The position numbers were made by a program, and so were the translations under genes. Of a DNA stretch of 64,000 nt, positions 1 to 64,000 are shown piece after piece (position 1 is the stretch's first letter; every line of letters starts with the position of its first letter). The notes under the pieces were generated by a model. The model worked only from the letters and a program-made list of their open reading frames with translations, did not search any database and was not told where the DNA came from. Source of the DNA: Bradyrhizobium sp. CCBAU 051011 (lineage in GTDB: Bacteria; Pseudomonadota; Alphaproteobacteria; Rhizobiales; Xanthobacteraceae); the NCBI RefSeq assembly GCF_009930815.1, contig NZ_CP022222.1:5870501-5934500 (forward strand), given 5' to 3'.

Positions 1-9
1 CGAAGCGAA

Positions 10-34
10 AACGCCTCGGCATGGCCGAGGCGTT
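10..34 (-). terminator. Terminator of the liv operon
   Basis: An 11-bp perfect inverted repeat (AACGCCTCGGC, loop ATG) lies just after the livK stop. Read on the minus strand it is followed by a short T-run, as expected for an intrinsic terminator. Confidence 0.75.
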
Positions 35-61
35 GATCTTTTCATCCGATCTCCGAGGGGA

Positions 62-1180
62 TCAGGAGCCCTTCGGATTGATCTCGGTGTAGTTGCCCTT
101 TGCGTCCCACTTGTAGACGACGTAGTCGATCACCTTGATGTCGCCCTTGGCGTCGAAGCCCAGCTTGCCGAGCACGGTGTCCCATTCGCCGGCCTTGATG
201 GTCTCCATCACCTTCTTCGGATCGGTGGTCTTCGCCTTCGCCACTGCCTGTGACCAGACCTGCATCGTGGCGTAGGTGTAGAGGGTGTAGCCTTCGGGAT
301 CGATATTCTTGGCCTTGAACTTCTCGACGATCGCTTTCGCGGTCGTCTTGTTGCGCGGATCGGGACCGAAGGTGAACAGCGTGCCTTCGGCGGCCGGACC
401 CGTGATCGAGGCGAATTCCTTGTCGTTCAGGGCGTCGCCCGCCATCAACACCGTCTTGAGGCCCTGATCGCGCATCTGGCGCAGGATCAAGCCTGCTTCC
501 TGATGATAGCCGCCGACGAAGACCAGATCGACGTTGTCGCGCTTCAGGCGGGACACGATCGAGTTAAAATCCTTGTCGCCCTTGTTGTAGGATTCGAACA
601 TCTTCTCGGTGACGCCGGCCTTGTTGAGCGCTTTCTTGGTTTCGTCGGCGAGGCCTTTGCCGTAGGTGGTCTTGTCGTTGAGGATGGCGACGTTCTTGCC
701 CTTGTAGTTCTTGACGATGTAGTCGGCGGCAACCAGGCCCTGCTGGTCGTCGCGGCCGCAGACGCGCGCCACGTTCCAGAGCTTGCGCTCAGTGAACAGC
801 GGGTTGGTCGAGGCCGGCGTGATCTGCAGAACGTTGCCGTCAGCGTAAGCTTCCGACGCCGGGATCGACGAGGACGAGCAGAAGTGACCGGCAACGAACG
901 GGATCTTGGCGCTGGCAAACTTTTCCGCCACCGAGCGCGCCTGCTTGGGATCGCAGGCATCGTCGCCGACCTGTAGCGCCAGCTTCTTGCCGAGCACGCC
1001 GCCGGCGGCGTTGATGTCGGCCACCGCCTGTTCGGCGCCGTTCTTCATCTGCCGACCGAACGCGGATTCGCCGCCCGTCATCGGGCCCGCCACTGCGATG
1101 GAGATGTCCTGCGCCAGCGCGGTGGTCGACAGCGCCAATGATGCGCCCAATGCCAGGCCGATGAGTTTCAATGATTTCAT
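62..1180 (-). CDS. livK: Branched-chain amino-acid ABC transporter substrate-binding protein
   Basis: This is the periplasmic binding protein that should deliver branched-chain amino acids or related ligands to the LivHMGF importer. I chose the start at 1180 (372 residues) because it is preceded by AGGA and opens with a clean Sec signal peptide: a charged n-region, a hydrophobic core and an ALA-Q cleavage site near residue 23. A further upstream ATG at 1249 would add a non-signal extension. The rest reads as a type I periplasmic fold (IAVAGPMTGGESAFGRQ near the mature N-terminus). It is the last gene of the operon, 168 nt after livF, and is followed by a terminator. The actual ligand cannot be read from sequence. 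Confidence 0.93.
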   Translation of the reverse strand: MKSLKLIGLALGASLALSTTALAQDISIAVAGPMTGGESAFGRQMKNGAEQAVADINAAGGVLGKKLALQVGDDACDPKQARSVAEKFASAKIPFVAGHFCSSSSIPASEAYADGNVLQITPASTNPLFTERKLWNVARVCGRDDQQGLVAADYIVKNYKGKNVAILNDKTTYGKGLADETKKALNKAGVTEKMFESYNKGDKDFNSIVSRLKRDNVDLVFVGGYHQEAGLILRQMRDQGLKTVLMAGDALNDKEFASITGPAAEGTLFTFGPDPRNKTTAKAIVEKFKAKNIDPEGYTLYTYATMQVWSQAVAKAKTTDPKKVMETIKAGEWDTVLGKLGFDAKGDIKVIDYVVYKWDAKGNYTEINPKGS

Positions 1181-1348
1181 GAGGTATCCTCGCGGGTTGC
1201 TCGATTTCCGGGATACACCCGGCGGGCCGGGTGCGAAAACCGCGTCCATTGTCGGCTGATTTTACCGCGAAGTCATCGGCAATTTTCGGGCAAACCCGCC
1301 GTCCCATCGCAGCATCTTGCCGCATCGGGCGCCAGGGTTGGCGGAACG

Positions 1349-2083
1349 TTACTCTCGCCGGCCGCCTTCCAGATAGGCGGCGCGGATTTCCGGGCGCTGC
1401 AGCAATTCGCTGCCGGTTCCGGAGAGCGTAATCAGGCCGTTGACCATGACATAGCCACGATGGGCCAGTTTCAGCGCGTGGTTGGCGTTCTGTTCGACGA
1501 TCAGAACGGTCAGGCCGTCCTGCCGGTTCAGGGTCCTTATCGCATCGAAAATCTGCCGCGCGATCAGGGGGGCCAGTCCCAGCGACGGCTCGTCCAGCAT
1601 CAACAGGCGAGGGCGGCTCATCAGGGCCCGGCCGATCGCCAGCATCTGCTGCTCGCCGCCGGACAAGGTGCCGCCGCGCTGGGTCATGCGTTCCTTGAGC
1701 CGCGGGAACAGCGCGAACACGCGCTCCAGGCTGATCGCCCGGTCGGACTCGCTGCTGTCGGTCGCGTCGGCGCCCATCTGCAGGTTTTCCGCCACGCTCA
1801 TGCGCGGGAAGATGCGCCGGCCCTCCGGGGATTGCGCGATGCGCAGCCGCGCAATGTCATGCGTCGGCACGCCAGTGATGTCCTGGCCGTCGAATTCGAT
1901 GCGGCCGGAGCGGGCGCGGGGCCGGCCGAAAATCGTCATCATCAGCGTCGACTTGCCGGCGCCGTTGGCGCCGATCAAAGCGACGATTTCGCCGGCATTG
2001 ATATCGAGATCGACGCCCTTCAGCGCCTCGATCTTGCCGTAGGCCGCGCGCAGCGAGCGGATCGCGAGCAGGGGAGTCGTCAT
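1349..2083 (-). CDS. livF: Branched-chain amino-acid ABC transporter ATP-binding protein LivF
   Basis: This is one of the two cytoplasmic ATPases of the liv importer, 244 residues, full length for LivF. Walker A (GANGAGKST) is at residues 38-46, the signature LSGGEQQ at 140-146 and Walker B (LLMLDEPSLGL) at 160-170. The ATG overlaps the stop of the upstream DUF559 gene by four bases, so the two are probably translationally coupled. It should pair with LivG to drive the LivH-LivM channel. Confidence 0.95.
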   Translation of the reverse strand: MTTPLLAIRSLRAAYGKIEALKGVDLDINAGEIVALIGANGAGKSTLMMTIFGRPRARSGRIEFDGQDITGVPTHDIARLRIAQSPEGRRIFPRMSVAENLQMGADATDSSESDRAISLERVFALFPRLKERMTQRGGTLSGGEQQMLAIGRALMSRPRLLMLDEPSLGLAPLIARQIFDAIRTLNRQDGLTVLIVEQNANHALKLAHRGYVMVNGLITLSGTGSELLQRPEIRAAYLEGGRRE

Positions 2084-2505
2084 GGCTCGCCCCCTTTGCC
2101 GTCGGGCGTGAATGCTTCGATTCTCCCTCCCCCTGAAAGGGAGAGGGTTGGGGTGGGGGTTGTCGCCGCTTGCGCAAGCCTCTCGGTGTGCGCGAGCAGG
2201 TCGCTGAGCACGCCCTCAAGATTCAACAGGACATCATTGTTCCAGTAGCGGACGACCGTGACGCCCTTCTCGGCAAGCCAATGCGTTCGGCGATCGTCGG
2301 ATTCCTTCGTTAGTTCGGCATGCTGTCCGCCGTCCACCTCGACGGCCAGGCGAAGTGGTGCACAATAAAAATCGACTATGAACGGACCGATGGGATGCTG
2401 CTTTCTGAAAGAAAGACCGTTGAGCTGAGCGCGGCGCAGCGCACGCCATAACTTAGTTTCGGCGTCGGTCATGTTTGCGCGGAGATTTCGTGCGCGCGCG
2501 GTCAC
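2080..2505 (-). CDS. DUF559 (endonuclease-like) protein inside the liv operon
   Basis: This 141-residue reading frame matches the small DUF559 family, a putative PD-(D/E)XK nuclease-like fold related to very short patch repair endonucleases. Visible hallmarks are the N-terminal ARxLRxxMTDAExxLW motif, the segment FRKQHPIGPFIVDFYC and the acidic strand VEVDGGQH, followed by RYWNNDVL. The start is uncertain. I chose GTG at 2505 because the conserved N-terminal motif begins before the ATG at 2472; neither has a good ribosome binding site. It overlaps livF by four bases and lies 92 nt after livG. Palindromic C-rich repeats lie just upstream and inside its 3-prime end, suggesting arrival as a cassette. 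The cellular role of DUF559 proteins is not established. Confidence 0.8.
   Translation of the reverse strand: MTARARNLRANMTDAETKLWRALRRAQLNGLSFRKQHPIGPFIVDFYCAPLRLAVEVDGGQHAELTKESDDRRTHWLAEKGVTVVRYWNNDVLLNLEGVLSDLLAHTERLAQAATTPTPTLSLSGGGRIEAFTPDGKGGEP
2122..2160. repeat. Palindromic C-rich/G-rich repeat inside the DUF559 3-prime end
   Basis: CTCCC...CCCTGAAAGGGAGAG forms a hairpin, followed by a G-rich tract. It resembles short repeats scattered in alphaproteobacterial genomes and here encodes the low-complexity C-terminus of the DUF559 protein. Confidence 0.5.
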
Positions 2506-2529
2506 AGCTTTCGTGCGGGAAAAGCGTGA

Positions 2530-2582
2530 CCCCCACCCGCCCGCTTCGCGGTCGACCTCCCCCTTGCAGGGGGAGGTGGGTT
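2530..2582. repeat. Palindromic repeat between livG and the DUF559 gene
   Basis: CCTCCCCCTTGCAGGGGGAGG is an almost perfect hairpin preceded by a GGTCGACC palindrome and a C-rich tract. It is the counterpart of the repeat at 2122-2160 on the other side of the DUF559 gene. Confidence 0.55.
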
Positions 2583-2597
2583 TATCGCCGGCCGCGC

Positions 2598-3427
<830 letters not shown>

Positions 3428-3431
<4 letters not shown>

Positions 3432-4747
3432 CCGTGGCCCTCCTTGACGAGGTCGGACGAGATCGCTTCCTTTCGCGTGAGGAACACGGTCGGCGCGCGA
3501 TGGCCGATCAGGCCGCGCGGCCGCCAGATCATCAGCAGCACCATCGCCATGCCGAACACCAGCATGCGGTACTGGTCGAGCCCGCGGAACAGCTCGAAGC
3601 CGCCGATCATGGCGAGCGCAGCGAGCGCTACGCCGAGCTGCGAGCCCATGCCGCCCAGCACCACGATCGCCAGCACCAGCGCCGATTCATGGAAGGTGAA
3701 GGATTCCGGGCTGATGAAGCCCTGCCGTGTCGCGAAGAACGCGCCAGCAAAACCGCCGAACATCGCCCCCGTTGCAAACGCCGTCAGCTTGGTCGTGGTC
3801 GTATTGATGCCGAGCGCGCGGCAGGCGACCTCGTCCTCGCGCAGCGCCTCCCAGGCGCGGCCGAGGGGAAGGCGGCGCAGCCGGATCGTGACCCAGTTGG
3901 TGAGCAGCGCCAGCGCCAGGATAATGTAAAACAGAAATACGATGCGGTGGGTCGGCGAGAATTCGATGCCGAGCAGGGCCGCAAGCCCGTCGTCAGCAGG
4001 CGTGAGCGGGATGCCGAACAGGGTTGGCCTCGGAATGCCGGTGACGCCGTTCGGCCCGCCGGTTACGCTCTGCCAGTTGATCAGGACGAGGCGGATGATC
4101 TCGCCGAAGGCCAGCGTGACGATCGCGAGATAGTCGCCGCGCAGCCGCAGCACGGGAAAGCCGAGCAGCACTCCCCAGAACGCGGCGAGAATGCCGGCGA
4201 GCGGCAGGCAGATCCAGAACGACAGTCCGAAATTGGTGGCAAGCAGGGCATAGGAATAGGCGCCCACCGCGTAGAACGCGACATAGCCGAGGTCGAGCAG
4301 GCCGGCGAGGCCGACGACAACGTTCAGCCCCCATCCAAGCATGACGTAGGTCAGCACAAGGATGGCGAGGTCGAGAATGTAGCGCTCGTTGTAGAACAGC
4401 ACCGGTACCAGGAAGGTGAACACCAGCAGCACCGGGGCGACCAGGCGTCCGGCAAGCGACAGCGCGCTCCGCACCGGAGCGGGGACCACCCTGATCGTTT
4501 CGACCGGCCCCCACCATTGCCGCAGCAGCTCGATGAGGATGCTGCCGCCGAACACGGCCGCCACCATGGCGGCTAGGTCGCCAAAGCGCGTCCAGTAGGT
4601 CAGTTGCCCGTCCGGTCCCGCTTCGGTGCGCACGCCGATCATCAGCGAAAACAGCACCAGCGCCACCAGTGCGCTGATCAGCGACTTCTTGAGGATGAAA
4701 GCGGCGCCCGGAGCGCGCGAGGTTTGGACGGCGGGGTTTGCGCTCAC
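3428..4747 (-). CDS. livM: Branched-chain amino-acid ABC transporter permease LivM
   Basis: This is an inner-membrane permease of the liv importer, 439 residues from the chosen GTG at 4747, which lies 11 nt after the livH stop. The frame is open further upstream, but that part overlaps livH and looks like antisense coding. The protein has an N-terminal extra membrane segment (about residues 22-40), then a standard LivM core with the EAA-like stretch LREDEVACRALGINTTTTK. It partners LivH to form the channel. Confidence 0.9.
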
Positions 4748-4758
4748 GCGGCGGCCCG

Positions 4759-5676
4759 TCAGACTTTTTCGACTTCGGGCCGGCCGAGCAGGCCGGTCGG
4801 AAGGAAGATCAGGACCACGATCAGGATCGAGAACGCGGCGACGTCCTTGTATTCGACCGAGAAATAGGCCGACCACAGCGTCTCGATCAGGCCGATCAGG
4901 AGCCCGCCGAGCATCGCGCCGGGCAGCGAGCCGATGCCGCCGAGCACAGCCGCGGTGAACGCCTTGATGCCGGCGACGAAGCCCATGAAGAAATCGACCA
5001 GGCCGTAATAGAGCAGGTACATCATGCCGGCGACGGCGGCGAGCGCGGCGCCGATCACGAAGGTCATGGAGATGGTGCGGTCGACGTCGACGCCGAGCAG
5101 CGAGGCCATGGTCTGGTCCTGCTCGCAGGCGCGCATGTCGCGGCCGAGCCGCGTGCTCGACACCAGCCAGGTGAACAGTGCGAGCAGCACCACGGTGGTG
5201 ACGACGACGATGATCTGGATGTTGGAAAGCTGCACGACAAAGCCTTCAGCGCCCTCGTGCAGCGTATAGCCGCCGGTGATGATCGGCGGCACCGGTTTGA
5301 CGCGGGCGCCCTGGGCGACCTGCGAATAATTGGTCAGCACGAATGACATACCGATGGCGGAGAGCATCGGCGCCAGGCGGAACGAGTGCCGCAGCGGCCG
5401 GTAGGCGATGCGCTCGACCGTCCAGCCATAGAGCGCGGTGATCGCCATCGACACCAGCAACACGACGAGGAGGATCAGCGGGATGGCGGTGAGGCCGAAC
5501 GAGACCAGGATCAGGAAGGTGATCAGGGCGATGAAGCCGCCGATCATGAAAATATCGCCATGGGCGAAATTGATCATGCCGACGATGCCGTAGACCATGG
5601 TGTAGCCGATGGCGATCAGGCCGTAGATCGAGCCGAGCACGAGGCCGTTGATGAGTTGCTGGGCGAAGTAATCCAT
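4759..5676 (-). CDS. livH: Branched-chain amino-acid ABC transporter permease LivH
   Basis: This is the first gene of the liv operon, 305 residues with about eight predicted membrane helices. The N-terminal run LINGLVLGSIYGLIAIGYTM followed by MINFAHGDIFM is diagnostic for LivH. The cytoplasmic EAA-like loop (LGRDMRACEQDQTMASLLGV) contacts the ATPases in this family. The ribosome binding site is weak. Confidence 0.95.
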   Translation of the reverse strand: MDYFAQQLINGLVLGSIYGLIAIGYTMVYGIVGMINFAHGDIFMIGGFIALITFLILVSFGLTAIPLILLVVLLVSMAITALYGWTVERIAYRPLRHSFRLAPMLSAIGMSFVLTNYSQVAQGARVKPVPPIITGGYTLHEGAEGFVVQLSNIQIIVVVTTVVLLALFTWLVSSTRLGRDMRACEQDQTMASLLGVDVDRTISMTFVIGAALAAVAGMMYLLYYGLVDFFMGFVAGIKAFTAAVLGGIGSLPGAMLGGLLIGLIETLWSAYFSVEYKDVAAFSILIVVLIFLPTGLLGRPEVEKV

Positions 5677-5875
5677 GCGCTGCCGTTTTTTGTATGAGGA
5701 CGCGGCGAGAGCTCCGGCAGCCCATGACGACGCGTCGTGTCGTTTTCTAACAGGTGGGAACCGGCGGCGGCAACAGCGCCGGGTGCGGCTTAATTGGCTT
5801 GTACAGAGCTAGTTTTTGCGCAGCGGTTCCCCCGTCACAGTCCGGACACGGCTTTGCCTTCCGATGATCGCAACC

Positions 5876-5889
5876 GGAACTGCTGTTCC
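5876..5889. promoter_or_regulatory. Perfect inverted repeat GGAAC-N4-GTTCC
   Basis: GGAACTGCTGTTCC lies between livH and the divergent small gene at 5953, about 64 nt before the latter. It could be an operator for either; no factor can be named. GGAAC also resembles a general-stress -35 half, but no matching -10 CGTT was found at 16-17 nt. Confidence 0.3.
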
Positions 5890-5952
5890 GCAGCAACCAA
5901 TGCCGCGCCCCTCCGTTGATTCGGGCTACGTCTAAACAACGGAGATCCCTCG

Positions 5953-6114
5953 ATGAACAAGATGAACCAGAACCCGGGTCAGCAGAACCAGAATCCGGGT
6001 CAGAAGCCTGGACAGCAGCAGCAGGGTAGCGGTCAGAAGCCGGGCCAGCAGCAGCAGGATCCGGGACGTCAGGGACAGAACCCTGGTCAGGGAAACCCCG
6101 GCCAGGACCGCTAG
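5953..6114 (+). CDS. Small PGQ-repeat, Gln/Gly/Pro/Asn-rich protein
   Basis: A 53-residue gene with GGAG about nine bases before the ATG and a strong terminator 27 nt after the stop, so it looks like a stand-alone expressed unit. The protein is almost entirely repeats of NPGQ, KPGQQQQ and PGRQGQ. It has no hydrophobic segment, no Cys, and is predicted to be disordered. I do not recognise a named family. Its composition is like hydrophilin-type stress proteins, but that is only an analogy. It is too short and repetitive for routine gene callers. Confidence 0.75.
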   Translation: MNKMNQNPGQQNQNPGQKPGQQQQGSGQKPGQQQQDPGRQGQNPGQGNPGQDR

Positions 6115-6141
6115 CCGGACTGGTTGGTTAGACTAAAGAAG

Positions 6142-6170
6142 GTCCCGCCGCGAGGCGGGACTTTTCTTTT
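6142..6170 (+). terminator. Intrinsic terminator of the PGQ-repeat gene
   Basis: An 8-bp G+C stem (GTCCCGCC / GGCGGGAC, loop GCGA) is followed by TTTTCTTTT. Confidence 0.9.
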
Positions 6171-6335
6171 ATGTGCGCTTCAGCCGTGATCGGGACGCGG
6201 GTGCAGGAGGTGACAAGCGGGGTCGGGGCATTAAGGTAAACAAATGGTTTAAATTGCCGCTCGCGATCGATGGGCGTTACGTCGCCCGCTAAACCGGCGC
6301 CTTCCACCGGGCCGGCGGAGCAAGCGGGAAGCGAC

Positions 6336-6839
6336 ATGGCTGGAAACTGGCGGATCAGCTCATTCAACGGCGTGCTGCTGGCGGCCTATTTCATTCCGGT
6401 CTGGACCAGCACGGCCTCCAACATCATGGTTTCGCCGATCCATGGTCTCTACCAGCGGCCGAATATTTCGCTGGCGCTGTTCGTCAGCGATCATCTGCAA
6501 CTCTCCGGCCTTTCCACTGTCCGCGTCGCCTGGCTGCTGGCGCTGGGGCGCATGACCGTGGTGGCGTTCCTTGCGGCGTTTCTGGTCTTCATCAGCCGCG
6601 CGTCGATCCGAAGAAGCGGCGGCTGTGACGAAGCGCTCGGCATTGCGCTCGCGCTCGGCAGCGTGATGAGTTTTGCCGGCGTGGTGATGGCCTCGCAGGT
6701 CGGCGAGACCGCGGCGCTGCGGCTGCATGCAGCCGAGCTGATGATGATGCTTGGTACCATTATCGTCATGCTGGTCGAGCGGCCGGCGCAGCCGCAGGCT
6801 GAGGCGGCGCCGGGCCAGCTAAGCCTTCAGCAAACCTAG
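6336..6839 (+). CDS. Hypothetical four-helix membrane protein
   Basis: A 167-residue protein starting at the ATG with GGGAA upstream; an earlier in-frame ATG at 6270 would add a Pro-rich non-membrane extension. About four hydrophobic segments are visible: near residues 10-28, 67-88, 103-123 and 133-147. No catalytic motif is apparent. I do not recognise the family. The 3-prime end overlaps the convergent pcaC by 21 nt. Confidence 0.7.
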   Translation: MAGNWRISSFNGVLLAAYFIPVWTSTASNIMVSPIHGLYQRPNISLALFVSDHLQLSGLSTVRVAWLLALGRMTVVAFLAAFLVFISRASIRRSGGCDEALGIALALGSVMSFAGVVMASQVGETAALRLHAAELMMMLGTIIVMLVERPAQPQAEAAPGQLSLQQT

Positions 6840-7211
6840 CTCCGCGATGATCGCGCCGGCTTCCTTCACGGCGTGGTTGGCCGCCGGCACGCCGCAATAG
6901 ATCGCCTGCTGCAGCAATATTTCCTTGATGTCGTCGGGCGTGAAGCCGCCTTCGCTAAGTGCTGCGCGCACATGCAGGCGGAATTCATCCCATTGTCCCA
7001 GCGCCACCATGGTGCCGATGACGAGCACCCGGCGGGTGCGGTGGTCGAAATGCGGCCGGGTCCAGATATCGCCCCAGGCATAGCGGGTGATCAGGTCCTG
7101 GAAATCGGTATTGAACGCGTTGCGGTTCTTGATCGACTTGTCGACCCACTCGTTGCCGAGCACCTTGCGGCGCTGAGCCATGCCGTCGTCGCGGCGTTGG
7201 TTGTCGTCCAT
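6819..7211 (-). CDS. pcaC: 4-carboxymuconolactone decarboxylase
   Basis: PcaC decarboxylates 4-carboxymuconolactone to 3-oxoadipate enol-lactone in the protocatechuate branch of the beta-ketoadipate pathway. The protein is 130 residues, normal for the family. Conserved features include WTRPHFDHRTR near residue 50, the helix LGQWDEFRLH with His80, and YCGVPAANHA near 105. I chose the ATG at 7211 because GGGAGG sits five bases upstream; an ATG at 7232 lies in a repeat. It is the last gene of pcaB-pcaD-pcaC. Confidence 0.92.
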   Translation of the reverse strand: MDDNQRRDDGMAQRRKVLGNEWVDKSIKNRNAFNTDFQDLITRYAWGDIWTRPHFDHRTRRVLVIGTMVALGQWDEFRLHVRAALSEGGFTPDDIKEILLQQAIYCGVPAANHAVKEAGAIIAELGLLKA

Positions 7212-7227
7212 TGTACCTCCCAGAGTC

Positions 7228-7307
7228 GTCATTCCGGGGCGATGCGCAGCATCGAACCCGGAATCTCGAGATTCCGGGTTCGCCTCTTCGAGGCGCCCCG
7301 GAATGAC
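7228..7307. repeat. Dispersed palindromic repeat, family A, copy 1
   Basis: The ends GTCATTCCGGGGCG and CGCCCCGGAATGAC are exact inverted repeats, with an internal GGAATCTCGAGATTCC palindrome. A close copy lies at 12633-12713. It sits between pcaD and pcaC. Confidence 0.85.
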
Positions 7308-7316
7308 GACGATCGT

Positions 7317-8099
7317 CTACCGTTGCGTCAAAAAACCGATCACTGCATCAGTGAAAGCGTGCGGCTGCTCGACGTTGGAAATATGCGCGGCGTCGAGCAG
7401 CGTCATGCTGGCGCCGGGAATCCGGCTGCGCATGAATTCGCCGTCCGCGACGGTCGTCGACATGTCGTGACGGCCGGCGATGATCAGCGTCGGGCTCTTG
7501 ATCTTGGGCAGCAGCTCGCGCTGGTCGAGCGTCGACAGCGCCTCGCAGCAGGCGATGTAGCCCTCGACCGGCGTCGTCAGCATCATCGCCTTCATGTTGG
7601 CCGCGATCTGCGGCTCGCGCTCGCGAAAATCCGCCGTCAGCCAGCCCGCCAGCACGGCATCGGCGACCGCGGCGATGCCGCCTTCCTTCACCGCCTTGAT
7701 GCGGTCGTTCCAGCGCGTCGGGTCCGGGTAATAGCAGGTGGTGTTGGCCAGGATGATCTTGCCGAACCTGTCAGGCGCGTTGGCCCCCAGCCATTGTCCG
7801 ACCATGCCGCCCATCGACAGGCCGCACCAATGCGCCTTCGCGATGTTGAGGTCGTCAAGGATCGCCAGCACGTCGCGGCCGAAGCGCTCCAGAGAGTAGG
7901 GGCCGGGCGGCACGCTCGACTTGCCATGGCCGCGGCGGTCGTAGCGGATGACGCGGAACACCTGCGTCAGCGCCTTCATCTGTGGCTCCCACATCTGCAT
8001 GGTCGAGCCCAGCGAATTCGACAGCATCAGCGTCGGTCCGCCGTCGCGGCCTTCGACGGATACGTTGAGCAGGCACCCGTCGGCGTCGATCATCGGCAT
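7317..8099 (-). CDS. pcaD: 3-oxoadipate enol-lactonase
   Basis: PcaD hydrolyses 3-oxoadipate enol-lactone to 3-oxoadipate. This is a 260-residue alpha/beta hydrolase. The nucleophile elbow GLSMGG places Ser95, Asp212 lies in AGRHDMST, and His239 lies in DAAHIS, giving a complete catalytic triad. AGGAAAAAA precedes the ATG at 8099; a second in-frame ATG lies two codons later. An upstream ATG at 8138 falls within a repeat and is rejected. Confidence 0.92.
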   Translation of the reverse strand: MPMIDADGCLLNVSVEGRDGGPTLMLSNSLGSTMQMWEPQMKALTQVFRVIRYDRRGHGKSSVPPGPYSLERFGRDVLAILDDLNIAKAHWCGLSMGGMVGQWLGANAPDRFGKIILANTTCYYPDPTRWNDRIKAVKEGGIAAVADAVLAGWLTADFREREPQIAANMKAMMLTTPVEGYIACCEALSTLDQRELLPKIKSPTLIIAGRHDMSTTVADGEFMRSRIPGASMTLLDAAHISNVEQPHAFTDAVIGFLTQR

Positions 8100-8112
8100 G
8101 GCTTTTTTCCTC

Positions 8113-8195
8113 GTCATGCGCGGGCTTGACCCGCGCATCCATCCAAGAAGAGTCCATTCAACGAGATGGATTGCCGGGTCAAGCCCGGCAATGAC
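8113..8195. repeat. Dispersed palindromic repeat, family B
   Basis: GTCATGCGCGGGCTTGACCC at the left and GGGTCAAGCCCGGCAATGAC at the right form an imperfect long palindrome between pcaB and pcaD. It shares the terminal GTCAT/ATGAC ends with families A and C. Confidence 0.8.
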
Positions 8196-8201
8196 ATCTG
8201 A

Positions 8202-9557
8202 TTACTTGTGGTCCAGCGAAGCGAGCAGGCGGTCGATCAGCGCCTGCGAGGCGCCCTGATAGGCCATCGGCTCGAACAGATCTGCAATTTTCTCGGCGCC
8301 GAGTTGTGCCGTGACTTTCGAGTCGTTCGTCAGCACGTCGCGCAGATGCTTGTTGTCCTTGACCGCCTTCTTGCTCGCGGCTTCGACCAGATGATGCGCG
8401 TCGATCTTGCCGATCTTTTCGGCGAGCGCCATCGCCACCGCTTCGGCCATGATCAGCCCGTCGGTCGCGTCGAGATTGGTGCGCATGCGCGCGGCGTCGA
8501 CTTCCAAACCTTCGGCGATATCGACGACCGCCGCCAGCGCGCCCGAGGTGACCAGCAGCAGGGTCGGCAGCGTCGGCCATTCGGCGTGCCAGGGACCGGC
8601 GCTGCGCTCGTGGTCCTGCACCTGCGCGGCAAAAATCGTTGCCGCGAGATTGGGCGCCATGGTCGCCGCGGCAAGCGCGCTGGCCGCCGCCACCGGGTTG
8701 CGCTTGTGCGGCATGGTGGAAGAGCCGCCGCGGCCTTCGCCCGACGGTTCGAAGGCTTCGCCGACATCGGTCTGCATCATCAGCGACACGTCGCGCGCGA
8801 TCTTGCCGCAGGTGCCGGCAAGAATTGCGACTACGCCGGCCGCTTCCGCGATGCGGTCGCGGTGGGTGTGCCAGGGCGCGTCGGGCAAAGGTAGCTTCAG
8901 TTCCTCGGCCAATCTTTCCGCAACCGCCAATCCCTTGTCGCCCAGCGCCGCAAGCGTGCCGGCGGCGCCGCCGAATTGCAGCGCCAGCGTCTCGCTGCGC
9001 AGACGCTTAAGCCGCAGCTTCGAGCGGTGCAATGCAGCGGCATATTCGGCGAGCTTCAGTCCGAACGGCATCGGCAGCGCATGCTGCAGCCAGGTGCGGG
9101 CGACCACGGGCGTGTTGCGGTGCTGACGTGCCAGCTTGGCAAAGCCAGCTATCGCGCGATCGATGTCGGCGAGCAGCGCGTCGATCGCGGCGCGAAGGCT
9201 GAGCATGGCGCCGGTATCGATGACGTCCTGGCTGGTCGCGCCCCAATGGACGTACCGCGCGGCGTCGGCATCGGCCTTGGCGACAACAGACGTCAGCGCC
9301 TTGACGAGCGGGATGGCGAGATTGCCGGATCTCGTTGCGGCATCAGCCAGCGCGGCAAGGTCGAATGATTCGGTTTTGCACGCATTCGTGATCGCACCTG
9401 CCGCACCCGACGGAATCACCCCAAGCGCGGCTTCGGCTCGGGCCAGCGCGGCCTCGAAATCCAGCATATTCTGCAGGCTTGCCACATCGTCGCAGACCGC
9501 GCGCATCGCGGCGCTCGACAACATTGGAGCCAGCAGGGGGGAAAGGGACGTACTCAT
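8202..9557 (-). CDS. pcaB: 3-carboxy-cis,cis-muconate cycloisomerase
   Basis: PcaB converts 3-carboxy-cis,cis-muconate to 4-carboxymuconolactone. The 451-residue protein belongs to the fumarase/aspartase superfamily: the signature GSSTMPHKRNP is at residues 278-288 and the HWGATSQDVIDT substrate loop at about 104-115. The ATG at 9557 fits family length; the frame is open 29 codons further. It is the first gene of the pca operon here. The ring-cleaving pcaGH genes and a pcaQ regulator are not in the window. Confidence 0.93.
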   Translation of the reverse strand: MSTSLSPLLAPMLSSAAMRAVCDDVASLQNMLDFEAALARAEAALGVIPSGAAGAITNACKTESFDLAALADAATRSGNLAIPLVKALTSVVAKADADAARYVHWGATSQDVIDTGAMLSLRAAIDALLADIDRAIAGFAKLARQHRNTPVVARTWLQHALPMPFGLKLAEYAAALHRSKLRLKRLRSETLALQFGGAAGTLAALGDKGLAVAERLAEELKLPLPDAPWHTHRDRIAEAAGVVAILAGTCGKIARDVSLMMQTDVGEAFEPSGEGRGGSSTMPHKRNPVAAASALAAATMAPNLAATIFAAQVQDHERSAGPWHAEWPTLPTLLLVTSGALAAVVDIAEGLEVDAARMRTNLDATDGLIMAEAVAMALAEKIGKIDAHHLVEAASKKAVKDNKHLRDVLTNDSKVTAQLGAEKIADLFEPMAYQGASQALIDRLLASLDHK

Positions 9558-9714
9558 CTCTATGCGACCTAACCATCCCGGCCTGTCAAAGCCAATGCCC
9601 TTGTCGCCAAGCACTTGTTGCACGTGCGAAGATGCATCGCTCATCGCCCTTCCTTTTGGCCCGGGCGTGCTTTACTTGGGGGAGAACAGTTGAAGCGATC
9701 CAGGAGGCACCCCC

Positions 9715-10161
9715 ATGGCCATGACGATGAACGGCGAAGTCCAGCTTGCAGCGTCGCGCGAGGCCGTGTGGGCCAAGCTGAACGATCCGGAAGTGCTGAA
9801 GGCCTGCATTCCCGGCTGCGAGGAGCTGGAAAAGACCGAGGATAACGGCTTCCGCGCCACCGCCAAAATGAAGGTCGGACCGGTCTCCGCCCGCTTCAAG
9901 GGCAAGGTCATGCTGAGCGACCTCGATCCGCCCAACGGCTACAAGATCTCGGGCGAAGGCGAGGGCGGCGTCGCCGGCTTCGCCAAGGGCGGCGCTACGG
10001 TGGCGCTCACCGAGAAGGATGGCGGCACGCTGTTGAGCTATAATGTCGAGGCGCAGATCGGCGGCAAGCTGGCCCAGCTCGGACAGCGCCTGATCAACGG
10101 CGCGGCCAAGAAGCTGGCCGACGAATTCTTCGCGAATTTCGGCAAGGCCGTCCAAGGCTGA
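9715..10161 (+). CDS. coxG: CoxG-type SRPBCC protein (carbon monoxide dehydrogenase subunit G family)
   Basis: A 148-residue member of the CoxG/SRPBCC lipid- or ligand-binding family, often found with molybdenum hydroxylases; in Oligotropha CoxG is linked to membrane anchoring of the enzyme. Conserved positions include the start [15 protein letters not shown] and [17 protein letters not shown] precedes the ATG. It heads the cox-like cluster and is divergent from pcaB. The protein ends early, without the hydrophobic C-terminal helix of longer CoxG forms. Confidence 0.88.
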
Positions 10162-10348
10162 TTCCGTCGAGGCTGATTCCGTCCGCCCACCCCGGCCGAA
10201 CAGGCCCGTCAAGTCACTCAGGCCATGTCCCAGGCGAGGGGCTCCCGAGGTTGCTCATTACCGGGATGGCCCATATTATGGGCTTTGGAATGACTATAAA
10301 TCGCCTGCGTTGCCGGTATATCCGGCGGTGCAGCCCAAGAGAGTGCTG

Positions 10349-10828
10349 ATGGCCAAGATTTCCCTGATCGTGAACGGTAATCCCGTAAACGCCAATGTCG
10401 ATTCCCGTACCCTGCTGGTCCAGTTTCTGCGGGAAAATCTCCGGCTGACGGGCACCCATGTCGGTTGCGATACCTCGCAGTGCGGCGCCTGCGTCGTCCA
10501 TCTCGACGGCAAGGCGGTGAAGTCCTGCACCACGCTCGCGGTCATGGCCGATGGCCATGAAGTCCGCACCATCGAGGGCCTGGCCGCCGATGGCGCGCCG
10601 CTGCATCCGATGCAGGAAGCCTTCCGCGAACATCACGGCTTGCAGTGCGGCTTCTGCACCCCCGGCATGATCATGACCGCGGTCGATCTGGTCAACCGCA
10701 AGGGCCACGATCTGTCGGACCATGTCATCCGCGAGGAGCTCGAAGGTAATCTGTGCCGCTGCACCGGCTATCAGAACATCGTGACTTCGATCGCCGCCGG
10801 CGCCAAGGCGATGGCCAAATCCGCTTAA
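10349..10828 (+). CDS. coxS: Molybdenum hydroxylase [2Fe-2S] small subunit (CoxS-like)
   Basis: This 159-residue electron-transfer subunit carries both expected iron-sulfur sites. The plant-type cluster uses Cys40, Cys45, Cys48 and Cys60 (CDTSQCGAC...C). The second cluster uses Cys100, Cys103, Cys136 and Cys138 (CGFC and CRC). It should pass electrons from a molybdopterin subunit to the FAD subunit. coxM follows after 36 nt, and no large subunit gene lies between or nearby. The substrate cannot be deduced; CO is only one possibility for this family. Confidence 0.92.
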
Positions 10829-10864
10829 TCGATTTTCATCGCGAGTAGCGATCAGGAAGTTCTC

Positions 10865-11668
10865 ATGTACGAATTCAAATATCATCGTCCGGCGACCGTG
10901 CGGCAGGCTGCCAATCTCCTGGTGAAGAACGAAGACGCCAAGGTGATCGCCGGCGGCCACACGCTGGTCCCGGTCATGAAGCAGCGGCTCGCCAGCCCGC
11001 CGCATCTGGTCGACCTCTCCCACATCGAAGGGCTCGATGCCATCGAGATGAAGGGCCGCTCGCTGGTGATCGGCGCGACGGCGAAGCATGACAGTGTCGC
11101 GACCTCGCCAATTGTCGGCGAAGCCATCCCCGCGCTCGCCGAACTCGCCGGCGGAATCGGCGATCCCGCGGTGCGCCACAAGGGCACGATCGGCGGCTCG
11201 CTCGCCAACAACGACCCGACCGCGGATTATCCCGCAGCCGTGCTCGCGCTCGGTGCCACCATCGTCACCAACAAGCGCCGCCTCAAGGCGGAAGAGTTCT
11301 TCCAGGGCCTGTTCTCGACCGCGCTGGAAAATGACGAGATCATCACCAAGGTGATGTTCCCGCTGCCGAAGAAGGCGGCCTATATCAAATTCCGCAACCA
11401 GGCCTCGCGTTATGCGTTGGTCGGCGTGTTCGTCGCCAAGCGTCCGTCGGACGTGCGCGTCGCCGTCACCGGCGCGGGCTCGGACGGCGTGTTCCGCGCT
11501 ACCGCGTTCGAGGAAGCCTTGAAGAAGCGCTTTTCGCACAAGGTGCTCGACGGCGTTTCGGCTTCGGCCGAGGGGCTGAACAGCGATCTGCACGGCAGCG
11601 CCGAATATCGCGCGCACCTGATCGGCGTGCTGACGCGCCGCGCCGTCGAAGCGGCGACGGCGAAGTAA
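10865..11668 (+). CDS. coxM: Molybdenum hydroxylase FAD-binding medium subunit (CoxM-like)
   Basis: A 267-residue FAD-binding subunit with the two family motifs: AGGHTL at about residues 29-34 and TIGGSLANNDPTADYP at 108-123, which contact FAD. AGGAAG precedes the ATG. It directly follows coxS; in known three-subunit enzymes a roughly 800-residue CoxL would also be present, but it is missing here. Confidence 0.92.
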   Translation: MYEFKYHRPATVRQAANLLVKNEDAKVIAGGHTLVPVMKQRLASPPHLVDLSHIEGLDAIEMKGRSLVIGATAKHDSVATSPIVGEAIPALAELAGGIGDPAVRHKGTIGGSLANNDPTADYPAAVLALGATIVTNKRRLKAEEFFQGLFSTALENDEIITKVMFPLPKKAAYIKFRNQASRYALVGVFVAKRPSDVRVAVTGAGSDGVFRATAFEEALKKRFSHKVLDGVSASAEGLNSDLHGSAEYRAHLIGVLTRRAVEAATAK

Positions 11669-11720
11669 GCTTGCCGATTTCCGGCTTATCAAGATTGGCG
11701 ATCCCAAGATTGGCTATCCC

Positions 11721-12626
11721 ATGACTGCATCGGCGCTGCCCAAATCCGTCGATGGGATGCTTGAGCTCCTGACCTCGCGCGGCTATCTGGCCGAGCGGTC
11801 GCTGGCGACGGTGACTTACCTGTCGCTGCGGATGGGCCGGCCGCTGTTTCTCGAAGGCGAGGCGGGTGTCGGCAAGACCGAGATCGCAAAAGTCCTGTCG
11901 GCGGCGCTCGGGCGCAAGCTGATCCGCCTGCAGTGCTACGAAGGCCTCGACGTTGCCTCCGCCGTCTATGAGTGGAGCAGTGCGGCGCAGATGATCGCGA
12001 TCCGCCTCGCCGAAGCCGCCGGCGATACCGATCGCGAGCAATTGTCGTCGGACATCTTTGCCGAGCGCTTTCTGATCAAGCGCCCGCTGCTGCAGGCGCT
12101 GGAGCCGGACGTTGCCGGTGCGCCGGTACTCCTGATCGACGAACTCGACCGCGCCGACGAGGCGTTCGAGGCATACTTGCTGGAAATACTCAGCGACTTC
12201 CAGGTCACGATCCCCGAATTCGGCACCATCAGGGCGCCGCAGCCGCCGATCGTCATCATCACCTCGAACCGCACCCGCGAGATCCACGACGCGCTGAAGC
12301 GCCGCTGTCTCTATCACTGGGTGGATTACCCCGATGCCGAGCGCGAACTCGCGATCGTCAAGTCGCGCGTGCCGGGCATCTCCGTCAAGCTTTCGCAGCA
12401 GGTCGTCAGCTTCGTGCAGGCGCTGCGCGATCAGGATTTCTACAAGTCGCCCGGCGTCGCCGAGACCATCGACTGGGCCACCGCGCTGACCGAACTCGAC
12501 GCCCGCTCGCTGACGCCGCAACTGGTCGGCGACACGCTGGGCGCGCTGCTGAAATACCAGGACGACATCGCGCGCATGCAGGGCGACACGCTGCAGAAGG
12601 TTTTGAAGGAAGCGACGAGCGACTAG
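11721..12626 (+). CDS. coxD: MoxR-type AAA+ ATPase (CoxD-like)
   Basis: This 301-residue AAA+ protein has Walker A GEAGVGKT at residues 46-53, Walker B LLIDELDRAD at 137-146 and the sensor stretch IITSNRTREIHDALKRR. In Oligotropha, CoxD is a chaperone-like ATPase needed to build the sulfurated Mo-Cu centre. It precedes the VWA-domain gene coxE, the usual MoxR-VWA pairing. The ribosome binding site is not obvious. Confidence 0.9.
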   Translation: MTASALPKSVDGMLELLTSRGYLAERSLATVTYLSLRMGRPLFLEGEAGVGKTEIAKVLSAALGRKLIRLQCYEGLDVASAVYEWSSAAQMIAIRLAEAAGDTDREQLSSDIFAERFLIKRPLLQALEPDVAGAPVLLIDELDRADEAFEAYLLEILSDFQVTIPEFGTIRAPQPPIVIITSNRTREIHDALKRRCLYHWVDYPDAERELAIVKSRVPGISVKLSQQVVSFVQALRDQDFYKSPGVAETIDWATALTELDARSLTPQLVGDTLGALLKYQDDIARMQGDTLQKVLKEATSD

Positions 12627-12632
12627 GTCGTC

Positions 12633-12713
12633 GTCATTCCGGGATGGTCCGAAGGACCAGACCCGGAATCTCGAGATTCCGGGTTCGACGCTGACGCGTC
12701 GCCCCGGAATGAC
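12633..12713. repeat. Dispersed palindromic repeat, family A, copy 2
   Basis: GTCATTCCGGG...CCCCGGAATGAC with the same central GGAATCTCGAGATTCC as the copy at 7228. It separates coxD from coxE and supplies a spurious ATG at 12709 in frame with coxE. Confidence 0.85.
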
Positions 12714-12735
12714 GGCAGAGGAAACCGGCTCGACC

Positions 12736-13941
12736 ATGAGTAACATCGATCACCTCAATCCCCCGACCGGGCACATGGCCGACAACATCATCGGCTTCGC
12801 CCGCGCGCTGCGCGCTGCCGGCATCCCCGTCGGCCCCGGCGCCGTCATCGACGCCCTCAGCGCGCTGCAGGTGATCGAGATCGGCAACCGCGGCGACGTC
12901 TACACCACGCTGGAAGCGATCTTCGTCAAGCGCCACGAGCACGCGTTGATCTTTGCGCAGGCCTTCGACCTGTTCTTCCGCGCCGCCGAGGACTGGAAGC
13001 ACATGCTGGATTCGGTGCCGCTGCCCGACCACGCCAAGAAGAAACCGCCGCCGGCCTCGCGCCGCGTGCAGGAAGCGCTGGCGCAGCCCTCGATGCGCGA
13101 CGAGACGCACGAGGTCGAGCAGCAGGAGCTGCGGCTGTCGGTCTCCGACAAGGAGATTTTGCAGAAAAAGGACTTTGCGCAGATGAGCGCGGCCGAGATC
13201 GCCGAGGTCACCCGCGCCATCGCCAATATGAAGCTGCCGCAGGCGGAGTTGCGCACCCGCCGCTATCAGCCGGACGCCAAGGGCCTGCGCCTCGACATGC
13301 GCCGCACCCTGCGCAGTTCCTTGCGCACCGGCGGCGAGATCATCGACATCCGGAAGCTCGGCCGGATCGAGAAGCCGGCGCCGATCGTGGCGCTGCTCGA
13401 TATCTCCGGTTCGATGAGCGAATATACCCGCCTGTTCCTGCATTTCCTCCACGCCATCACCGACGCTCGCAAGCGCGTCTCCGTGTTCCTGTTCGGGACG
13501 CGGCTCACCAATGTGACACGGGCGCTGCGAGCCAAGGATCCCGACGAGGCGCTGGCGAGCTGTTCGTCCTCGGTGGAGGACTGGGCCGGCGGCACCCGCA
13601 TCGCCACCTCGCTGCATAGCTTCAACAAATTGTGGGGCCGACGCGTGCTCGGTCAGGGCGCCATCGTGCTGCTGATTTCCGACGGGCTGGAGCGGGAGGC
13701 GGACGCCAAGCTCGCCTTCGAGATGGACCGGCTGCACCGCTCCTGCCGCCGCCTGATCTGGCTCAATCCGTTGCTGCGCTACAGCGGTTTTGAGGCCAAG
13801 GCGCAGGGCATCAAAATGATGTTGCCCCACGTTGACGAATTCCGCCCGGTGCATAACTTGACGTCGATGGAAGGGCTGATCGAGGCGCTTTCGGCGCCAC
13901 CGCCGCCGCACCACATGAGCCGCATCCGATCGGCGGCCTGA
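12736..13941 (+). CDS. coxE: VWA-domain protein, CoxE-like
   Basis: A 401-residue protein with a C-terminal von Willebrand A domain. The metal-ion site motif DISGS lies at about residues 222-226, with a later GTRIATS segment that would supply the MIDAS threonine. The N-terminal half is a helical CoxE domain. In CO dehydrogenase maturation CoxE works with CoxD in copper insertion. I chose the ATG at 12736 rather than 12709, because the latter belongs to the repeat. Confidence 0.88.
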   Translation: MSNIDHLNPPTGHMADNIIGFARALRAAGIPVGPGAVIDALSALQVIEIGNRGDVYTTLEAIFVKRHEHALIFAQAFDLFFRAAEDWKHMLDSVPLPDHAKKKPPPASRRVQEALAQPSMRDETHEVEQQELRLSVSDKEILQKKDFAQMSAAEIAEVTRAIANMKLPQAELRTRRYQPDAKGLRLDMRRTLRSSLRTGGEIIDIRKLGRIEKPAPIVALLDISGSMSEYTRLFLHFLHAITDARKRVSVFLFGTRLTNVTRALRAKDPDEALASCSSSVEDWAGGTRIATSLHSFNKLWGRRVLGQGAIVLLISDGLEREADAKLAFEMDRLHRSCRRLIWLNPLLRYSGFEAKAQGIKMMLPHVDEFRPVHNLTSMEGLIEALSAPPPPHHMSRIRSAA

Positions 13942-13954
13942 AGGAGGTTCTCCC

Positions 13955-14284
13955 ATGCTCAACCGCGACGAAGACATTCTGCAGGCCGCCGAGAACTGGC
14001 AGAAGGCCGGACACGGCGTGGCGCTGGCGACCGTGGTCGAGACCTGGGGCTCGGCCCCGAGGCCGGCCGGATCGAGTCTCGTCATCAACGATGACGGTAC
14101 GTTTCTGGGCTCGGTCTCCGGCGGCTGCGTCGAGGGCGCCGTGGTCACCGAGGCGCTGGACGTGATCGCCAGCGGCAAGCCCAAGATGCTCGAGTTCGGC
14201 GTCGCCGACGAGACCGCCTGGAACGTCGGGCTGTCCTGCGGCGGCACCATCCGCGTCTTCGTCGAGAAAGTCGGTCAGTCGTGA
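13955..14284 (+). CDS. XdhC/CoxI N-terminal domain protein
   Basis: A 109-residue protein holding only the N-terminal XdhC_CoxI domain (WGSAPRPAGSSLVI, SVSGGCVEGAV, LSCGGTIRVFVE). In this family the domain helps load sulfurated molybdenum cofactor into molybdenum hydroxylases. AAGGAGG precedes the ATG. The C-terminal Rossmann domain is in the next gene, which starts with a GTG overlapping this stop, so the classic protein is split in two, a common arrangement in cox clusters. Confidence 0.9.
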   Translation: MLNRDEDILQAAENWQKAGHGVALATVVETWGSAPRPAGSSLVINDDGTFLGSVSGGCVEGAVVTEALDVIASGKPKMLEFGVADETAWNVGLSCGGTIRVFVEKVGQS

Positions 14285-14985
14285 AGCTCGAAACCCTCAC
14301 TCAGGTCAACGCCGAGCGTGCCGCGCGCCGCCCGGTCATCGTCGTCACCGATGTCGCCAATGGCGATCAGCGGCTGGTGAAAGCCAGGGATATCGCAACC
14401 GATCCCTTGAGTTCCGAACTTTCAAAACAGCTCCGCATGGGCAAGAGCGCCATGATCGAGTCCGGCGGCAAGAAACTGTTCCTCAATGTCCACGCGCCGA
14501 CGGCGCGGCTCGTCATTGTCGGCGCGGTCCATATCAGCCAGGCCCTGGCGCCGCTGGCGCGCTCGCTCGATTACGACGTGACGGTGGTCGATCCGCGCAC
14601 CGCCTTCGCCAGCCCCGAGCGCTTCCCCGACGTGCCGCTGATCGCCGAATGGCCTGACGTGGCGCTGCCACCGCTCAATGTCGATCACTACACGGCGTTC
14701 GTCGCCGTCACGCATGATCCGAAGATCGACGATCCGGCGCTGCTGCACGCGTTCGAGCGCGATTGCTTCTATATCGGCGCGCTCGGCTCGCGAAAGACCC
14801 ACGCCAAGCGCGCCGAGCGGCTGAAGGCGCAGGGCGCATCCGATGCCGACATCGCGCGGATCCATGCGCCGATCGGGCTTTCGATCGGCGCGGTGTCGCC
14901 GTCGGAAATCGCGGTCGCGATCATGGCCGAGATCACCGCCGAGCTACGGCTTCCCAAGGAAACCGCGAAGGTTCAGGCGGCATGA
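14281..14985 (+). CDS. XdhC Rossmann-domain protein (CoxF/CoxI-like)
   Basis: A 234-residue protein beginning at GTG 14281, overlapping the upstream stop. The segment RLVIVGAVHISQAL, starting about residue 76, is the nucleotide-binding turn of the XdhC_C domain; FYIGALGSRKTHAKR and IHAPIGLSIGAVSPSEIAVAI are conserved C-terminal motifs. Together with the preceding gene it should complete an XdhC-type molybdenum cofactor maturation factor. Confidence 0.9.
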   Translation: MKLETLTQVNAERAARRPVIVVTDVANGDQRLVKARDIATDPLSSELSKQLRMGKSAMIESGGKKLFLNVHAPTARLVIVGAVHISQALAPLARSLDYDVTVVDPRTAFASPERFPDVPLIAEWPDVALPPLNVDHYTAFVAVTHDPKIDDPALLHAFERDCFYIGALGSRKTHAKRAERLKAQGASDADIARIHAPIGLSIGAVSPSEIAVAIMAEITAELRLPKETAKVQAA

Positions 14986-16583
14986 AGTTCGGGCCCGCCA
15001 GTCCGGTCGACGCGATTGGCGGCGTCACCGTGCACACGCTGCGGCAGGGCTCGCTGGTGCTCAAGAAGGGCACCACGATTGGCCCCGCCGAAGTCGAGGC
15101 GCTCACCAAGGCGGGCGTCAAGGAAATTGTCGTGGTCCGGCTGGAAGAGGGCGACGTCTCCGAGGACGAGGCCGCCGCCAGCATCGCGCAGGCAGTGGCG
15201 GGCGAGGGCGTCAATGTCGAGCGCGCCTTCACCGGCCGCGCCAATCTGTTCGCGGCGCAAGCCGGCGTGCTGGTGGTGGACCGATCAGCGGTCGACCGCA
15301 TCAACGGCGTCGACGAGGCCATCACCTTTGCCACGCTTTCGGCCTTCAAGCCTGTGGTCGAAGGCGAGATGATCGCAACCGTCAAACTCATTCCGTTCGG
15401 CGTCGAAGGCAAGCTGCGAGATGCCGCTGTGGCGGTAGCAGGAAAAAACACGCTGCGGATCGCGCCTTACGTCATCAAGCGCGTCGGCGTGGTCTCGACG
15501 CTGCTGCCAGGGCTGGCGCCGAAAGTGATCGACAAGACCTTGCGCGTGACGGCCGAGCGACTGGCCCCGGCGGGCGCCAGCATCATCGCCGAACGCCGCG
15601 TGCCACATGACGAGGCCGATCTGGCTGCCTCGATCAAGGAATTGCTCGGCCTCGGCGCCGAGCTGGTGATCGTGTTTGGCGCCTCCGCGATCGCCGACCG
15701 CCGCGACGTGATCCCGGCCGCGATCACCGAAATCGGTGGTGCGATCGAGCATTTCGGCATGCCGGTCGATCCCGGCAATCTGCTTCTGATCGGCAGCGCC
15801 GGTGGCGTGCCGGTATTGGGCGCGCCGGGCTGCGCGCGTTCGCCGGTCGAGAACGGCTTTGACTGGGTGCTGATGCGGCTTCTCGCCGGGCTGAAGGTCA
15901 CCCGCGCCGAGTTGACCGGCATGGGCGTCGGCGGCCTCTTGATGGAAATCGTCACCCGGCCGCAGCCGCGCGTCGCCGATATCGAGGCCAACCGCAACGT
16001 CGTGGCAATCGTGCTCGCCGCCGGCCGCTCGACGCGGATGGGCGGTCCCAACAAGCTCTTGGCCGAAATCGACGGCAAAAAACTGGTGCGGATCGTCGCC
16101 GAGCAGGTGCTCGCCTCGAAGGCAACCGAGGTGATCGTCGTCACCGGCCATCAGGCCGAGTTGGTCGAGCAGGCCCTGGCGGGCCTCAATGTAAAGTTCG
16201 TCCGCAATCCCGATTTCGCCGGCGGGCTCGCGTCATCCGTCAAGGCCGGCATCGCTGCGGTACCCGAAAACGCCGACGGCGCCATCGTCTGCCTCGGCGA
16301 CATGCCGCTGATCTCGGCAAAGCTGATCGACCAGTTGATCGAAACCTTCGCGCCGGACCGCGGCCACCTGATCGCCGTCCCCGTCAGCGACGGCCGCCGC
16401 GGCAATCCCGTGCTGTGGTCGCGCCGCTTCTTCAAAGAATTGATGACACTCGACGGCGACGTCGGCGCCCGCCACCTGATCGCCAAGCACGCCGAAGCGG
16501 TGGCCGAAGTCGCAGTCGACGGCCAGAGCGCATTTCTTGATATCGACACCCCGCAAGCGCTGGAAGCGGCGCGGCGGGGGTAA
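14982..16583 (+). CDS. MoeA-like / MobA-like (MocA) fusion protein for molybdenum cofactor
   Basis: A 533-residue two-domain protein. Residues 1-330 resemble molybdopterin-binding (MoaB/MoeA-type) proteins: VVFGASAIADRRDVIPAAI and GSAGGVPVLGAPGCARSP. Residues 331-533 form a nucleotidyltransferase with the signature LAAGRSTRMGG at 345-355 and GDMPLIS, typical of MocA, which makes molybdopterin cytosine dinucleotide for hydroxylases such as CO dehydrogenase. The ATG overlaps the xdhC stop (ATGA). The cluster therefore encodes a full cofactor and maturation set beside an incomplete enzyme. Confidence 0.9.
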   Translation: MKFGPASPVDAIGGVTVHTLRQGSLVLKKGTTIGPAEVEALTKAGVKEIVVVRLEEGDVSEDEAAASIAQAVAGEGVNVERAFTGRANLFAAQAGVLVVDRSAVDRINGVDEAITFATLSAFKPVVEGEMIATVKLIPFGVEGKLRDAAVAVAGKNTLRIAPYVIKRVGVVSTLLPGLAPKVIDKTLRVTAERLAPAGASIIAERRVPHDEADLAASIKELLGLGAELVIVFGASAIADRRDVIPAAITEIGGAIEHFGMPVDPGNLLLIGSAGGVPVLGAPGCARSPVENGFDWVLMRLLAGLKVTRAELTGMGVGGLLMEIVTRPQPRVADIEANRNVVAIVLAAGRSTRMGGPNKLLAEIDGKKLVRIVAEQVLASKATEVIVVTGHQAELVEQALAGLNVKFVRNPDFAGGLASSVKAGIAAVPENADGAIVCLGDMPLISAKLIDQLIETFAPDRGHLIAVPVSDGRRGNPVLWSRRFFKELMTLDGDVGARHLIAKHAEAVAEVAVDGQSAFLDIDTPQALEAARRG

Positions 16584-16586
16584 TCC

Positions 16587-16678
16587 GTAGGGTAGGCAAA
16601 GGCGCACTTGCCCCGTGCCCACCATGCATCCGCAAACTCGAAAAGAATGGTGGGCACGCTTCGCTTTGCCCACCCTAC
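16587..16678. repeat. Dispersed palindromic repeat, family D, copy 1
   Basis: GTAGGGTAGGCAAAGGCGC at the left is mirrored by GCTTTGCCCACCCTAC at the right, with an inner CCGTGCCCACCAT / ATGGTGGGCACG pair. A second copy is at 61451-61536. Confidence 0.85.
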
Positions 16679-16748
16679 AAAACCTCCCATTCACCAAGTG
16701 GAAACTTCCCCGCAGCTAGATTCTCCCGTTACCTCGGGGGAGGGGATT

Positions 16749-17141
16749 TTGATCGTTTCGACCGTCGCGGCACAGCGCCGGGCGCTGTTCGTCGTTGCAA
16801 TGACGCTGATACTGGCCGTCTCGAGCACCATCACCAAGGCGTGGGCAGCCGGCGCGCTGGCGGTCGGCAAATGCGGCGCCTATGGCCAGGCCTATGACTA
16901 TCCGGCCGAGGCCGACGCGCGCACCGCGGCGCTGAAACAGTGAAAGGGCAACTGTACCGCCATTGCCATGAAGCGCGCCTGCGCAGCCCTTGCCGTCGAC
17001 ATGACCAATCCCTGCGGCGCCCACGGCTATGCCGTGAAGCCGAAGATTTCAAGCTCGCTCAACGCCGCCACCAGGAAGTGCTACGAATTCGGCGGCAAGG
17101 AATGCGTCATCCGCGCCTGGGCCTGCGACGCCAAGGGATAG
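16749..17141 (+). pseudogene. DUF4189-type secreted Cys-rich protein broken by an internal TGA
   Basis: The frame starts at TTG 16749, with a GGGGAGGGGA ribosome binding site (an ATG lies at 16800), and encodes a signal peptide ending near TKAWA-AG. It continues through VGKCGAYGQAYDYP, is interrupted by TGA at 16941-16943, and resumes in frame as KGNCTAIAMKRACAALAVD to TAG at 17139. The second half has five Cys and a family-like ending (KCYEFGGKECVIRAWACD). A single base change (TGC to TGA) at an expected Cys explains the stop. I see no sign of selenocysteine insertion. Confidence 0.65.
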
Positions 17142-17253
17142 CAAAGGGCATGCACCCATGTGTGGCCCCGACGATCGAGGTCGCAAACAACCTCGATCGG
17201 GAAGCGGGAGGCCGCACCACTGAGCCAATTTCTAAGCTCGACGTCTCGAAAGC

Positions 17254-18447
17254 CTAGCCCGCCTTTCGCAGCTTCAGGCTCTCGTAGAACGCGGTTTCGA
17301 AGTTCATGTAACCGACGAACGAAGCCGGATCGCCGAAGGGCAGAATTTGTGTGGCCCAGAATCCGCCAATGCCATTCGCCCGGTCGATCCAGTAGAAGAG
17401 ATTGGCAAGACCGGCCCAACCGAGAGCACCGGCTGGGCGTCCGGTAGGCGCCTGTTGGTCGTTGATCATGAATGTCAGCGCCCAGGACTTCGACTGGCCT
17501 GGAAAGAATTCCGCGTCATTGGACAGCGAGGGGATGACACCCGGAAGGGCCGTCACCTTCTTGTCGCCCAGGTGGTTCTGCGCCGCCATGCGTACGGTCT
17601 CGGGCTTCAGCACGCGGCCATTCTCGCCGGCACCATCGTTAAGCCACATGCGGATGAAGCGCATGTAGTCGCCGACGGTGGCGTAAAGGCCATGGCCGCC
17701 CATGTGAACTTCCGGGTTGGCAGGAAGCTCGAAGTCCATTGGCGTGAGCGAGCCATCGGCGCCGCGCGCATGCACCCCGGCCAGCTTGCCGCGCATTGCC
17801 TCGGTGAGCTCGAAGGTCGTGTCCTTCATTCCGAGCGGCTCGAATATGCGCGCCTTGAACACGTCGCCGAGCCGCTTTCCGGTGATGGCCTCGACGATTT
17901 GGCCGCACCAGTCGATATTGGTTCCGTATTCCCATTTGTCGCCCGGATCGAACAGCAGCGGGGTCATCAGCGACGCCTTGGACGAGGTGATGACGCTGGA
18001 TTGCCCTTTCTCCTGTGCCAGGCGATTATAGGTTTGGCTGAAGAAGTCGTAACCGAAGCCGGCGGTGTGAACCATCAGCATGCGCGTGGTCACATCGCGC
18101 TTCGGGGGGCGTAACCTCGGCTCGCCCTTGGCATCGAAGCCATCGATGACCTGAAGCTTGCCGATGTCGGGCGCGTAGGTCTTGGCAGGCGCATCGAGAT
18201 CGAGCTCGCCTTGTTCAACGAGCTGCAGGATCGCCGTGCCGGTGATCGCCTTGGTGGTCGAGAAGATGGCGAAAACGCTGTCCGTCGTCATTTCGGCCGC
18301 CTGATCGAGACGGCGCTTGCCGGCCGCGCCCTCGTAGATGTTGCGATGACGGTCTGTGACCATCGCGACGACACCGGGGACGCGCGGGTTTGACGCAACG
18401 ACCCCATCGAGGACGGCGTTGGCCGCCACATTGAAATTAGTGCTCAT
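17254..18447 (-). CDS. Serine hydrolase of the beta-lactamase/esterase (EstB-like) family
   Basis: A 397-residue serine hydrolase in the class C beta-lactamase fold. The nucleophile motif SxxK is FSTTK with Ser63 and Lys66; the conserved Tyr is likely Tyr174 in WEYGTN. No signal peptide is visible, so it is probably a cytoplasmic esterase or lactonase. GGAGGAAG precedes the ATG at 18447. It lies 125 nt downstream of the Baeyer-Villiger monooxygenase on the same strand and would logically hydrolyse the ester or lactone formed by it. Confidence 0.88.
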
Positions 18448-18572
18448 CGTCTTCCTCCGCTTTTCGAATGAATGCTGTCGATGGATATCGCGCCGCCTGG
18501 AGCTCGCGGCCGGTCGCACGCGACCGCGAGCGGTCGCGCGCACCGTCGTCACGACGCCTGGCGGCGCCGCGC

Positions 18573-20222
18573 TCATTGCATGGTGAAGCCCGGGTAGCCG
18601 TTCGCGGCGACCTCGTTACATTTCTGGTGATAGGTACCTACACCGCCGGTGTAGGACAGCACCCGCCGCGGTTTGCCTTCGACGTTCGAGCCGAGATACC
18701 AGGAACTGGTCCTCGCAATGAGTGTCGCATTGGCGGTCTCGTCGTGATGCGCTACCCATTGGTCTTCCGCATCCTTTGTCGGCTCGATGACTTTCAGATT
18801 CCGGCTGCGCAGGTACTTGATACAGTCGTCGATCCACTCGACCTGCTTCTGCAGGCACGTCGTCATATTGCACAGGGCGGCCGAGGGAGCGAGCGGCACG
18901 GCAGTCGTGAACAGATTCGGGTAGCCGTGAATCTGCAGGCCCATGGTGGTGCGGATATCCGCGCTCCATTCGTCTTTCAATGCCCTTCCACCCCGGCCGC
19001 GGATGTCGATGCGCGTCAACGCACCTGTTCCGGCGTCGAACCCGGTTGCCAGAATGATGACGTCCAGCTCGTGGACGGTCCCGTCCGCCGTCTGAAGGCC
19101 ATCAGGGGTCACGCGCTCAATCGGATTGGTCCTGACGCTGACAATCTCGACATTGGGACGATGGAAGGTCTCCAGGAAACTCTGCTCCAGCGGCACGCGA
19201 TGCGTTCCGAAACCGTAGTCGGACGCGGACGGAATGAGCAGTTCGCACAGCTTCGGATCCTGGAGCCGCGCGCGCATCTTTTCGCGCACGAATTCGGATA
19301 TCTGCCGGTTGACCTCATCGTCGAAGAACATCTCGCCGAAGGAGGCGAGCCACAGCTTCAGGGAACCATCGTTCCAGCATGCTTCAAGGACCTCGCGGCG
19401 ACGCTCGGGCGTGAGATCGGCCCAAGCGTGCTCGAAATCATACTCGAAGCCGGTGAATGTACTCGGCAGCTGCTTGGTGAAAAACTGGAATCGTGCCTTG
19501 TAGGCATCGACGTCGGCAGCGCTGTATTTGGGATTCTTCATCGGGATGATGTATTGCGGCGTGCGGATGAAGACCTTCAGATGACCCGCGTCGCTGGCGA
19601 TCGTCTGGATGACCTGGATGCCGGTCGCCCCGTTGCCCACCACGCCAACGCGCTTGCCGGCAAGACTGACGCCCTCCTTGGGCCAGCGCGCCGTATGGAA
19701 TAGCTGACCCTTGAACGTCTCCTGTCCCGGAAATCTTGACGTCAGGGGGGCCGAGAGCATGCCGCAGCAGGTGATGAGGAATTGGGCGTCGATCGTATCG
19801 CCCGCGTTGGTCAAAATCGTCCAACGCTGCGTCGCCTCGTCGAAATGCGCGCGCTCGACGGTGGTATCGAACTGAATGTCCTTGCGAAGATCGAGGCGGT
19901 CGGCGACGTAATTCAGCCAACGCTCGATTTCGGGTTGACCGGGGAATTTCTCGCTCCAGCTCCATCCCTTGTAGAGCTCTTCGGAGAAGAGATATTGATA
20001 AATATAGGCTTCCGAATCGAAACGCGCGCCTGGGTAGCGATTCCAATACCAGGTGCCGCCAACGCCGGAGGCGGATTCGATTACTCTCACGTTCAATCCC
20101 TGCTCGCGCAGACGGTACAATTGATAAAGGCCGGCGACACCGGCTCCGATGACCACCGCATCGAAAGTCGCCGTCTTCTGCTTCCCGTTACCTCCCCGTG
20201 ACTCTGTGGCTGCTTGGGTCAT
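18573..20222 (-). CDS. Baeyer-Villiger-type flavin monooxygenase
   Basis: A 549-residue FAD/NADPH enzyme inserting oxygen next to a ketone. The FAD-binding GAGVAG is at residues 26-31, the Baeyer-Villiger fingerprint [12 protein letters not shown] at 170-181 and the NADPH-binding GNGATG at 196-201. GGAGGGAAGC precedes the ATG at 20222. It is followed by an esterase gene and faces a divergent AraC regulator, like chnB-chnR of Acinetobacter. The ketone substrate cannot be read from sequence. Confidence 0.93.
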
Positions 20223-20569
20223 GCTTCCCTCCATTGGCATTTGTTGCTGAAAGACACGCGATGTCGTTCGCCCGTCGCGAGACGGACGGCGCGTCTAGTT
20301 ATCGTTCACGGCAGAACTGGCGGCTGGACGCTTCAGGTGCGCGTCTCTTAATTGCCTGCTCTTATCCGTGTTGGACGAGGAAGCTAATGGCCGTCCTGCG
20401 TTCGCGGCTTGGATGAATTCCGCATTCCTTTGAACGAAATGGTGGGGGTTGGAACGGCGTCTGCAATGGCCCTTGGCAAATTGCAAAACGGCCGTATGCT
20501 CGCCGGCGCCGTCTGGCCAAGGAATAGAGCGGTCAACCGCCCCAAAATTCCAGATGCGGGAGATACGCG
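20223..20569. other. Intergenic control region between monooxygenase and araC genes
   Basis: This 347-nt stretch has no convincing gene. It must hold the divergent promoters, but I see no strong inverted repeat or clear sigma-70 boxes. Confidence 0.5.
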
Positions 20570-21451
20570 ATGGGCCGATTGATCACGGTGGAGGAGCTTC
20601 CGAAATATGCCGGCGGCGAACTCAAGCTGGACAGCGTGGCGACGGGCATGCCGGAATTTCGCGTGAGGGTGTTCCGCTATGCCCCGTCCGAGATCCTGGT
20701 CCCGGGGGCGGAGAATTATCTGATCGTCAATTATCGGGAAGGCGCGACATCCATGAACCGTCGCGTGAGCGGACCATGGAAGCAGGATCACGTCGGCCGC
20801 GGCGTGACGACATTGCTGACGCGCGCGGAGCCTTCGAACTGGGTATGGCGACACGATATTGAAGTGTCTCATTTCTATATCTCGCCCGCGCTGATGATGA
20901 AGACGGCAAGCGACGCCTTCGACCGTGACGCGGAGCGCGTCGAACTGCATGACCTGGTGCGCGCAGAGGATCCGGTATTGGCCTGGATCAGCGATCAAAT
21001 GGTTCAGGAGGTGGCCACCGGAGGGCCGGGCGGGCGGCTCTGCTACGATGCGCTGGCGCTTCAGGCCAACGTGCACATCTTGCGAAAATACGCCTCTGTG
21101 CAGTTCAAGTTGCCCTGCGCGCAGGGACGTTTCAGGCCAGCCCATGCGCGGCTGATCGAAGACTACATCGAACAAAACATCTTCCGGAACATCACGCTCG
21201 AGGAATTGGCTGGCATCTGCAACTGCACGTCGGTTCAGTTCGCGCGCAAATTCCAGGCGCATTACGGAACCCGGCCGCATGCCTATGTCTTGAAACGCAA
21301 GGTGGAACGGGCGTGCCAGCATCTGCGTAAAGATCGTCTGCCGCTCAAGGAGATCGCGCTTCTGAGCGGCTTCGCCGATCAGAGCCATCTCAACCGGGTC
21401 TTTCGCCGGCACATGAACGTCACTCCGGCCGAGTATCGCCGGCAGCAGTGA
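20570..21451 (+). CDS. AraC/XylS-family transcription regulator
   Basis: A 293-residue regulator. The last 100 residues carry two helix-turn-helix motifs (ITLEELAGICNCTSVQFARKF and LKEIALLSGFADQSHLNRVFRR) and end in the usual VTPAEYRR. The N-terminal half is a ligand-binding region without close recognisable domain. It is divergent from the monooxygenase-esterase pair and is the obvious candidate activator. Confidence 0.92.
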   Translation: MGRLITVEELPKYAGGELKLDSVATGMPEFRVRVFRYAPSEILVPGAENYLIVNYREGATSMNRRVSGPWKQDHVGRGVTTLLTRAEPSNWVWRHDIEVSHFYISPALMMKTASDAFDRDAERVELHDLVRAEDPVLAWISDQMVQEVATGGPGGRLCYDALALQANVHILRKYASVQFKLPCAQGRFRPAHARLIEDYIEQNIFRNITLEELAGICNCTSVQFARKFQAHYGTRPHAYVLKRKVERACQHLRKDRLPLKEIALLSGFADQSHLNRVFRRHMNVTPAEYRRQQ

Positions 21452-21531
21452 ATAGCAATAATGATAGAGACTGCCTTCGGTTGGCTCAGAATGCCGGCCG
21501 AATGAGAGCTTGAGTCTTTTTGGGGAAGTTC

Positions 21532-21942
21532 ATGCAATTCGACACCAAGATCGCGGTCGTGATCCGGACCGATCTCGAAGTCTGGCAGAAGCTCAACGTC
21601 GCTTCGTTCCTCGCCGGCGGCATCGCCGCATCGTTTCCCGACTGTATTGGCGAGCCCTATGGCGACGCATCGGGCACCAAATATCTGTCGCTGATCGGCC
21701 AGCCGATCCTGATCTACGGCGCCGACCGCCCGGCACTGTCCCGCGCGCTGGAGCGGGCGCTGGCGCGCAACGTCACGCCCGCGGTCTATACCGAGGACAT
21801 GTTCAAGACCACGCATGACGCCGCCAACCGCGAGGTGGTCAGCACGGTGATCCGCGCCGAGCTCAACCTGGTCGGGCTCGCGATGCGTGCCGAGCGCAAG
21901 GTGATCGACAAGATCGTCGACGGGCTGAAGTTTCACAGCTAG
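21532..21942 (+). CDS. DUF2000 family protein
   Basis: A 136-residue protein of the DUF2000 family, a peptidyl-tRNA-hydrolase-like (PTH2) fold of unknown function. Conserved features are KIAVVIRTDLEVWQKLNV at the N-terminus and a C-terminal ERKVIDKIVDGLKFHS. GGGGAAG precedes the ATG. A truncated second copy of its 3-prime end is at 23104-23176. Confidence 0.85.
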   Translation: MQFDTKIAVVIRTDLEVWQKLNVASFLAGGIAASFPDCIGEPYGDASGTKYLSLIGQPILIYGADRPALSRALERALARNVTPAVYTEDMFKTTHDAANREVVSTVIRAELNLVGLAMRAERKVIDKIVDGLKFHS

Positions 21943-22004
21943 GGCGTAGAGCGATCATTTACAGCGATCGGCAGAGGTCGCTCTGATGCATGGGTTGTTC
22001 ACGG

Positions 22005-22881
22005 TTAGAGATGCGAAAGCCTCGTTCTTTGCTGCCGTGCCCGCAGGATACCGAACGGGTCTTCCCGTTGGGCCAGCCTCCGATAGGTGGCCAGATCATC
22101 CTCCTGGATTGCCGGTCGCTCGCCACGTCGCCCAACAGAGCCCATGCCTGGTCCCAACGGCAACGAAGTGCCGACACCCGCATAAAGGTATCGATCACCG
22201 TAAGCCCGCTTCAACGCTGCAAATGTCGGCTCGCCGGTGCAGTGGCCCGGAGCGATATTCTCTACCTTGAACGTGTCCTTGAGCGCTGCCACGGCTTTGG
22301 CAATGGTCTCGTCCGAGGCGACGACGAGGTGGAACCCGCCGGCGATCAAGCGAATTCTGGGATTGATGGTTGTCGCAGCCTCGACGATCTTTTCGATCCC
22401 CGGATGCGCACAGCCGACCACGAGCACGACGCCGTCCGCGGTGTTGACGGCCAGCGACAACTCCTTGAGCTCCCTCGTGCCGGGGGCGTCGGACACTAGT
22501 GCAATCAACGTAATGCCGGGGGCAATTTCCGTTGTCTTGTCGATCGGCTCGATATTGGCCCGCTGCCAGGCGGTGCCAAATTTCATGACTTCCGGTGGCT
22601 TGCCGTCGTAATAGCGCATCTCCTCCGGTAAGGATTCATCCTTCCGGTATGTTCGCTGCGAAGATGTCCTGGTCGTTGCCTGTGTCGAACAGGATTCGTT
22701 TGCCCGATATTTCCACCAGTGCGGAGAAGCCCCAATCCTTTTTCATCGCCGCATCGGTGCCGAAAGCGTCGTAGAGGATGGTGATCTTGCCGGTGGGCTC
22801 AGCGGCTGCGATGCGCGTGGAAACCATGATGACGACGCCGGCAAGTGCGACCGCAAGAACAAGGGTTGTGCGAAGTTTCAT
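22005..22881 (-). pseudogene. Metallo-beta-lactamase-fold hydrolase gene with internal deletion and frameshift
   Basis: The 5-prime part (22881 to the TGA at 22636) encodes a signal peptide and the first MBL strand (RILFDTGNDQDIFAANIPEG). The 3-prime part, in another frame, reads DESLPEEMRYYDGKPPEVM and continues through VVGCAHPGIEKIV, IAGGFHLV and APGHCTGEP to about 22050. Relatives have some 60-80 residues between these parts, including the metal-binding HxHxDH; all of it is absent here. The loss plus frameshift makes an active product unlikely. AGGAGGAG precedes the original ATG. The family resembles MBL proteins annotated as dihydropterin-linked phosphate synthase-like. Confidence 0.75.
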
Positions 22882-23103
22882 GGAAGCTCCTCCTCTTCGA
22901 GAGACCCCCCATTTGCGCTTGCCTGTAGCTGCCTCCCGCGACCTCGCGATTGGGCGCTAGGTCAGCTCGCCGTCGTGCAGATGGCACATGATCTTCTGAT
23001 CTGCCGTCGGCGGTCCTCAAGGGACTCTTCCAATCAGGCTGTTTTTGCCAACCGATCAGCGCGCTGGAAAACTACGCCTTGGCTTTGCAGGTGTCACTAC
23101 GAA

Positions 23104-23176
23104 AGTCGCGATCGGGATGCGCACCGAGCGCAAGGTGATCGACAAGATCGTCGCCGGCCTCAAGTTTCACGGCTAG
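23104..23176 (+). pseudogene. 3-prime fragment of a second DUF2000 gene
   Basis: The last 24 codons read VAIGMRTERKVIDKIVAGLKFHG and stop, closely matching the C-terminus of the intact DUF2000 gene at 21532-21942. No 5-prime part was found upstream. It points to an old tandem duplication with later deletion. Confidence 0.75.
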
Positions 23177-23214
23177 TACGCCGTGTTCGAGCCGCAACCG
23201 CCTGCTCCCGAAAC

Positions 23215-23526
23215 TTACAGTCCGACAAATCCACGGAGTTTTCTGACCGTCTCGGCAGCGTCCCTGGCTTCCTCGGTTGTCAGGACGGTGATCTCGCCAT
23301 TACGTCTGTGCATGACGCTGTGATGGATAGCCGCGCCTGAGAGACCGTCTACGTCCGACTTCACCGCAATGTCGTCGATTTCGGAGAGCGCAAACTCGAC
23401 GGGTGTCTTGTTCCACAGCAACATTTTTCGCTGCAGTGTCGCCTTGCCGGAATCCTTGTCGAACGTAAGCGTGGTCGAGCCAGCTTTCAGAACCAGCTTG
23501 CTCGGACCTTCTTCGATACTAATCAT
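23215..23526 (-). CDS. Hypothetical 103-residue protein
   Basis: A small soluble protein with GGAG before the ATG at 23526. Alternating short strands (KLVLKAGSTTLTFDKDSGKA, KTPVEFALSEIDDIAV) and a C-terminal helix (EEARDAAETVRKLRGFVGL) suggest a pleckstrin-like or beta-barrel fold, but I do not recognise a family. It has no signal peptide and no Cys. Confidence 0.65.
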   Translation of the reverse strand: MISIEEGPSKLVLKAGSTTLTFDKDSGKATLQRKMLLWNKTPVEFALSEIDDIAVKSDVDGLSGAAIHHSVMHRRNGEITVLTTEEARDAAETVRKLRGFVGL

Positions 23527-24024
23527 GGCAGGTCTCCGCTTTTTCTGATACGGCAGGGCAGCTATCGGACGATGCGCCGATAGACGACGCTACCTGTCTC
23601 TGCGACCGGTGATGATGATTGCTGCCAGTACATCGCCGGCACTTCGAAGGGACGATTTACGGCCTGCTGTCTGCCTGGCAGACAAAGTCACAACTCCACA
23701 TTCGAAGTTGCGGGCAATGCAAGTCTGAGGACAAGATGCCTACCGACAAGCATGTCCGCCTTCCCTGGGGGGTGGTCGCATCTTTGAAAATTTTCGCAAG
23801 GTTCATATGCGGTGTCGAGGGACAAATTGCCGCCGATGCCGGACCGATCTGGCTGGGGGGTGCGAGGAAGGGGACTTTTTGCCGAGCAAGTCCCGACATT
23901 CACCCCCTCACGGGCAACGTAGCGCTTCCACGCACGCGCCGAAGTTCGCTATGGTGAGGAACGAGCGGTCCCGGAAGGCCCTTTGCCCCTGGCAATGGAC
24001 TGCAATCGAAGGAGTAAGCACATC
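23527..24024. other. Gene-free stretch before the TRAP binding protein
   Basis: About 500 nt without a convincing gene. Short frames exist on both strands but lack ribosome binding sites and family resemblance. Confidence 0.45.
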
Positions 24025-25113
24025 ATGAAACGCCGTACATTCCTCAAAGGCGGCGCCTTGGCCGGCGCGACGACGCTGGTCGCGGCACCCGCGATCGCGC
24101 AAGCTGCGCCCGAGATCAAGTGGCGGCTGACGTCGAGCTTTCCGAAGTCGCTCGATACCATCTTCGGCACGGCGCAGACCTTTGCGAAATACGTGGCCGA
24201 CGCCACCGACAACAAATTCCAGATCCAGACCTTTGCGGCGGGCGAGATCGTGCCCGGCCTGCAGGCGCTGGATGCCGTGAGCACCGCGACCGTCGAGGTC
24301 GCGCAGACGCCACTCTATTTCTACATCGGCAAGGAGCCGGCGCTGGCCTACGCCACCGGCGCGCCGTTCGGCATGAACCATCGCCATCAGGGTTCCTGGT
24401 GGACGTTCGGCGGTGGCGCCGAGCTCTGCAACGAGGCGCTGAAGCCGTTCAAGGCGCATGCGATCCTGTGCGGCAACTCCGGCACGCAGATGGGCGGCTG
24501 GTTCCGCAAGGAGATCAAGACCGTCGACGACCTCAAGGGCCTCAAATTCCGCATCGCCGGCATGGGCGGCCATGTGCTGGCCAAGCTCGGCATCGTGCCG
24601 CAGCAGATCGCGGGCGGCGAGGTCTATTCGGCGCTGGAGAAGGGATCGATCGATGCCGCCGAGTTCGTCGGCCCCTATGACGACGAAAAACTCGGCTTCT
24701 ACAAGGTCGCAAAATACTACTACTTCCCCGGTTGGTGGGAAGGCGGCGCCATGCTGCACATGGTGGTGAACGAGGAGAAGTGGAACGCGCTGCCGAAGCA
24801 GTACCAGGCGATCCTCAACCAGGCTGGAGCCGCAGCCGGTGCGTGGATGACCGAGAAATACGACAGCGTCAATCCTGCCGCGCTGAAGCGGCTGGTCGCG
24901 GGTGGGGCGGAGCTGCGCGCATTCCCGCAGCCGGTCATGGAAGCCTGCTATCAGGCGACCCAGGACCATCTGAACGAGATCGCCGAGAAGAGCCCGCTGT
25001 TCAAGAAGACGAAAGAGAGCCACGACGCCTACATGAAGGAAGTGCTGTTCTACACGCAGATCGCGGAAAACTATTACGACAACTATCTGCTCAGCAAAGC
25101 CCGCAAGAGCTGA
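24025..25113 (+). CDS. TRAP transporter solute-binding protein (DctP family)
   Basis: A 362-residue periplasmic protein with a Tat-like signal (MKRRTFLKGG, cleavage near AIAQA). Its body matches the DctP subgroup linked to mannitol/chloroaromatic TRAP systems, with KWRLTSSFPKSLDTIFG, the ligand-contact region GTQMGGWFRKEI and LKFRIAGMGG. AAGGAG precedes the ATG. No dctQ or dctM membrane gene is nearby, so it is an orphan here. Confidence 0.9.
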   Translation: MKRRTFLKGGALAGATTLVAAPAIAQAAPEIKWRLTSSFPKSLDTIFGTAQTFAKYVADATDNKFQIQTFAAGEIVPGLQALDAVSTATVEVAQTPLYFYIGKEPALAYATGAPFGMNHRHQGSWWTFGGGAELCNEALKPFKAHAILCGNSGTQMGGWFRKEIKTVDDLKGLKFRIAGMGGHVLAKLGIVPQQIAGGEVYSALEKGSIDAAEFVGPYDDEKLGFYKVAKYYYFPGWWEGGAMLHMVVNEEKWNALPKQYQAILNQAGAAAGAWMTEKYDSVNPAALKRLVAGGAELRAFPQPVMEACYQATQDHLNEIAEKSPLFKKTKESHDAYMKEVLFYTQIAENYYDNYLLSKARKS

Positions 25114-25133
25114 GTTCTTCCCTTCGATGCGGC

Positions 25134-25157
25134 GGAGCCCGGCGCGAGCGCCGGGCT
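25134..25157 (+). terminator. Hairpin after the TRAP binding-protein gene
   Basis: GAGCCCGGCG-CGAG-CGCCGGGCTC is a perfect 10-bp stem 21 nt after the stop. It lacks a T-run, so termination strength is uncertain. Confidence 0.55.
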
Positions 25158-25224
25158 CATGGCGATGTCGGCGAATGCCGTTCAGCGGGATCGGCGCGCC
25201 GAAATTTTCAGAGCGTGGGCCGGC

Positions 25225-25731
25225 ATGATCAGGAAGGCTGAAGAACAGGATGCCTCCAGTCTGGCTGCGGTGAGCATCGAGGTCTGGTTGAACACGTATC
25301 TCCGCAATGGCGTAAGCGCGTTCTTTGCGGACTATGTTCTTGCGGAATTCACGGCGCAAAAATTCCGAAGCGGGATCGGCGATCCCGAGCTGGCGATCTT
25401 TGTATCGGAAAACCAGATAGGAATTGACGGCTTCGTGACGGTTTGTTCAACGGCCACGCCGCCGCTGGCCGGCTGCTCGCCGCTGCAGATCAAGACCCTC
25501 TATGTTCAACCGCGTCACCAGTCGGGCGGACGCGGCGGCGCGCTGCTGCGCCGCGCTCTGGAGCACTGCCGGAGCCTGGGTGGTGACAGCGTCTGGCTGA
25601 CGGTCGCCGCCGAGAACCGCCGGGCGATCGGCTTCTATCTTCGGCACGGCTTTCACAAGGTTGGTACTGCGGATTTTGTGATCGCCGATCAGGCCTATGA
25701 AACCCACGTCATGAGAATGGAGCTTCGCTAG
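25225..25731 (+). CDS. GNAT-family N-acetyltransferase
   Basis: About 168 residues from the chosen ATG at 25225; other in-frame starts at 25159 and 25165 lie right after the terminator-like hairpin and are less likely. The acetyl-CoA site is visible as QPRHQSGGRGGALLRRAL, followed by NRRAIGFYLRHGF. The substrate is unknown. Confidence 0.85.
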   Translation: MIRKAEEQDASSLAAVSIEVWLNTYLRNGVSAFFADYVLAEFTAQKFRSGIGDPELAIFVSENQIGIDGFVTVCSTATPPLAGCSPLQIKTLYVQPRHQSGGRGGALLRRALEHCRSLGGDSVWLTVAAENRRAIGFYLRHGFHKVGTADFVIADQAYETHVMRMELR

Positions 25732-25913
25732 ACGTTGCCCGACATGCGCTGGTGTAGGGCAGGGAGGAGTGCAGAGGCTTCCCGCGCTGGCGCCTCGGCT
25801 TCCCTGACGTCTTGCGGCGCGACCGCAAAGCGCAAATACTCTTCCCAGTTGGATTCCCGAAGGGGAGTCCGGCCAAGAAGCCCGGGGAGCGGGCAACAAA
25901 GGGAGAGGACGTC

Positions 25914-27203
25914 ATGGCGCGGGAAACCGGAGGCAATGCGGCTGATGGCAGCCATTTCGAAACCAGCCGACGCAGATTTCTGGGCGGTTCAGGCCTGGCG
26001 GCACTGGGCGCCGTGATGCCGCTGTCGCGCGACGGCGTCGGCATTCCGCAAGCGCATGCGCAGGCCGGGCCTGCCGCGGCTCCTGCGGCGGCCAAGGGAC
26101 CGCAGTATCTAAAATATCCCGGCAAGAACGAAGGGCTCGTCGTGCTCGGTGAAAAGCCGCTGGTCGCCGAGACGCCGGAAAGCCTGCTCGACGACGACAC
26201 CACGCCGATCGAAAAGTTCTACATCCGCAACAACGGGCAGATTCCGGAGGAGGCGAAGGATCCCGACGCCTGGAAGATCATCATCGATGGCGAGGTCAAC
26301 AACAAGATCGAGATCACGCTCGGCGAACTGAAATCGAAATACAAGGCGGTGACGCGGCGCATGGTGCTGGAATGCGGCGGCAACGGCCGCGGAGCGTTCT
26401 CCCCGCCGGCGCGCGGCAACCAGTGGAGCAATGGCGGCGCGGGCTGCGCGGAATGGACCGGCGTGCCGCTCGCCGATCTCCTCAAGAAGGCCGGCCTGAA
26501 GCCGAGCGCGAAATATACCGCGCATTATGCCGCCGACCTGCATCTATCGGGCGACGCCAGCAAGCCGACCATCTCGCGCGGGGTGCGCATCGAAAAAGCG
26601 ATGGACCCGAACACCCTTATCGTGTGGGGCATGAACGGCAAGCCGCTACCGAACATCCATGGCGGGCCGGTGCGGTTGGTCGTGCCAGGCTGGGCGGGCT
26701 CGGCGTCGCAGAAATGGCTGACCCGCATCACCATCCGCGACCGCGAGCATGACGGCCCCGGCATGACGGAGTTTTCCTATCGCACCCCGATCAAGCCGAT
26801 GGTGCCCGGCGACAAGGGCGATCCGGCCAATTTCCGCATTCTGGAATCGATGCCGGTGCGCTCGATCATCACCAATCCCGCGAACGGCGCCAAGTTCGCG
26901 GCCGGGACCAAGGAGCTGAAGCTGCGTGGCGCTTCCTGGGCCGGCGATCTCACGGTGAAGCAGGTCGATATCTCGCTCGATTTCGGCTCGAGCTGGCAGC
27001 GGGCGACGCTGGAGAAGCCGAAGAATAAGTATGACTGGCAGCGCTGGACCGCGACCGTCAAGCTGCCGACCGACGGCTATTTCGAGATCTGGACGCGCGC
27101 CACCGATTCCAGGGGCGCGATGCAGCCGCATCTGGCCGGCTTCTGGAATCCGCAAGGCTATGGCGGCAACGCCATGCACCGCATCGCCGTGCTGGTGGGA
27201 TGA
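25914..27203 (+). CDS. sorA: Sulfite dehydrogenase molybdenum subunit (SorA-like)
   Basis: A 429-residue periplasmic molybdopterin enzyme of the sulfite oxidase family. A Tat signal (SRRRFLGG, residues 18-25) precedes the catalytic domain; the molybdenum-ligating Cys is Cys154 in LECGGNGRG, and a C-terminal dimerisation domain follows. GGGAGAGG precedes the ATG at 25914. The next gene encodes a small cytochrome c overlapping by four bases, the sorA-sorB layout of bacterial sulfite dehydrogenase. Sulfite as substrate is inferred from family and partner. Confidence 0.88.
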   Translation: MARETGGNAADGSHFETSRRRFLGGSGLAALGAVMPLSRDGVGIPQAHAQAGPAAAPAAAKGPQYLKYPGKNEGLVVLGEKPLVAETPESLLDDDTTPIEKFYIRNNGQIPEEAKDPDAWKIIIDGEVNNKIEITLGELKSKYKAVTRRMVLECGGNGRGAFSPPARGNQWSNGGAGCAEWTGVPLADLLKKAGLKPSAKYTAHYAADLHLSGDASKPTISRGVRIEKAMDPNTLIVWGMNGKPLPNIHGGPVRLVVPGWAGSASQKWLTRITIRDREHDGPGMTEFSYRTPIKPMVPGDKGDPANFRILESMPVRSIITNPANGAKFAAGTKELKLRGASWAGDLTVKQVDISLDFGSSWQRATLEKPKNKYDWQRWTATVKLPTDGYFEIWTRATDSRGAMQPHLAGFWNPQGYGGNAMHRIAVLVG

Positions 27204-27550
27204 TGCAGCGTCTTGCGTGGTTCGCCGTCGCCGGGGCGCTCTGGATCGCGCCGGCCATGGCGCAAACAACTTTTACGCCGCGCGACGAGAGCCCGGAGGA
27301 ATTTGCCGCGGGCGCCGGCCGCGACGAGACCTTCTACGCCTGCACCGCCTGCCACGGTTTTCGCCTGGTGGCGCAGCAGGGCATGACGCGGGCGCAGTGG
27401 GAGGATTCCATCAACCTGATGATCCGCCGCCACAACATGCCGCCGCTCGACGACAAGGATCGCGACAAGGTGCTGAACTATCTCGAAGCCGCCTATCCGC
27501 CCCGCGCGCCGGCGGGGCGGGGAGGCTGGGTGAACCCGTTCGCGAAGTGA
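27200..27550 (+). CDS. sorB: Cytochrome c subunit (SorB-like)
   Basis: A 116-residue secreted monohaem cytochrome c. A signal peptide ends near AMAQ; the haem motif CTACH is at residues 48-52 and a Met in RHNMPP is a plausible axial ligand. The ATG overlaps the stop of the sorA-like gene, so the pair is coupled. It would take electrons from the molybdenum subunit and pass them to the respiratory chain. Confidence 0.87.
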   Translation: MMQRLAWFAVAGALWIAPAMAQTTFTPRDESPEEFAAGAGRDETFYACTACHGFRLVAQQGMTRAQWEDSINLMIRRHNMPPLDDKDRDKVLNYLEAAYPPRAPAGRGGWVNPFAK

Positions 27551-27569
27551 GAAGCGCAGGGCTGATCCG

Positions 27570-28559
27570 CTACGCCGGCTCCAGGCCGAGCGCCTTGGCG
27601 CTCTCGATCCAGGTCGGCAATTCGCGCTGATACAGAGCATTGCTTTCCTTGAAGCCGAGCGCGGGATCCAGCACGAAAGTGGAGAGAACCTCCTTCACCT
27701 TCGGATCGGCATTGGCCGCCACGAAGAGTTCCGACAGCCGGTCGACGATCGGTTGCGGCGTCGCCTTCGGCACCGCCCAGCCGGTGAAGCCGCTGATCGT
27801 GAAGAACTTCGATGTCGCGCCCTGTTCGGGCAGCGTCTTGACGTTGGGGATCGCGTCGACCTTCTTCGAATGCACTGCGAATACGACGCCCTTGTCGCCC
27901 TGCAGCACGGACTGCGCGGCGGTGTAGCTGCCCATCGCGACATCGAGCGTGCCGTCCAGCAGTCCCGTCCACATCGGCGCTTCGCCCCGGTAGTGGATCG
28001 GTTCGATCTTGAGATCATACTGCTTGTTGAGTTCGTTGATGGTCATGTGCGGCGCCGAGCCCGCGCTATAGGTGCCGAAATTCACCTGGCCCTTCTTGCG
28101 CGCGAACGCGACGAAATCGTCCAGCGTCTTGACGCCGGACGCCAGGCTCGCGACCAGCAATAGCCCGGCGCCGGGGATGATGCTGACCAGCGTCAAATCC
28201 TTGTCCATGTCGTAGCCGGGGTTTTTGATCATGACCCGGTTCATGACGTAGGTGGTCGAGATCGAGCACAGGATGGTGTGGCCATCTCCTTCCGCGCGCG
28301 CGACTTCCGCAGCACCAATCGAGCCGGAGGCGCCCGCCTTGTTTTCGATGACGACGGTCTTGCCCACCTGCCGGGAGATGAAATCGCCGAAGGCGCGCGC
28401 CAGCAGGTCGGTCTGCCCGCCCGCCGGATAGCTGACGACCATGCGGATATTCCGCGACGGCCACCCAGCTTGCGCCGATGCGCCGCGCGAGAGCAACGGC
28501 ATTGCGGCGGCGGCCGTACCGGCAGCGATGAAGTGACGGCGATTGAGTTTCGCGGACAT
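27570..28559 (-). CDS. Tripartite tricarboxylate transporter (Bug/TctC) substrate-binding protein
   Basis: A 329-residue periplasmic binding protein with a twin-arginine-like signal (NRRHFIAAG, cleavage near ASAQA). Family marks are PSRNIRMVVSYPAGGQTD, VVIENKAGASGSIGA and the C-terminal QRELPTWIESAKALGLEPA. GGGAGGA precedes the ATG at 28559. No tctA or tctB membrane gene is present nearby. Confidence 0.9.
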   Translation of the reverse strand: MSAKLNRRHFIAAGTAAAAMPLLSRGASAQAGWPSRNIRMVVSYPAGGQTDLLARAFGDFISRQVGKTVVIENKAGASGSIGAAEVARAEGDGHTILCSISTTYVMNRVMIKNPGYDMDKDLTLVSIIPGAGLLLVASLASGVKTLDDFVAFARKKGQVNFGTYSAGSAPHMTINELNKQYDLKIEPIHYRGEAPMWTGLLDGTLDVAMGSYTAAQSVLQGDKGVVFAVHSKKVDAIPNVKTLPEQGATSKFFTISGFTGWAVPKATPQPIVDRLSELFVAANADPKVKEVLSTFVLDPALGFKESNALYQRELPTWIESAKALGLEPA

Positions 28560-28733
28560 GATTCCTCCCTGTTTTTGGGAAGCGTATCGCATCGCACGGC
28601 CACTGCCACGCGCGAAGGCCGGGACACATTGGCGCATCGATGAAATTTTGAGCGCTCTTCAGATGACCTGCGGGCGAGTTAACGCAGAATGCAACCGGAT
28701 TTTTCCGTGCTGGAGAATATGTGAGCAGCACCG

Positions 28734-28803
28734 CAGCCCGGATGAGCGCAGCGATATCCGGGACGTGTGTTCCCGCATATCGCATTCGCTCATGCGGGCT
28801 ACG
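28734..28803. repeat. Dispersed palindromic repeat, family E, copy 1
   Basis: AGCCCGGATGAGCGCAGCGATATCCGGG and CGCATATCGCATTCGCTCATGCGGGCT form an imperfect inverted repeat. A related copy is at 31169-31236 and a diverged one at 62143-62265. Confidence 0.8.
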
Positions 28804-28812
28804 GTAGTCGCG

Positions 28813-29238
28813 CTAAGACGACGCGGCGATATACGGAATGCTGCCGACGACGGCGACGAGCTGCACCGCATTGGACAGCATGCCGCCCCAATGCAAGCGC
28901 CGCAGCCGGCGCACCGCATCGGCATCGCCGGCGTCCCTGGCGTTGAGCTGGACATCCCACTGCCGCAGAAACCAGCGCCGCGACCAGACCGCGAGCGCCG
29001 TGATCAAGCCGATGCCAATGGCGAAACCCGGCCGGCCGGTTGCCGCAAAAACCAGCGTCCCGATCACGCCTGCAATGCTCGTCATCAGGAAATGCGCATT
29101 GAACATGCCGCGTAACAATTGGGTGACGGGCGGGATGTCGAGCTTCACCAGCAGAAAGGCGGGCGAGGCCAGAAAGAAATAACCCATCGGAAAAAGCAGG
29201 ATGACGATGACGGCTAAGGCAACTCCGTCTGACGTCAT
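28813..29238 (-). CDS. Hypothetical membrane protein
   Basis: A 141-residue protein with about four hydrophobic segments (near residues 4-26, 44-64, 70-88 and 120-138). GAAGGGG precedes the ATG at 29238; an ATG at 29265 lacks such a site. I do not recognise a family. It is alone between a repeat and the cupin gene. Confidence 0.7.
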   Translation of the reverse strand: MTSDGVALAVIVILLFPMGYFFLASPAFLLVKLDIPPVTQLLRGMFNAHFLMTSIAGVIGTLVFAATGRPGFAIGIGLITALAVWSRRWFLRQWDVQLNARDAGDADAVRRLRRLHWGGMLSNAVQLVAVVGSIPYIAASS

Positions 29239-29345
29239 GCGATCACCCCTTCTTTTTCCCATCAATCGGGCGAGGGCCTTGCGGCGGCAACCTATGATGA
29301 TACCGCCGACCGGCTTGTACCATTAGGCCTTGGTCGGATACGGCC

Positions 29346-30101
29346 TCAGCCGCGCTTGCCGCCAAGCGAGACGAAGGCCATCAGGCATGGCTCCGGCAAC
29401 GGATTGCGCCAGCGATGCCGCGTGCCGTTCTGCACGATGCAATCGCCCTGGCGCAGATGCACCTTCTCGCCATCGTCCAATTCCAGCGTCATCTCGCCGC
29501 GAACCACAACGCCATAATCGATGGTGTCGGTGGTGTGCATGCCCGGGGCGCTGCGATCGAAATGGTCGCCCATGCCTGGAAGCTTTTCCGACAATTCTCG
29601 CAAACCGCTCTCAAAGGTGACGCCCGGCGGCGGCTTGTAGCCTTCGGGGCGCTTCGGCGGATATGAAATCAGCCGGAATATCGTGCCGCCCGGGCCGGGA
29701 AAGCCTTTCGTCCCTGGCAGCATCGGATCCGGCTCCAGGCCGGTGAGGGCAGGCACGCCCTCCGTCCTGTAGAGTTCGTAGAAGGTCAGTCCCGGGTTGG
29801 CATCGATCTCCACCATCTTGGACGTGACGTCGAAGGACTTGAACACCGACTTGCCGGCCTCATTGCGGCCCGTCAGCGCCCGCTTCGGCGGCGGCAGTTC
29901 GCTCGCATCTTTCGCTTCGGCCGATTGTGACACCGCGGCGAGGGCGCCGCCGCCGACCATCGCGGAGAGTGCCTGCAGCACCTGGCGCCGATCGCCGCCT
30001 TTGAATCGTTTAAATGAAAGCTCCGCATCGTCAGCGGATTCGTTCTTGCTCTTGCTCCGTGGCCACCACTGCCAAGAAAACCGCCAAGAGAACCTGCCCA
30101 T
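29346..30101 (-). CDS. Secreted or anchored cupin-domain protein
   Basis: A 251-residue protein. The C-terminal 90 residues form a cupin barrel (TIDYGVVVRGEMTLELDDGE, then GDCIVQNGTRHRWRNP). The N-terminal hydrophobic stretch LQALSAMVGGGALAAVSQSAEA looks like an export or anchor segment after a basic leader. Only part of the metal-binding His/Glu set of typical cupins is evident. GGAG precedes the ATG. Function unknown. Confidence 0.82.
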   Translation of the reverse strand: MGRFSWRFSWQWWPRSKSKNESADDAELSFKRFKGGDRRQVLQALSAMVGGGALAAVSQSAEAKDASELPPPKRALTGRNEAGKSVFKSFDVTSKMVEIDANPGLTFYELYRTEGVPALTGLEPDPMLPGTKGFPGPGGTIFRLISYPPKRPEGYKPPPGVTFESGLRELSEKLPGMGDHFDRSAPGMHTTDTIDYGVVVRGEMTLELDDGEKVHLRQGDCIVQNGTRHRWRNPLPEPCLMAFVSLGGKRG

Positions 30102-30246
30102 TTGCGTCTCTCCTTGTAGCGTGCAATCAACCTGCCGTTACAATCAAAGAATGAACGGCGAGCCGCGCGCAACTGTAACAAGGATGAAGATATTGGCCAG
30201 CCTACTTCCGGATAGGGCGAGGCTGGAAGGCGTGGGCGTGCGCCCT

Positions 30247-31045
30247 TTATCGCAACGGCGTGTTCAGCCTGTCGCCGATGACCTGGTAGAGGCGTGACGC
30301 GATCACCGCAGCGAGTGTCGATGCAACAAGGGCCATTGTGCCGAGCCACAGCAGGCTTGCCACCACTCCGGTCAGGGTCCGCGGGGTCGCCCAAACCCAG
30401 GCCTGCAACAAGGAGATTACCGCGAGGCCGAGCAATCCGATTGGGATGAACGGCAGGGATCGTTACTGCAAGGGCAAACCAGATATGATTGCGTGTATCG
30501 CGGATCGCATTTTGCCAGCCGGCTCCGGGGGCATCGACGGCCACTGCCGGAAACAGCACGAGGAGCTGCAGGACCATGAGCCAGGCGACGATGCGCGCAG
30601 CGGCTACGATCGGCGAATCAAGATCGAGGGGAGGTCGATCGAAGTAATAGACAGGATTCTTCGCCTCCGCGAGCGTACCTAGGGTGGATGGGAAACTCAT
30701 AAGAACAACAGTCACGGCGAGCCAGCCGAAGAACAATTGAAAACGCGGGCTGGACGGCTTGAAATCATATCGCGTTGCCTCCTCGCCGAGGAGCACAAGC
30801 CGGTGGACCGCGAGCAGAAACGGCGTCAGCAGGAAACAAAGTCCGACGAGGATTGCCAGCCGCATAGCTGCCTGGCCGAGCGGATCATAGGTCAGCAGCT
30901 TCGGCCCAACCGCCGCCGCAACGCTCCCGACCGAAAGGATCAGATAGGCGAACAGGGCCGGCCGCCAGGCCTTTCGCAGTGCGTGGCACAAATCCCAGTA
31001 GGCCCAAAACAGCGCAGTCATAACGGAGGGGCGGGGGCGATCCAT
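30247..31045 (-). pseudogene. Membrane protein gene with a frameshift
   Basis: From ATG 31045 the frame encodes several membrane helices (FAYLILSVGSVAAAVG, LAILVGLCFLLTPFLLAVH, RIVAWLMVLQLLVLFPAVAV) up to NHIWFALAVTIPA. It then shifts. The continuing hydrophobic sequence (FIPIGLLGLAVISLLQAW, VVASLLWLGTMALVA, ending DRLNTPLR) lies in another frame, with the switch near 30455. Without the shift the product would be about 265 residues with six or so helices. A sequencing error would give the same picture. Confidence 0.65.
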
Positions 31046-31168
31046 GCAACACTCTTGCGACAACGGTCGGCATCATTATTCGGGCGCAACCTTAAGGAGA
31101 CCCTTTCCCGCATCGTTAACGCACGATGACGCTGTCTATGTCGATTTGCACGATCTCATTGACAGAGC

Positions 31169-31236
31169 GTAGCCCGCATGAGCAACGCGATATGCGGAGC
31201 CTACCGCCCCGCATATCGCTTCGCTCATGCGGGCTT
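31169..31236. repeat. Dispersed palindromic repeat, family E, copy 2
   Basis: GTAGCCCGCATGAGC...GCTCATGCGGGCT with inner ATATGCGG / CCGCATAT. It lies just downstream of the cyclase-family gene. Confidence 0.85.
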
Positions 31237-31247
31237 ACTTGCTACTT

Positions 31248-32201
31248 TTACCTCACCGCGATCGGCGAAACCGTGGAGCCCGAGCCGCCCTGAATCTTCA
31301 GGGGCTGCATCACAAAGGCGAACTCGCCGACGCCTTTTTGCGCAAGTTCATCGAGCTTGAGATTTTCCAACAGGTGAATGCCGTTCACCACCAGCGCGAT
31401 CTGGTGCACGGGTAGCGACAATTGCTTGTCGGGGTTGGGCGCGACCTCGACCGGCCAGTTGTCGGCGCCGAGCAGCATCGGGTCCTTCGTGGCGAGCCAG
31501 AGCGCGGCCTGCACGCCAATGCCGGGACAGGACTTTACGTAGCGCGGATTGTCCTTGCCGTAGAGCTTGCCCCAGCCGGTGTGGATGATCACGGCGTCGC
31601 CGGGTTGCAGTGTCAGGTTCTGCTTTTTCAGCGCGCCTTCGAGATCATCCACGGTGATTTCGTAATTGTCCCCGAGCATCTCGACGCCCTTGAAGGCGGC
31701 GACGTCGATCAGGACACCGCGCGTGAACAGCGCGCCGACATTATGGATGCCGAACTTCTTGAAGCCGGTGCGGTCGGCGTTCTCGTCGACCTTCTGGCAA
31801 TTGTACCAACTGTTGAGATGGGTCTGGTGCGCGAAGCCGTCGAACTGCGTGCCGACCTGTCCGAGCTCGGTGATGATGATCTCTTCGTTCGAGCCGCGCA
31901 TGTTGGAGAACTGGTTCATGAAGGTGCGCTTGGTGTGCACGTCGAAGCGCCGCGTTCCGAAGAACGCCATGCTGGGACCGAGCACGTGCGCCAGTTCGAT
32001 CACTTCGCCTGATTTGATCAGCTTGGCGGCGTTCAGCACGGAAGCGGGCTTCTGATGATTGGTCGAACCGCGCTCGTCGGCCGCGCCCCATTTCGACGGA
32101 CAGCGCTGGCTTTCGGTCGGCACCGTCCAGGTCGGTGCCTGCGCATAGGCGGCGGCGGAAAACGCAAGCGTGATCGCCGCACCCAACGTGAATGCTTTCA
32201 T
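31248..32201 (-). CDS. Secreted cyclase-family protein (kynurenine formamidase-like fold)
   Basis: A 317-residue protein with a signal peptide ending near AAAYAQA. The body matches the cyclase family (PF04199), metal-dependent hydrolases such as KynB and isatin hydrolase. The metal-site region reads GTQFDGFAH, where the usual THxDxxxH has Gln for the first His, and later VIIHTGWGKLYG. GGGAGG precedes the ATG at 32201. The substrate is unknown. Confidence 0.87.
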   Translation of the reverse strand: MKAFTLGAAITLAFSAAAYAQAPTWTVPTESQRCPSKWGAADERGSTNHQKPASVLNAAKLIKSGEVIELAHVLGPSMAFFGTRRFDVHTKRTFMNQFSNMRGSNEEIIITELGQVGTQFDGFAHQTHLNSWYNCQKVDENADRTGFKKFGIHNVGALFTRGVLIDVAAFKGVEMLGDNYEITVDDLEGALKKQNLTLQPGDAVIIHTGWGKLYGKDNPRYVKSCPGIGVQAALWLATKDPMLLGADNWPVEVAPNPDKQLSLPVHQIALVVNGIHLLENLKLDELAQKGVGEFAFVMQPLKIQGGSGSTVSPIAVR

Positions 32202-32649
32202 TTCAAATCCTCCCAAATGAGGGCGCTCTGGCTCGGCACCCCTGACGCAGATAATGCGGGTGCCATCGCGGCCAATTCAAGTCCGATGACGTGCCGGAGG
32301 CGGTGGCCCATCGGAAGTTGCGGCGATGTCGGTGACATGAAGGTGTCAGGAATGGTGTGTGTGCGTCATGCCTGTGGCCTTGGCAGCAAGTTCGGAAGTC
32401 GCGTCGTGGCCTCTCGCCGAGCCCCATCCTGGCCGGAGGTCACCCGTTTGCGCCAAAAAACTAATTTGTTGTGCAGATTCAAACTGATTTGGGTCGTCCA
32501 GTCGTCGGCGCAAAAATATACTGCTTTCCCTCGCACCCAAATCAGCGGCAATTTCCGCGCGTCTCGTCCCGGCAAGAGGGGCGTATCGCGATCGTCACGA
32601 ACGCGGGACGAGATGCGATGGACGCGAGGGCGTCGGTGCGCACGGTGAT

Positions 32650-33105
32650 TGCAGGGTGAGTGAACCTCATGAGCGACCAGCGGTGCACAAGATGAACGGC
32701 GCTTGCTTCCGCCTTCGCTAACGCTCGTCGGACGGGTACCAAGCCCGGCGAAGCCTCTTGGCGAAGACGGGTTGCGTACGGCAAAACCGTGTGGTCCTGA
32801 CACCCGTGGCTGGTGCCAAGCTGCCGGTGACTAATCTGATCCAACCGGATCGAGTTGGTCATCAAGCCGGCAGTGACGGAGGCCAGAGGAATTCGGCTCC
32901 GGGGAGAACACGGCATAAGCCGTCAAACCATTGCGCAGGGAATGCCGGACTGCTCCGGCTGTACCTGTATGCTCGTGTGCACATTTCTATCCACACATTG
33001 CACACGAGACCGCGGGTGCGGCGAGCACCCGGCATTCCCTGCACCCTCTCATTTGGAGGGGAGAGGACGTCAGATGCAAACCTCGGGCGCGGTGCGTCGC
33101 GAGAT
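32650..33105. repeat. Long structured repeat element of unknown function
   Basis: The right part folds strongly. Arms GCAGGGAATGCCGG (32935-32948) and CCGGCATTCCCTGC (33029-33042) form a perfect 14-bp stem. Inside it CTCGTGTGCA (32972-32981) pairs with TGCACACGAG (32999-33008). Further hairpins are GCCGGA-CTGC-TCCGGC and GGGTGC/GCACCC. The left part is rich in short inverted repeats such as AGCCTCTTGGCGAAG. From memory, close relatives of this sequence recur in Bradyrhizobium-group genomes and are often mis-annotated as short proteins. Boundaries are approximate. Confidence 0.6.
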
Positions 33106-33122
33106 CGCGAAACTATATCCAC

Positions 33123-33240
33123 CGTCATTGCGAGCGCGGCGAAGCAATCCATTGTCAACTCGCATGCGGAAAGATGGATTGCTTCGCGGAGCCTGTCATC
33201 GGGCGGCGCTTCGCGCCGACCCGTTGGCTCGCAATGACGG
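33123..33240. repeat. Dispersed palindromic repeat, family C, copy 1 (enlarged)
   Basis: CGTCATTGCGAGCG...GAAGCAATCC at the left and GGATTGCTTCGC...CTCGCAATGACGG at the right. Compared with other family C copies it carries an extra right-hand insertion. Confidence 0.85.
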
Positions 33241-33390
33241 GGGTGGGCCGCAGATCATCGGATACCCCACAAATGCGGCATATGACGCTCCCTCGACGCC
33301 CCGCAAAATCCTCTAAACGGCAGCGCGATCGGGGGCACGCCGATTTCGGTCACGCCCATGTGAAAGGCCGCTTGCGGATCCAGATTGACT

Positions 33391-33410
33391 ATGACTGACT
33401 AGTCAGTCAT
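33391..33410. promoter_or_regulatory. Perfect 20-bp palindromic operator of the tetR-efflux operon
   Basis: ATGACTGACTAGTCAGTCAT is its own reverse complement and ends 9 nt before the tetR ATG. TetR proteins bind such palindromes as dimers, so autoregulation is likely. Confidence 0.8.
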
Positions 33411-33419
33411 ATATGGGGC

Positions 33420-34139
33420 ATGACAAATGAAGCCACCAAAACCGCTAGGAAATCACGCCCTAAGCCGGCCAATCGCCGGGCCGAGGCGAGGGCGCCGGCT
33501 GCCTCGAAGCCCAAACCCGCTTCCAGGCCCGTCTCGAACCGCGCCGAACGCGCCGCCGAACGGCGCGGCGCCATCATCGAGGCGGCGATGGACGAGTTCA
33601 TTGCGCGTGGATTTGCGGCAACGCGGCTCGATGACATCGCCAAGCGCGCCGGCGTCGCCAAGGGCACGATCTACCTGCACTTCAAGGACAAGGAATCGAT
33701 GTTCGAGGAACTGATCCGCACCGCCATCGTTCCGCTGGTTGTCCGCCTCAGTTCGACGCCGCCGCCACCGGGCGCATCGGTTCGCGACATGGTGGAGATG
33801 TTCGCGCAAAGTTTCATCAAGGAGGTTGCGAGCACACGGCGCGGCGATCTCGTGCGCCTGATCGTGGCCGAAGGGCCGCGGTTTCCGGCGGTGGCCGACT
33901 TCTATTACCGCGAGGTGGTGACGCGCGGTCTCTCCGGCATGCGCGCGCTGATCGAACTCGGCATCAGCAAGGGCGAGATCAAGCAAAAGAACCTGGCGCA
34001 ATTTCCTCAGATCATGGTGGCGCCCGCGCTGATCGCCGTGATCTGGCAGAGTCTTTTCGGCCGACACGCGCCACTGGATGCGATCGCGATGTTCCGGGTG
34101 CATCTCGATCTGATTTTTGGCGAACGGAGAACGGCATGA
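33420..34139 (+). CDS. TetR-family transcription regulator
   Basis: A 239-residue repressor. After a basic, Pro/Ala-rich 45-residue N-terminal extension, the TetR helix-turn-helix is clear: IIEAAMDEFIARGFAATRLD, then IAKRAGVAKGTIYLHFKDKE. The C-terminal part is the ligand-binding and dimer region. The stop overlaps the next ATG by four bases, and a perfect palindrome lies just upstream. It should control the efflux genes that follow. The real start could be further in, since the extension is unusual. Confidence 0.92.
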   Translation: MTNEATKTARKSRPKPANRRAEARAPAASKPKPASRPVSNRAERAAERRGAIIEAAMDEFIARGFAATRLDDIAKRAGVAKGTIYLHFKDKESMFEELIRTAIVPLVVRLSSTPPPPGASVRDMVEMFAQSFIKEVASTRRGDLVRLIVAEGPRFPAVADFYYREVVTRGLSGMRALIELGISKGEIKQKNLAQFPQIMVAPALIAVIWQSLFGRHAPLDAIAMFRVHLDLIFGERRTA

Positions 34140-34921
34140 CTTCGTCGCGAACGATAACGATCCTGGCCGCGCTGGCACTGGCCGCCGTTCTCACCGGCTG
34201 CAAGGAGCGCAGGGATCCGGGCTTTCAGGGCTGGGTCGAGGCCGACATGATCTTCGTCAGCCCCGACGAAAGCGGCCGCGTCACCAAACTCAACGTGCGG
34301 GAGGGGGACGAGGTCAAGCCCGGCGATGCCCTCTATACCGTCGACGACGATTTGCAGCAGGCTGACCTCAATCAGAACAAGGCGACGCTTGCCAATGCAC
34401 AGCAGACCTATGACCGCGCCGCGTCGCTGAGCAAGACCGGCTCCGGCACGCAGGCGAACCTCGATTCGGCGACCTCGGCGTTGCGCGTCGCGGAAGCCCG
34501 CGTCAATACCTCGCAGACCCGGCTTGCGCGGCGCAGCGGCTTTGCACCGGTCGGCGGCACCATCCAGCAGATCTATTTCCGCGAAGGCGAGATGGTGCAG
34601 GCGCAGCGGCCGGTGTTGTCGATCATGCCGCCCGGCAACATGAAGGTCCGCTTCTTCGTGCCGGAGACGGAATTGCCAAAACTTTCGATCGGCGACGAGG
34701 TGAAGGTGACCTGCGACAATTGCGCGGCCGATCTCACCGCGAAGATCTATTTCATCGCGACGACGGCGGAATATACCCCGCCGGTCATCTACAGCCTCGA
34801 TGAGCGCAACAAGCTGGTCTACCTGATCCAGGCGCGACCGAGCCGGCCTGATGCCTTGCGTGTCGGCCAGCCGATCAGCGTGTTCCTCAATCCAAGGACG
34901 CCGGTGGCGGTCAAGCGATGA
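34136..34921 (+). CDS. HlyD-family membrane fusion lipoprotein (YbhG-like)
   Basis: A 261-residue periplasmic adaptor. The N-terminus is a lipoprotein signal with lipobox LTGC (Cys22). A biotinyl-lipoyl-like half (VREGDEVKPGDALYTVD), a short helical hairpin (about 70-125) and the second half (GTIQQIYFREGEMVQAQRPVL) follow. It should join the ABC transporter to an outer-membrane exit duct; no outer-membrane gene is present. Start and stop overlap both neighbours. Confidence 0.9.
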   Translation: MTSSRTITILAALALAAVLTGCKERRDPGFQGWVEADMIFVSPDESGRVTKLNVREGDEVKPGDALYTVDDDLQQADLNQNKATLANAQQTYDRAASLSKTGSGTQANLDSATSALRVAEARVNTSQTRLARRSGFAPVGGTIQQIYFREGEMVQAQRPVLSIMPPGNMKVRFFVPETELPKLSIGDEVKVTCDNCAADLTAKIYFIATTAEYTPPVIYSLDERNKLVYLIQARPSRPDALRVGQPISVFLNPRTPVAVKR

Positions 34922-35862
34922 ATGCAGCGCCCGCATCTGCACCCGACATTGCCATCAATGTCGAAGGTCTTTCAAAATCGTTCGGCGGCCGCGAGGTCGT
35001 GCATGATCTCTCGATGCAGGTGAAGCGCGGCTCGATCTACGGCTTCCTTGGGCCCAACGGCTCCGGCAAGACCACGACGATCCGCATGCTGTGCGGGCTG
35101 TTGACGCCGGACGCCGGCGAGGGCACCTGCCTCGGCTACGACATCCGCCGCGACGCCGACAAGATCAAGCGCCAGGTCGGCTACATGACGCAGCGCTTCA
35201 GCCTGTATCAGGATCTGTCGGTGCGCGAGAACCTCGAATTCGTCGCGCGGCTGTACGGCCTGCGCGACGCGCGCGGCGCCGCTCGCGAAATGATCCAGCG
35301 GATCGGCCTGAACGGCCGCGAGGAGCAGCTCGCCGGCGAGCTTTCCGGCGGCTGGAAGCAGCGGCTGGCGCTCGGCGCCTGCACGCTGCCCAATCCGCAA
35401 TTGCTGCTGCTGGACGAGCCGACCGCCGGCGTCGATCCCAAGGCGCGGCGCGATTTCTGGAACGAGATCCACGCGCTCGCCGCCGAAGGGCTGACGGTGC
35501 TGGTCTCCACTCATTACATGGACGAGGCCGAGCGCTGCCACGAGATCGCCTACATCGCCTACGGCCATCTGCTGGCGCATGGCACGGTGGACGAGGTGAT
35601 CGCGAAGTCGGCGTTGTCGACCTGGACCGTCTCGGGCGACGACCTCAACGGGCTTGCGGCCGAACTCACCGGCAAGCCGGGCATCGACATGGTAGCCCCG
35701 TTCGGCACCAGCCTGCACGTTTCGGGGCGTGACAAGTCCGCGCTCGAAGCAACGATTGCTCCTTACCGCGACAGGAGGGGATGGCGCTGGGAGGACTCTG
35801 AACCGTCGCTGGAAGACGTGTTCATCGATCTCATGACCCGCTCAAAGGACAATTTCCAATGA
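34918..35862 (+). CDS. ABC-2 type efflux transporter ATP-binding protein (YbhF-like)
   Basis: A 314-residue single ATPase domain. Walker A GPNGSGKTT is at residues 45-53; signature LSGGWKQRL and Walker B LLLLDEPTAGVDP follow. The C-terminal tail (about 230-314) is the regulatory extension of drug-export ATPases. YbhF of E. coli has two such domains; here there is one. Coupled by four-base overlaps to both neighbours. Confidence 0.93.
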   Translation: MNAAPASAPDIAINVEGLSKSFGGREVVHDLSMQVKRGSIYGFLGPNGSGKTTTIRMLCGLLTPDAGEGTCLGYDIRRDADKIKRQVGYMTQRFSLYQDLSVRENLEFVARLYGLRDARGAAREMIQRIGLNGREEQLAGELSGGWKQRLALGACTLPNPQLLLLDEPTAGVDPKARRDFWNEIHALAAEGLTVLVSTHYMDEAERCHEIAYIAYGHLLAHGTVDEVIAKSALSTWTVSGDDLNGLAAELTGKPGIDMVAPFGTSLHVSGRDKSALEATIAPYRDRRGWRWEDSEPSLEDVFIDLMTRSKDNFQ

Positions 35863-37025
35863 GTGTGACCGACGTTGCCGGGCAGAATCGCGACGTGCCG
35901 GAGCCGGGCTTCGGCTTCTGGCGCCGCAGCTATGCGATGCTTGTGAAGGAATTCATCCAGCTCCGCCGCGACCGGGTGTCGTTCGCGATGATCGTGATGA
36001 TCCCGGTGATGCAGCTATTGCTGTTCGGCTATGCCATCAACACCACGCCGCGCCATCTGCCGACGGCGGTGCTGGTACAGGAGGACAGCGATCTGGCGCG
36101 CTCGGTGCTGAAGGCGATGGAGAATACCAGCTACTTCCGCTTCACGCGCGAAGTGCACAGCGTCGCCGAATTCGACGATCTCCTGCAGTCCGGCAAGGTG
36201 CTGTTCGGGGTCGAGATCCCGCGCGGCTTCGAGCGTGCGGTGCGTCGCGGCGACCGTCCGGCGCTGCTGGTCGCCGCCGACGCGACCGATCCGGTCGCGG
36301 CCGGCTCTGCGCTCGGCTCGCTCGGTGCCCTGGTGCAGACCGCGCTGGCGCATGACCTCCACATCGGCGATCCGCCTGAGATGCCGTTCGAGATCAGGGC
36401 GCATGCCCGCTACAACCCGGCCGCCGAGTCGCGGCTCAACATCGTGCCCGGCCTGGTCGGCACCATCCTCACCATGACCATGCTGATCTTCACCGCGCTG
36501 TCGGTGACGCGCGAGATCGAACGCGGCACCATGGAGAGCCTGCTGTCGATGCCGATCAGGCCGGTGGAGGTGATGTTCGGCAAGATCATCCCTTACGTGA
36601 TCGTCGGCTTCGTCCAGGCCACGCTGATCGTCAGCATTGGGGTCCTGCTGTTCGGAGTGCCGATCCTCGGCAGCGTGACGCTGCTGGCGGCGCTGACGAC
36701 ACTGTTCATCACCACCAACCTGTCGATCGGCTACACCTTCTCCACCATCGTGCAGAACCAGCTGCAGGCGATGCAGATGTCGATGATGTTCTTCCTGCCC
36801 AGCATTCTCCTGTCCGGATTCATGTTTCCGTTCGCGGGCATGCCGGTCTGGGCGCAATATCTTGGCGAGGCGCTGCCGCTGACCCATTACATCCGCATCG
36901 TCCGCGCCATCATGCTGAAGGGCGCGGCGCCTTCCAACCTGCAGTACGACACGATTGCACTCATTGCACTGATGCTGGTGGCGATGACGATCGCCGTAAC
37001 GCGCTTCCGTCGCACACTGGACTGA
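35859..37025 (+). CDS. ABC-2 type transporter permease (YbhS/YbhR-like)
   Basis: A 388-residue membrane protein: one N-terminal helix (FAMIVMIPVMQLLLFGYAIN), a large periplasmic domain (about 55-195), then five helices including the ABC-2 region TREIERGTMESLLSMPIRPVEVMFGK. It ends the tetR-hlyD-ATPase-permease operon. With one permease gene, it would act as a homodimer. Confidence 0.92.
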   Translation: MSVTDVAGQNRDVPEPGFGFWRRSYAMLVKEFIQLRRDRVSFAMIVMIPVMQLLLFGYAINTTPRHLPTAVLVQEDSDLARSVLKAMENTSYFRFTREVHSVAEFDDLLQSGKVLFGVEIPRGFERAVRRGDRPALLVAADATDPVAAGSALGSLGALVQTALAHDLHIGDPPEMPFEIRAHARYNPAAESRLNIVPGLVGTILTMTMLIFTALSVTREIERGTMESLLSMPIRPVEVMFGKIIPYVIVGFVQATLIVSIGVLLFGVPILGSVTLLAALTTLFITTNLSIGYTFSTIVQNQLQAMQMSMMFFLPSILLSGFMFPFAGMPVWAQYLGEALPLTHYIRIVRAIMLKGAAPSNLQYDTIALIALMLVAMTIAVTRFRRTLD

Positions 37026-37068
37026 GAGTATAAATGCTCGCAGCAAGTAGTCGGTGGAGAGTGTGCCG

Positions 37069-37152
37069 CGTCATTGCGAGGAGCGAAGCGACGAAGCAAT
37101 CCATCTCACCGCAAGCGGCGGCGTGGATTGCTTCGCTTCGCTCGCAATGACG
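37069..37152. repeat. Dispersed palindromic repeat, family C, copy 2
   Basis: CGTCATTGCGAGGAGCGAAGC at the left and GCTTCGCTCGCAATGACG at the right, with GAAGCAATCCA / TGGATTGCTTC inside. It lies between the permease and cyclase genes. Confidence 0.88.
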
Positions 37153-37208
37153 GCTGAGACGGACGCGGCTTGAGTGCGATAGACGGAAGGCCGGCAACAG
37201 GTAAGGCG

Positions 37209-38516
37209 ATGGCAGGGTTCTGGGGCAAGAAGGAAGACGGGAAAGAGCTGGCGGTCTCGCCCGACTTCCAGCGCGCATTGACGCAGGAAGTGATGGCGAC
37301 CGAGCTGCTCCGGATCAAGGCGCTGATTGCGACGACCGTCCTGCTGTCCGCCATTCTCTGGACCGTCTATTTGTTCGCGCCCGAGAAGGTGAGTCAGGTC
37401 TGGCACGGCAATCTCAAGCCGCACTATCTCTATTCGGTGATGGTGCCGTTCATCCTGTTCGAGCTGTGGGTGCATGGGGCGATCACCCGGCATATGCGCG
37501 AGGGCCGCGACCTGCCTCTGTTCAGGCGCTATCTCGGCGCGCTGATCGAGACCTCGATGCCGACGGTTGCGCTGGCCCTGCACATTAACAGCATGGGGTC
37601 GGTGGCCGCACTCGGTTTCGTGGTCCCAATGACCTATTTCATCTTCATCATCCTCTCCACGCTACGGCTGGATTTCTGGCTTTCAACTTTCACCGGCTTC
37701 GTCGCGGCGGCGCAGCTGCTTGCGATGGCGCTGTTCTATCATCCGGACCCCGGCCAGGAGCCAAACGTCTTCTATCATGCTGCGCGTAGCCTGATCCTCC
37801 TGATCGGCGGCGTGCTCGCCGGCGCGGTCGGGCATCAGTTGCGGCGGCAATTCGAAAAGAGCATCAGGGCCGCCACAGCACGCGACCGCATCACCAACCT
37901 GTTCGGCCAGCACGTCTCGCCGCAGGTGGTGGAACGCCTGATGGCGGAAGGTACGCGAACCGACAGCGACATCCGCCGCGTTGCCGTCATGTTCGTCGAT
38001 TTTCGCAGCTTCACCGCAGGCGCGCGCACACGCACGCCGCAGGAAGTGGTTGATAGGCTCGACGGCGCGTTCGCGGTGCTGGTGGAGATCCTCGATCGCC
38101 ACGGCGGCATCGTGAACAAGTTTCTGGGCGACGGATTTCTGGCGCTGTTCGGCGCGCCGCTGGAAGCGCCGGACCCGGCGCACCGGGCGGTCGCCGCGGC
38201 GCGCGAGATGCTTGAGGCCAACGAACGCGCCAATGAGGGGGCGTCCTGGCCGCTGCGCATCGGCATTGGCATTCACCTCGGCGAAGTGGTCGCCGGCAAT
38301 ATCGGCTCGCCGCGGCGCAAGGAATACACCGTGATCGGCGACACCGTGAACTTCGCCTCAAGATTGGAGGCGCTCAACAAGGATTTCAATTCGCAATTCT
38401 TGATCTCCGAAGCTGTTCGCGACGCGCTCGGCGAAGCCTGCGGCGATGCCATCTCGCTCGGCGAGGTCGAGGTCAGGGGCTATGAGCGGCCGATGGCCGT
38501 GTGGCGGTTGGGATAG
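37209..38516 (+). CDS. Membrane-bound class III adenylate/guanylate cyclase
   Basis: A 435-residue protein making cyclic nucleotide. About six helices occupy residues 35-215, then a class III cyclase domain. Its metal-binding aspartates are in AVMFVDFRSFT and KFLGDGFLALFG, with the transition-state region GDTVNFASRLEALNK. AGGTAAGG precedes the ATG at 37209; a TTG at 37170 is an alternative. ATP is the likely substrate but GTP is not excluded. Confidence 0.9.
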   Translation: MAGFWGKKEDGKELAVSPDFQRALTQEVMATELLRIKALIATTVLLSAILWTVYLFAPEKVSQVWHGNLKPHYLYSVMVPFILFELWVHGAITRHMREGRDLPLFRRYLGALIETSMPTVALALHINSMGSVAALGFVVPMTYFIFIILSTLRLDFWLSTFTGFVAAAQLLAMALFYHPDPGQEPNVFYHAARSLILLIGGVLAGAVGHQLRRQFEKSIRAATARDRITNLFGQHVSPQVVERLMAEGTRTDSDIRRVAVMFVDFRSFTAGARTRTPQEVVDRLDGAFAVLVEILDRHGGIVNKFLGDGFLALFGAPLEAPDPAHRAVAAAREMLEANERANEGASWPLRIGIGIHLGEVVAGNIGSPRRKEYTVIGDTVNFASRLEALNKDFNSQFLISEAVRDALGEACGDAISLGEVEVRGYERPMAVWRLG

Positions 38517-38528
38517 GGGAGTATCGAC

Positions 38529-39443
38529 ATGCAGCGGCGTTACATCACTGTGGACGTTTTCACCGATCGCGCCTTCGGCGGCAATCCGCTCGCCGTGGTG
38601 CTCGACGCCGGCGGGCTGTCGACCGAACAGATGCAGGCGGTCGCGACCGAGTTCAACTATTCGGAAACGACCTTCGTGCTGCCGCCGGCCGATCGCGCAC
38701 ACGACGCGCAAGTTCGCATCTTCACCGTGAATCGGGAGATACCGTTCGCCGGTCATCCCAACGTCGGCACCGCCTTCGTGCTGGCGACGCTGGCGGACAA
38801 GCCGCCGGCGCGGCTGTTGTTCGAGGAAAAGGCCGGCCTCGTGCCGGTTGAGGTCGTGACCGAACAGGGCAAGGTCGTGAACACCGAATTCACCGCGCCG
38901 CAGCCGTTGAAGCGGATGTCGCATGTCAGCGCCGAGCAGGCTGCGGCTCTGCTTACATTGTCGGCGAGCGATGTGAGAACTGACCGGCATCCGCCGCAGG
39001 TAATCTCGGTGGGGCTGTCGTTCGTCGCGGTTGAACTCGCCTCGCGCGAGGCGCTGCGACGGGCAAGACCCGATGCGCCGGCGTTCGCCAAGACCTTTCC
39101 GTGCGACGGCAGCGATGCGGTCTATCTCTACACCCGCGACGTGCCATCAGGCGAAAAGCCGTGCGACTTGCAGGCGAGGATGTTCCATCCCGGCGCCAGC
39201 GGGCTGTCCGAAGATCCGGCAACCGGCGGCGCGACGGCGGCGGCCGCAGCGCTGCTCGCCGATCTCGACGACATGAGGGATGGCGAGCTGAAATTACGGA
39301 TCGGGCAGGGCGTCGACATGGGCCGGCCGAGCCTCTTGCTCACGCGCGTCCGTAAACAGAGTGGCAAGGTCGCCTCCATTCATGTCGGCGGCAGTAGCGT
39401 GAAGATGATGGAAGGAACCTTTCAGCTGGCGGGAGAAGGGTGA
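38529..39443 (+). CDS. PhzF-family isomerase/epimerase
   Basis: A 304-residue PhzF-fold protein. The catalytic Glu46 lies in FNYSETTFV, and the family motifs FTDRAFGGNPLAVV near the N-terminus and DPATGGATAAAAAL near 230 are present. GGGGAG precedes the ATG, 12 nt after the cyclase stop. The physiological substrate of most such proteins is unknown; phenazine production is not implied. Confidence 0.9.
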   Translation: MQRRYITVDVFTDRAFGGNPLAVVLDAGGLSTEQMQAVATEFNYSETTFVLPPADRAHDAQVRIFTVNREIPFAGHPNVGTAFVLATLADKPPARLLFEEKAGLVPVEVVTEQGKVVNTEFTAPQPLKRMSHVSAEQAAALLTLSASDVRTDRHPPQVISVGLSFVAVELASREALRRARPDAPAFAKTFPCDGSDAVYLYTRDVPSGEKPCDLQARMFHPGASGLSEDPATGGATAAAAALLADLDDMRDGELKLRIGQGVDMGRPSLLLTRVRKQSGKVASIHVGGSSVKMMEGTFQLAGEG

Positions 39444-39461
39444 GTGAAACTATCGCCGCAT

Positions 39462-39546
39462 CGTCATTGCGAGCGAAGCGAAGCAATCCATCGCGCGGCA
39501 TATAGAAAGGATGGATTGCTTCGTCGCTTCGCTCCTCGCAATGACG
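39462..39546. repeat. Dispersed palindromic repeat, family C, copy 3
   Basis: CGTCATTGCGAGCGAAGCG...GCTCCTCGCAATGACG, closely matching the copies at 37069 and 52672. It sits between convergent genes. Confidence 0.9.
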
Positions 39547-39547
39547 A

Positions 39548-40012
39548 TCAAACCTGCGGCGCGACGAGATTCTCCACCTTCACGCCGTCGCGATCCTCGA
39601 TGATCTCGGCGATCCATTGCCGGTGACAATGCGTATGATCTCGCTCGTAGCAGAGAATGCAGATCGGACCTGACTTCTTCACCAGCGCCGACAACTCGTC
39701 GAGCTCCTCCTTCGCCTGAGCCGTCTTCAGATGCGCCGAATAGATCCTGTGCAAGAGACCGAACTTGCCGCTGCGCGCCGCCTCGCGGCCGGACTTCGGC
39801 GTGCCCAGCCCCTTCAGGTGCAGATAGGAAATGCCGCGCTCGTCGAGGCCGGCCGCGAGCTGATTCTTGGAAAAGCCCGGCCGGCGCGACGCCGCCACTG
39901 CGCGTACATCGACCAGAAGCTTGACGCCGGCGGCTTCCAGCTCGTCGAGTACCGCCTTCGCCGGCGTCTGCTCATAACCGATGGTGAAGAGGCGCTTGGT
40001 CTTGCGGGCCAT
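39548..40012 (-). CDS. DUF488 family protein
   Basis: A 154-residue protein. N-terminal TIGYEQTPAKAVLDEL and VDVRAVAASRRPGFSK, and C-terminal CYERDHTHCHR, are the DUF488 hallmarks; the Cys/His cluster suggests metal binding. The ATG at 40012 matches family length, though the frame is open upstream. The 3-prime end abuts the repeat. Function not established. Confidence 0.88.
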   Translation of the reverse strand: MARKTKRLFTIGYEQTPAKAVLDELEAAGVKLLVDVRAVAASRRPGFSKNQLAAGLDERGISYLHLKGLGTPKSGREAARSGKFGLLHRIYSAHLKTAQAKEELDELSALVKKSGPICILCYERDHTHCHRQWIAEIIEDRDGVKVENLVAPQV

Positions 40013-40152
40013 ATCGATCCAGACATTATGTCGCTGGCACAAGGCTACGGTACTGGCCGTTCGATGGCTACATCCGCGTTGCCGACAGGGACGGCATACC
40101 ACATAGTTGCGGCAAAGAGCCAGTCGCTGGCCGTTGCCACAGGGGGAATGCA

Positions 40153-41124
40153 ATGAACCGAATTTGCTGCTCGTTGACGTGGATGCTCGCATGCCTCGTG
40201 TTGGGTATTGCCGCAGCGCACGCACAGGGCGGCTACCCCGATCGTGCGGTGAAGATCATCGTCCCGATCGGTCCCGGCGGCAGCTACGATCTGGTCGGAC
40301 GGCAGCTGGCGGACGCGCTGTCGAAGCGGATGGGGCAGGCCTTCGTTGTCGAGAACAAGCCGGGCGCCGGCACGGTTGTTGGCACGCAGGCGGCAAGCCA
40401 GAGCGAGGCGGATGGCTACACGCTGGTGGTCGGCGGGCTCTCCAACATGGCCTTCAATTCGGCGCTGTATTCCAAGCTCGCCTACGATCCGCGCAAGGAT
40501 TTCGTGCCGGTCGCGCTGATCTACAAGTTCGGCTACGTCATGGTCGGCCGCAAGGATCTGCCGCATGGCAAGCTGGCTGACATCGTCGCGGCCGCAAAGG
40601 CCAACCCGGGCTCGATCTCGGTGGCGACCGCCGGCGTCGGCACCGGCCAGCATCTCGTGGCCGCCGCCTTCATGAAAGCCGCGGGCGTGAAATTTCAGGA
40701 AATACCCTACAAGGGGTCGCCGCCGGCCTTCACCGATCTGCTGGCGGGCCGCATCGACCTGTTTTTCGATTCGAACGCTGCCGGGCTCCCTTACGTTCAG
40801 TCGGGCCAGGCGAAAGGCATTGCGCTGCTGTCGTCGAAGCGCAGCCCGCTCGCGCCCGATGTGCCGACGATGTCGGAAGCCGGCGTATCCGGCCTCGATG
40901 TCGATTCCTGGCTCGGGATCTTCGCGCCCGCCAAGACGCCGCCGGAGGTGATCGCAAAGCTGCGCCGGGAAATCCGCGCCTCGCTGCCCGAACTCAAGGA
41001 CCGCTTCGAGAAGAGCGGCGGTGAGGTGTGGGATCTGCCGGACGATAAGGTCGACGCCTTCGTCGCCTCCGAATACGAGAGCTGGACCAAGCTGATCCGC
41101 GAGGCCGGCATCAAGCTCGATTGA
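40153..41124 (+). CDS. Tripartite tricarboxylate transporter (Bug/TctC) substrate-binding protein
   Basis: A 323-residue periplasmic protein with a Sec signal ending near AAHAQG. Family motifs are YPDRAVKIIVPIGPGGSYD, FVVENKPGAGTVVGTQ and the C-terminal YESWTKLIREAGIKLD. GGGGGAA precedes the ATG. It is a second Bug-type protein in the window with no membrane partners alongside. Confidence 0.9.
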   Translation: MNRICCSLTWMLACLVLGIAAAHAQGGYPDRAVKIIVPIGPGGSYDLVGRQLADALSKRMGQAFVVENKPGAGTVVGTQAASQSEADGYTLVVGGLSNMAFNSALYSKLAYDPRKDFVPVALIYKFGYVMVGRKDLPHGKLADIVAAAKANPGSISVATAGVGTGQHLVAAAFMKAAGVKFQEIPYKGSPPAFTDLLAGRIDLFFDSNAAGLPYVQSGQAKGIALLSSKRSPLAPDVPTMSEAGVSGLDVDSWLGIFAPAKTPPEVIAKLRREIRASLPELKDRFEKSGGEVWDLPDDKVDAFVASEYESWTKLIREAGIKLD

Positions 41125-41131
41125 CGCCGGA

Positions 41132-41959
41132 TTACTTCACCCGCTCGATCAATTCCATCGCACCCGCCGGCGCGCGCACCTTGCCCTCGTGGATCACATA
41201 GGCAAATACGTCGCGCGGCGCCTTCGCAGGCTTGGCGGTCTTGTCGACCCGCGGCAGATCGTCCGGCTCGCCACCGGCGGCCCAGGCCTGGAAGCGCTTG
41301 GCCCAGGCGTCGAGCTGCTTCGGCGGGTAACACGTCTTGAGCTCGTCATTGCCCTTCTGCAGCCGCGCATAAACGAAGTCGCTGACCACATCGGCAATCG
41401 CGGGATATTTGCCGTGCTCGGCGAACACCACCGGCGTTTCGAACTCGCGCAGCAAGGCAACGAACTCCGGCACGCAGAAACTGTCATGCCGCACCTCGAC
41501 CACGTGACGGAGCGCGCGGCCGTCGAGCTTACGCGGCAAGAGCTCGAGGAATTTGCCGAAATCGGCGCTATCGAATTTTTTGGTCGGCGCGAACTGCCAG
41601 AGCACCGGGCCGAGCCGGTCGCCAAGCTCCATCACACCGGAATCGTAGAAGCGCTTCACGGAATCGCCGGCCTCCGCCAGCACACGGCGGTTGGTCGCGA
41701 AGCGCGGTCCCTTCAATGAGAACACGAAACCATCAGGCACTTCACGCGCCCATTTGCGAAAACTCTCCGGCTTCTGCGAGCCGTAATAGGTGCCGTTGAT
41801 CTCGATCGAGGTCAGTTTCGACGCGGCATAGGACAGCTCCTTCGCCTGCGCGAGTTTCTCGGGATAAAAGACCCCGCGCCACGGCTCAAAGGTCCAGCCG
41901 CCGATGCCGATATAGATGCTGCCGCTGTTTTTCGCGGTCGATTTGGAAGCCTTGCTCAC
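41132..41959 (-). CDS. DUF72 family protein
   Basis: A 275-residue TIM-barrel DUF72 protein. Features are IGIGGWTFEPWRGVFYPEKL, SIEINGTYYG, FSLKGPRF and VEVRHDSF. The start is a GTG without a strong ribosome binding site, after which a Ser/Lys-rich tail of about ten residues precedes the barrel. Function is unknown for the family. Confidence 0.88.
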   Translation of the reverse strand: MSKASKSTAKNSGSIYIGIGGWTFEPWRGVFYPEKLAQAKELSYAASKLTSIEINGTYYGSQKPESFRKWAREVPDGFVFSLKGPRFATNRRVLAEAGDSVKRFYDSGVMELGDRLGPVLWQFAPTKKFDSADFGKFLELLPRKLDGRALRHVVEVRHDSFCVPEFVALLREFETPVVFAEHGKYPAIADVVSDFVYARLQKGNDELKTCYPPKQLDAWAKRFQAWAAGGEPDDLPRVDKTAKPAKAPRDVFAYVIHEGKVRAPAGAMELIERVK

Positions 41960-42046
41960 GGGAAGACTCTTCGGAAGAGGGGCGGGATGTGGCCGATGTT
42001 AGCCACATCGGCTTCCATTGGCCAGTTTCCAAGCGAAATCATACGA

Positions 42047-42074
42047 AAAAGGCTCCGGAGCCCCGGAGCCTTTT
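42047..42074 (-). terminator. Terminator of the Pro-rich phasin gene
   Basis: AAAAGGCTCCGG and CCGGAGCCTTTT flank an AGCC loop, a bidirectional-looking intrinsic terminator between convergent ends of the phasin gene and whatever follows. Confidence 0.85.
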
Positions 42075-42110
42075 GCATCCCATTTGCCAAGCAGATTCGC
42101 CGGATGCCCG

Positions 42111-42737
42111 TTACGACTTGCCGCGTGTTTCCGGCGCCTTGCCCACCAGGCCCTGAAATGGCTGGAAGGTCTGCTTGGCGAGCTTGCTGTGAAGTTCGCA
42201 GATCTTCTGCGACTCGGCCACGGAGTTCTCGTAAGCCCGCTTCACAAATTCGCTTTGAACCGTCATCGCCTTGTCAAGCGAGCGAACGCTGCTGAGCTGT
42301 TCGACAAAGGATCCGAATTCCTCGAGCGATTTCCGTGTGTAGTCGCGATAGGCGTTGGCGATGGTCTGCAGGCTCACCGGCGCGGGCTCCGCCGCCGACT
42401 CGACCGGTGCGGGCTGAACCGGCGCGGACTCGACTGGTGCAGGCTCGATCGACGCGACCTCGGCCGGCGCGGGCTCGACCGGCGAGGGTGCCGGCTGCAG
42501 CTCAGGCGACGCGGCGACGGCTTCGACCGGGGTGTCGACAGCCGGCTGATCCAGCTTCGGGCTCTCCACGTGAGCGGGCTCCGGCTGCAGCTGACGATCC
42601 TGATCCGGGCTTTGCAACTCAACCGGCGCCGGACTCACGGTCGGGCTCTCTTGAGGCGCAGCTTTCTTGCCCCGCTCTCCCTTCCGGTTGCGCCGTCCGG
42701 ATTTCCCGGCCGGTTTGCCCTGATCTGTATTCGACAT
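42111..42737 (-). CDS. Phasin-domain protein with a proline-rich N-terminal half
   Basis: A 208-residue protein in two parts. Residues 1-30 are basic; 30-125 are a low-complexity Pro/Ala/Glu region with repeated PAPVE units. Residues about 126-200 are a helical phasin domain (SLQTIANAYRDYTRKSLEEF, LDKAMTVQSEFVKRAYEN). Phasins coat polyhydroxyalkanoate granules, so this may be a granule-associated protein with a flexible linker. A clear terminator follows. Confidence 0.82.
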   Translation of the reverse strand: MSNTDQGKPAGKSGRRNRKGERGKKAAPQESPTVSPAPVELQSPDQDRQLQPEPAHVESPKLDQPAVDTPVEAVAASPELQPAPSPVEPAPAEVASIEPAPVESAPVQPAPVESAAEPAPVSLQTIANAYRDYTRKSLEEFGSFVEQLSSVRSLDKAMTVQSEFVKRAYENSVAESQKICELHSKLAKQTFQPFQGLVGKAPETRGKS

Positions 42738-42950
42738 CTTCTTCCCCTATTCCTGTCAAATCAAAGGTCGAGACTCTGCCATGTTTGCGATCTAATAGCG
42801 GTTCTTGCTTGTCAGTTACACGGCACTGGCGTGGTGAGATTTTGAAGGATGGCGCCGACGACCGGTTTAGCTAGCGGCGACGCTGCCGACTATTCCTCAA
42901 TACGCTTGTTCCGTGATATCTGTTCCCGATTAGCTGAGGGGTAGCTGAGT

Positions 42951-43151
42951 ATGAATTCGCAGTCAGTCGCGGGTCTTTTGGGAGCCATCGTCGCCTCGAT
43001 CGTGATGGTGGTTGCGGTTGCCTATGGGCCGATCGGCCAGTTCGGAAAGCCCGTCAAGCAGCCGGCCAGTCTCCAGCAACCGGTACCGGTGCAATCGGTT
43101 CCTGTGGCGCCAGCCCCGCGCGGGCCGGTGATTCGGGAAGTGCCGAATTAG
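42951..43151 (+). CDS. Small membrane-anchored proline-rich protein
   Basis: A 66-residue protein: one hydrophobic helix (about residues 7-27, LLGAIVASIVMVVAVAYG) and a Pro/Val/Gln-rich tail (QQPVPVQSVPVAPAPRGPV). GAGGGG lies upstream at a loose distance. I do not recognise a family; it looks like an inner-membrane anchor with a periplasmic tail. Confidence 0.6.
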   Translation: MNSQSVAGLLGAIVASIVMVVAVAYGPIGQFGKPVKQPASLQQPVPVQSVPVAPAPRGPVIREVPN

Positions 43152-43172
43152 GTGAGGCGGCATCCCCCTTGC

Positions 43173-43191
43173 GGAACGCCGCCGGCGTTCC
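43173..43191 (+). terminator. Hairpin after the small membrane protein gene
   Basis: GGAACGCC-GCC-GGCGTTCC is a perfect 8-bp stem without a T-run. Confidence 0.45.
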
Positions 43192-43400
43192 CATATGCCA
43201 TCCAACGGCGACGTTGACGCTTCAAAGCTCCGGCGCTGGGACGACCATGAATAGTTTGGCTGCGCCGGATGTACGCGCGCCCTCTGTTCGTGGTCGTTGG
43301 CATTTTAGGCGCCTTCTTAAGACCGTTTTCCCCTATTGATTAGCTGTTCCGGAACCCACGCCTTGGCATGTCGGGCGGCTGCGGATATACGCTGGCGGCC

Positions 43401-44531
43401 ATGAATCAAGCCATCAAACCGAGCCCCGAAGCCCCGTCGCAGGCCGGTTTGCCTGAGCTTTCGGTCGTTGTTCCGACCTTCAACGAGCGCGACAATGTCA
43501 CCGTGCTGTACCGGCGGCTGGAAGCCACGCTGGCCGGCATTGCCTGGGAAGTGGTCTTTGTCGACGACAATTCCCCTGATGGGACCTGGGAAGTGGTGCG
43601 GGGGCTGGCGCGGAAGGATTCCCGCGTGCGCTGCATCCGCCGGATCGGGCGGCGCGGACTGTCGGGGGCCTGCATCGAGGGTATTTTGGCCTCGAGCGCG
43701 CCCTATGCGGCGGTGATCGATGCCGATTTGCAGCACGATGAAACGCAACTGCCGAAGATGGTTGCGCTGCTGCGGAGCGGCGAGGCGGAACTAGTGGTCG
43801 GCAGCCGCTATATCGAGGGCGGCAGCGCCGATAGTTTCAACAAGCAGCGGGCAGGGGCCAGCCAGCTTGCGACCGAGGTCGCCAAGCGCACGCTGAAGGT
43901 CGAAGTTGCCGATCCCATGAGCGGCTTCTTCATGATCCGCCGCGACCGTTTCGAACAACTGGCGCCGCAGCTCTCGACCCAGGGCTTCAAGATCCTGCTC
44001 GACATCATCGCGACCGCGCAAGGCAAGCTGCGCACGATCGAAATTCCCTATACCTTCGGTTCGCGCCAGCACGGCGAGAGCAAGCTCGATTCCATGGTGG
44101 CGCTGGACTTTCTCGGTCTGGTGCTGGCGAAGCTGACCCATGACGTGGTGTCGCTGCGCTTCATCCTGTTCGCGATGGTCGGAGGCACTGGCCTTATCGT
44201 GCATCTGGCGGCGCTGTTTATCGCGCATGAGATCTTCAGGGAACCGTTTGCGGAGGCGCAGGCCGCCGGCGCGCTGGTCGCCATGACCAGCAATTTCATC
44301 CTGAACAACTTCCTCACCTATCGCGACCAGCGGTTGAAGGGATTTGCCATCCTGCGCGGCCTGTTGCTGTTCTATCTGGTTTGCGGCGTCGGACTGCTCG
44401 CCAACGTCGGCGTCGCGTTCGCGGTCTTCGACCAGGAACCGATCTGGTGGCTTGCGGGGCTTGCCGGCGCGCTGATGGGCGTGGTCTGGAATTACGCCAT
44501 GTCCGGACTGTTCGTCTGGCGCAAGCGATGA
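43401..44531 (+). CDS. GT2 glycosyltransferase fused to GtrA-like membrane domain
   Basis: A 376-residue fusion. Residues about 20-240 form a GT2 domain of the polyprenol-phosphate mannose/glucose synthase type (VVPTFNERDNV, FVDDNSPDGT, VIDADLQHD). Residues about 245-376 are a four-helix GtrA domain, which moves the lipid-linked sugar across the membrane. ATG at 43401 was chosen over 43368. The GT39 gene eight bases after it is the likely user of the lipid-linked sugar. Confidence 0.9.
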   Translation: MNQAIKPSPEAPSQAGLPELSVVVPTFNERDNVTVLYRRLEATLAGIAWEVVFVDDNSPDGTWEVVRGLARKDSRVRCIRRIGRRGLSGACIEGILASSAPYAAVIDADLQHDETQLPKMVALLRSGEAELVVGSRYIEGGSADSFNKQRAGASQLATEVAKRTLKVEVADPMSGFFMIRRDRFEQLAPQLSTQGFKILLDIIATAQGKLRTIEIPYTFGSRQHGESKLDSMVALDFLGLVLAKLTHDVVSLRFILFAMVGGTGLIVHLAALFIAHEIFREPFAEAQAAGALVAMTSNFILNNFLTYRDQRLKGFAILRGLLLFYLVCGVGLLANVGVAFAVFDQEPIWWLAGLAGALMGVVWNYAMSGLFVWRKR

Positions 44532-44538
44532 TCGGAAA

Positions 44539-46038
44539 ATGAGTCCCATCGAGGCGCGGGTTGCCCTCAACACGAGTCTGGCGATCCTGGCGCTGGTGGC
44601 ATTGCGCCTGATCGCGGCGGCGTTCACGCCGATCACCTTCGACGAAGCCTATTACTGGATGTGGTCGAAGCATCTGGCCGGCGGCTACTACGATCATCCG
44701 CCGATGGCCGCCGTGGTGATTCGGCTCGGCACCCTGATCGCAGGCGATACCGAGTTCGGCGTGCGGCTGGTCTCGATCCTGCTGGCACTGCCGATGAGCT
44801 GGGCGACCTACCACGCCGCCGCGATCCTGTTCGGCAGCCGGCGCGTCGCCGCCTCGTCGGCGATCCTTCTCAACATCACGCTGATGGCCGCGGTCGGCAC
44901 CATGATCGTCACGCCGGACGCGCCGCTGCTGGTGGCGTCCAGCCTCCTGCTGTTTGCGCTCGCCAAGGTGTTGCAGACCGGCCGTGGCGTGTGGTGGCTG
45001 GCGGTCGGCGCCGCCGCCGGTTGTGCGCTGCTGTCGAAATACACCGCGCTGTTCTTCGGACCGGCGATCCTGATCTGGCTGATCGCCGTTCCCAAGCTGC
45101 GGCACTGGCTGATCTCGCCTTGGCTTTATCTCGGCGGGCTCGTGGCGCTCCTGCTGTTTGCGCCCGTCATTCTCTGGAACGCCGAGCACCACTGGGTGTC
45201 CTTCATCAAGCAGATGGGGCGGGCGAGAATCGAGGATTTCCGCCCGGCCTACATCGCCGAACTGATCCCGACACAAATCGCGTTTGCGACGCCACTGGTG
45301 TGGATGCTCGGCGCGATGGGGCTCTACGCGCTTCTCCGCCGTCGGGCCGGCGCGCTGCCGGCGCGTGCGCTGATCAATACGATGTTCTGGATCATCGTTG
45401 CCTATTTCGTCTGGCATTCGCTGCATGCGCGCGTCGAGGCCAACTGGTTTGCGCCGGTCTATCCGGCATTTGCCGTCGCCGCGGCGGTCGCGGCGCACCT
45501 GGTCGAATGGCAGCCGCGCTGGCAGCGGCTGGTCGATTTCTGCCGGCGCTGGGCGGTGCCGGGCGGCGTCCTGATGTTCGTGCTCTTGGTCGTGCAGGCC
45601 GACACCGGCATGCTGTCGGGCTATCGCCGCGATGCCACCGTGCGCAGCGTCGGCATCGGCTGGCGCGAGACGGCCGATGCCATCGAGGCCGTGAGGGCGC
45701 GGACGGGGGCGACATGCGTGCTGGCGTCGGATTACGGCACCACCGGCTGGCTCGCCTTCCATCTGCCAAAGGACACTTGCGTCGCGCAGCAGAACCAGCG
45801 CATCCGCTGGGTCAACATGCCCGAGCCCGATGCGGCGCAACTCGCCGGTCCGCTGCTCTATGTCCGTGAGATCTGGCCCGGGGATCCTCCGTTAACGGAC
45901 ACGTTCGCCAGCGTCGAGAAGGTCGGCGAGGTCGAGCGCAAGCGGGGTCCGCTTCTGATCGAAACCTATGCGCTGCATCTCCTGCGCGCGCCGAAGCGCG
46001 AGGTATTCGACCGCACGCCGCCGCCGGAATTGCAATAG
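44539..46038 (+). CDS. GT39-family membrane glycosyltransferase (ArnT/PMT-like)
   Basis: A 499-residue membrane protein with about eleven helices. The first periplasmic loop carries FDEAYYWMWSKHLAGGYYDH, where the Asp-Glu pair is the catalytic site of this superfamily, which uses polyprenyl-phosphate sugars. It follows the GT2-GtrA gene by seven bases. The acceptor could be lipid A, a protein or another glycan. Confidence 0.9.
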   Translation: MSPIEARVALNTSLAILALVALRLIAAAFTPITFDEAYYWMWSKHLAGGYYDHPPMAAVVIRLGTLIAGDTEFGVRLVSILLALPMSWATYHAAAILFGSRRVAASSAILLNITLMAAVGTMIVTPDAPLLVASSLLLFALAKVLQTGRGVWWLAVGAAAGCALLSKYTALFFGPAILIWLIAVPKLRHWLISPWLYLGGLVALLLFAPVILWNAEHHWVSFIKQMGRARIEDFRPAYIAELIPTQIAFATPLVWMLGAMGLYALLRRRAGALPARALINTMFWIIVAYFVWHSLHARVEANWFAPVYPAFAVAAAVAAHLVEWQPRWQRLVDFCRRWAVPGGVLMFVLLVVQADTGMLSGYRRDATVRSVGIGWRETADAIEAVRARTGATCVLASDYGTTGWLAFHLPKDTCVAQQNQRIRWVNMPEPDAAQLAGPLLYVREIWPGDPPLTDTFASVEKVGEVERKRGPLLIETYALHLLRAPKREVFDRTPPPELQ

Positions 46039-46047
46039 CGGCCCGGC

Positions 46048-47943
46048 TTACTCTGCGGCGTCGGGATGCGTGCGTTGCTCCAGTGTGAGACGTTCGCTCC
46101 GCCACAGCCAGACGGCGAGCGAGCCGGATCTGCCGCGAATCTGCGCCTCGACGGGACCGGCAAGGCTACCTGTCTTCAGCCGCGCGCCGGTGCCTTCGGC
46201 CGCGACGCGCAGCGTGTCGCTGAGTGCCAGCCGGACGTCATGGCGGGCCGCCACTTCCATCAGACGGCTCGCCACGTTCACGGTGTCGCCGGTCGCGGTG
46301 ATGTGCTGATGGTTTCGGCCGCCGAGGCGGGAGGCGACGATCGGGCCGAAATGCGCGCCGAGCTTGAAGCCGATCCGATGCGCGATTGCCGGCGGCAGCG
46401 CCTCGATCCAGCGGTCGGTCTTGACGCAGAGCGCGATCGAACATTGCGCCGCGCGCACAGCGTCATCCGGCTTAGCCTCCGGCAGGCCGAACAGGATCAT
46501 GGCGCCATCGCCGAGGAAGCTCGTGATCATGCCGCCGCAGCGAGTAGCTTCCTTGTCGACCAGCGCATGAAACTCCTTCAGCAATCCCCTCGTCACGTCC
46601 GGATCGAGGGTTTCGCTGAGCGAGGTAAATCCCGAGAGATCGACGAACACGACGGCGGCGTCCTGCCTGACCGGCGCCAGCAGGAAGTCGGGATCGCGCC
46701 TCAGCCATTGCTGCAGGCCCGGCGTGTGGAATTGTTCGAGGAGTCTGTTTTGCGCGGCGAGGCGCTGGGCGCTGCGCCGGCCCGACCATAGCTGGACGGC
46801 GCCGAACAGCATCAGCGGCGGCGCTGCCGCGGCGATGCTCGTCGCTGCGTCGAGCCATATGCCGTGCGCGAAAGCAACCGCGTTGGCTGCCGCCCATGCC
46901 AGCACCATCGCGCTGACCGCTACCAGGCCGATTGCGTTTCGTCGCCAGGCCAGGAGACCTATCAGCAGCATCGGCAGCAGCACCGTCGTGACGGCTTCGG
47001 CGATGCGAACCGTCCGGTCGCGCACGACGCCGTCTCCTGCGACCAGATGGGTGATCGCAGTGGAAATGATTTCCACGCCCGGCATCAGGGAATCGAACGG
47101 CGTCGGAAAGAAGTCGCCGGCACCGGTTGCGGTCGCGCCGATGACGACGATCCGGCCCCGGATGGCTTCCTTGTCGATCTGGCCGTCAATCACATTGGCG
47201 GCGCTGACGGTGCGGATGGTGTGGCGCGGACCGTAATAGGAGATCGGCAGCGCATAGCCGGAAGCAGTCGCGATCGGCCGGTCGCCGAATGTGAGGCGGT
47301 CGGGCTCGATCGTCAGGTTCTGGCCGATCGCGATGGAGGCGACACGAAGCGGAAACGACAATTCGATCTTGTCGCGCGTCCGGAACAGCATCGGGACCGA
47401 CAGTGGCGTGCCGGTTTGGCCCGTCGCCACGTTGGCGATGCCGACTTCCGCACGCTCGGCAAATGTCGGGAGCGGCAACAGGAAGCGGTCCGCCATCGGC
47501 AGGCTAGCCAGAGGCCCATCGCTCTGCGTTGAGGGCTGAACGATGTTCGAAAATACCGCAGCCGCCGCCAGCACGGTCGGACGCGCCGCGAGCGATTGCG
47601 CGAGCGCCGCATCGCCATCGGCGGGACCTTTGTCGAGCAACAGGAGATCGACGGCAATGACCTTCGGCTCCAGCCGCCCGATCGCCTCGACGATCTTGGC
47701 CAGCTCCGTGCGGGGCAGGGGATAGGTGCCGCCGAGCTTGACGATGGTGTCGTCGATCGCAACGATCGTGACGAGATCCGGCGGCACCTTTACCCCGCGC
47801 AGCAGCGTGCGTACATCGCTCAACGCCGACTCCAGCCGGTCGAGAAACCGCAGATGGCCGCTGGAATGGCCGAGCCAAATCGCGCCTGCCCATAATCCCG
47901 TGCAGAGCAACGCAACCAGAATATGAAGACGTCGATGGCTCAT
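46048..47943 (-). CDS. CHASE2-domain adenylate/guanylate cyclase
   Basis: A 631-residue sensor cyclase. One N-terminal helix, an extracellular CHASE2 domain (about 35-320; LVTIVAIDDTIVKLGGTYPLPR, AIRGRIVVIGATATGAGDFF), three helices (about 325-400), then a class III cyclase domain with AVVFVDLSGFTSLSE, FLGDGAMILFGLP and TGDTVNVASRLMEVA. It lies 11 nt downstream of a FecR-domain gene on the same strand, a common pairing with CHASE2 cyclases. Confidence 0.92.
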   Translation of the reverse strand: MSHRRLHILVALLCTGLWAGAIWLGHSSGHLRFLDRLESALSDVRTLLRGVKVPPDLVTIVAIDDTIVKLGGTYPLPRTELAKIVEAIGRLEPKVIAVDLLLLDKGPADGDAALAQSLAARPTVLAAAAVFSNIVQPSTQSDGPLASLPMADRFLLPLPTFAERAEVGIANVATGQTGTPLSVPMLFRTRDKIELSFPLRVASIAIGQNLTIEPDRLTFGDRPIATASGYALPISYYGPRHTIRTVSAANVIDGQIDKEAIRGRIVVIGATATGAGDFFPTPFDSLMPGVEIISTAITHLVAGDGVVRDRTVRIAEAVTTVLLPMLLIGLLAWRRNAIGLVAVSAMVLAWAAANAVAFAHGIWLDAATSIAAAAPPLMLFGAVQLWSGRRSAQRLAAQNRLLEQFHTPGLQQWLRRDPDFLLAPVRQDAAVVFVDLSGFTSLSETLDPDVTRGLLKEFHALVDKEATRCGGMITSFLGDGAMILFGLPEAKPDDAVRAAQCSIALCVKTDRWIEALPPAIAHRIGFKLGAHFGPIVASRLGGRNHQHITATGDTVNVASRLMEVAARHDVRLALSDTLRVAAEGTGARLKTGSLAGPVEAQIRGRSGSLAVWLWRSERLTLEQRTHPDAAE

Positions 47944-47954
47944 CGGCTCGGCTT

Positions 47955-48476
47955 CTATTGACCCAATCTCGACATCAGTGCCGCGACACGTGCGGGCGCC
48001 CAGCGCTTGACGGTCAGTTCGCCCGATGTCTCGACGTCCACGCCCTCACCGGACCCGAGCACAACACTGCCGCGACCGGCGGATCGCGCCACGCTGACGC
48101 GGCCGTTGACGACGAACACCGATGTCTTCGCACCTTCGGCGTCCACCGCCCATCTGGTGCCGCGCACCGCGGCAATCGCCTGCGGCGTCACCACGTTGAA
48201 CCGCGTGCGGCCCGCCTTCTTCGGCACCTCGAGCAGCAGCGCCTTGTTGCTCAGCTCGACGGAATCGACATGGCCGTCGCGGTTGCGATCCCTGAGCTCG
48301 AACTTGGCACCGCTCTCGGCCACGATGGTGATTCCAGCCTCGCAACGGAGCGTCTGCGTGCCCTGGGACGTCGGTGCGGACGAGCAACCGGATTGCTGCG
48401 CCGGCTGCGCCGCCGCAGGGCCGGCGAACAGCAGGATGCTTGCGGCGATCGATCCGACGCGTGCCAGCATTGTCAT
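47955..48476 (-). CDS. Secreted FecR-domain protein
   Basis: A 173-residue periplasmic protein with a signal peptide ending near AAAQP. The body is a FecR domain (KFELRDRNRDGHVDSVELSN has an EF-hand-like Asp pattern; then TPQAIAAVRGTRWAVDAEGAKTSVFVVNG). GGGGAAGG precedes the ATG at 48476. It is directly upstream of the CHASE2 cyclase and may be part of the same signalling unit. Confidence 0.87.
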   Translation of the reverse strand: MTMLARVGSIAASILLFAGPAAAQPAQQSGCSSAPTSQGTQTLRCEAGITIVAESGAKFELRDRNRDGHVDSVELSNKALLLEVPKKAGRTRFNVVTPQAIAAVRGTRWAVDAEGAKTSVFVVNGRVSVARSAGRGSVVLGSGEGVDVETSGELTVKRWAPARVAALMSRLGQ

Positions 48477-48514
48477 GGCAACCTTCCCCTTCGGGGTATT
48501 CTTGCGCATATAGC

Positions 48515-48548
48515 GGGCTGGGTGATACGGTGCCGTATCACCCAGCCC
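48515..48548. promoter_or_regulatory. 34-bp near-perfect palindrome upstream of the FecR-CHASE2 operon
   Basis: Arms GGGCTGGGTGATACGG and CCGTATCACCCAGCCC are exact inverted repeats around TG, 38 nt before the fecR-like ATG. It could be an operator, a leader hairpin or a repeat copy. Confidence 0.7.
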
Positions 48549-48758
48549 ACACGCGAGTGCAAAGCCAATGACCGGCGATAATATGTCTGCGTTCGGCAGC
48601 TAAGGTTCGCAGAATAATGCGATCCGAAGAAACATCGCAAAATCGGCTCGAAATCAGCCCGAAACCGGGTGGTTTGGCACCGATTTTTTGCTCGCCGATG
48701 TCGGCCCAATGGAAGGCCAGACGTCTTGTAGGCGTTCATTCCAACCCGAGGTGCTGCC

Positions 48759-49454
48759 ATGTCTGGTTCCGCCCTTAAATCTGCCGCCGAACTCGCACGC
48801 GGAAATGGCGCGCGCTTTCCCAACGAGAGCACCGAATATCGTCGCGCCCGCGAACAATTGCTGGCGGAGGAGATCGAACTGCGCCGTCACATCGAGCGCG
48901 TCGCCGAGATGCGTCGCGCGCTGCCGCCGGGCGGCGCCGTGACGAAGAACTATGCGTTCGAAGGCGAGGGCGGCAAGGCGACCTTGTCCGATCTGTTCGG
49001 CAACAAGCAGACGCTCGTGATCTACAGCTACATGTTTGGCCCGCAGCGCGAGCAGCCGTGTCCGATGTGCACCTCCTTCATGAGTACCTGGGAAGCCAAG
49101 CTGCCCGATGTCGAGCAGCGCATCTCATTCGTGTTCGTTGCGCGCTCGTCGATCGCGCGATTGATCGAAGCGAAGAGGGCGCGCGGCTGGACGCGACACC
49201 GGATCTATTCGGATGCGTCGGGCGATTACACGCGCGATTATGTCAGCGCCGCGGATGCGGATGCACCCGGCTACAACGTGTTCACACGTCGGGACGGCAG
49301 CATTCGTCATTTCTGGTCCAGCGAAATGGGACCATCGACCGCTGACCGCGGACAGGACCCGCGCGGCGCGCCTGATATCGATCCGCTGTGGACCATTCTG
49401 GACACGACGCCGGAAGGGCGCGGCAAGGACTGGTATCCGCGACTGATCTATTAG
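48759..49454 (+). CDS. DUF899 thioredoxin-like protein
   Basis: A 231-residue DUF899 protein. Marks are YRRAREQLLAEEIELRRHIE, the thioredoxin-like strand TLVIYSYMFGP followed by the CPMC pair, and C-terminal DTTPEGRGKDWYPRL. GAGGTG precedes the ATG. Function unknown; a thiol reaction is plausible from the CxxC. Confidence 0.9.
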   Translation: MSGSALKSAAELARGNGARFPNESTEYRRAREQLLAEEIELRRHIERVAEMRRALPPGGAVTKNYAFEGEGGKATLSDLFGNKQTLVIYSYMFGPQREQPCPMCTSFMSTWEAKLPDVEQRISFVFVARSSIARLIEAKRARGWTRHRIYSDASGDYTRDYVSAADADAPGYNVFTRRDGSIRHFWSSEMGPSTADRGQDPRGAPDIDPLWTILDTTPEGRGKDWYPRLIY

Positions 49455-49861
49455 CACCCGCGACGCGCGGACGTTGTGAGTGCTATTTACAAACCTGGAA
49501 ATTGATGTATGTGATCGCGCGCTTCCGCGATCCATGGAAACACGATGCTTCGTATAGACACCAACCCGTCAAATTATGCAGGCCAGCCGGTCGTCCGGCG
49601 CGGTCGTGCTTTGGCGTGCGTCCTTGGCGTGTATTCGATTTCTGAGTCGTACACCCAAGCAAGACTAACAGCGTAACGCGGCAGCGGGTCTTCCTCTGCC
49701 GTCGAGGCAGGGAATGATCCGCGGTAAGCCATTCGTGGCAAGCTCGAGCTTGTAATTCCTCCCTGCCTGCAAACCCAACTGTCCCATGTCGCGACTGACA
49801 TGGGACACTCCGGGGTCCGGAACGGACGTCGGCGTAAAGTATTGCAGTGAAGGAGTGTGAG
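49455..49861. other. Gene-free stretch upstream of rtcB copy 1
   Basis: About 400 nt without a gene. Its second half, 49705-49807, is dense in inverted repeats listed separately. Confidence 0.55.
49705..49807. promoter_or_regulatory. Cluster of inverted repeats preceding rtcB copy 1
   Basis: AGGCAGGGA (49705-49713) pairs with TCCCTGCCT (49760-49768), enclosing the perfect palindrome CAAGCTCGAGCTTG (49739-49752). Next, TGTCCCATGTC (49780-49790) pairs with GACATGGGACA (49797-49807), 54 nt before the rtcB start. It may be an operator and/or a structured leader. Confidence 0.65.
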
Positions 49862-51202
49862 ATGCGATCCGATCCCTACCAGGAGCGCGCCCGAGCTCTG
49901 GCCGTCGAGGCCGGGCTCGACCCCGATGCCAAGATCGATCGGCCCGGCCAGCGGCCCATGCCGACGTGGTGCCTGTTCCGCGATGCCGCGCGCAAGGAAA
50001 AGCTTGCGCGGGATGCGGAGGCCGTTGCTTCCGATATCGCGCTCAGGCCGCAAGCCGCGCAATACCAGAACAGCCCGCTCAAGATCTTCGGCAAGCATGA
50101 CGATGCCACGATCGCGCAGATGCGCAATTGCATGTCGGTCGGCAACGCGGTCGCCGGCGTGATTTGCGCGGACGGCCATCTCGGTTATGCGCAGCCGGTC
50201 GGCGGCGTGATCGCCTATGAGAAGCAGATCAGCATCTCCGGCGTCGGCTTCGACATCGGCTGCGGCAACATGGCCGTGCGCCTCGATACGCCGTTCAGCC
50301 AGATCGAGAGCAATGTCGGCACGATCATCAAGGACGTGCACAATGTGATCTCGTTCGGTGTCGGACGCACCAACGACGAGCGCGTCGAGCATGAGCTGTT
50401 CGACGACGCCGACGCGTGGCGGGAATCCGACATGGGTGCTTACCGGCAGAAGGCGGTGTCGCAGCTCGGCACCGTCGGATCTGGCAATCACTATGTCGAC
50501 CTGTTGCGCGACGAGGAGGGCTTTGTCTGGATCGGCGTGCACTTCGGCAGCCGCGGCCTCGGGCACACCAGCGCGACCCGCTACCTCAAGGCCGCGGGTG
50601 GCAAGGACGGCATGAACGTGCCGCCCGCCGTGATCGACGAGGACAGCGAGATCGGACGGCGCTACATTGCGGCGATGCAGCTCGCCGGGCGCTACTCCTA
50701 TGCCGGCCGTGAATGGGTGGTCGAGCGCGTGCGCAGGATCATCGGCGGCGAGGTCACCGACATGGTTCACAACCACCACAACTACGCGTGGCGGGAGAAC
50801 CATGGCGGCAAGGATCTGTGGGTGGTGCGTAAGGGCGCTACGCCTGCATTTCCCGGCCAGCGTGGCTTCATCGGCGGATCAATGGGGGACGATGCTGTCA
50901 TCGTCGAGGGCGTCGACAGCGAGGAGGCGAAGGCTTCGCTCTATTCGACGGTGCACGGCGCAGGCCGTCTGTTCGGCCGCAAGGAGGCCAAGCGGCGATT
51001 CACGCGCACCGAGATGGACGGCTGGCTGCAATCGCGTGGCGTGACGCTGATCGGCGCGGACCTCGACGAAAGCCCGATGGCCTACCGCCGGCTGCCGGAG
51101 GTGATCGCCGAACATTCCGGCTCGGTCAGGGTGCAGCACACGCTGCGTCCGTTCGCCGTGGCGATGGCCGGCGAGAACGAGTTCGACCCGTTCAAGGATT
51201 AA
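49862..51202 (+). CDS. rtcB: RtcB-family RNA ligase, copy 1
   Basis: RtcB joins RNA 2-prime,3-prime-cyclic-phosphate (or 3-prime-phosphate) ends to 5-prime-OH ends using GTP and manganese. This 446-residue copy has the metal ligands in FDIGCGN (Asp131, Cys134), GSGNH (His210), VHFGSRG (His227) and VHNHHNYAW, and the guanylated His365 in VHGAGR. AAGGAG precedes the ATG at 49862. Upstream lie inverted repeats; the slipin and a second RtcB follow 2.2 kb on. No archease or sigma-54 regulator RtcR is in the window. Confidence 0.92.
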   Translation: MRSDPYQERARALAVEAGLDPDAKIDRPGQRPMPTWCLFRDAARKEKLARDAEAVASDIALRPQAAQYQNSPLKIFGKHDDATIAQMRNCMSVGNAVAGVICADGHLGYAQPVGGVIAYEKQISISGVGFDIGCGNMAVRLDTPFSQIESNVGTIIKDVHNVISFGVGRTNDERVEHELFDDADAWRESDMGAYRQKAVSQLGTVGSGNHYVDLLRDEEGFVWIGVHFGSRGLGHTSATRYLKAAGGKDGMNVPPAVIDEDSEIGRRYIAAMQLAGRYSYAGREWVVERVRRIIGGEVTDMVHNHHNYAWRENHGGKDLWVVRKGATPAFPGQRGFIGGSMGDDAVIVEGVDSEEAKASLYSTVHGAGRLFGRKEAKRRFTRTEMDGWLQSRGVTLIGADLDESPMAYRRLPEVIAEHSGSVRVQHTLRPFAVAMAGENEFDPFKD

Positions 51203-51224
51203 TGCCTCAACTTGGCCCGATATG

Positions 51225-51256
51225 GGACATCCGGTGGGCAGAAACGCCGGATGTCC
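51225..51256 (+). terminator. Hairpin after rtcB copy 1
   Basis: GGACATCCGG (51225-51234) pairs with CCGGATGTCC (51247-51256), 23 nt after the stop, without a T-run. Confidence 0.5.
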
Positions 51257-51472
51257 ATGATTGTGGCGGAATCCCCGCATCATTCCGGAGGCTATTTCCC
51301 CAATAGTTCCATGCATTTGCGGATTGCCTTAGATCTGCCCGGGTTTAATCCGGATTTAACTAAAAGTCGCCTTAATGACGCTCTGTGCCTCTGCGAGATG
51401 CTGCCGGGGACCTATCCGGACGCGGCATCAAACGGGGGACTTGGTGGAAGTGTTGTTCTGGGCGTTGTGTGA

Positions 51473-52615
51473 ATGAGTAAGCGTAAGCGTGCGTTCGGTC
51501 CTGCGGCCCGTAGCCGCAGGAAATCCTCCCGCAAAGGCATTTCCCAATATTTTCTCGGCGGTGTCGCGGTCGCAGGCCTCGTGCTGGGCTGCGCTTGGAC
51601 CGTTTACACCAATGTGATCGGCGCCAGCGTCTATCCATCCGTGAACAGCGCCGCCTTCGAGGCGCCCGCCGTCAACAATTCGACCACGATCGCCGCCCGC
51701 CCGGTGCAGCCCGCCTTCAACGAAATCTTCGCATCGCTCGAGCAGCGCCCGCTGGTGATGCCTGCGCCGGAGAACGTCGCGTCGTCGCTGATGTTCAGCG
51801 AAAGATTCGCGGCCGCGGCGGCGCAGGGCGCGCCTTCGAGAGCTGGCGAGGCCAGGCCCGTCGAAACAACGAAACTGGCGGAGGCTTCGCCGCCGGCTGA
51901 ATCGCCGAAGGCCGTTGAGACGCCCAAGCGCGCGGAAACGCCGAAGCCAAAGGTTGCGGCCCCGGCGACCCAGCTTGCGCTCAATGTCCCGGCCCCGGCG
52001 CCGCAGGAGCCCGCGAAAGCATCCGGCAACTCCATCCGCGACATGGCGCAGCGTGCCAAGGCGGCTGTCATGTCGATCGGCGCGACGGACAGGTCGAACA
52101 TGGTCGAGAAGCTGTGGGGCAAGCAGCCGTCGAACTCGCTATTGGCCTATGCTTCCGCCGACGCCAACGTCACCGGCAGCATCATCGATACGCGAAGCCA
52201 GAATCCGATGCTCGGTGGTTCGCCGCCCTATGATCGTCAGACCGCGGTCTACGATATCGCCGCCAAGACCGTGTATCTGCCCGATGGCACCAGGCTTGAG
52301 GCACATTCCGGCCTCGGCTCCAAGATGGACGACGTTCGCTACTCGCATGTGCGCATGCAGGGCGTGACGCCACCGCACATCTACGAACTGAAGCCGCGCG
52401 AAGCGCTGTTTCACGGCGTGCCAGCGCTGCGGCTGACGCCGATCGGTGGTCAGGACAAGATCTTCAACCGCGATGGATTGCTCGCCCACAGCTACATGCT
52501 CGGGCCGAGCGGACAATCCAACGGCTGCGTCTCGTTCAAGGATTACTACGCCTTCCTCGATGCCTACAAGAATAAGGGCATCCGCCGTCTCGCGGTGCTG
52601 GCGAAGGTTCAGTAG
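51473..52615 (+). CDS. DUF2778 (Tlde1-like) L,D-transpeptidase-fold protein
   Basis: A 380-residue protein. A basic N-terminus and one helix (about 27-50) anchor it; residues 60-240 are a low-complexity Ala/Pro/Glu-rich linker. The C-terminal DUF2778/Tlde1 domain ends with AHSYMLGPSGQSNGCVSF, where His and Cys match the catalytic pair of L,D-transpeptidase-like enzymes acting on peptidoglycan. The ATG lacks a good ribosome binding site. It lies between rtcB copy 1 and the tRNA-like pair; a link to RNA repair is not evident. Confidence 0.85.
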   Translation: MSKRKRAFGPAARSRRKSSRKGISQYFLGGVAVAGLVLGCAWTVYTNVIGASVYPSVNSAAFEAPAVNNSTTIAARPVQPAFNEIFASLEQRPLVMPAPENVASSLMFSERFAAAAAQGAPSRAGEARPVETTKLAEASPPAESPKAVETPKRAETPKPKVAAPATQLALNVPAPAPQEPAKASGNSIRDMAQRAKAAVMSIGATDRSNMVEKLWGKQPSNSLLAYASADANVTGSIIDTRSQNPMLGGSPPYDRQTAVYDIAAKTVYLPDGTRLEAHSGLGSKMDDVRYSHVRMQGVTPPHIYELKPREALFHGVPALRLTPIGGQDKIFNRDGLLAHSYMLGPSGQSNGCVSFKDYYAFLDAYKNKGIRRLAVLAKVQ

Positions 52616-52671
52616 GGCCGTAACCGCCTCGGAAGGTGGCGTACTTGGTACGCGGCCGCAAACTCTTTCCA

Positions 52672-52755
52672 CGTCATTGCGAGCGAAGCGAAGCAATCCA
52701 CCCCTCCGCACGGGGATAGATGGATTGGCCCGTCGCTTCGCTCCTCGCAATGACG
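52672..52755. repeat. Dispersed palindromic repeat, family C, copy 4
   Basis: CGTCATTGCGAGCGAAGCG...CGCTTCGCTCCTCGCAATGACG, lying just after the DUF2778 gene. Confidence 0.9.
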
Positions 52756-52952
52756 GCGGAGGGAGGTGCTGCGCGCTATGATCGCCCTGCTACAGTCGAC
52801 CTCGGCGACGAAAAATTCCTGCGTGGGGGCTTGCAATCCCTGGATGCTTGCTTTATTTCCGCGCTCCTTCGCTTTGGCCATGGGTTCGGGCTCGTTGTGA
52901 TCCCGACTGGCGCGGGCCGGTCTCCGGTTTCGTGTTCCGCCGAATGAAGACC

Positions 52953-53020
52953 GTGATTGTAGCTCATGGAGAGCATCGGGATAAAACCCGAAGGCATCGG
53001 TTCGATTCCGATCTGTCGCA
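52953..53020 (+). tRNA. Degenerate tRNA-like RNA 1
   Basis: The sequence folds as a cloverleaf. The acceptor GTGATTG pairs with CTGTCGC (four Watson-Crick, two wobble pairs, one mismatch). TA is followed by D-stem GCTC/GAGC with a short ATGGA loop. The anticodon stem TCGGG/CCCGA has a six-base ATAAAA loop, and the T-stem ATCGG/CCGAT a canonical TTCGATT loop. No CCA is encoded. The small anticodon loop makes normal decoding unlikely. It ends three bases before a second tRNA-like unit, upstream of the slipin-rtcB pair. Confidence 0.6.
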
Positions 53021-53023
53021 CAA

Positions 53024-53097
53024 CAAAGGATAGCTCAGTTTGGTAGAGCAGATGACTATGAATCATCCTGTCGCGGGTTCGAATCCTGCTCCAGCGC
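53024..53097 (+). tRNA. Degenerate tRNA-like RNA 2
   Basis: TA then D-stem GCTC/GAGC with loop AGTTTGGTA, anticodon stem GATGA/TCATC with loop CTATGAA, variable CTGTC, and T-stem GCGGG/CCTGC with the canonical loop TTCGAAT. The acceptor CAAAGGA/TCCAGCG pairs at only four of seven positions. The anticodon would be ATG (His CAU), unusual in bacteria. No CCA is encoded. The elbow arms are well kept and the acceptor is not, which argues against a standard translating tRNA. Confidence 0.65.
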
Positions 53098-53432
53098 TCC
53101 GTTTCAGCCTAAAAAGCTGATACCTCTGAAGGGGACCGGACGCGCGCTTCAGTCGCGGTCCGGCCGTCTTGCCGAAAGGCTTTTCGTCCGAACTCAGACA
53201 CTGTGAGACCGGCTTTGCGCCGCGGTGGATACCGCTTGCGCTGATGCCGGGTGGCTACGTGCGAACGCTCGACTTGCGTCGAGCGATCGCACGCGTGCGC
53301 CCGTCGTCGCGCAGGCTCAAACCCGGCCCGCCGATTTTTCAGGAAGCGTCGTCCGCGTCCTCACGTCCTTTGCAAAACGAAACCCGCTTTCCGACCCCGC
53401 GAGGGCCGGAGGGCAAACCATGGAGGCGTGCC
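53098..53432. other. Stretch between the tRNA-like pair and the slipin gene
   Basis: About 335 nt with no convincing gene; a frame continuous with the slipin exists but lacks family resemblance. A hairpin CCGGAC/GTCCGG with an inner GCG/CGC lies near 53137-53162 and could end or process the tRNA-like transcript. Confidence 0.45.
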
Positions 53433-54584
53433 ATGACCTGGCATTTGCTGATGAAGACGCTGACGGTGAAGGATGGCGAGCGCGCCTTGCTGACGCGCAA
53501 CGGCAGGCTCGAGCGCGTGCTCGAACCCGGTCGTCACCGGCTGATCGATCTGCGGCGTCAGTTGATGGCGGAGATCTTCAACGTCGTTCGCACCGAATTT
53601 CCCGCGGAGCGCTACGCGGTGCTGAAGGCCGCGCGGCCTGATCTCGCGGCGGAATTGTTCGAGGCGGTGGAGACGAAGGCGAACGAGATCGCCATCGTCA
53701 GCCTCGACGGCCGTCCCGTGCACCTGATGACGCCCTGGCAGGCGCGCGTCTACTGGAAGGTCGCAACCTCAATCGATGTCGAGCGCATCGATGTGGCCAG
53801 CGATCCCCGCGTGACCGCGCGTCACCTGGCGATGATCGAGCGCAACCGTCCCACCATCGTGACGGAAGCGGTGGTCGAGAACCACGAGGCCGGTCTGCTC
53901 TACGTCGAGGGCCGGCTGGTGGAGCGGCTCGCGCCCGGCCGGCACGCGTTCTGGATCGCCGGCCGCAAGATCGAGGTGAAGCGCCTCGATCTGCGTCCCC
54001 AGGCGGTCGAGATCACCGCGCAGGAAATGCTGACGAAGGATCGCATCGCCCTGCGTGTGACCTTGACGGCATTCCGCCGGATCGTCGACCCCGAGCGCGT
54101 GGTCGCGGCCGTGCCCGACGTGGATGCGTGGCTGTACCGCCTGGTGCAGTTCGCGATCCGCGAGGCGGTGGCAGGCCGCACGCTCGACGAGGTGCTCTCG
54201 GCGAAGGCTGCGCTGGACGCGGAGCTGCGGGACTATGTCCGCGACCGTGTCGTGGACAGCGGTGTCGAGGTCACGGAGCTCGGTGTGAAGGATGTGATCC
54301 TGCCCGGCGAGATCCGTGAACTCGTCAACAAGGTCGTGGAGGCGGAGCGGGTCGCGAAGGCGAACCTGATCCGCCGGCAGGAAGAGACCGCGGCAACGCG
54401 CTCGCTCCTGAACACCGCCCGGTTGATGGAGGAGAACCCTCTGCTGCTGCGGCTCAAGGAGCTGGAGTCGCTGGAGCGGCTCGTTGAGAAGGTCGGCCGG
54501 ATCGACCTGCATGCAGGCGACGGGCAGGGCCTCGACGCGCTGCTGAGCAAGCTGGTCCGCATCAAGTCCACGGAGAACGCGTAA
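53433..54584 (+). CDS. Slipin-type SPFH/band-7 protein without membrane helix
   Basis: A 383-residue SPFH protein. GGAGG lies seven bases before the ATG at 53433. The band-7 domain spans about residues 105-295 (VENHEAGLLYVEGRLVERL, GRHAFWIAGRKIEVKRLDLR, VDSGVEVTELGVKDVILPGE), followed by a helical tail starting VNKVVEAERVAKANLIRRQE. A second, partial SPFH-like repeat is suggested in residues 5-40 (VKDGERALLTRNGRLERVLEPG). Unlike membrane slipins there is no N-terminal hydrophobic hairpin. It lies 80 nt before rtcB copy 2. SPFH proteins form large rings or scaffolds. Confidence 0.88.
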   Translation: MTWHLLMKTLTVKDGERALLTRNGRLERVLEPGRHRLIDLRRQLMAEIFNVVRTEFPAERYAVLKAARPDLAAELFEAVETKANEIAIVSLDGRPVHLMTPWQARVYWKVATSIDVERIDVASDPRVTARHLAMIERNRPTIVTEAVVENHEAGLLYVEGRLVERLAPGRHAFWIAGRKIEVKRLDLRPQAVEITAQEMLTKDRIALRVTLTAFRRIVDPERVVAAVPDVDAWLYRLVQFAIREAVAGRTLDEVLSAKAALDAELRDYVRDRVVDSGVEVTELGVKDVILPGEIRELVNKVVEAERVAKANLIRRQEETAATRSLLNTARLMEENPLLLRLKELESLERLVEKVGRIDLHAGDGQGLDALLSKLVRIKSTENA

Positions 54585-54588
54585 GAAG

Positions 54589-54613
54589 AAGGGTCGCCCA
54601 TGGGCGGCCCTTC
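54589..54613 (+). terminator. Hairpin between slipin and rtcB copy 2
   Basis: AAGGGTCGCCC and GGGCGGCCCTT form a stem with one mismatch, a few bases after the slipin stop. It may attenuate rather than end transcription. Confidence 0.5.
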
Positions 54614-54664
54614 ACTGAATGAACGGAATGCGACAAGGAACGATAAGTTCGTCGGGGCCAAAAC

Positions 54665-56023
54665 ATGAGGGTATCTCAGACCATTGACGGCAACACCCTG
54701 ATCGCCTGGGGCTTTCGACCCGGGCGCTGGTTCAAGGATGCCTTGGAGACCGCCAGCATCATGCGTGCCGGCGGCGCGGATGACGATGCGATCTTTGTCG
54801 CGCTGCAGGCCATGCAGCCGATCGAAACACTGATGCGGACCAACGGCCTCCAATTCTCGATGCTGATCGATGCCGAGAACGAGTTGGAACGTGACAACAT
54901 CGCAGCGGTGGCCCAGCACATGGATGCGTTGATGCGAGTCCCGACGATCGTGGCCGGCGCCGTGATGCCCGATGCCTGCCCGTCGGGCACGGCGATCGGC
55001 ACGATCCCGGTCGGCGGAGTCGTGGCATGTGACGATGCGATCCATCCTGGATTCCATTCGTCGGACATTTGCTGCTCGGTCGCCATTACCGTGTTTGCTC
55101 GCAAGGATGATCCCAAGCGCATTCTTGATGCCGTTCAGGATGTCACCCATTTCGGTCCGGGGGGCCGAGACGGCATTCACATGCCGCCCGACGAGATTAT
55201 GTCGAAGTTTGCCGGCAATCCGTTCTTGAGGGGACTCGAGAGGTTCGCGATCGGTCACTACGCCACGCAAGGCGACGGCAATCACTTTGCCTATGTCGGT
55301 CACCTCAAATCGACGGGTCATGCCGCATTGGTGACGCACCATGGCTCTCGCGGCCTTGGTGCCCAGGTTTACAAGCGCGGAATGGCTATCGCCAGAAAGC
55401 ACACGGCGATTCACGCGCCGAAGACCCCCGACCACAGTGCTTGGATCAAGGCGTCAAGCGATGACGGCCGTGCGTATTGGGAAGCTTTGCAGATCGTGCG
55501 ACTCTGGACCAAGGCCAACCACCATGCGATCCACGACCTTACCGCCACGAAGATCGGAAATGGTGTCGCCGATCGCTTCTGGAACGAACACAACTTCGTC
55601 TTCAGAAAGACAGATGGCCTGTTCTATCACGGCAAGAGCGCTACCCCGAACTGGGCCGGTTTCTCGGATGATGATGACGGGCGCACCATCGTTCCGCTCA
55701 ACATGGCCGAGCCGGTCCTGCTTCTGAAGCACAAGGACAACAAGGACGCACTTGGCTTCGCTCCGCACGGCGCCGGGCGCAACGTCGGACGCAAGGCTTT
55801 CCTGCGCGAGAACAAGCCTCGGCTGCCGACCGGCATCGATGCCCGCTTCTACTGCGGTAAGCCCGACCTGTCGGAACTGCCGGAGGCTTATAAGAACGCC
55901 GCATCGGTACGATCGCAGATCACGAAATACGGCCTCGGCGAGGTGATCGATGAGGTGATCCCGTACGGCTCGATCATGGCCGGCGATTGGGAAGCCGATG
56001 CGCCATGGCGGAAGGCCAGATGA
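54665..56023 (+). CDS. RtcB-family RNA ligase, copy 2 (divergent)
   Basis: A 452-residue RtcB paralogue. The core metal ligands are kept: HSSDICCSVAI (Asp134, Cys137), GDGNHF, THHGSRGLG and NEHNF; the guanylation His368 is in PHGAGRN. It differs from copy 1 in key surroundings: MPDACPSG replaces the usual DxH motif, and HGKSATPN stands for the RKGATPA motif. It is thus likely active but with different RNA specificity. It follows the slipin gene on the same strand, and the pair probably forms an operon. Confidence 0.9.
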   Translation: MRVSQTIDGNTLIAWGFRPGRWFKDALETASIMRAGGADDDAIFVALQAMQPIETLMRTNGLQFSMLIDAENELERDNIAAVAQHMDALMRVPTIVAGAVMPDACPSGTAIGTIPVGGVVACDDAIHPGFHSSDICCSVAITVFARKDDPKRILDAVQDVTHFGPGGRDGIHMPPDEIMSKFAGNPFLRGLERFAIGHYATQGDGNHFAYVGHLKSTGHAALVTHHGSRGLGAQVYKRGMAIARKHTAIHAPKTPDHSAWIKASSDDGRAYWEALQIVRLWTKANHHAIHDLTATKIGNGVADRFWNEHNFVFRKTDGLFYHGKSATPNWAGFSDDDDGRTIVPLNMAEPVLLLKHKDNKDALGFAPHGAGRNVGRKAFLRENKPRLPTGIDARFYCGKPDLSELPEAYKNAASVRSQITKYGLGEVIDEVIPYGSIMAGDWEADAPWRKAR

Positions 56024-56380
56024 GCGTCTGCGGTCCAGCATCGCTGGCGCCGTAAAACTGTTGCAGAAAAAGGACTGATCACCCCGCAAGACCGACATTG
56101 TCCGGAAATGGAACTTTGCTCACTGTTACCCTGCTACCCGTATTGTTACCGTATTACCCATGCGTATTTTGCGGTTGCGTCCGCCGGCCCATTTGCATCT
56201 AACTTCTTAAGGTCGCTGCGAGCAGACGGTCCGCCTTGCGGCCGCATGTTTGGAGTTTGTTACTTTGAGTGATGGTGTTGTTGTGAGTACGCGTTGAGAG
56301 AGCAGCTTTAGTCTATGTTGAAACGGCCGTTTCGCGACACTCCAAGTGCGGGGTTCTCCGGAGTGAAACCTGGCGACGCC
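56024..56380. other. Intergenic region before the Crp/Fnr gene
   Basis: About 357 nt. It contains imperfect direct repeats around 56118-56160 (TGTTACCCTGCTACCCGTAT, TGTTACCGTATTACCCATGC), which could be regulator sites, and otherwise nothing recognisable. Confidence 0.4.
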
Positions 56381-57124
56381 ATGAGCAATCGCCTTCTTGC
56401 AGCATTGCCTGCACCGGATCTCCATCTGCTGGAACCCGAACTGGAGATGATCGCGCTCGATCAGGACGCGGTCATTTCGCGGGCGGGTGACGATATTGAA
56501 TACGTTGTCTTTCCTCATAGCGGCGCTATCGCGTTGATGATCGACATGGCGGACGGACACACGGTTGCTACCGCGGCAGTTGGGCGTGAGGGAGCTGTCG
56601 GCATGCTGTCGGTGCTCGGGCCATCACCTTCGACGACGACGGCTATCGTTCGTGCGGCCGGCACCGCCTCTCGGATTCCTGCATCGCGATTTTTCAGCGC
56701 TTTTAGCCGAAGCCCGGCGATCCGACGCATGGTTCAAACTCATGTCAGGGCGATGTTGGTACAGTTCCAGCTCGGTTTGGCCTGCAATGCGCTGCACCCG
56801 GTCGAAGCCCGCATGGCTCGCTGGCTGCTTCGCCTGCGCGACTGCGTCGACCATGATGCGCTCCCAATCACGCAGCATGCCCTCTCGCAAATGCTCGGCG
56901 TGCGACGTACGACCGTGACGCTCGTAATGCGTAACCTGCGAACGCGTGGAGCAATCAGGTCCGATCGACGAGGCCTGATTGAGATCGACCGGGCGCGGCT
57001 CGCGGCGGCAGCGTGCGAATGCCACAACGCCATGTGTCTCGAAGTCGAGGAAATCTTCGCGACGAATTCGACCGAATCCCGGATGGCGGCTCTGCCCGAG
57101 ATCAAATCGCGCGATGCGATGTGA
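56381..57124 (+). CDS. Crp/Fnr-family transcription regulator
   Basis: A 247-residue regulator with a cyclic-nucleotide-binding-like beta roll (residues about 20-110: DIEYVVFPHSGAIALMIDMA, VGREGAVGML) and a C-terminal winged helix (about 165-215: ITQHALSQMLGVRRTTVTLV). It lacks the Cys cluster of Fnr. An upstream ATG at 56315 would add 22 residues. It lies 357 nt after rtcB copy 2 on the same strand; a regulatory link is possible but unproven. Confidence 0.88.
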   Translation: MSNRLLAALPAPDLHLLEPELEMIALDQDAVISRAGDDIEYVVFPHSGAIALMIDMADGHTVATAAVGREGAVGMLSVLGPSPSTTTAIVRAAGTASRIPASRFFSAFSRSPAIRRMVQTHVRAMLVQFQLGLACNALHPVEARMARWLLRLRDCVDHDALPITQHALSQMLGVRRTTVTLVMRNLRTRGAIRSDRRGLIEIDRARLAAAACECHNAMCLEVEEIFATNSTESRMAALPEIKSRDAM

Positions 57125-57209
57125 GCGCGTTTCGCGCGACCGTTTGAGCTACCACGTCGCGACTTGCCGCGAGCGCATTACAGGACGGCCCGTCAAGCAG
57201 CTGATGCAA

Positions 57210-57407
57210 TCAGGTTTTCGGCCGCCGATCACGTTCAGGCGCCGACCCGGATGCTGCCTCGAGCCTCGCAATTTCCCGCAACACCTTCGCCGTCTGGAGC
57301 AGCTCCTTGCGCTCGGGACCCGGCTTCAGCCGCCGTGCTTCATCAAGAATGTCCTTGGCCTGCAGCAGCCAGGTGGATGTTTCATTTGAGATCTGCATCC
57401 GTGGCAT
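57210..57407 (-). CDS. Small helical hypothetical protein
   Basis: A 65-residue soluble protein with GAGGGG before the ATG. It is mostly helix (TSTWLLQAKDILDEARRL, ERKELLQTAKVLREIARLEA) with a charged tail. I recall similar short proteins in Bradyrhizobium but know no function. Confidence 0.7.
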   Translation of the reverse strand: MPRMQISNETSTWLLQAKDILDEARRLKPGPERKELLQTAKVLREIARLEAASGSAPERDRRPKT

Positions 57408-57450
57408 GGCGTCCCCTCTATCGCGATCGTTACCCGATCCTTGTCAGCGA

Positions 57451-57663
57451 TTACGCCGGGGCGCCCGCGCGGCGATGCCGCACCCGGATGCTCGGCTCGT
57501 CGACCCAGGCTTCGCGGGCAAACCACGGATGATCGGTGTGACAGATCACGCAACGCGTACGCGAAAAAAATACCGGGCGACGGCCGAAGCTTTCGCGATC
57601 GGTCTTGATGCCGGTGGGAATAGCCAATCCGGTTTGCGGACATTTGACCATAACCATACCCAT
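57451..57663 (-). CDS. Small zinc-ribbon-like protein
   Basis: A 70-residue protein starting MGMVMVKCPQTGLAIPTG, with GGGGAGAG before the ATG at 57663. One Cys near the start (Cys8) and a CVICH motif near residue 45 could bind one zinc with a His. It is downstream of the phasin gene on the same strand, separated by a strongly structured leader. Function unknown. Confidence 0.75.
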   Translation of the reverse strand: MGMVMVKCPQTGLAIPTGIKTDRESFGRRPVFFSRTRCVICHTDHPWFAREAWVDEPSIRVRHRRAGAPA

Positions 57664-57707
57664 GTCGCTCTCCCCTGCGATTGTCTTGATCGTTTGGTGC
57701 AAAAGCA

Positions 57708-57829
57708 CCGGCCGGTTGGAATGCGCCCTGTTATCGGTGCGGGTTACTTGGGGGGCATCGCGCACCTTGTTTGGTCGAGCACGGGCAGTGGGGACTGCAT
57801 GCTCGCCGGGCTCGTTTCCAACCGGCCGG
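57708..57829 (-). ncRNA. Candidate structured leader RNA (three-way junction)
   Basis: CCGGCCGGTTGGAA (57708-57721) pairs perfectly with TTCCAACCGGCCGG (57816-57829), 14 bp. The 94 nt inside fold into two hairpins: GGTGCG/CGCACC (57736-57741, 57761-57766), and CGAGCA/TGCTCG with an inner GCAGT-GGGG-ACTGC (57776-57805). On the minus strand it lies 44 nt before the zinc-ribbon gene, the position of a 5-prime regulatory leader. No known riboswitch class was recognised. Confidence 0.55.
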
Positions 57830-57870
57830 ATCTCCTCCAAATTCCTTGGGCGTGAACTGAGCGGGCCTTG

Positions 57871-58332
57871 TTAGCCTGCCTGGTGGAATACCTTGGTGAA
57901 GTGCTTCCTGATCGGCTCACCGGTTTCGGTCGCAAGCTTCTGGGCAAGGATCCACAATTCCTTGTTCTGGTCGGAAGCGGCGTCGAATGCCTTGCGCGTT
58001 TGCGCCGCGGACAACGTGAAAACGTCGGTCGCCGACTTGCTGCCGCAGAGATGGATCAGGAAGTCGAGCGCAGAGGCGGCATTGGCGTTTGAGATTTCAA
58101 ACACCTTCAGCCCGTAGTCGGTCGCGCCTCTCGCATTGCTGGAATAGCTCTCGCGCAGCGCTTCCGTCATTTGCTCCGAAGCGGCCTTGATCTTCTCGAA
58201 GCCTTCTCGTGCGCGGGCCACGACCTGGTCGTTGGCTCCGATGCCAGGCAAGGCGATCTTCGAGAAATCCGGCAGCGGCGTCCCGAAGACATTGGTTCCA
58301 TTTGGTGCCACTTTCATTTCGCTTTCACTCAC
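57871..58332 (-). CDS. Phasin family protein
   Basis: A 153-residue helical phasin (ANDQVVARAREGFEKIKAAS, then ALDFLIHLCGSKSATDVFTL). Phasins bind polyhydroxyalkanoate granules. Length and motifs fit the Bradyrhizobium phasin group. Second phasin-type gene in the window. Confidence 0.9.
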   Translation of the reverse strand: MSESEMKVAPNGTNVFGTPLPDFSKIALPGIGANDQVVARAREGFEKIKAASEQMTEALRESYSSNARGATDYGLKVFEISNANAASALDFLIHLCGSKSATDVFTLSAAQTRKAFDAASDQNKELWILAQKLATETGEPIRKHFTKVFHQAG

Positions 58333-58656
58333 GCAACATTACTCCTTCTCAAGCGAAAGCATTCTCCGCGACGCTCGTATGCGTCACGAGAGCTCACGCT
58401 CCGTGTTCGACCAGATTTTGGATGAGCTTTGATTTAGCCCCGACCCGATACAACTTTGCGTCAGGAGAAGCGGAACGTCGGTTCGAATTCCGACTCTCGC
58501 GAGAATTTTTTTTGAGAATTGTCAACCTAAACGATCGTATATTTACGGGAGGGTGTGCATAACAGGGATATCGCCGAGAGCGGGGAGCCTTTTATTCAGC
58601 GTGGCGTTGCACGCGACCCTTCACCTGCTGTGGCGGCTAGCCACGTTATTCGCCAA
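58333..58656. other. Gene-free stretch between phasin and groEL
   Basis: About 320 nt upstream of the phasin gene, presumably holding its promoter. A short GTGGC-GGCTA-GCCAC hairpin lies near 58628; nothing else is clear. Confidence 0.4.
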
Positions 58657-58690
58657 ACAAAAACCCCGGCATCGCTGCCGGGGTTTTGCA
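58657..58690 (-). terminator. Terminator of groESL
   Basis: AACCCCGGCA-TCGC-TGCCGGGGTT with A-rich and T-rich flanks, a strong intrinsic terminator read from the minus strand. Confidence 0.9.
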
Positions 58691-58719
58691 TTTTTCCTAA
58701 CCGCTTTGGGTGACCGGAC

Positions 58720-60393
<1,674 letters not shown>

Positions 60394-60454
60394 TCACCCT
60401 GTCGGGGAGGCGCCTTGCGGGCGCTCCTCAGGGTGAGCGTGGCAGGCGAAGGGC

Positions 60455-60769
60455 TTAAGCGGCCTTCTTCTTGGAGGCGGGGACGTCGAGCACGCCCATG
60501 ACGTCGGACTCCTTCATGATCAGGAGATCTTCACCGTCGATCTTGACCTCGGTGCCCGACCACTTGCCGAACAGGACGCGGTCGCCAACCTTGAGATCGA
60601 TCGGGATCAGTTTGCCGGCCTCGTCACGGCCACCCGGGCCGACGGCGACGATTTCGCCCTGGGAAGGCTTTTCCTTGGCACTGTCCGGAATGATGATGCC
60701 GCCAGCGGTCTTCTCTTCGGCGTCGATGCGCTTGACCACGACGCGGTCGTGAAGCGGACGGAATTTCAT
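60455..60769 (-). CDS. groES: Co-chaperonin GroES
   Basis: A 104-residue co-chaperonin. The mobile loop is [20 protein letters not shown] and the start [16 protein letters not shown] is typical. AGGAGG lies upstream of the ATG. It is the first gene of groESL, preceded by CIRCE-like sites. Confidence 0.97.
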
Positions 60770-60813
60770 GCAGTCCTCCTAAGTTTCTGAAGATGTTATC
60801 AGAATTGGAAATT

Positions 60814-60840
60814 TTGGCAGTCCGAGCCAGCGAGTGCTAA
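60814..60840. promoter_or_regulatory. CIRCE element of groESL
   Basis: TTGGCAGTC-N9-GAGTGCTAA matches the HrcA operator TTAGCACTC-N9-GAGTGCTAA: one arm exact, the other seven of nine, with the exact nine-base spacing, 45 nt before the groES start. Confidence 0.8.
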
Positions 60841-60854
60841 CTCGGCTGCGACTG

Positions 60855-60883
60855 ATTTAGGCCAGTCTTGTTCGGGGGACAAG
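60855..60883 (-). promoter_or_regulatory. Possible RpoH-type promoter of groESL
   Basis: On the minus strand CTTG is followed, 17-18 bases on, by CCTAAAT, similar to alphaproteobacterial heat-shock promoters, just upstream of the CIRCE site. Confidence 0.35.
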
Positions 60884-60900
60884 GGTGTCTAGCAGAAAAA

Positions 60901-60927
60901 TTGGCACTCAAATATGACGCCTGCCAA
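60901..60927. promoter_or_regulatory. Second CIRCE-like inverted repeat
   Basis: TTGGCACTC-N9-GCCTGCCAA keeps the nine-base spacing and seven-of-nine pairing of a CIRCE element, 60 nt further from groES. Confidence 0.45.
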
Positions 60928-60931
60928 TTTC

Positions 60932-60947
60932 ATTAATCATGATTAAT
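60932..60947. promoter_or_regulatory. Perfect 16-bp AT-rich palindrome
   Basis: ATTAATCATGATTAAT is self-complementary and sits between groES and usg. Its binder is unknown. Confidence 0.4.
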
Positions 60948-61152
60948 CGGGGCGCGGAATCCCGGGGCCCCGTTATTAGCAGATGCGGTAAGCTGCTGCT
61001 AACGCGTGAATTTTCAACAGTTCGTTAAACATTTAGACTTGTGATGGGTTGGTATCGTGCGTCACATTTCTCTCATGTGAGCGCATCTCCGCCGGGGTGG
61101 CTCGGTGTGTGGCCACCCACGTGAAATGCGCTTCCAGCAATGGAGGTTTGGC

Positions 61153-61440
61153 ATGGTCTCGCGGGTTGGAGTTGCTTCCGACGACTTCCGGAAGCAGGTG
61201 CTGGGTTACGGGCTGACGACGGCGCAAATTCTGTACCGGATGCCGGATCACCCCTCATTGCTGCAGACCTATGTCTGGCAAAACTACGATCTGTTTCCGA
61301 AATTCCCCGCGCTCAAGGATTTCCTCGCCTTCTGGCAGGAAAAGCTTGATGGCCCGCTGTTTTCCGTCACGGTTGCGCATTCCAGGCTGATCAAGCCGGC
61401 CGAGCTGCGCGCGGTCGATGGCGTGTTCAGGCTGCATTGA
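61153..61440 (+). CDS. usg: Usg family protein
   Basis: A 95-residue protein of the Usg family of alphaproteobacteria (LGYGLTTAQILYRMPDHPSL, LQTYVWQNYDLFPKFPAL). GGAGG precedes the ATG at 61153. The family was named for a gene near trp genes; its function is not established. Confidence 0.9.
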   Translation: MVSRVGVASDDFRKQVLGYGLTTAQILYRMPDHPSLLQTYVWQNYDLFPKFPALKDFLAFWQEKLDGPLFSVTVAHSRLIKPAELRAVDGVFRLH

Positions 61441-61450
61441 TTGAGGTGCC

Positions 61451-61536
61451 GCAGGGTGGGCAAAGGCGCTTGCGCCGTGCCCACCATCTGACACTCAGCT
61501 CGCGATGGTGGGCACGCTGCGCTTTGCCCATCCTAC
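61451..61536. repeat. Dispersed palindromic repeat, family D, copy 2
   Basis: GCAGGGTGGGCAAAGGCGC...GCGCTTTGCCCATCCTAC, matching the copy at 16587. Confidence 0.85.
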
Positions 61537-61589
61537 GAAATCCGATTTGTGTTAGCCTCCCGCCACAAACAAACAAAAGGGAGGCACCG

Positions 61590-62138
61590 ATGGCCAAGAA
61601 GAAAGTCGCCTCACGCGCCGCGGCGCAGTCCGCCGTAAGGAAGAAATGGTCAGGCCACAAGACGGCGGCCAAGTCCTCGGCTCGCAAGACGATCAAGTCG
61701 AAGGCGAGGGGCGCGTCTGCCGCAAAGGCAAAGCCAGTCAAGAAGGCGCGGCCGAAGCAAACCATCGCCATCAGCCATCACCGCGAAGAAGATTTCAAGG
61801 CTGACGGCCTGCGCACCTACGCAAAATACCGCGACCTCGGAATTGCGGACGCTACCCACGGTCTGGCGCAGGCGCATGTGATCCGCTTGCAGGGTCCTTG
61901 TAATCCGGCGGAAGTTTCAAAACTGCACTACCACGACGTCGAATTCCAGATGGTCTACGTGCTCAAGGGCTGGGTGAAGACCTACATGGAAGGCCAGGGC
62001 GAGACACTGATGCAAGCGGGCAGCGCCTGGACCCAGCCGCCGCGCATCAAGCATCTGATCATGGATTATTCCGACGACGTCGAACTGCTCGAGGTGATCT
62101 TGCCGGCGGAGTTCAAGACGGTGGAATTGGCGAGTTGA
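61590..62138 (+). CDS. Cupin-domain protein with a lysine-rich, histone-H1-like tail
   Basis: A 182-residue protein. Residues 1-57 are Lys/Ala/Arg-rich without structure (AKKKVASRAAAQ, KTAAKSSARKTIKSKARG), like histone-H1-type bacterial tails. Residues 65-182 form a cupin (KLHYHDVEFQMVYVLKGWVK, GSAWTQPPRIKHLI) with His ligands. GGGAGG precedes the ATG. The tail suggests nucleic-acid or polyanion binding; the small molecule is unknown. Confidence 0.82.
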   Translation: MAKKKVASRAAAQSAVRKKWSGHKTAAKSSARKTIKSKARGASAAKAKPVKKARPKQTIAISHHREEDFKADGLRTYAKYRDLGIADATHGLAQAHVIRLQGPCNPAEVSKLHYHDVEFQMVYVLKGWVKTYMEGQGETLMQAGSAWTQPPRIKHLIMDYSDDVELLEVILPAEFKTVELAS

Positions 62139-62142
62139 TTCC

Positions 62143-62265
62143 GTAGCCCGGATGGAGCCAACGGGTCGCGCGAATGCGCGCCCGATGACAGGCTCCGCGA
62201 AATCCGGGAACGTTGCGAGTGGTTGAACACGTGTCCGGGATTGCGCTGCGCTCCATCCGGGCTAC
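62143..62265. repeat. Dispersed palindromic repeat, family E, diverged copy
   Basis: GTAGCCCGGATGGAGCC at the left and GCTCCATCCGGGCTAC at the right, with AATCCGGGAA / TCCGGGATT inside. Confidence 0.85.
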
Positions 62266-62277
62266 GGGCTGATGAGC

Positions 62278-63528
62278 CTACGTCAACACCCCCACCATCG
62301 CGCCCATCAGGCACGTCGTCAGCGTACCTGACACAATCGACTTCAAGCCCAGCGCGTTGATTTCCTCGCGACGCTCCGGGGCCATCGTCCCGAGGCCGCC
62401 GATCATGATGCCGAGGCTGGCGAAGTTGGCAAAGCCGCACATCGCATAGAGCATGACCAGCCGCGAGCGCGGATCTAGCGCATCTGCGCCGAGCTTCGAC
62501 AGTTCGACATAGGCGATCAGTTCGTTGAGGATGGTCTTGATGCCCATCAGGCTTCCGGCCGTGACGGCTTGCGGCCAGGGCAGGCCCATCAGCCAGCACA
62601 CCGGCGCCATCAGGTAGCCGAGCAGCCGCTGCAGCGAGATTTTGGCGCCGCCAATCTCGGGCAACAGCCCCAAAATCGCGTTGGCGAGATAGACCAGCGC
62701 CACCAGCACCAGCAGCATGGCGACGATGTTGAGCAACAGCTCGAGCCCGGCCGTGGTGCCCTTGACGATCGCATCCATGGTGCTTGAGACGTGCATATCA
62801 GGATCTTCCAATGATCCTCCGGTGCGCTTGTCCGACGTCTCCGGCACCATGATCAGACTGATCAGGATCGCGGCCGGCGCGCCGAGCACCGATGCAATGA
62901 CAAAATGCGCCGCCGCATCCGGGATCAACGGCGCAAGGAACGTGGCGTAGAGCACCAGCACCGTGCCGGCGATACCGGCCATGCCGCCGGTCATCACCAG
63001 AAACAATTCGCTGCGGGTGAGCTGCGCCAGATAGGGGCGGATGAACAAAGGCGCCTCGACCATGCCGAGAAAGATATTCGCCGCGGCGGACAGCCCCACC
63101 GCACCGCCGACGCCGAGCGTGCGCTCCAATAGCCACGCCATACCGCGCACGACCGGCGGCAGCACCCGCCAGTAGAACAGAAGCGTCGTCAGAACGCTCA
63201 TGACCAGCACGATCGGCAACGCCTGAAAGGCCAGGATGAAATCCGCGCCCGGCGCCTTGAGATCGAAGGGAAGGGCGCCGCCGCCTAGATAGCCGAACAC
63301 GAAGGAAGTGCCGGCGCGGGTAGCCGCCGAGATCGTGTTGACGGCGTCGTTGATGGCGCCGAACGCCTTGGCCACCGGCGGCAGCTTGAGCAGTACCAGC
63401 GCGGTGACGATGGTGACGGCCAGGCCAACCGCGATTTGCCGGATCGAAACCGCGCGGCGGTTCTCGCTGAGCGACCATGCGATTGCCAGCAATGCCAGCA
63501 CGCCAAACGCCGATTGCAGTTGCAGCAT
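62278..63528 (-). CDS. nupC: NupC-type concentrative nucleoside transporter
   Basis: A 416-residue inner-membrane symporter of the CNT family, taking up nucleosides with protons or sodium. Family signatures are MVEAPLFIRPYLAQLTRSE, MTGGMAGIAGTVLVLYA, and the C-terminal YAMCGFANFASLGIMIGGLG. GGGGGA precedes the ATG at 63528; longer readings of the frame look like antisense. Confidence 0.92.
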   Translation of the reverse strand: MLQLQSAFGVLALLAIAWSLSENRRAVSIRQIAVGLAVTIVTALVLLKLPPVAKAFGAINDAVNTISAATRAGTSFVFGYLGGGALPFDLKAPGADFILAFQALPIVLVMSVLTTLLFYWRVLPPVVRGMAWLLERTLGVGGAVGLSAAANIFLGMVEAPLFIRPYLAQLTRSELFLVMTGGMAGIAGTVLVLYATFLAPLIPDAAAHFVIASVLGAPAAILISLIMVPETSDKRTGGSLEDPDMHVSSTMDAIVKGTTAGLELLLNIVAMLLVLVALVYLANAILGLLPEIGGAKISLQRLLGYLMAPVCWLMGLPWPQAVTAGSLMGIKTILNELIAYVELSKLGADALDPRSRLVMLYAMCGFANFASLGIMIGGLGTMAPERREEINALGLKSIVSGTLTTCLMGAMVGVLT

Positions 63529-63639
63529 GAATCCCCCGAAACCCCGGCAGCGATTATGCCAGCGCCGCAGGGCCGCGCAATGCCGTGTTGCGGGGCTGCC
63601 CGTTGACATCTGCATCGCGCTCGGCCACCCCGTCTGCCC

Positions 63640-64000
63640 ATGTCCTCGACGATGCCGGTGGGCGCCCGCGAACTGCTCAGGCACGCCCCGTTCCTTTATT
63701 TCCTGCTGTCCCGCAGCCTGTCGCGCTTCGCCAGCCAGATCGCGGCGGTCGCGATCGGCTGGCAGATCTACGATCTCACCGGCAGCGCCTTCCAGCTCGG
63801 CATGGTCGGGCTGGTGCAATTCCTGCCGACGGCGCTTTTGGTTTTCGTGGCCGGCCATGCCGCCGACCGGTTCGAGCGCAAGCGGGTGGTGCAGCTTTGC
63901 CAGCTCGCGGAAGCGGCGACCGCGCTGTTCCTGGCGGTCTCGACTTTTGCCGGATGGCTCAATGAGGTGCAGATCTTCATCGCCACCTTCGTGATCGGCA
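63640..64000 (+). CDS. MFS transporter, 5-prime part (cut by window edge)
   Basis: The first 120 residues of a major facilitator protein, open at the window end. N-terminal SRFASQIAAVAIGWQIYDLT and the loop GHAADRFERKRVVQL match the MFS_3/EntS-like group. No strong ribosome binding site is visible; the ATG at 63640 best fits the family. Divergent from nupC. Confidence 0.85.
   Translation, partial: MSSTMPVGARELLRHAPFLYFLLSRSLSRFASQIAAVAIGWQIYDLTGSAFQLGMVGLVQFLPTALLVFVAGHAADRFERKRVVQLCQLAEAATALFLAVSTFAGWLNEVQIFIATFVIG

Follow-up and report, generated by a model that had tools for sequence, protein, structure and literature searches.

A conserved slipin leader region with tandem tRNA-like cloverleaves and a changing anticodon, associated with RNA-repair genes

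Two tRNA-like cloverleaves ahead of a slipin gene of Bradyrhizobium sp. CCBAU 051011 appear to mark a widespread RNA, carried on genes of the tRNA-damage response, whose cloverleaf body is conserved and whose anticodon is not. Since the bodies persist and the anticodon is free to vary, the elements are probably tRNA mimics that act in an RNA-damage response and not in protein synthesis. The tRNA-mimic part of this reading is well supported, and comparison with published systems suggests that the mimics probably serve as a bait or sensor for tRNA-cutting nucleases. Our preferred reading as a whole, that both cloverleaves are parts of one tRNA-mimic leader RNA that acts as this bait or sensor in an RNA-repair response, is close to evenly balanced, and we hold it tentatively. 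The position of the cloverleaves, their conservation, the compensatory changes in their stems, the variability of the loop, and the linkage to slipin, RtcB, RtcR, and RlaP genes were observed directly.

The window, by which we mean the whole 64,000-nt stretch that was analysed, lies on a 9.1-Mb chromosome. Its relevant features are all on the + strand, in the order RtcB, Tlde1-domain gene, leader with both elements, slipin, and divergent RtcB (Table 1). An initial annotation, made from the sequence alone, had described tandem tRNA-like cloverleaves about three bases apart and had proposed a covariance-model search as a check. This search confirmed the description, since both elements matched the Rfam tRNA family RF00005 on the + strand above its cut-off of 29 bits (52953-53020, 49.2 bits; 53028-53092, 47.9 bits). 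RF00005 was the only Rfam family, T-box included, to match the leader at the gathering cut-off. ARAGORN called element 1 alone, as tRNA-???, and missed element 2. Our cloverleaf parse agreed with the initial annotation on the canonical TTCRANN T loops (TTCGATT and TTCGAAT), on the six-base anticodon loop of element 1 (ATAAAA, 52981-52986), and on the anticodon ATG (53058-53060) in the element 2 loop CTATGAA (53056-53062). Neither element carries CCA, as was also described, because ACAA follows element 1 and CTCC follows element 2. The weak acceptor stems attributed to both elements hold for element 2, in which three pairs remain on the inner side and one on the outer side in the window, and do not hold for element 1, in which 6 of 7 positions are paired, two as G-U, and whose acceptor is sound in relatives. 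The initial annotation covered the cloverleaves; the leader, the slipin gene, and the RNA-repair neighbors lay outside its view.

Alignment of 68 loci (L054, L099, L101, and L106-L115 were left out) delimited a conserved non-coding block of ~540 nt, from ~52831 to 53372, which we infer to be one transcript. Mean conservation was 0.99 at 53133-53152, within the 3' part, and the stretch 52866-53432 folded 4.1 sd better than shuffled sequences (z -4.1). No intrinsic terminator was found between the leader and slipin in the window. The promoter placed by eye at the start of the block is tentative because a consensus promoter scanner gave none at that site. A palindromic intergenic repeat (GTCATTGCGAGCGAAGCGAAGCAATCC ... 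reverse complement) occupies positions 52673-52760, just 5' of the leader.

Table 1. Features of the slipin locus in the window, with the basis for each assignment.
Feature	Position	Strand	Basis
RtcB RNA ligase gene, upstream	49847..51202	+	PF01139, E 4.5e-65; solved RtcB, E 9.6e-28
Tlde1-domain gene	51473-52615	+	Tlde1 domain
Putative sigma70-like promoter, TTGCAA-17-TATTTC	52831..52859	+	By eye; start of conserved block (68-locus alignment)
Leader 5' domain motif, YGGYGCR-hairpin-GYRTDCCG	52908..52939	+	Loose pattern; relatives' loci
Element 1 (tRNA-like cloverleaf; acceptor stem; six-base loop ATAAAA; ACAA follows)	52953..53023	+	RF00005; parse
Element 2 (tRNA-like cloverleaf; 3-bp acceptor; loop CTATGAA)	53024..53096	+	RF00005; covariation; variable loop
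Leader 3' part with hairpins	53097..53372	+	Conservation; folding
Slipin-type SPFH/Band 7 gene	53433..54584	+	PF01145, E 1.8e-30
Divergent RtcB paralogue, HGAGR motif retained	54665..56023	+	PF01139, E 1.4e-24; alignment to solved RtcB

The cloverleaves recur upstream of slipin well beyond this strain. A scan with the slipin protein provided the best 80 of 142 loci, which together with the window made 81; the closest relatives among those best 80 are from Bradyrhizobium, and the slipin loci include Alpha- and Gammaproteobacteria and Acidobacteriota. A cloverleaf scoring at least 17 lay within 800 nt upstream of slipin in 80 of the 81 loci, compared to 0/81 on the antisense strand and 0/1666 in windows taken elsewhere from these loci, which is far more than chance would give; these figures come from a parser built for tRNA shape, with windows, thresholds, and the 5' motif pattern set after the loci had been viewed. 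Element 2 was parsed in 79/81 and element 1 in 68/81 of these loci, L065 (mutated D arm) and L111 (a spurious low-scoring match) having been dropped from the element 2 counts; L093, with its short reading frame, was left out of the slipin tree. Leaders carry one to three cloverleaves, with a single one in the Acidobacteria and Steroidobacter loci. At L108 and L109, inspection by eye showed a single cloverleaf followed by a hairpin with a second T arm only, ~290-340 nt 5' of slipin, and the Burkholderia loci L198 and L127 showed an acceptor-T-arm mini-helix at the element 1 position.

The slipin subfamily itself (E 1e-60 or better) was found in 23/398 genomes of the phylum. When a slightly looser T-loop pattern was allowed, an upstream cloverleaf scored at least 17 in 20 of these 23 carriers and at least 16 in 22, the remaining carrier (L135) having just 88 nt of upstream sequence. 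Distribution is patchy within the family as well, where 8/198 genomes gave a match of at least 79% identity, one of them (G095) in pieces. That two-piece match (L013), with no cloverleaf in the stretch examined, is perhaps a decayed copy. A second conserved feature, the 5' motif YGGYGCR-12 to 34 nt-GYRTDCC, preceded the cloverleaves in 79 of the 81 loci in its loose form, compared to 3/81 antisense and 42/1974 control windows, and in 73 of the 81 in its strict form, compared to 18/1974 control windows; it was also present in 9/22 further loci and in all four named records (E. coli, Citrobacter, Photobacterium, and Subdoligranulum). By eye, reduced traces of the mimics were seen in enterobacteria and one Bacillota record. 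The sole visible remnant in E. coli and Citrobacter is a T-arm stub, which counts against our preferred reading.

Covariation was counted in 38 of the 68 distinct element 2 sequences, hand-picked for diversity. The anticodon stem was 100% paired, with compensatory changes on both sides at all five pairs, so that the compensatory changes sought by the orthologue comparison that the initial annotation had suggested are present; the T stem was 99.5% paired and the D stem was invariant. By contrast with these arms, only the inner three acceptor pairs of element 2 were kept; pairing at the outer four positions was seen in 9 to 16 of the 38 sequences. Among relatives, 61/67 element 1 acceptors had at least 6 of their 7 pairs when a one-base bulge was allowed, a level reached by 7.5% of random 7-mers, and NCCA follows the acceptor in 28/67 loci. 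Its anticodon loop ranges from 4 to 9 nt, with 7 nt in just 23/68 and a GNRA tetraloop in 8. The damage is thus divided: element 2 keeps the anticodon arm with a 3-bp acceptor, and element 1 keeps the acceptor, and sometimes CCA, with an irregular loop. The seven-pair acceptor stem of a functional tRNA is lacking in element 2 and is found in relatives in element 1 alone. Random decay with arms not conserved in relatives, which the initial annotation had set against its own interpretation, was looked for and not found. Its proposal of selection for tRNA shape and not for decoding is supported by the kept stems and varying anticodon. Its interpretation as a whole holds in part, since an acceptor stem is retained in element 1, with NCCA in those 28 loci, and a broken charging end is thus not common to the two elements.

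The element 2 anticodon changes on a body that scarcely does. Among 52 Bradyrhizobium-type loci (55 minus L040, L054, and L065), there were 26 distinct element 2 loops, and the D, T, and anticodon stems of the same loci occurred in one to three forms per strand. Even when bodies were identical (acceptor and variable loop left out; 54 loci, minus L065), the loop differed in 75 of 104 locus pairs. A genuine tRNA served as control: the tRNA-Asn loop CTGTTAA was found in 59/59 genomes of the genus with a match (60 searched), of which 26 had a changed anticodon stem and an unchanged loop; this sample combined the top 30 matches, each with the same sequence as the query, with the other 29 matching genomes. 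The anticodon conservation expected among orthologues of a functional tRNA, seen here as the one loop of tRNA-Asn, is therefore absent from element 2. Similar variation was seen elsewhere, with three loops in three genomes of one genus (L125, L126, and L129) and three in three acidobacterial loci (L113, L114, and L115); as a counter-example, L124 and L128, also from one genus, have the same element 2 loop.

Element 2 loop length and flanking bases are more constrained. The loop is 7 nt in 68/79 loci, with A37 in 65 and U33 in 55 of those 68, and is not wholly free. Across 44 seven-base loops, sites 34, 35, and 36 required 15, 6, and 11 steps, a sum reached by 0.7% of random triples of fourfold synonymous sites, at which the mean was 4.2; variable-loop sites of the same element required 11, 18, and 12. 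The anticodon sites thus exceed fourfold synonymous sites and do not exceed free variable-loop sites, so that diversifying selection on the anticodon is possible and relaxed constraint explains the rate equally well. Loop variability and step counts together indicate that the anticodon has at least been released from decoding. Pairing of the element 2 loop with the rest of the leader was considered and rejected, as complementary 5-mers numbered 0.44 per locus compared to 0.55 (sd 0.07) in shuffles.

Slipin, a membrane-scaffold gene, is frequently associated with RNA-repair enzymes, and the genes around the leader point to RNA repair to a degree that depends on lineage. Among the 14 more distant proteobacterial genomes with this slipin (our "same phylum" set), RtcB lay within ~5 kb of slipin in 14/14, RtcR in the same locus in 8/14, and RlaP in 6/14. 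Of the 8 RtcR loci within L117-L138, 5 had a sigma54-type box ahead of the leader; the other 14 loci of that series yielded one such box, inside element 1. A Burkholderia cenocepacia record likewise has a sigma54-type box before the leader. The order in Citrobacter is rtcR-slipin-nucleotidyltransferase; in E. coli, whose copy of the nucleotidyltransferase gene is RlaP, the pair slipin-RlaP is accompanied by a sigma54-type box, and a query made of the E. coli leader and slipin start was covered to at least 80% in 1620/5426 genomes. A zeta toxin family gene is annotated beside the slipin-nucleotidyltransferase pair in an E. coli chromosome record (L233).

In the window, an RtcB gene lies on either side of the leader and slipin, as would be expected of an RtcR-controlled RNA-repair operon, and the window genome has a third RtcB and one RlaP elsewhere. 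However, RtcR control was rejected for this genome, in which RtcR had no match (nor did RtcA or TROVE, PF05731) and no sigma54-type box occurs within 1033 nt upstream of slipin. RtcB was present within the fetched flanks of 15 of the best 80 of 142 slipin loci, including L111, which is not alphaproteobacterial, and it gave no match in 10 of the 13 further genomes of the class that carry this slipin and were searched. These 10 genomes rule out RtcB as an obligatory partner. The slipin-RtcB link is loose in Alphaproteobacteria, and for this reason we regard leader plus slipin as the constant unit. The window genome carries 25 tRNA genes in one array (ARAGORN; G000:C1:5329991-5335253, L178), separate from its dispersed tRNA genes, which cover 19 amino acids, a point in favor of our preferred reading. 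This array recalls the Anabaena trn operon, described in the available part of PMC10272220 as co-regulated with rtcB and a slipin gene.

The reading that we prefer would work as follows. One leader RNA with both cloverleaves would be transcribed before slipin, and this slipin gene would be part of a bacterial RNA-repair operon or derived from one. In element 2, an anticodon arm of normal appearance would be displayed by a body that is probably not chargeable, and element 1 would display acceptor and T arms, mostly with no usable anticodon; both would bait or sense nucleases directed at the anticodon loops of tRNAs. Cleavage of element 2 would produce ends like those that RtcB joins and, in genomes with RtcR, a 5' half like those known to activate this regulator; in genomes with no RtcR, the cut would act in cis on the slipin message. 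A free anticodon could be matched, lineage by lineage, to the nucleases encountered. We infer the bait or sensor role from published work, as far as the available text of each source goes: 5' tRNA halves with a terminal cyclic phosphate activate RtcR, most tRNA cuts fall in anticodon loops, and the tRNA-like YrlA has been suggested to be a competitive inhibitor of a nuclease (all PMC7790460), while RlaP is predicted to restore lost nucleotides ahead of ligation (PMC7824862). Against this reading, Salmonella YrlA itself was reported to be uncut in the same portion of PMC7790460. Also set against it are the unmatched RtcR, RtcA, and TROVE in the window genome, the 10 same-class slipin carriers with no RtcB match, and anticodon sites that are no faster than the free variable-loop sites. 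A more specific version, which we offer as a conjecture of low confidence, is a tripwire RNA composed of an acceptor-half and an anticodon-half mimic, whose exchangeable loop would bait lineage-specific nucleases, with the cut reported to slipin or RNA repair and the tripwire reset by RtcB where present.

The strongest rival is that the cloverleaves are processing or stability handles, with the D/T core and acceptor recognized by RNase P, tRNase Z, or elbow-binding proteins that would set the ends of the leader or slipin message, and with an anticodon that varies because it is unread. We judge this explanation to be possible and rather doubtful. It would account for the kept acceptor of element 1 immediately ahead of element 2, with NCCA in 28/67 loci, for an anticodon that evolves like free variable-loop sites, and for distant relatives that retain only a T-arm stub. 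However, element 2 has no outer acceptor and would be a poor substrate for RNase P or tRNase Z. Moreover, the predominance of seven-base loops with U33 and A37 in element 2 is more than an unread loop requires, and its anticodon sites are 37% GC compared to 91% at fourfold sites, although variable-loop sites of the element are AT-rich too.

Two further explanations retain the RNA in other roles. The leader might act in cis, with a tRNA-binding protein (slipin, RtcB, or a modification enzyme) repressing slipin translation until damaged tRNAs compete for it. This arrangement is consistent with a leader that precedes slipin even where RtcB or RtcR was not found and with the lack of an intrinsic terminator noted above, but the present analysis provides no protein partner, and the kept anticodon arm of element 2 with its changing triplet is left unexplained; we consider it improbable. 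Far less probable is that the elements are functional, unusual stress tRNAs that, for example, read several codons with one amino acid. Both elements score above the Rfam tRNA cut-off, many element 2 loops resemble real anticodon loops, and the element 2 body resembles the tRNA-Lys of the genome; set against this are the 3-bp acceptor of element 2 across 38 diverse sequences and the scarcity of seven-base loops in element 1. A recent copy of a present tRNA was rejected as the source of either element (best match 75% over 57 bases for element 1; 81% over 59 bases, to tRNA-Lys(CTT), for element 2), and an old origin of element 2 from tRNA-Lys is possible from its sequence. Finally, decay of tRNA pseudogenes or integration-site remnants, which would fit an element 1 with no anticodon called and an element 2 missed by ARAGORN, is scarcely credible and was ruled out because location and stems are conserved, with compensatory changes, across Proteobacteria and Acidobacteriota.

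If our preferred reading of a bait or sensor is true, the leader would show how bacteria detect tRNA-cutting toxins, and the unexplained tie between slipin and RNA repair would become directly testable. Within the literature that was covered, which does not include the main RNA-repair review (Burroughs and Aravind, 2016), we found no description of tRNA-like elements upstream of slipin, nor of tandem cloverleaves in a slipin leader that are each half broken, in complementary fashion, and whose anticodons change.

tRNA mimicry in RNA-repair operons is already known from Y RNAs. According to the available part of PMC7790460, the YrlA/YrlB RNAs of the Salmonella rsr-yrlBA-rtcBA operon are likewise noncoding RNAs with a tRNA-like domain in an RtcR-controlled, RtcB-linked operon. 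The present cloverleaves differ in lying in a slipin leader, in a genome in which TROVE/Ro60 was unmatched, and the leader scored 20.9 bits against the YrlA Y RNA family (RF02553), below its gathering cut-off of 69. RtcR, RtcB, and RlaP genes share loci here in part of the lineages, as in the RtcR-RtcBA operon, but our searches were anchored by slipin instead of RtcA; the search for RtcA covered the window genome, which matched neither RtcR nor RtcA. The rtc locus of Pseudomonas aeruginosa PA14 embeds an SPFH gene, PaFlo8, with RtcA, RtcB, and RtcR, and the word tRNA occurs 0 times in the available text of that source (PMC13086221). Although its regulator differs, the Anabaena TrcR regulon, as presented in the accessible part of PMC10272220, offers a further parallel, in which the slipin gene alr0740 and rtcB are co-regulated with the trn tRNA array under translational stress.
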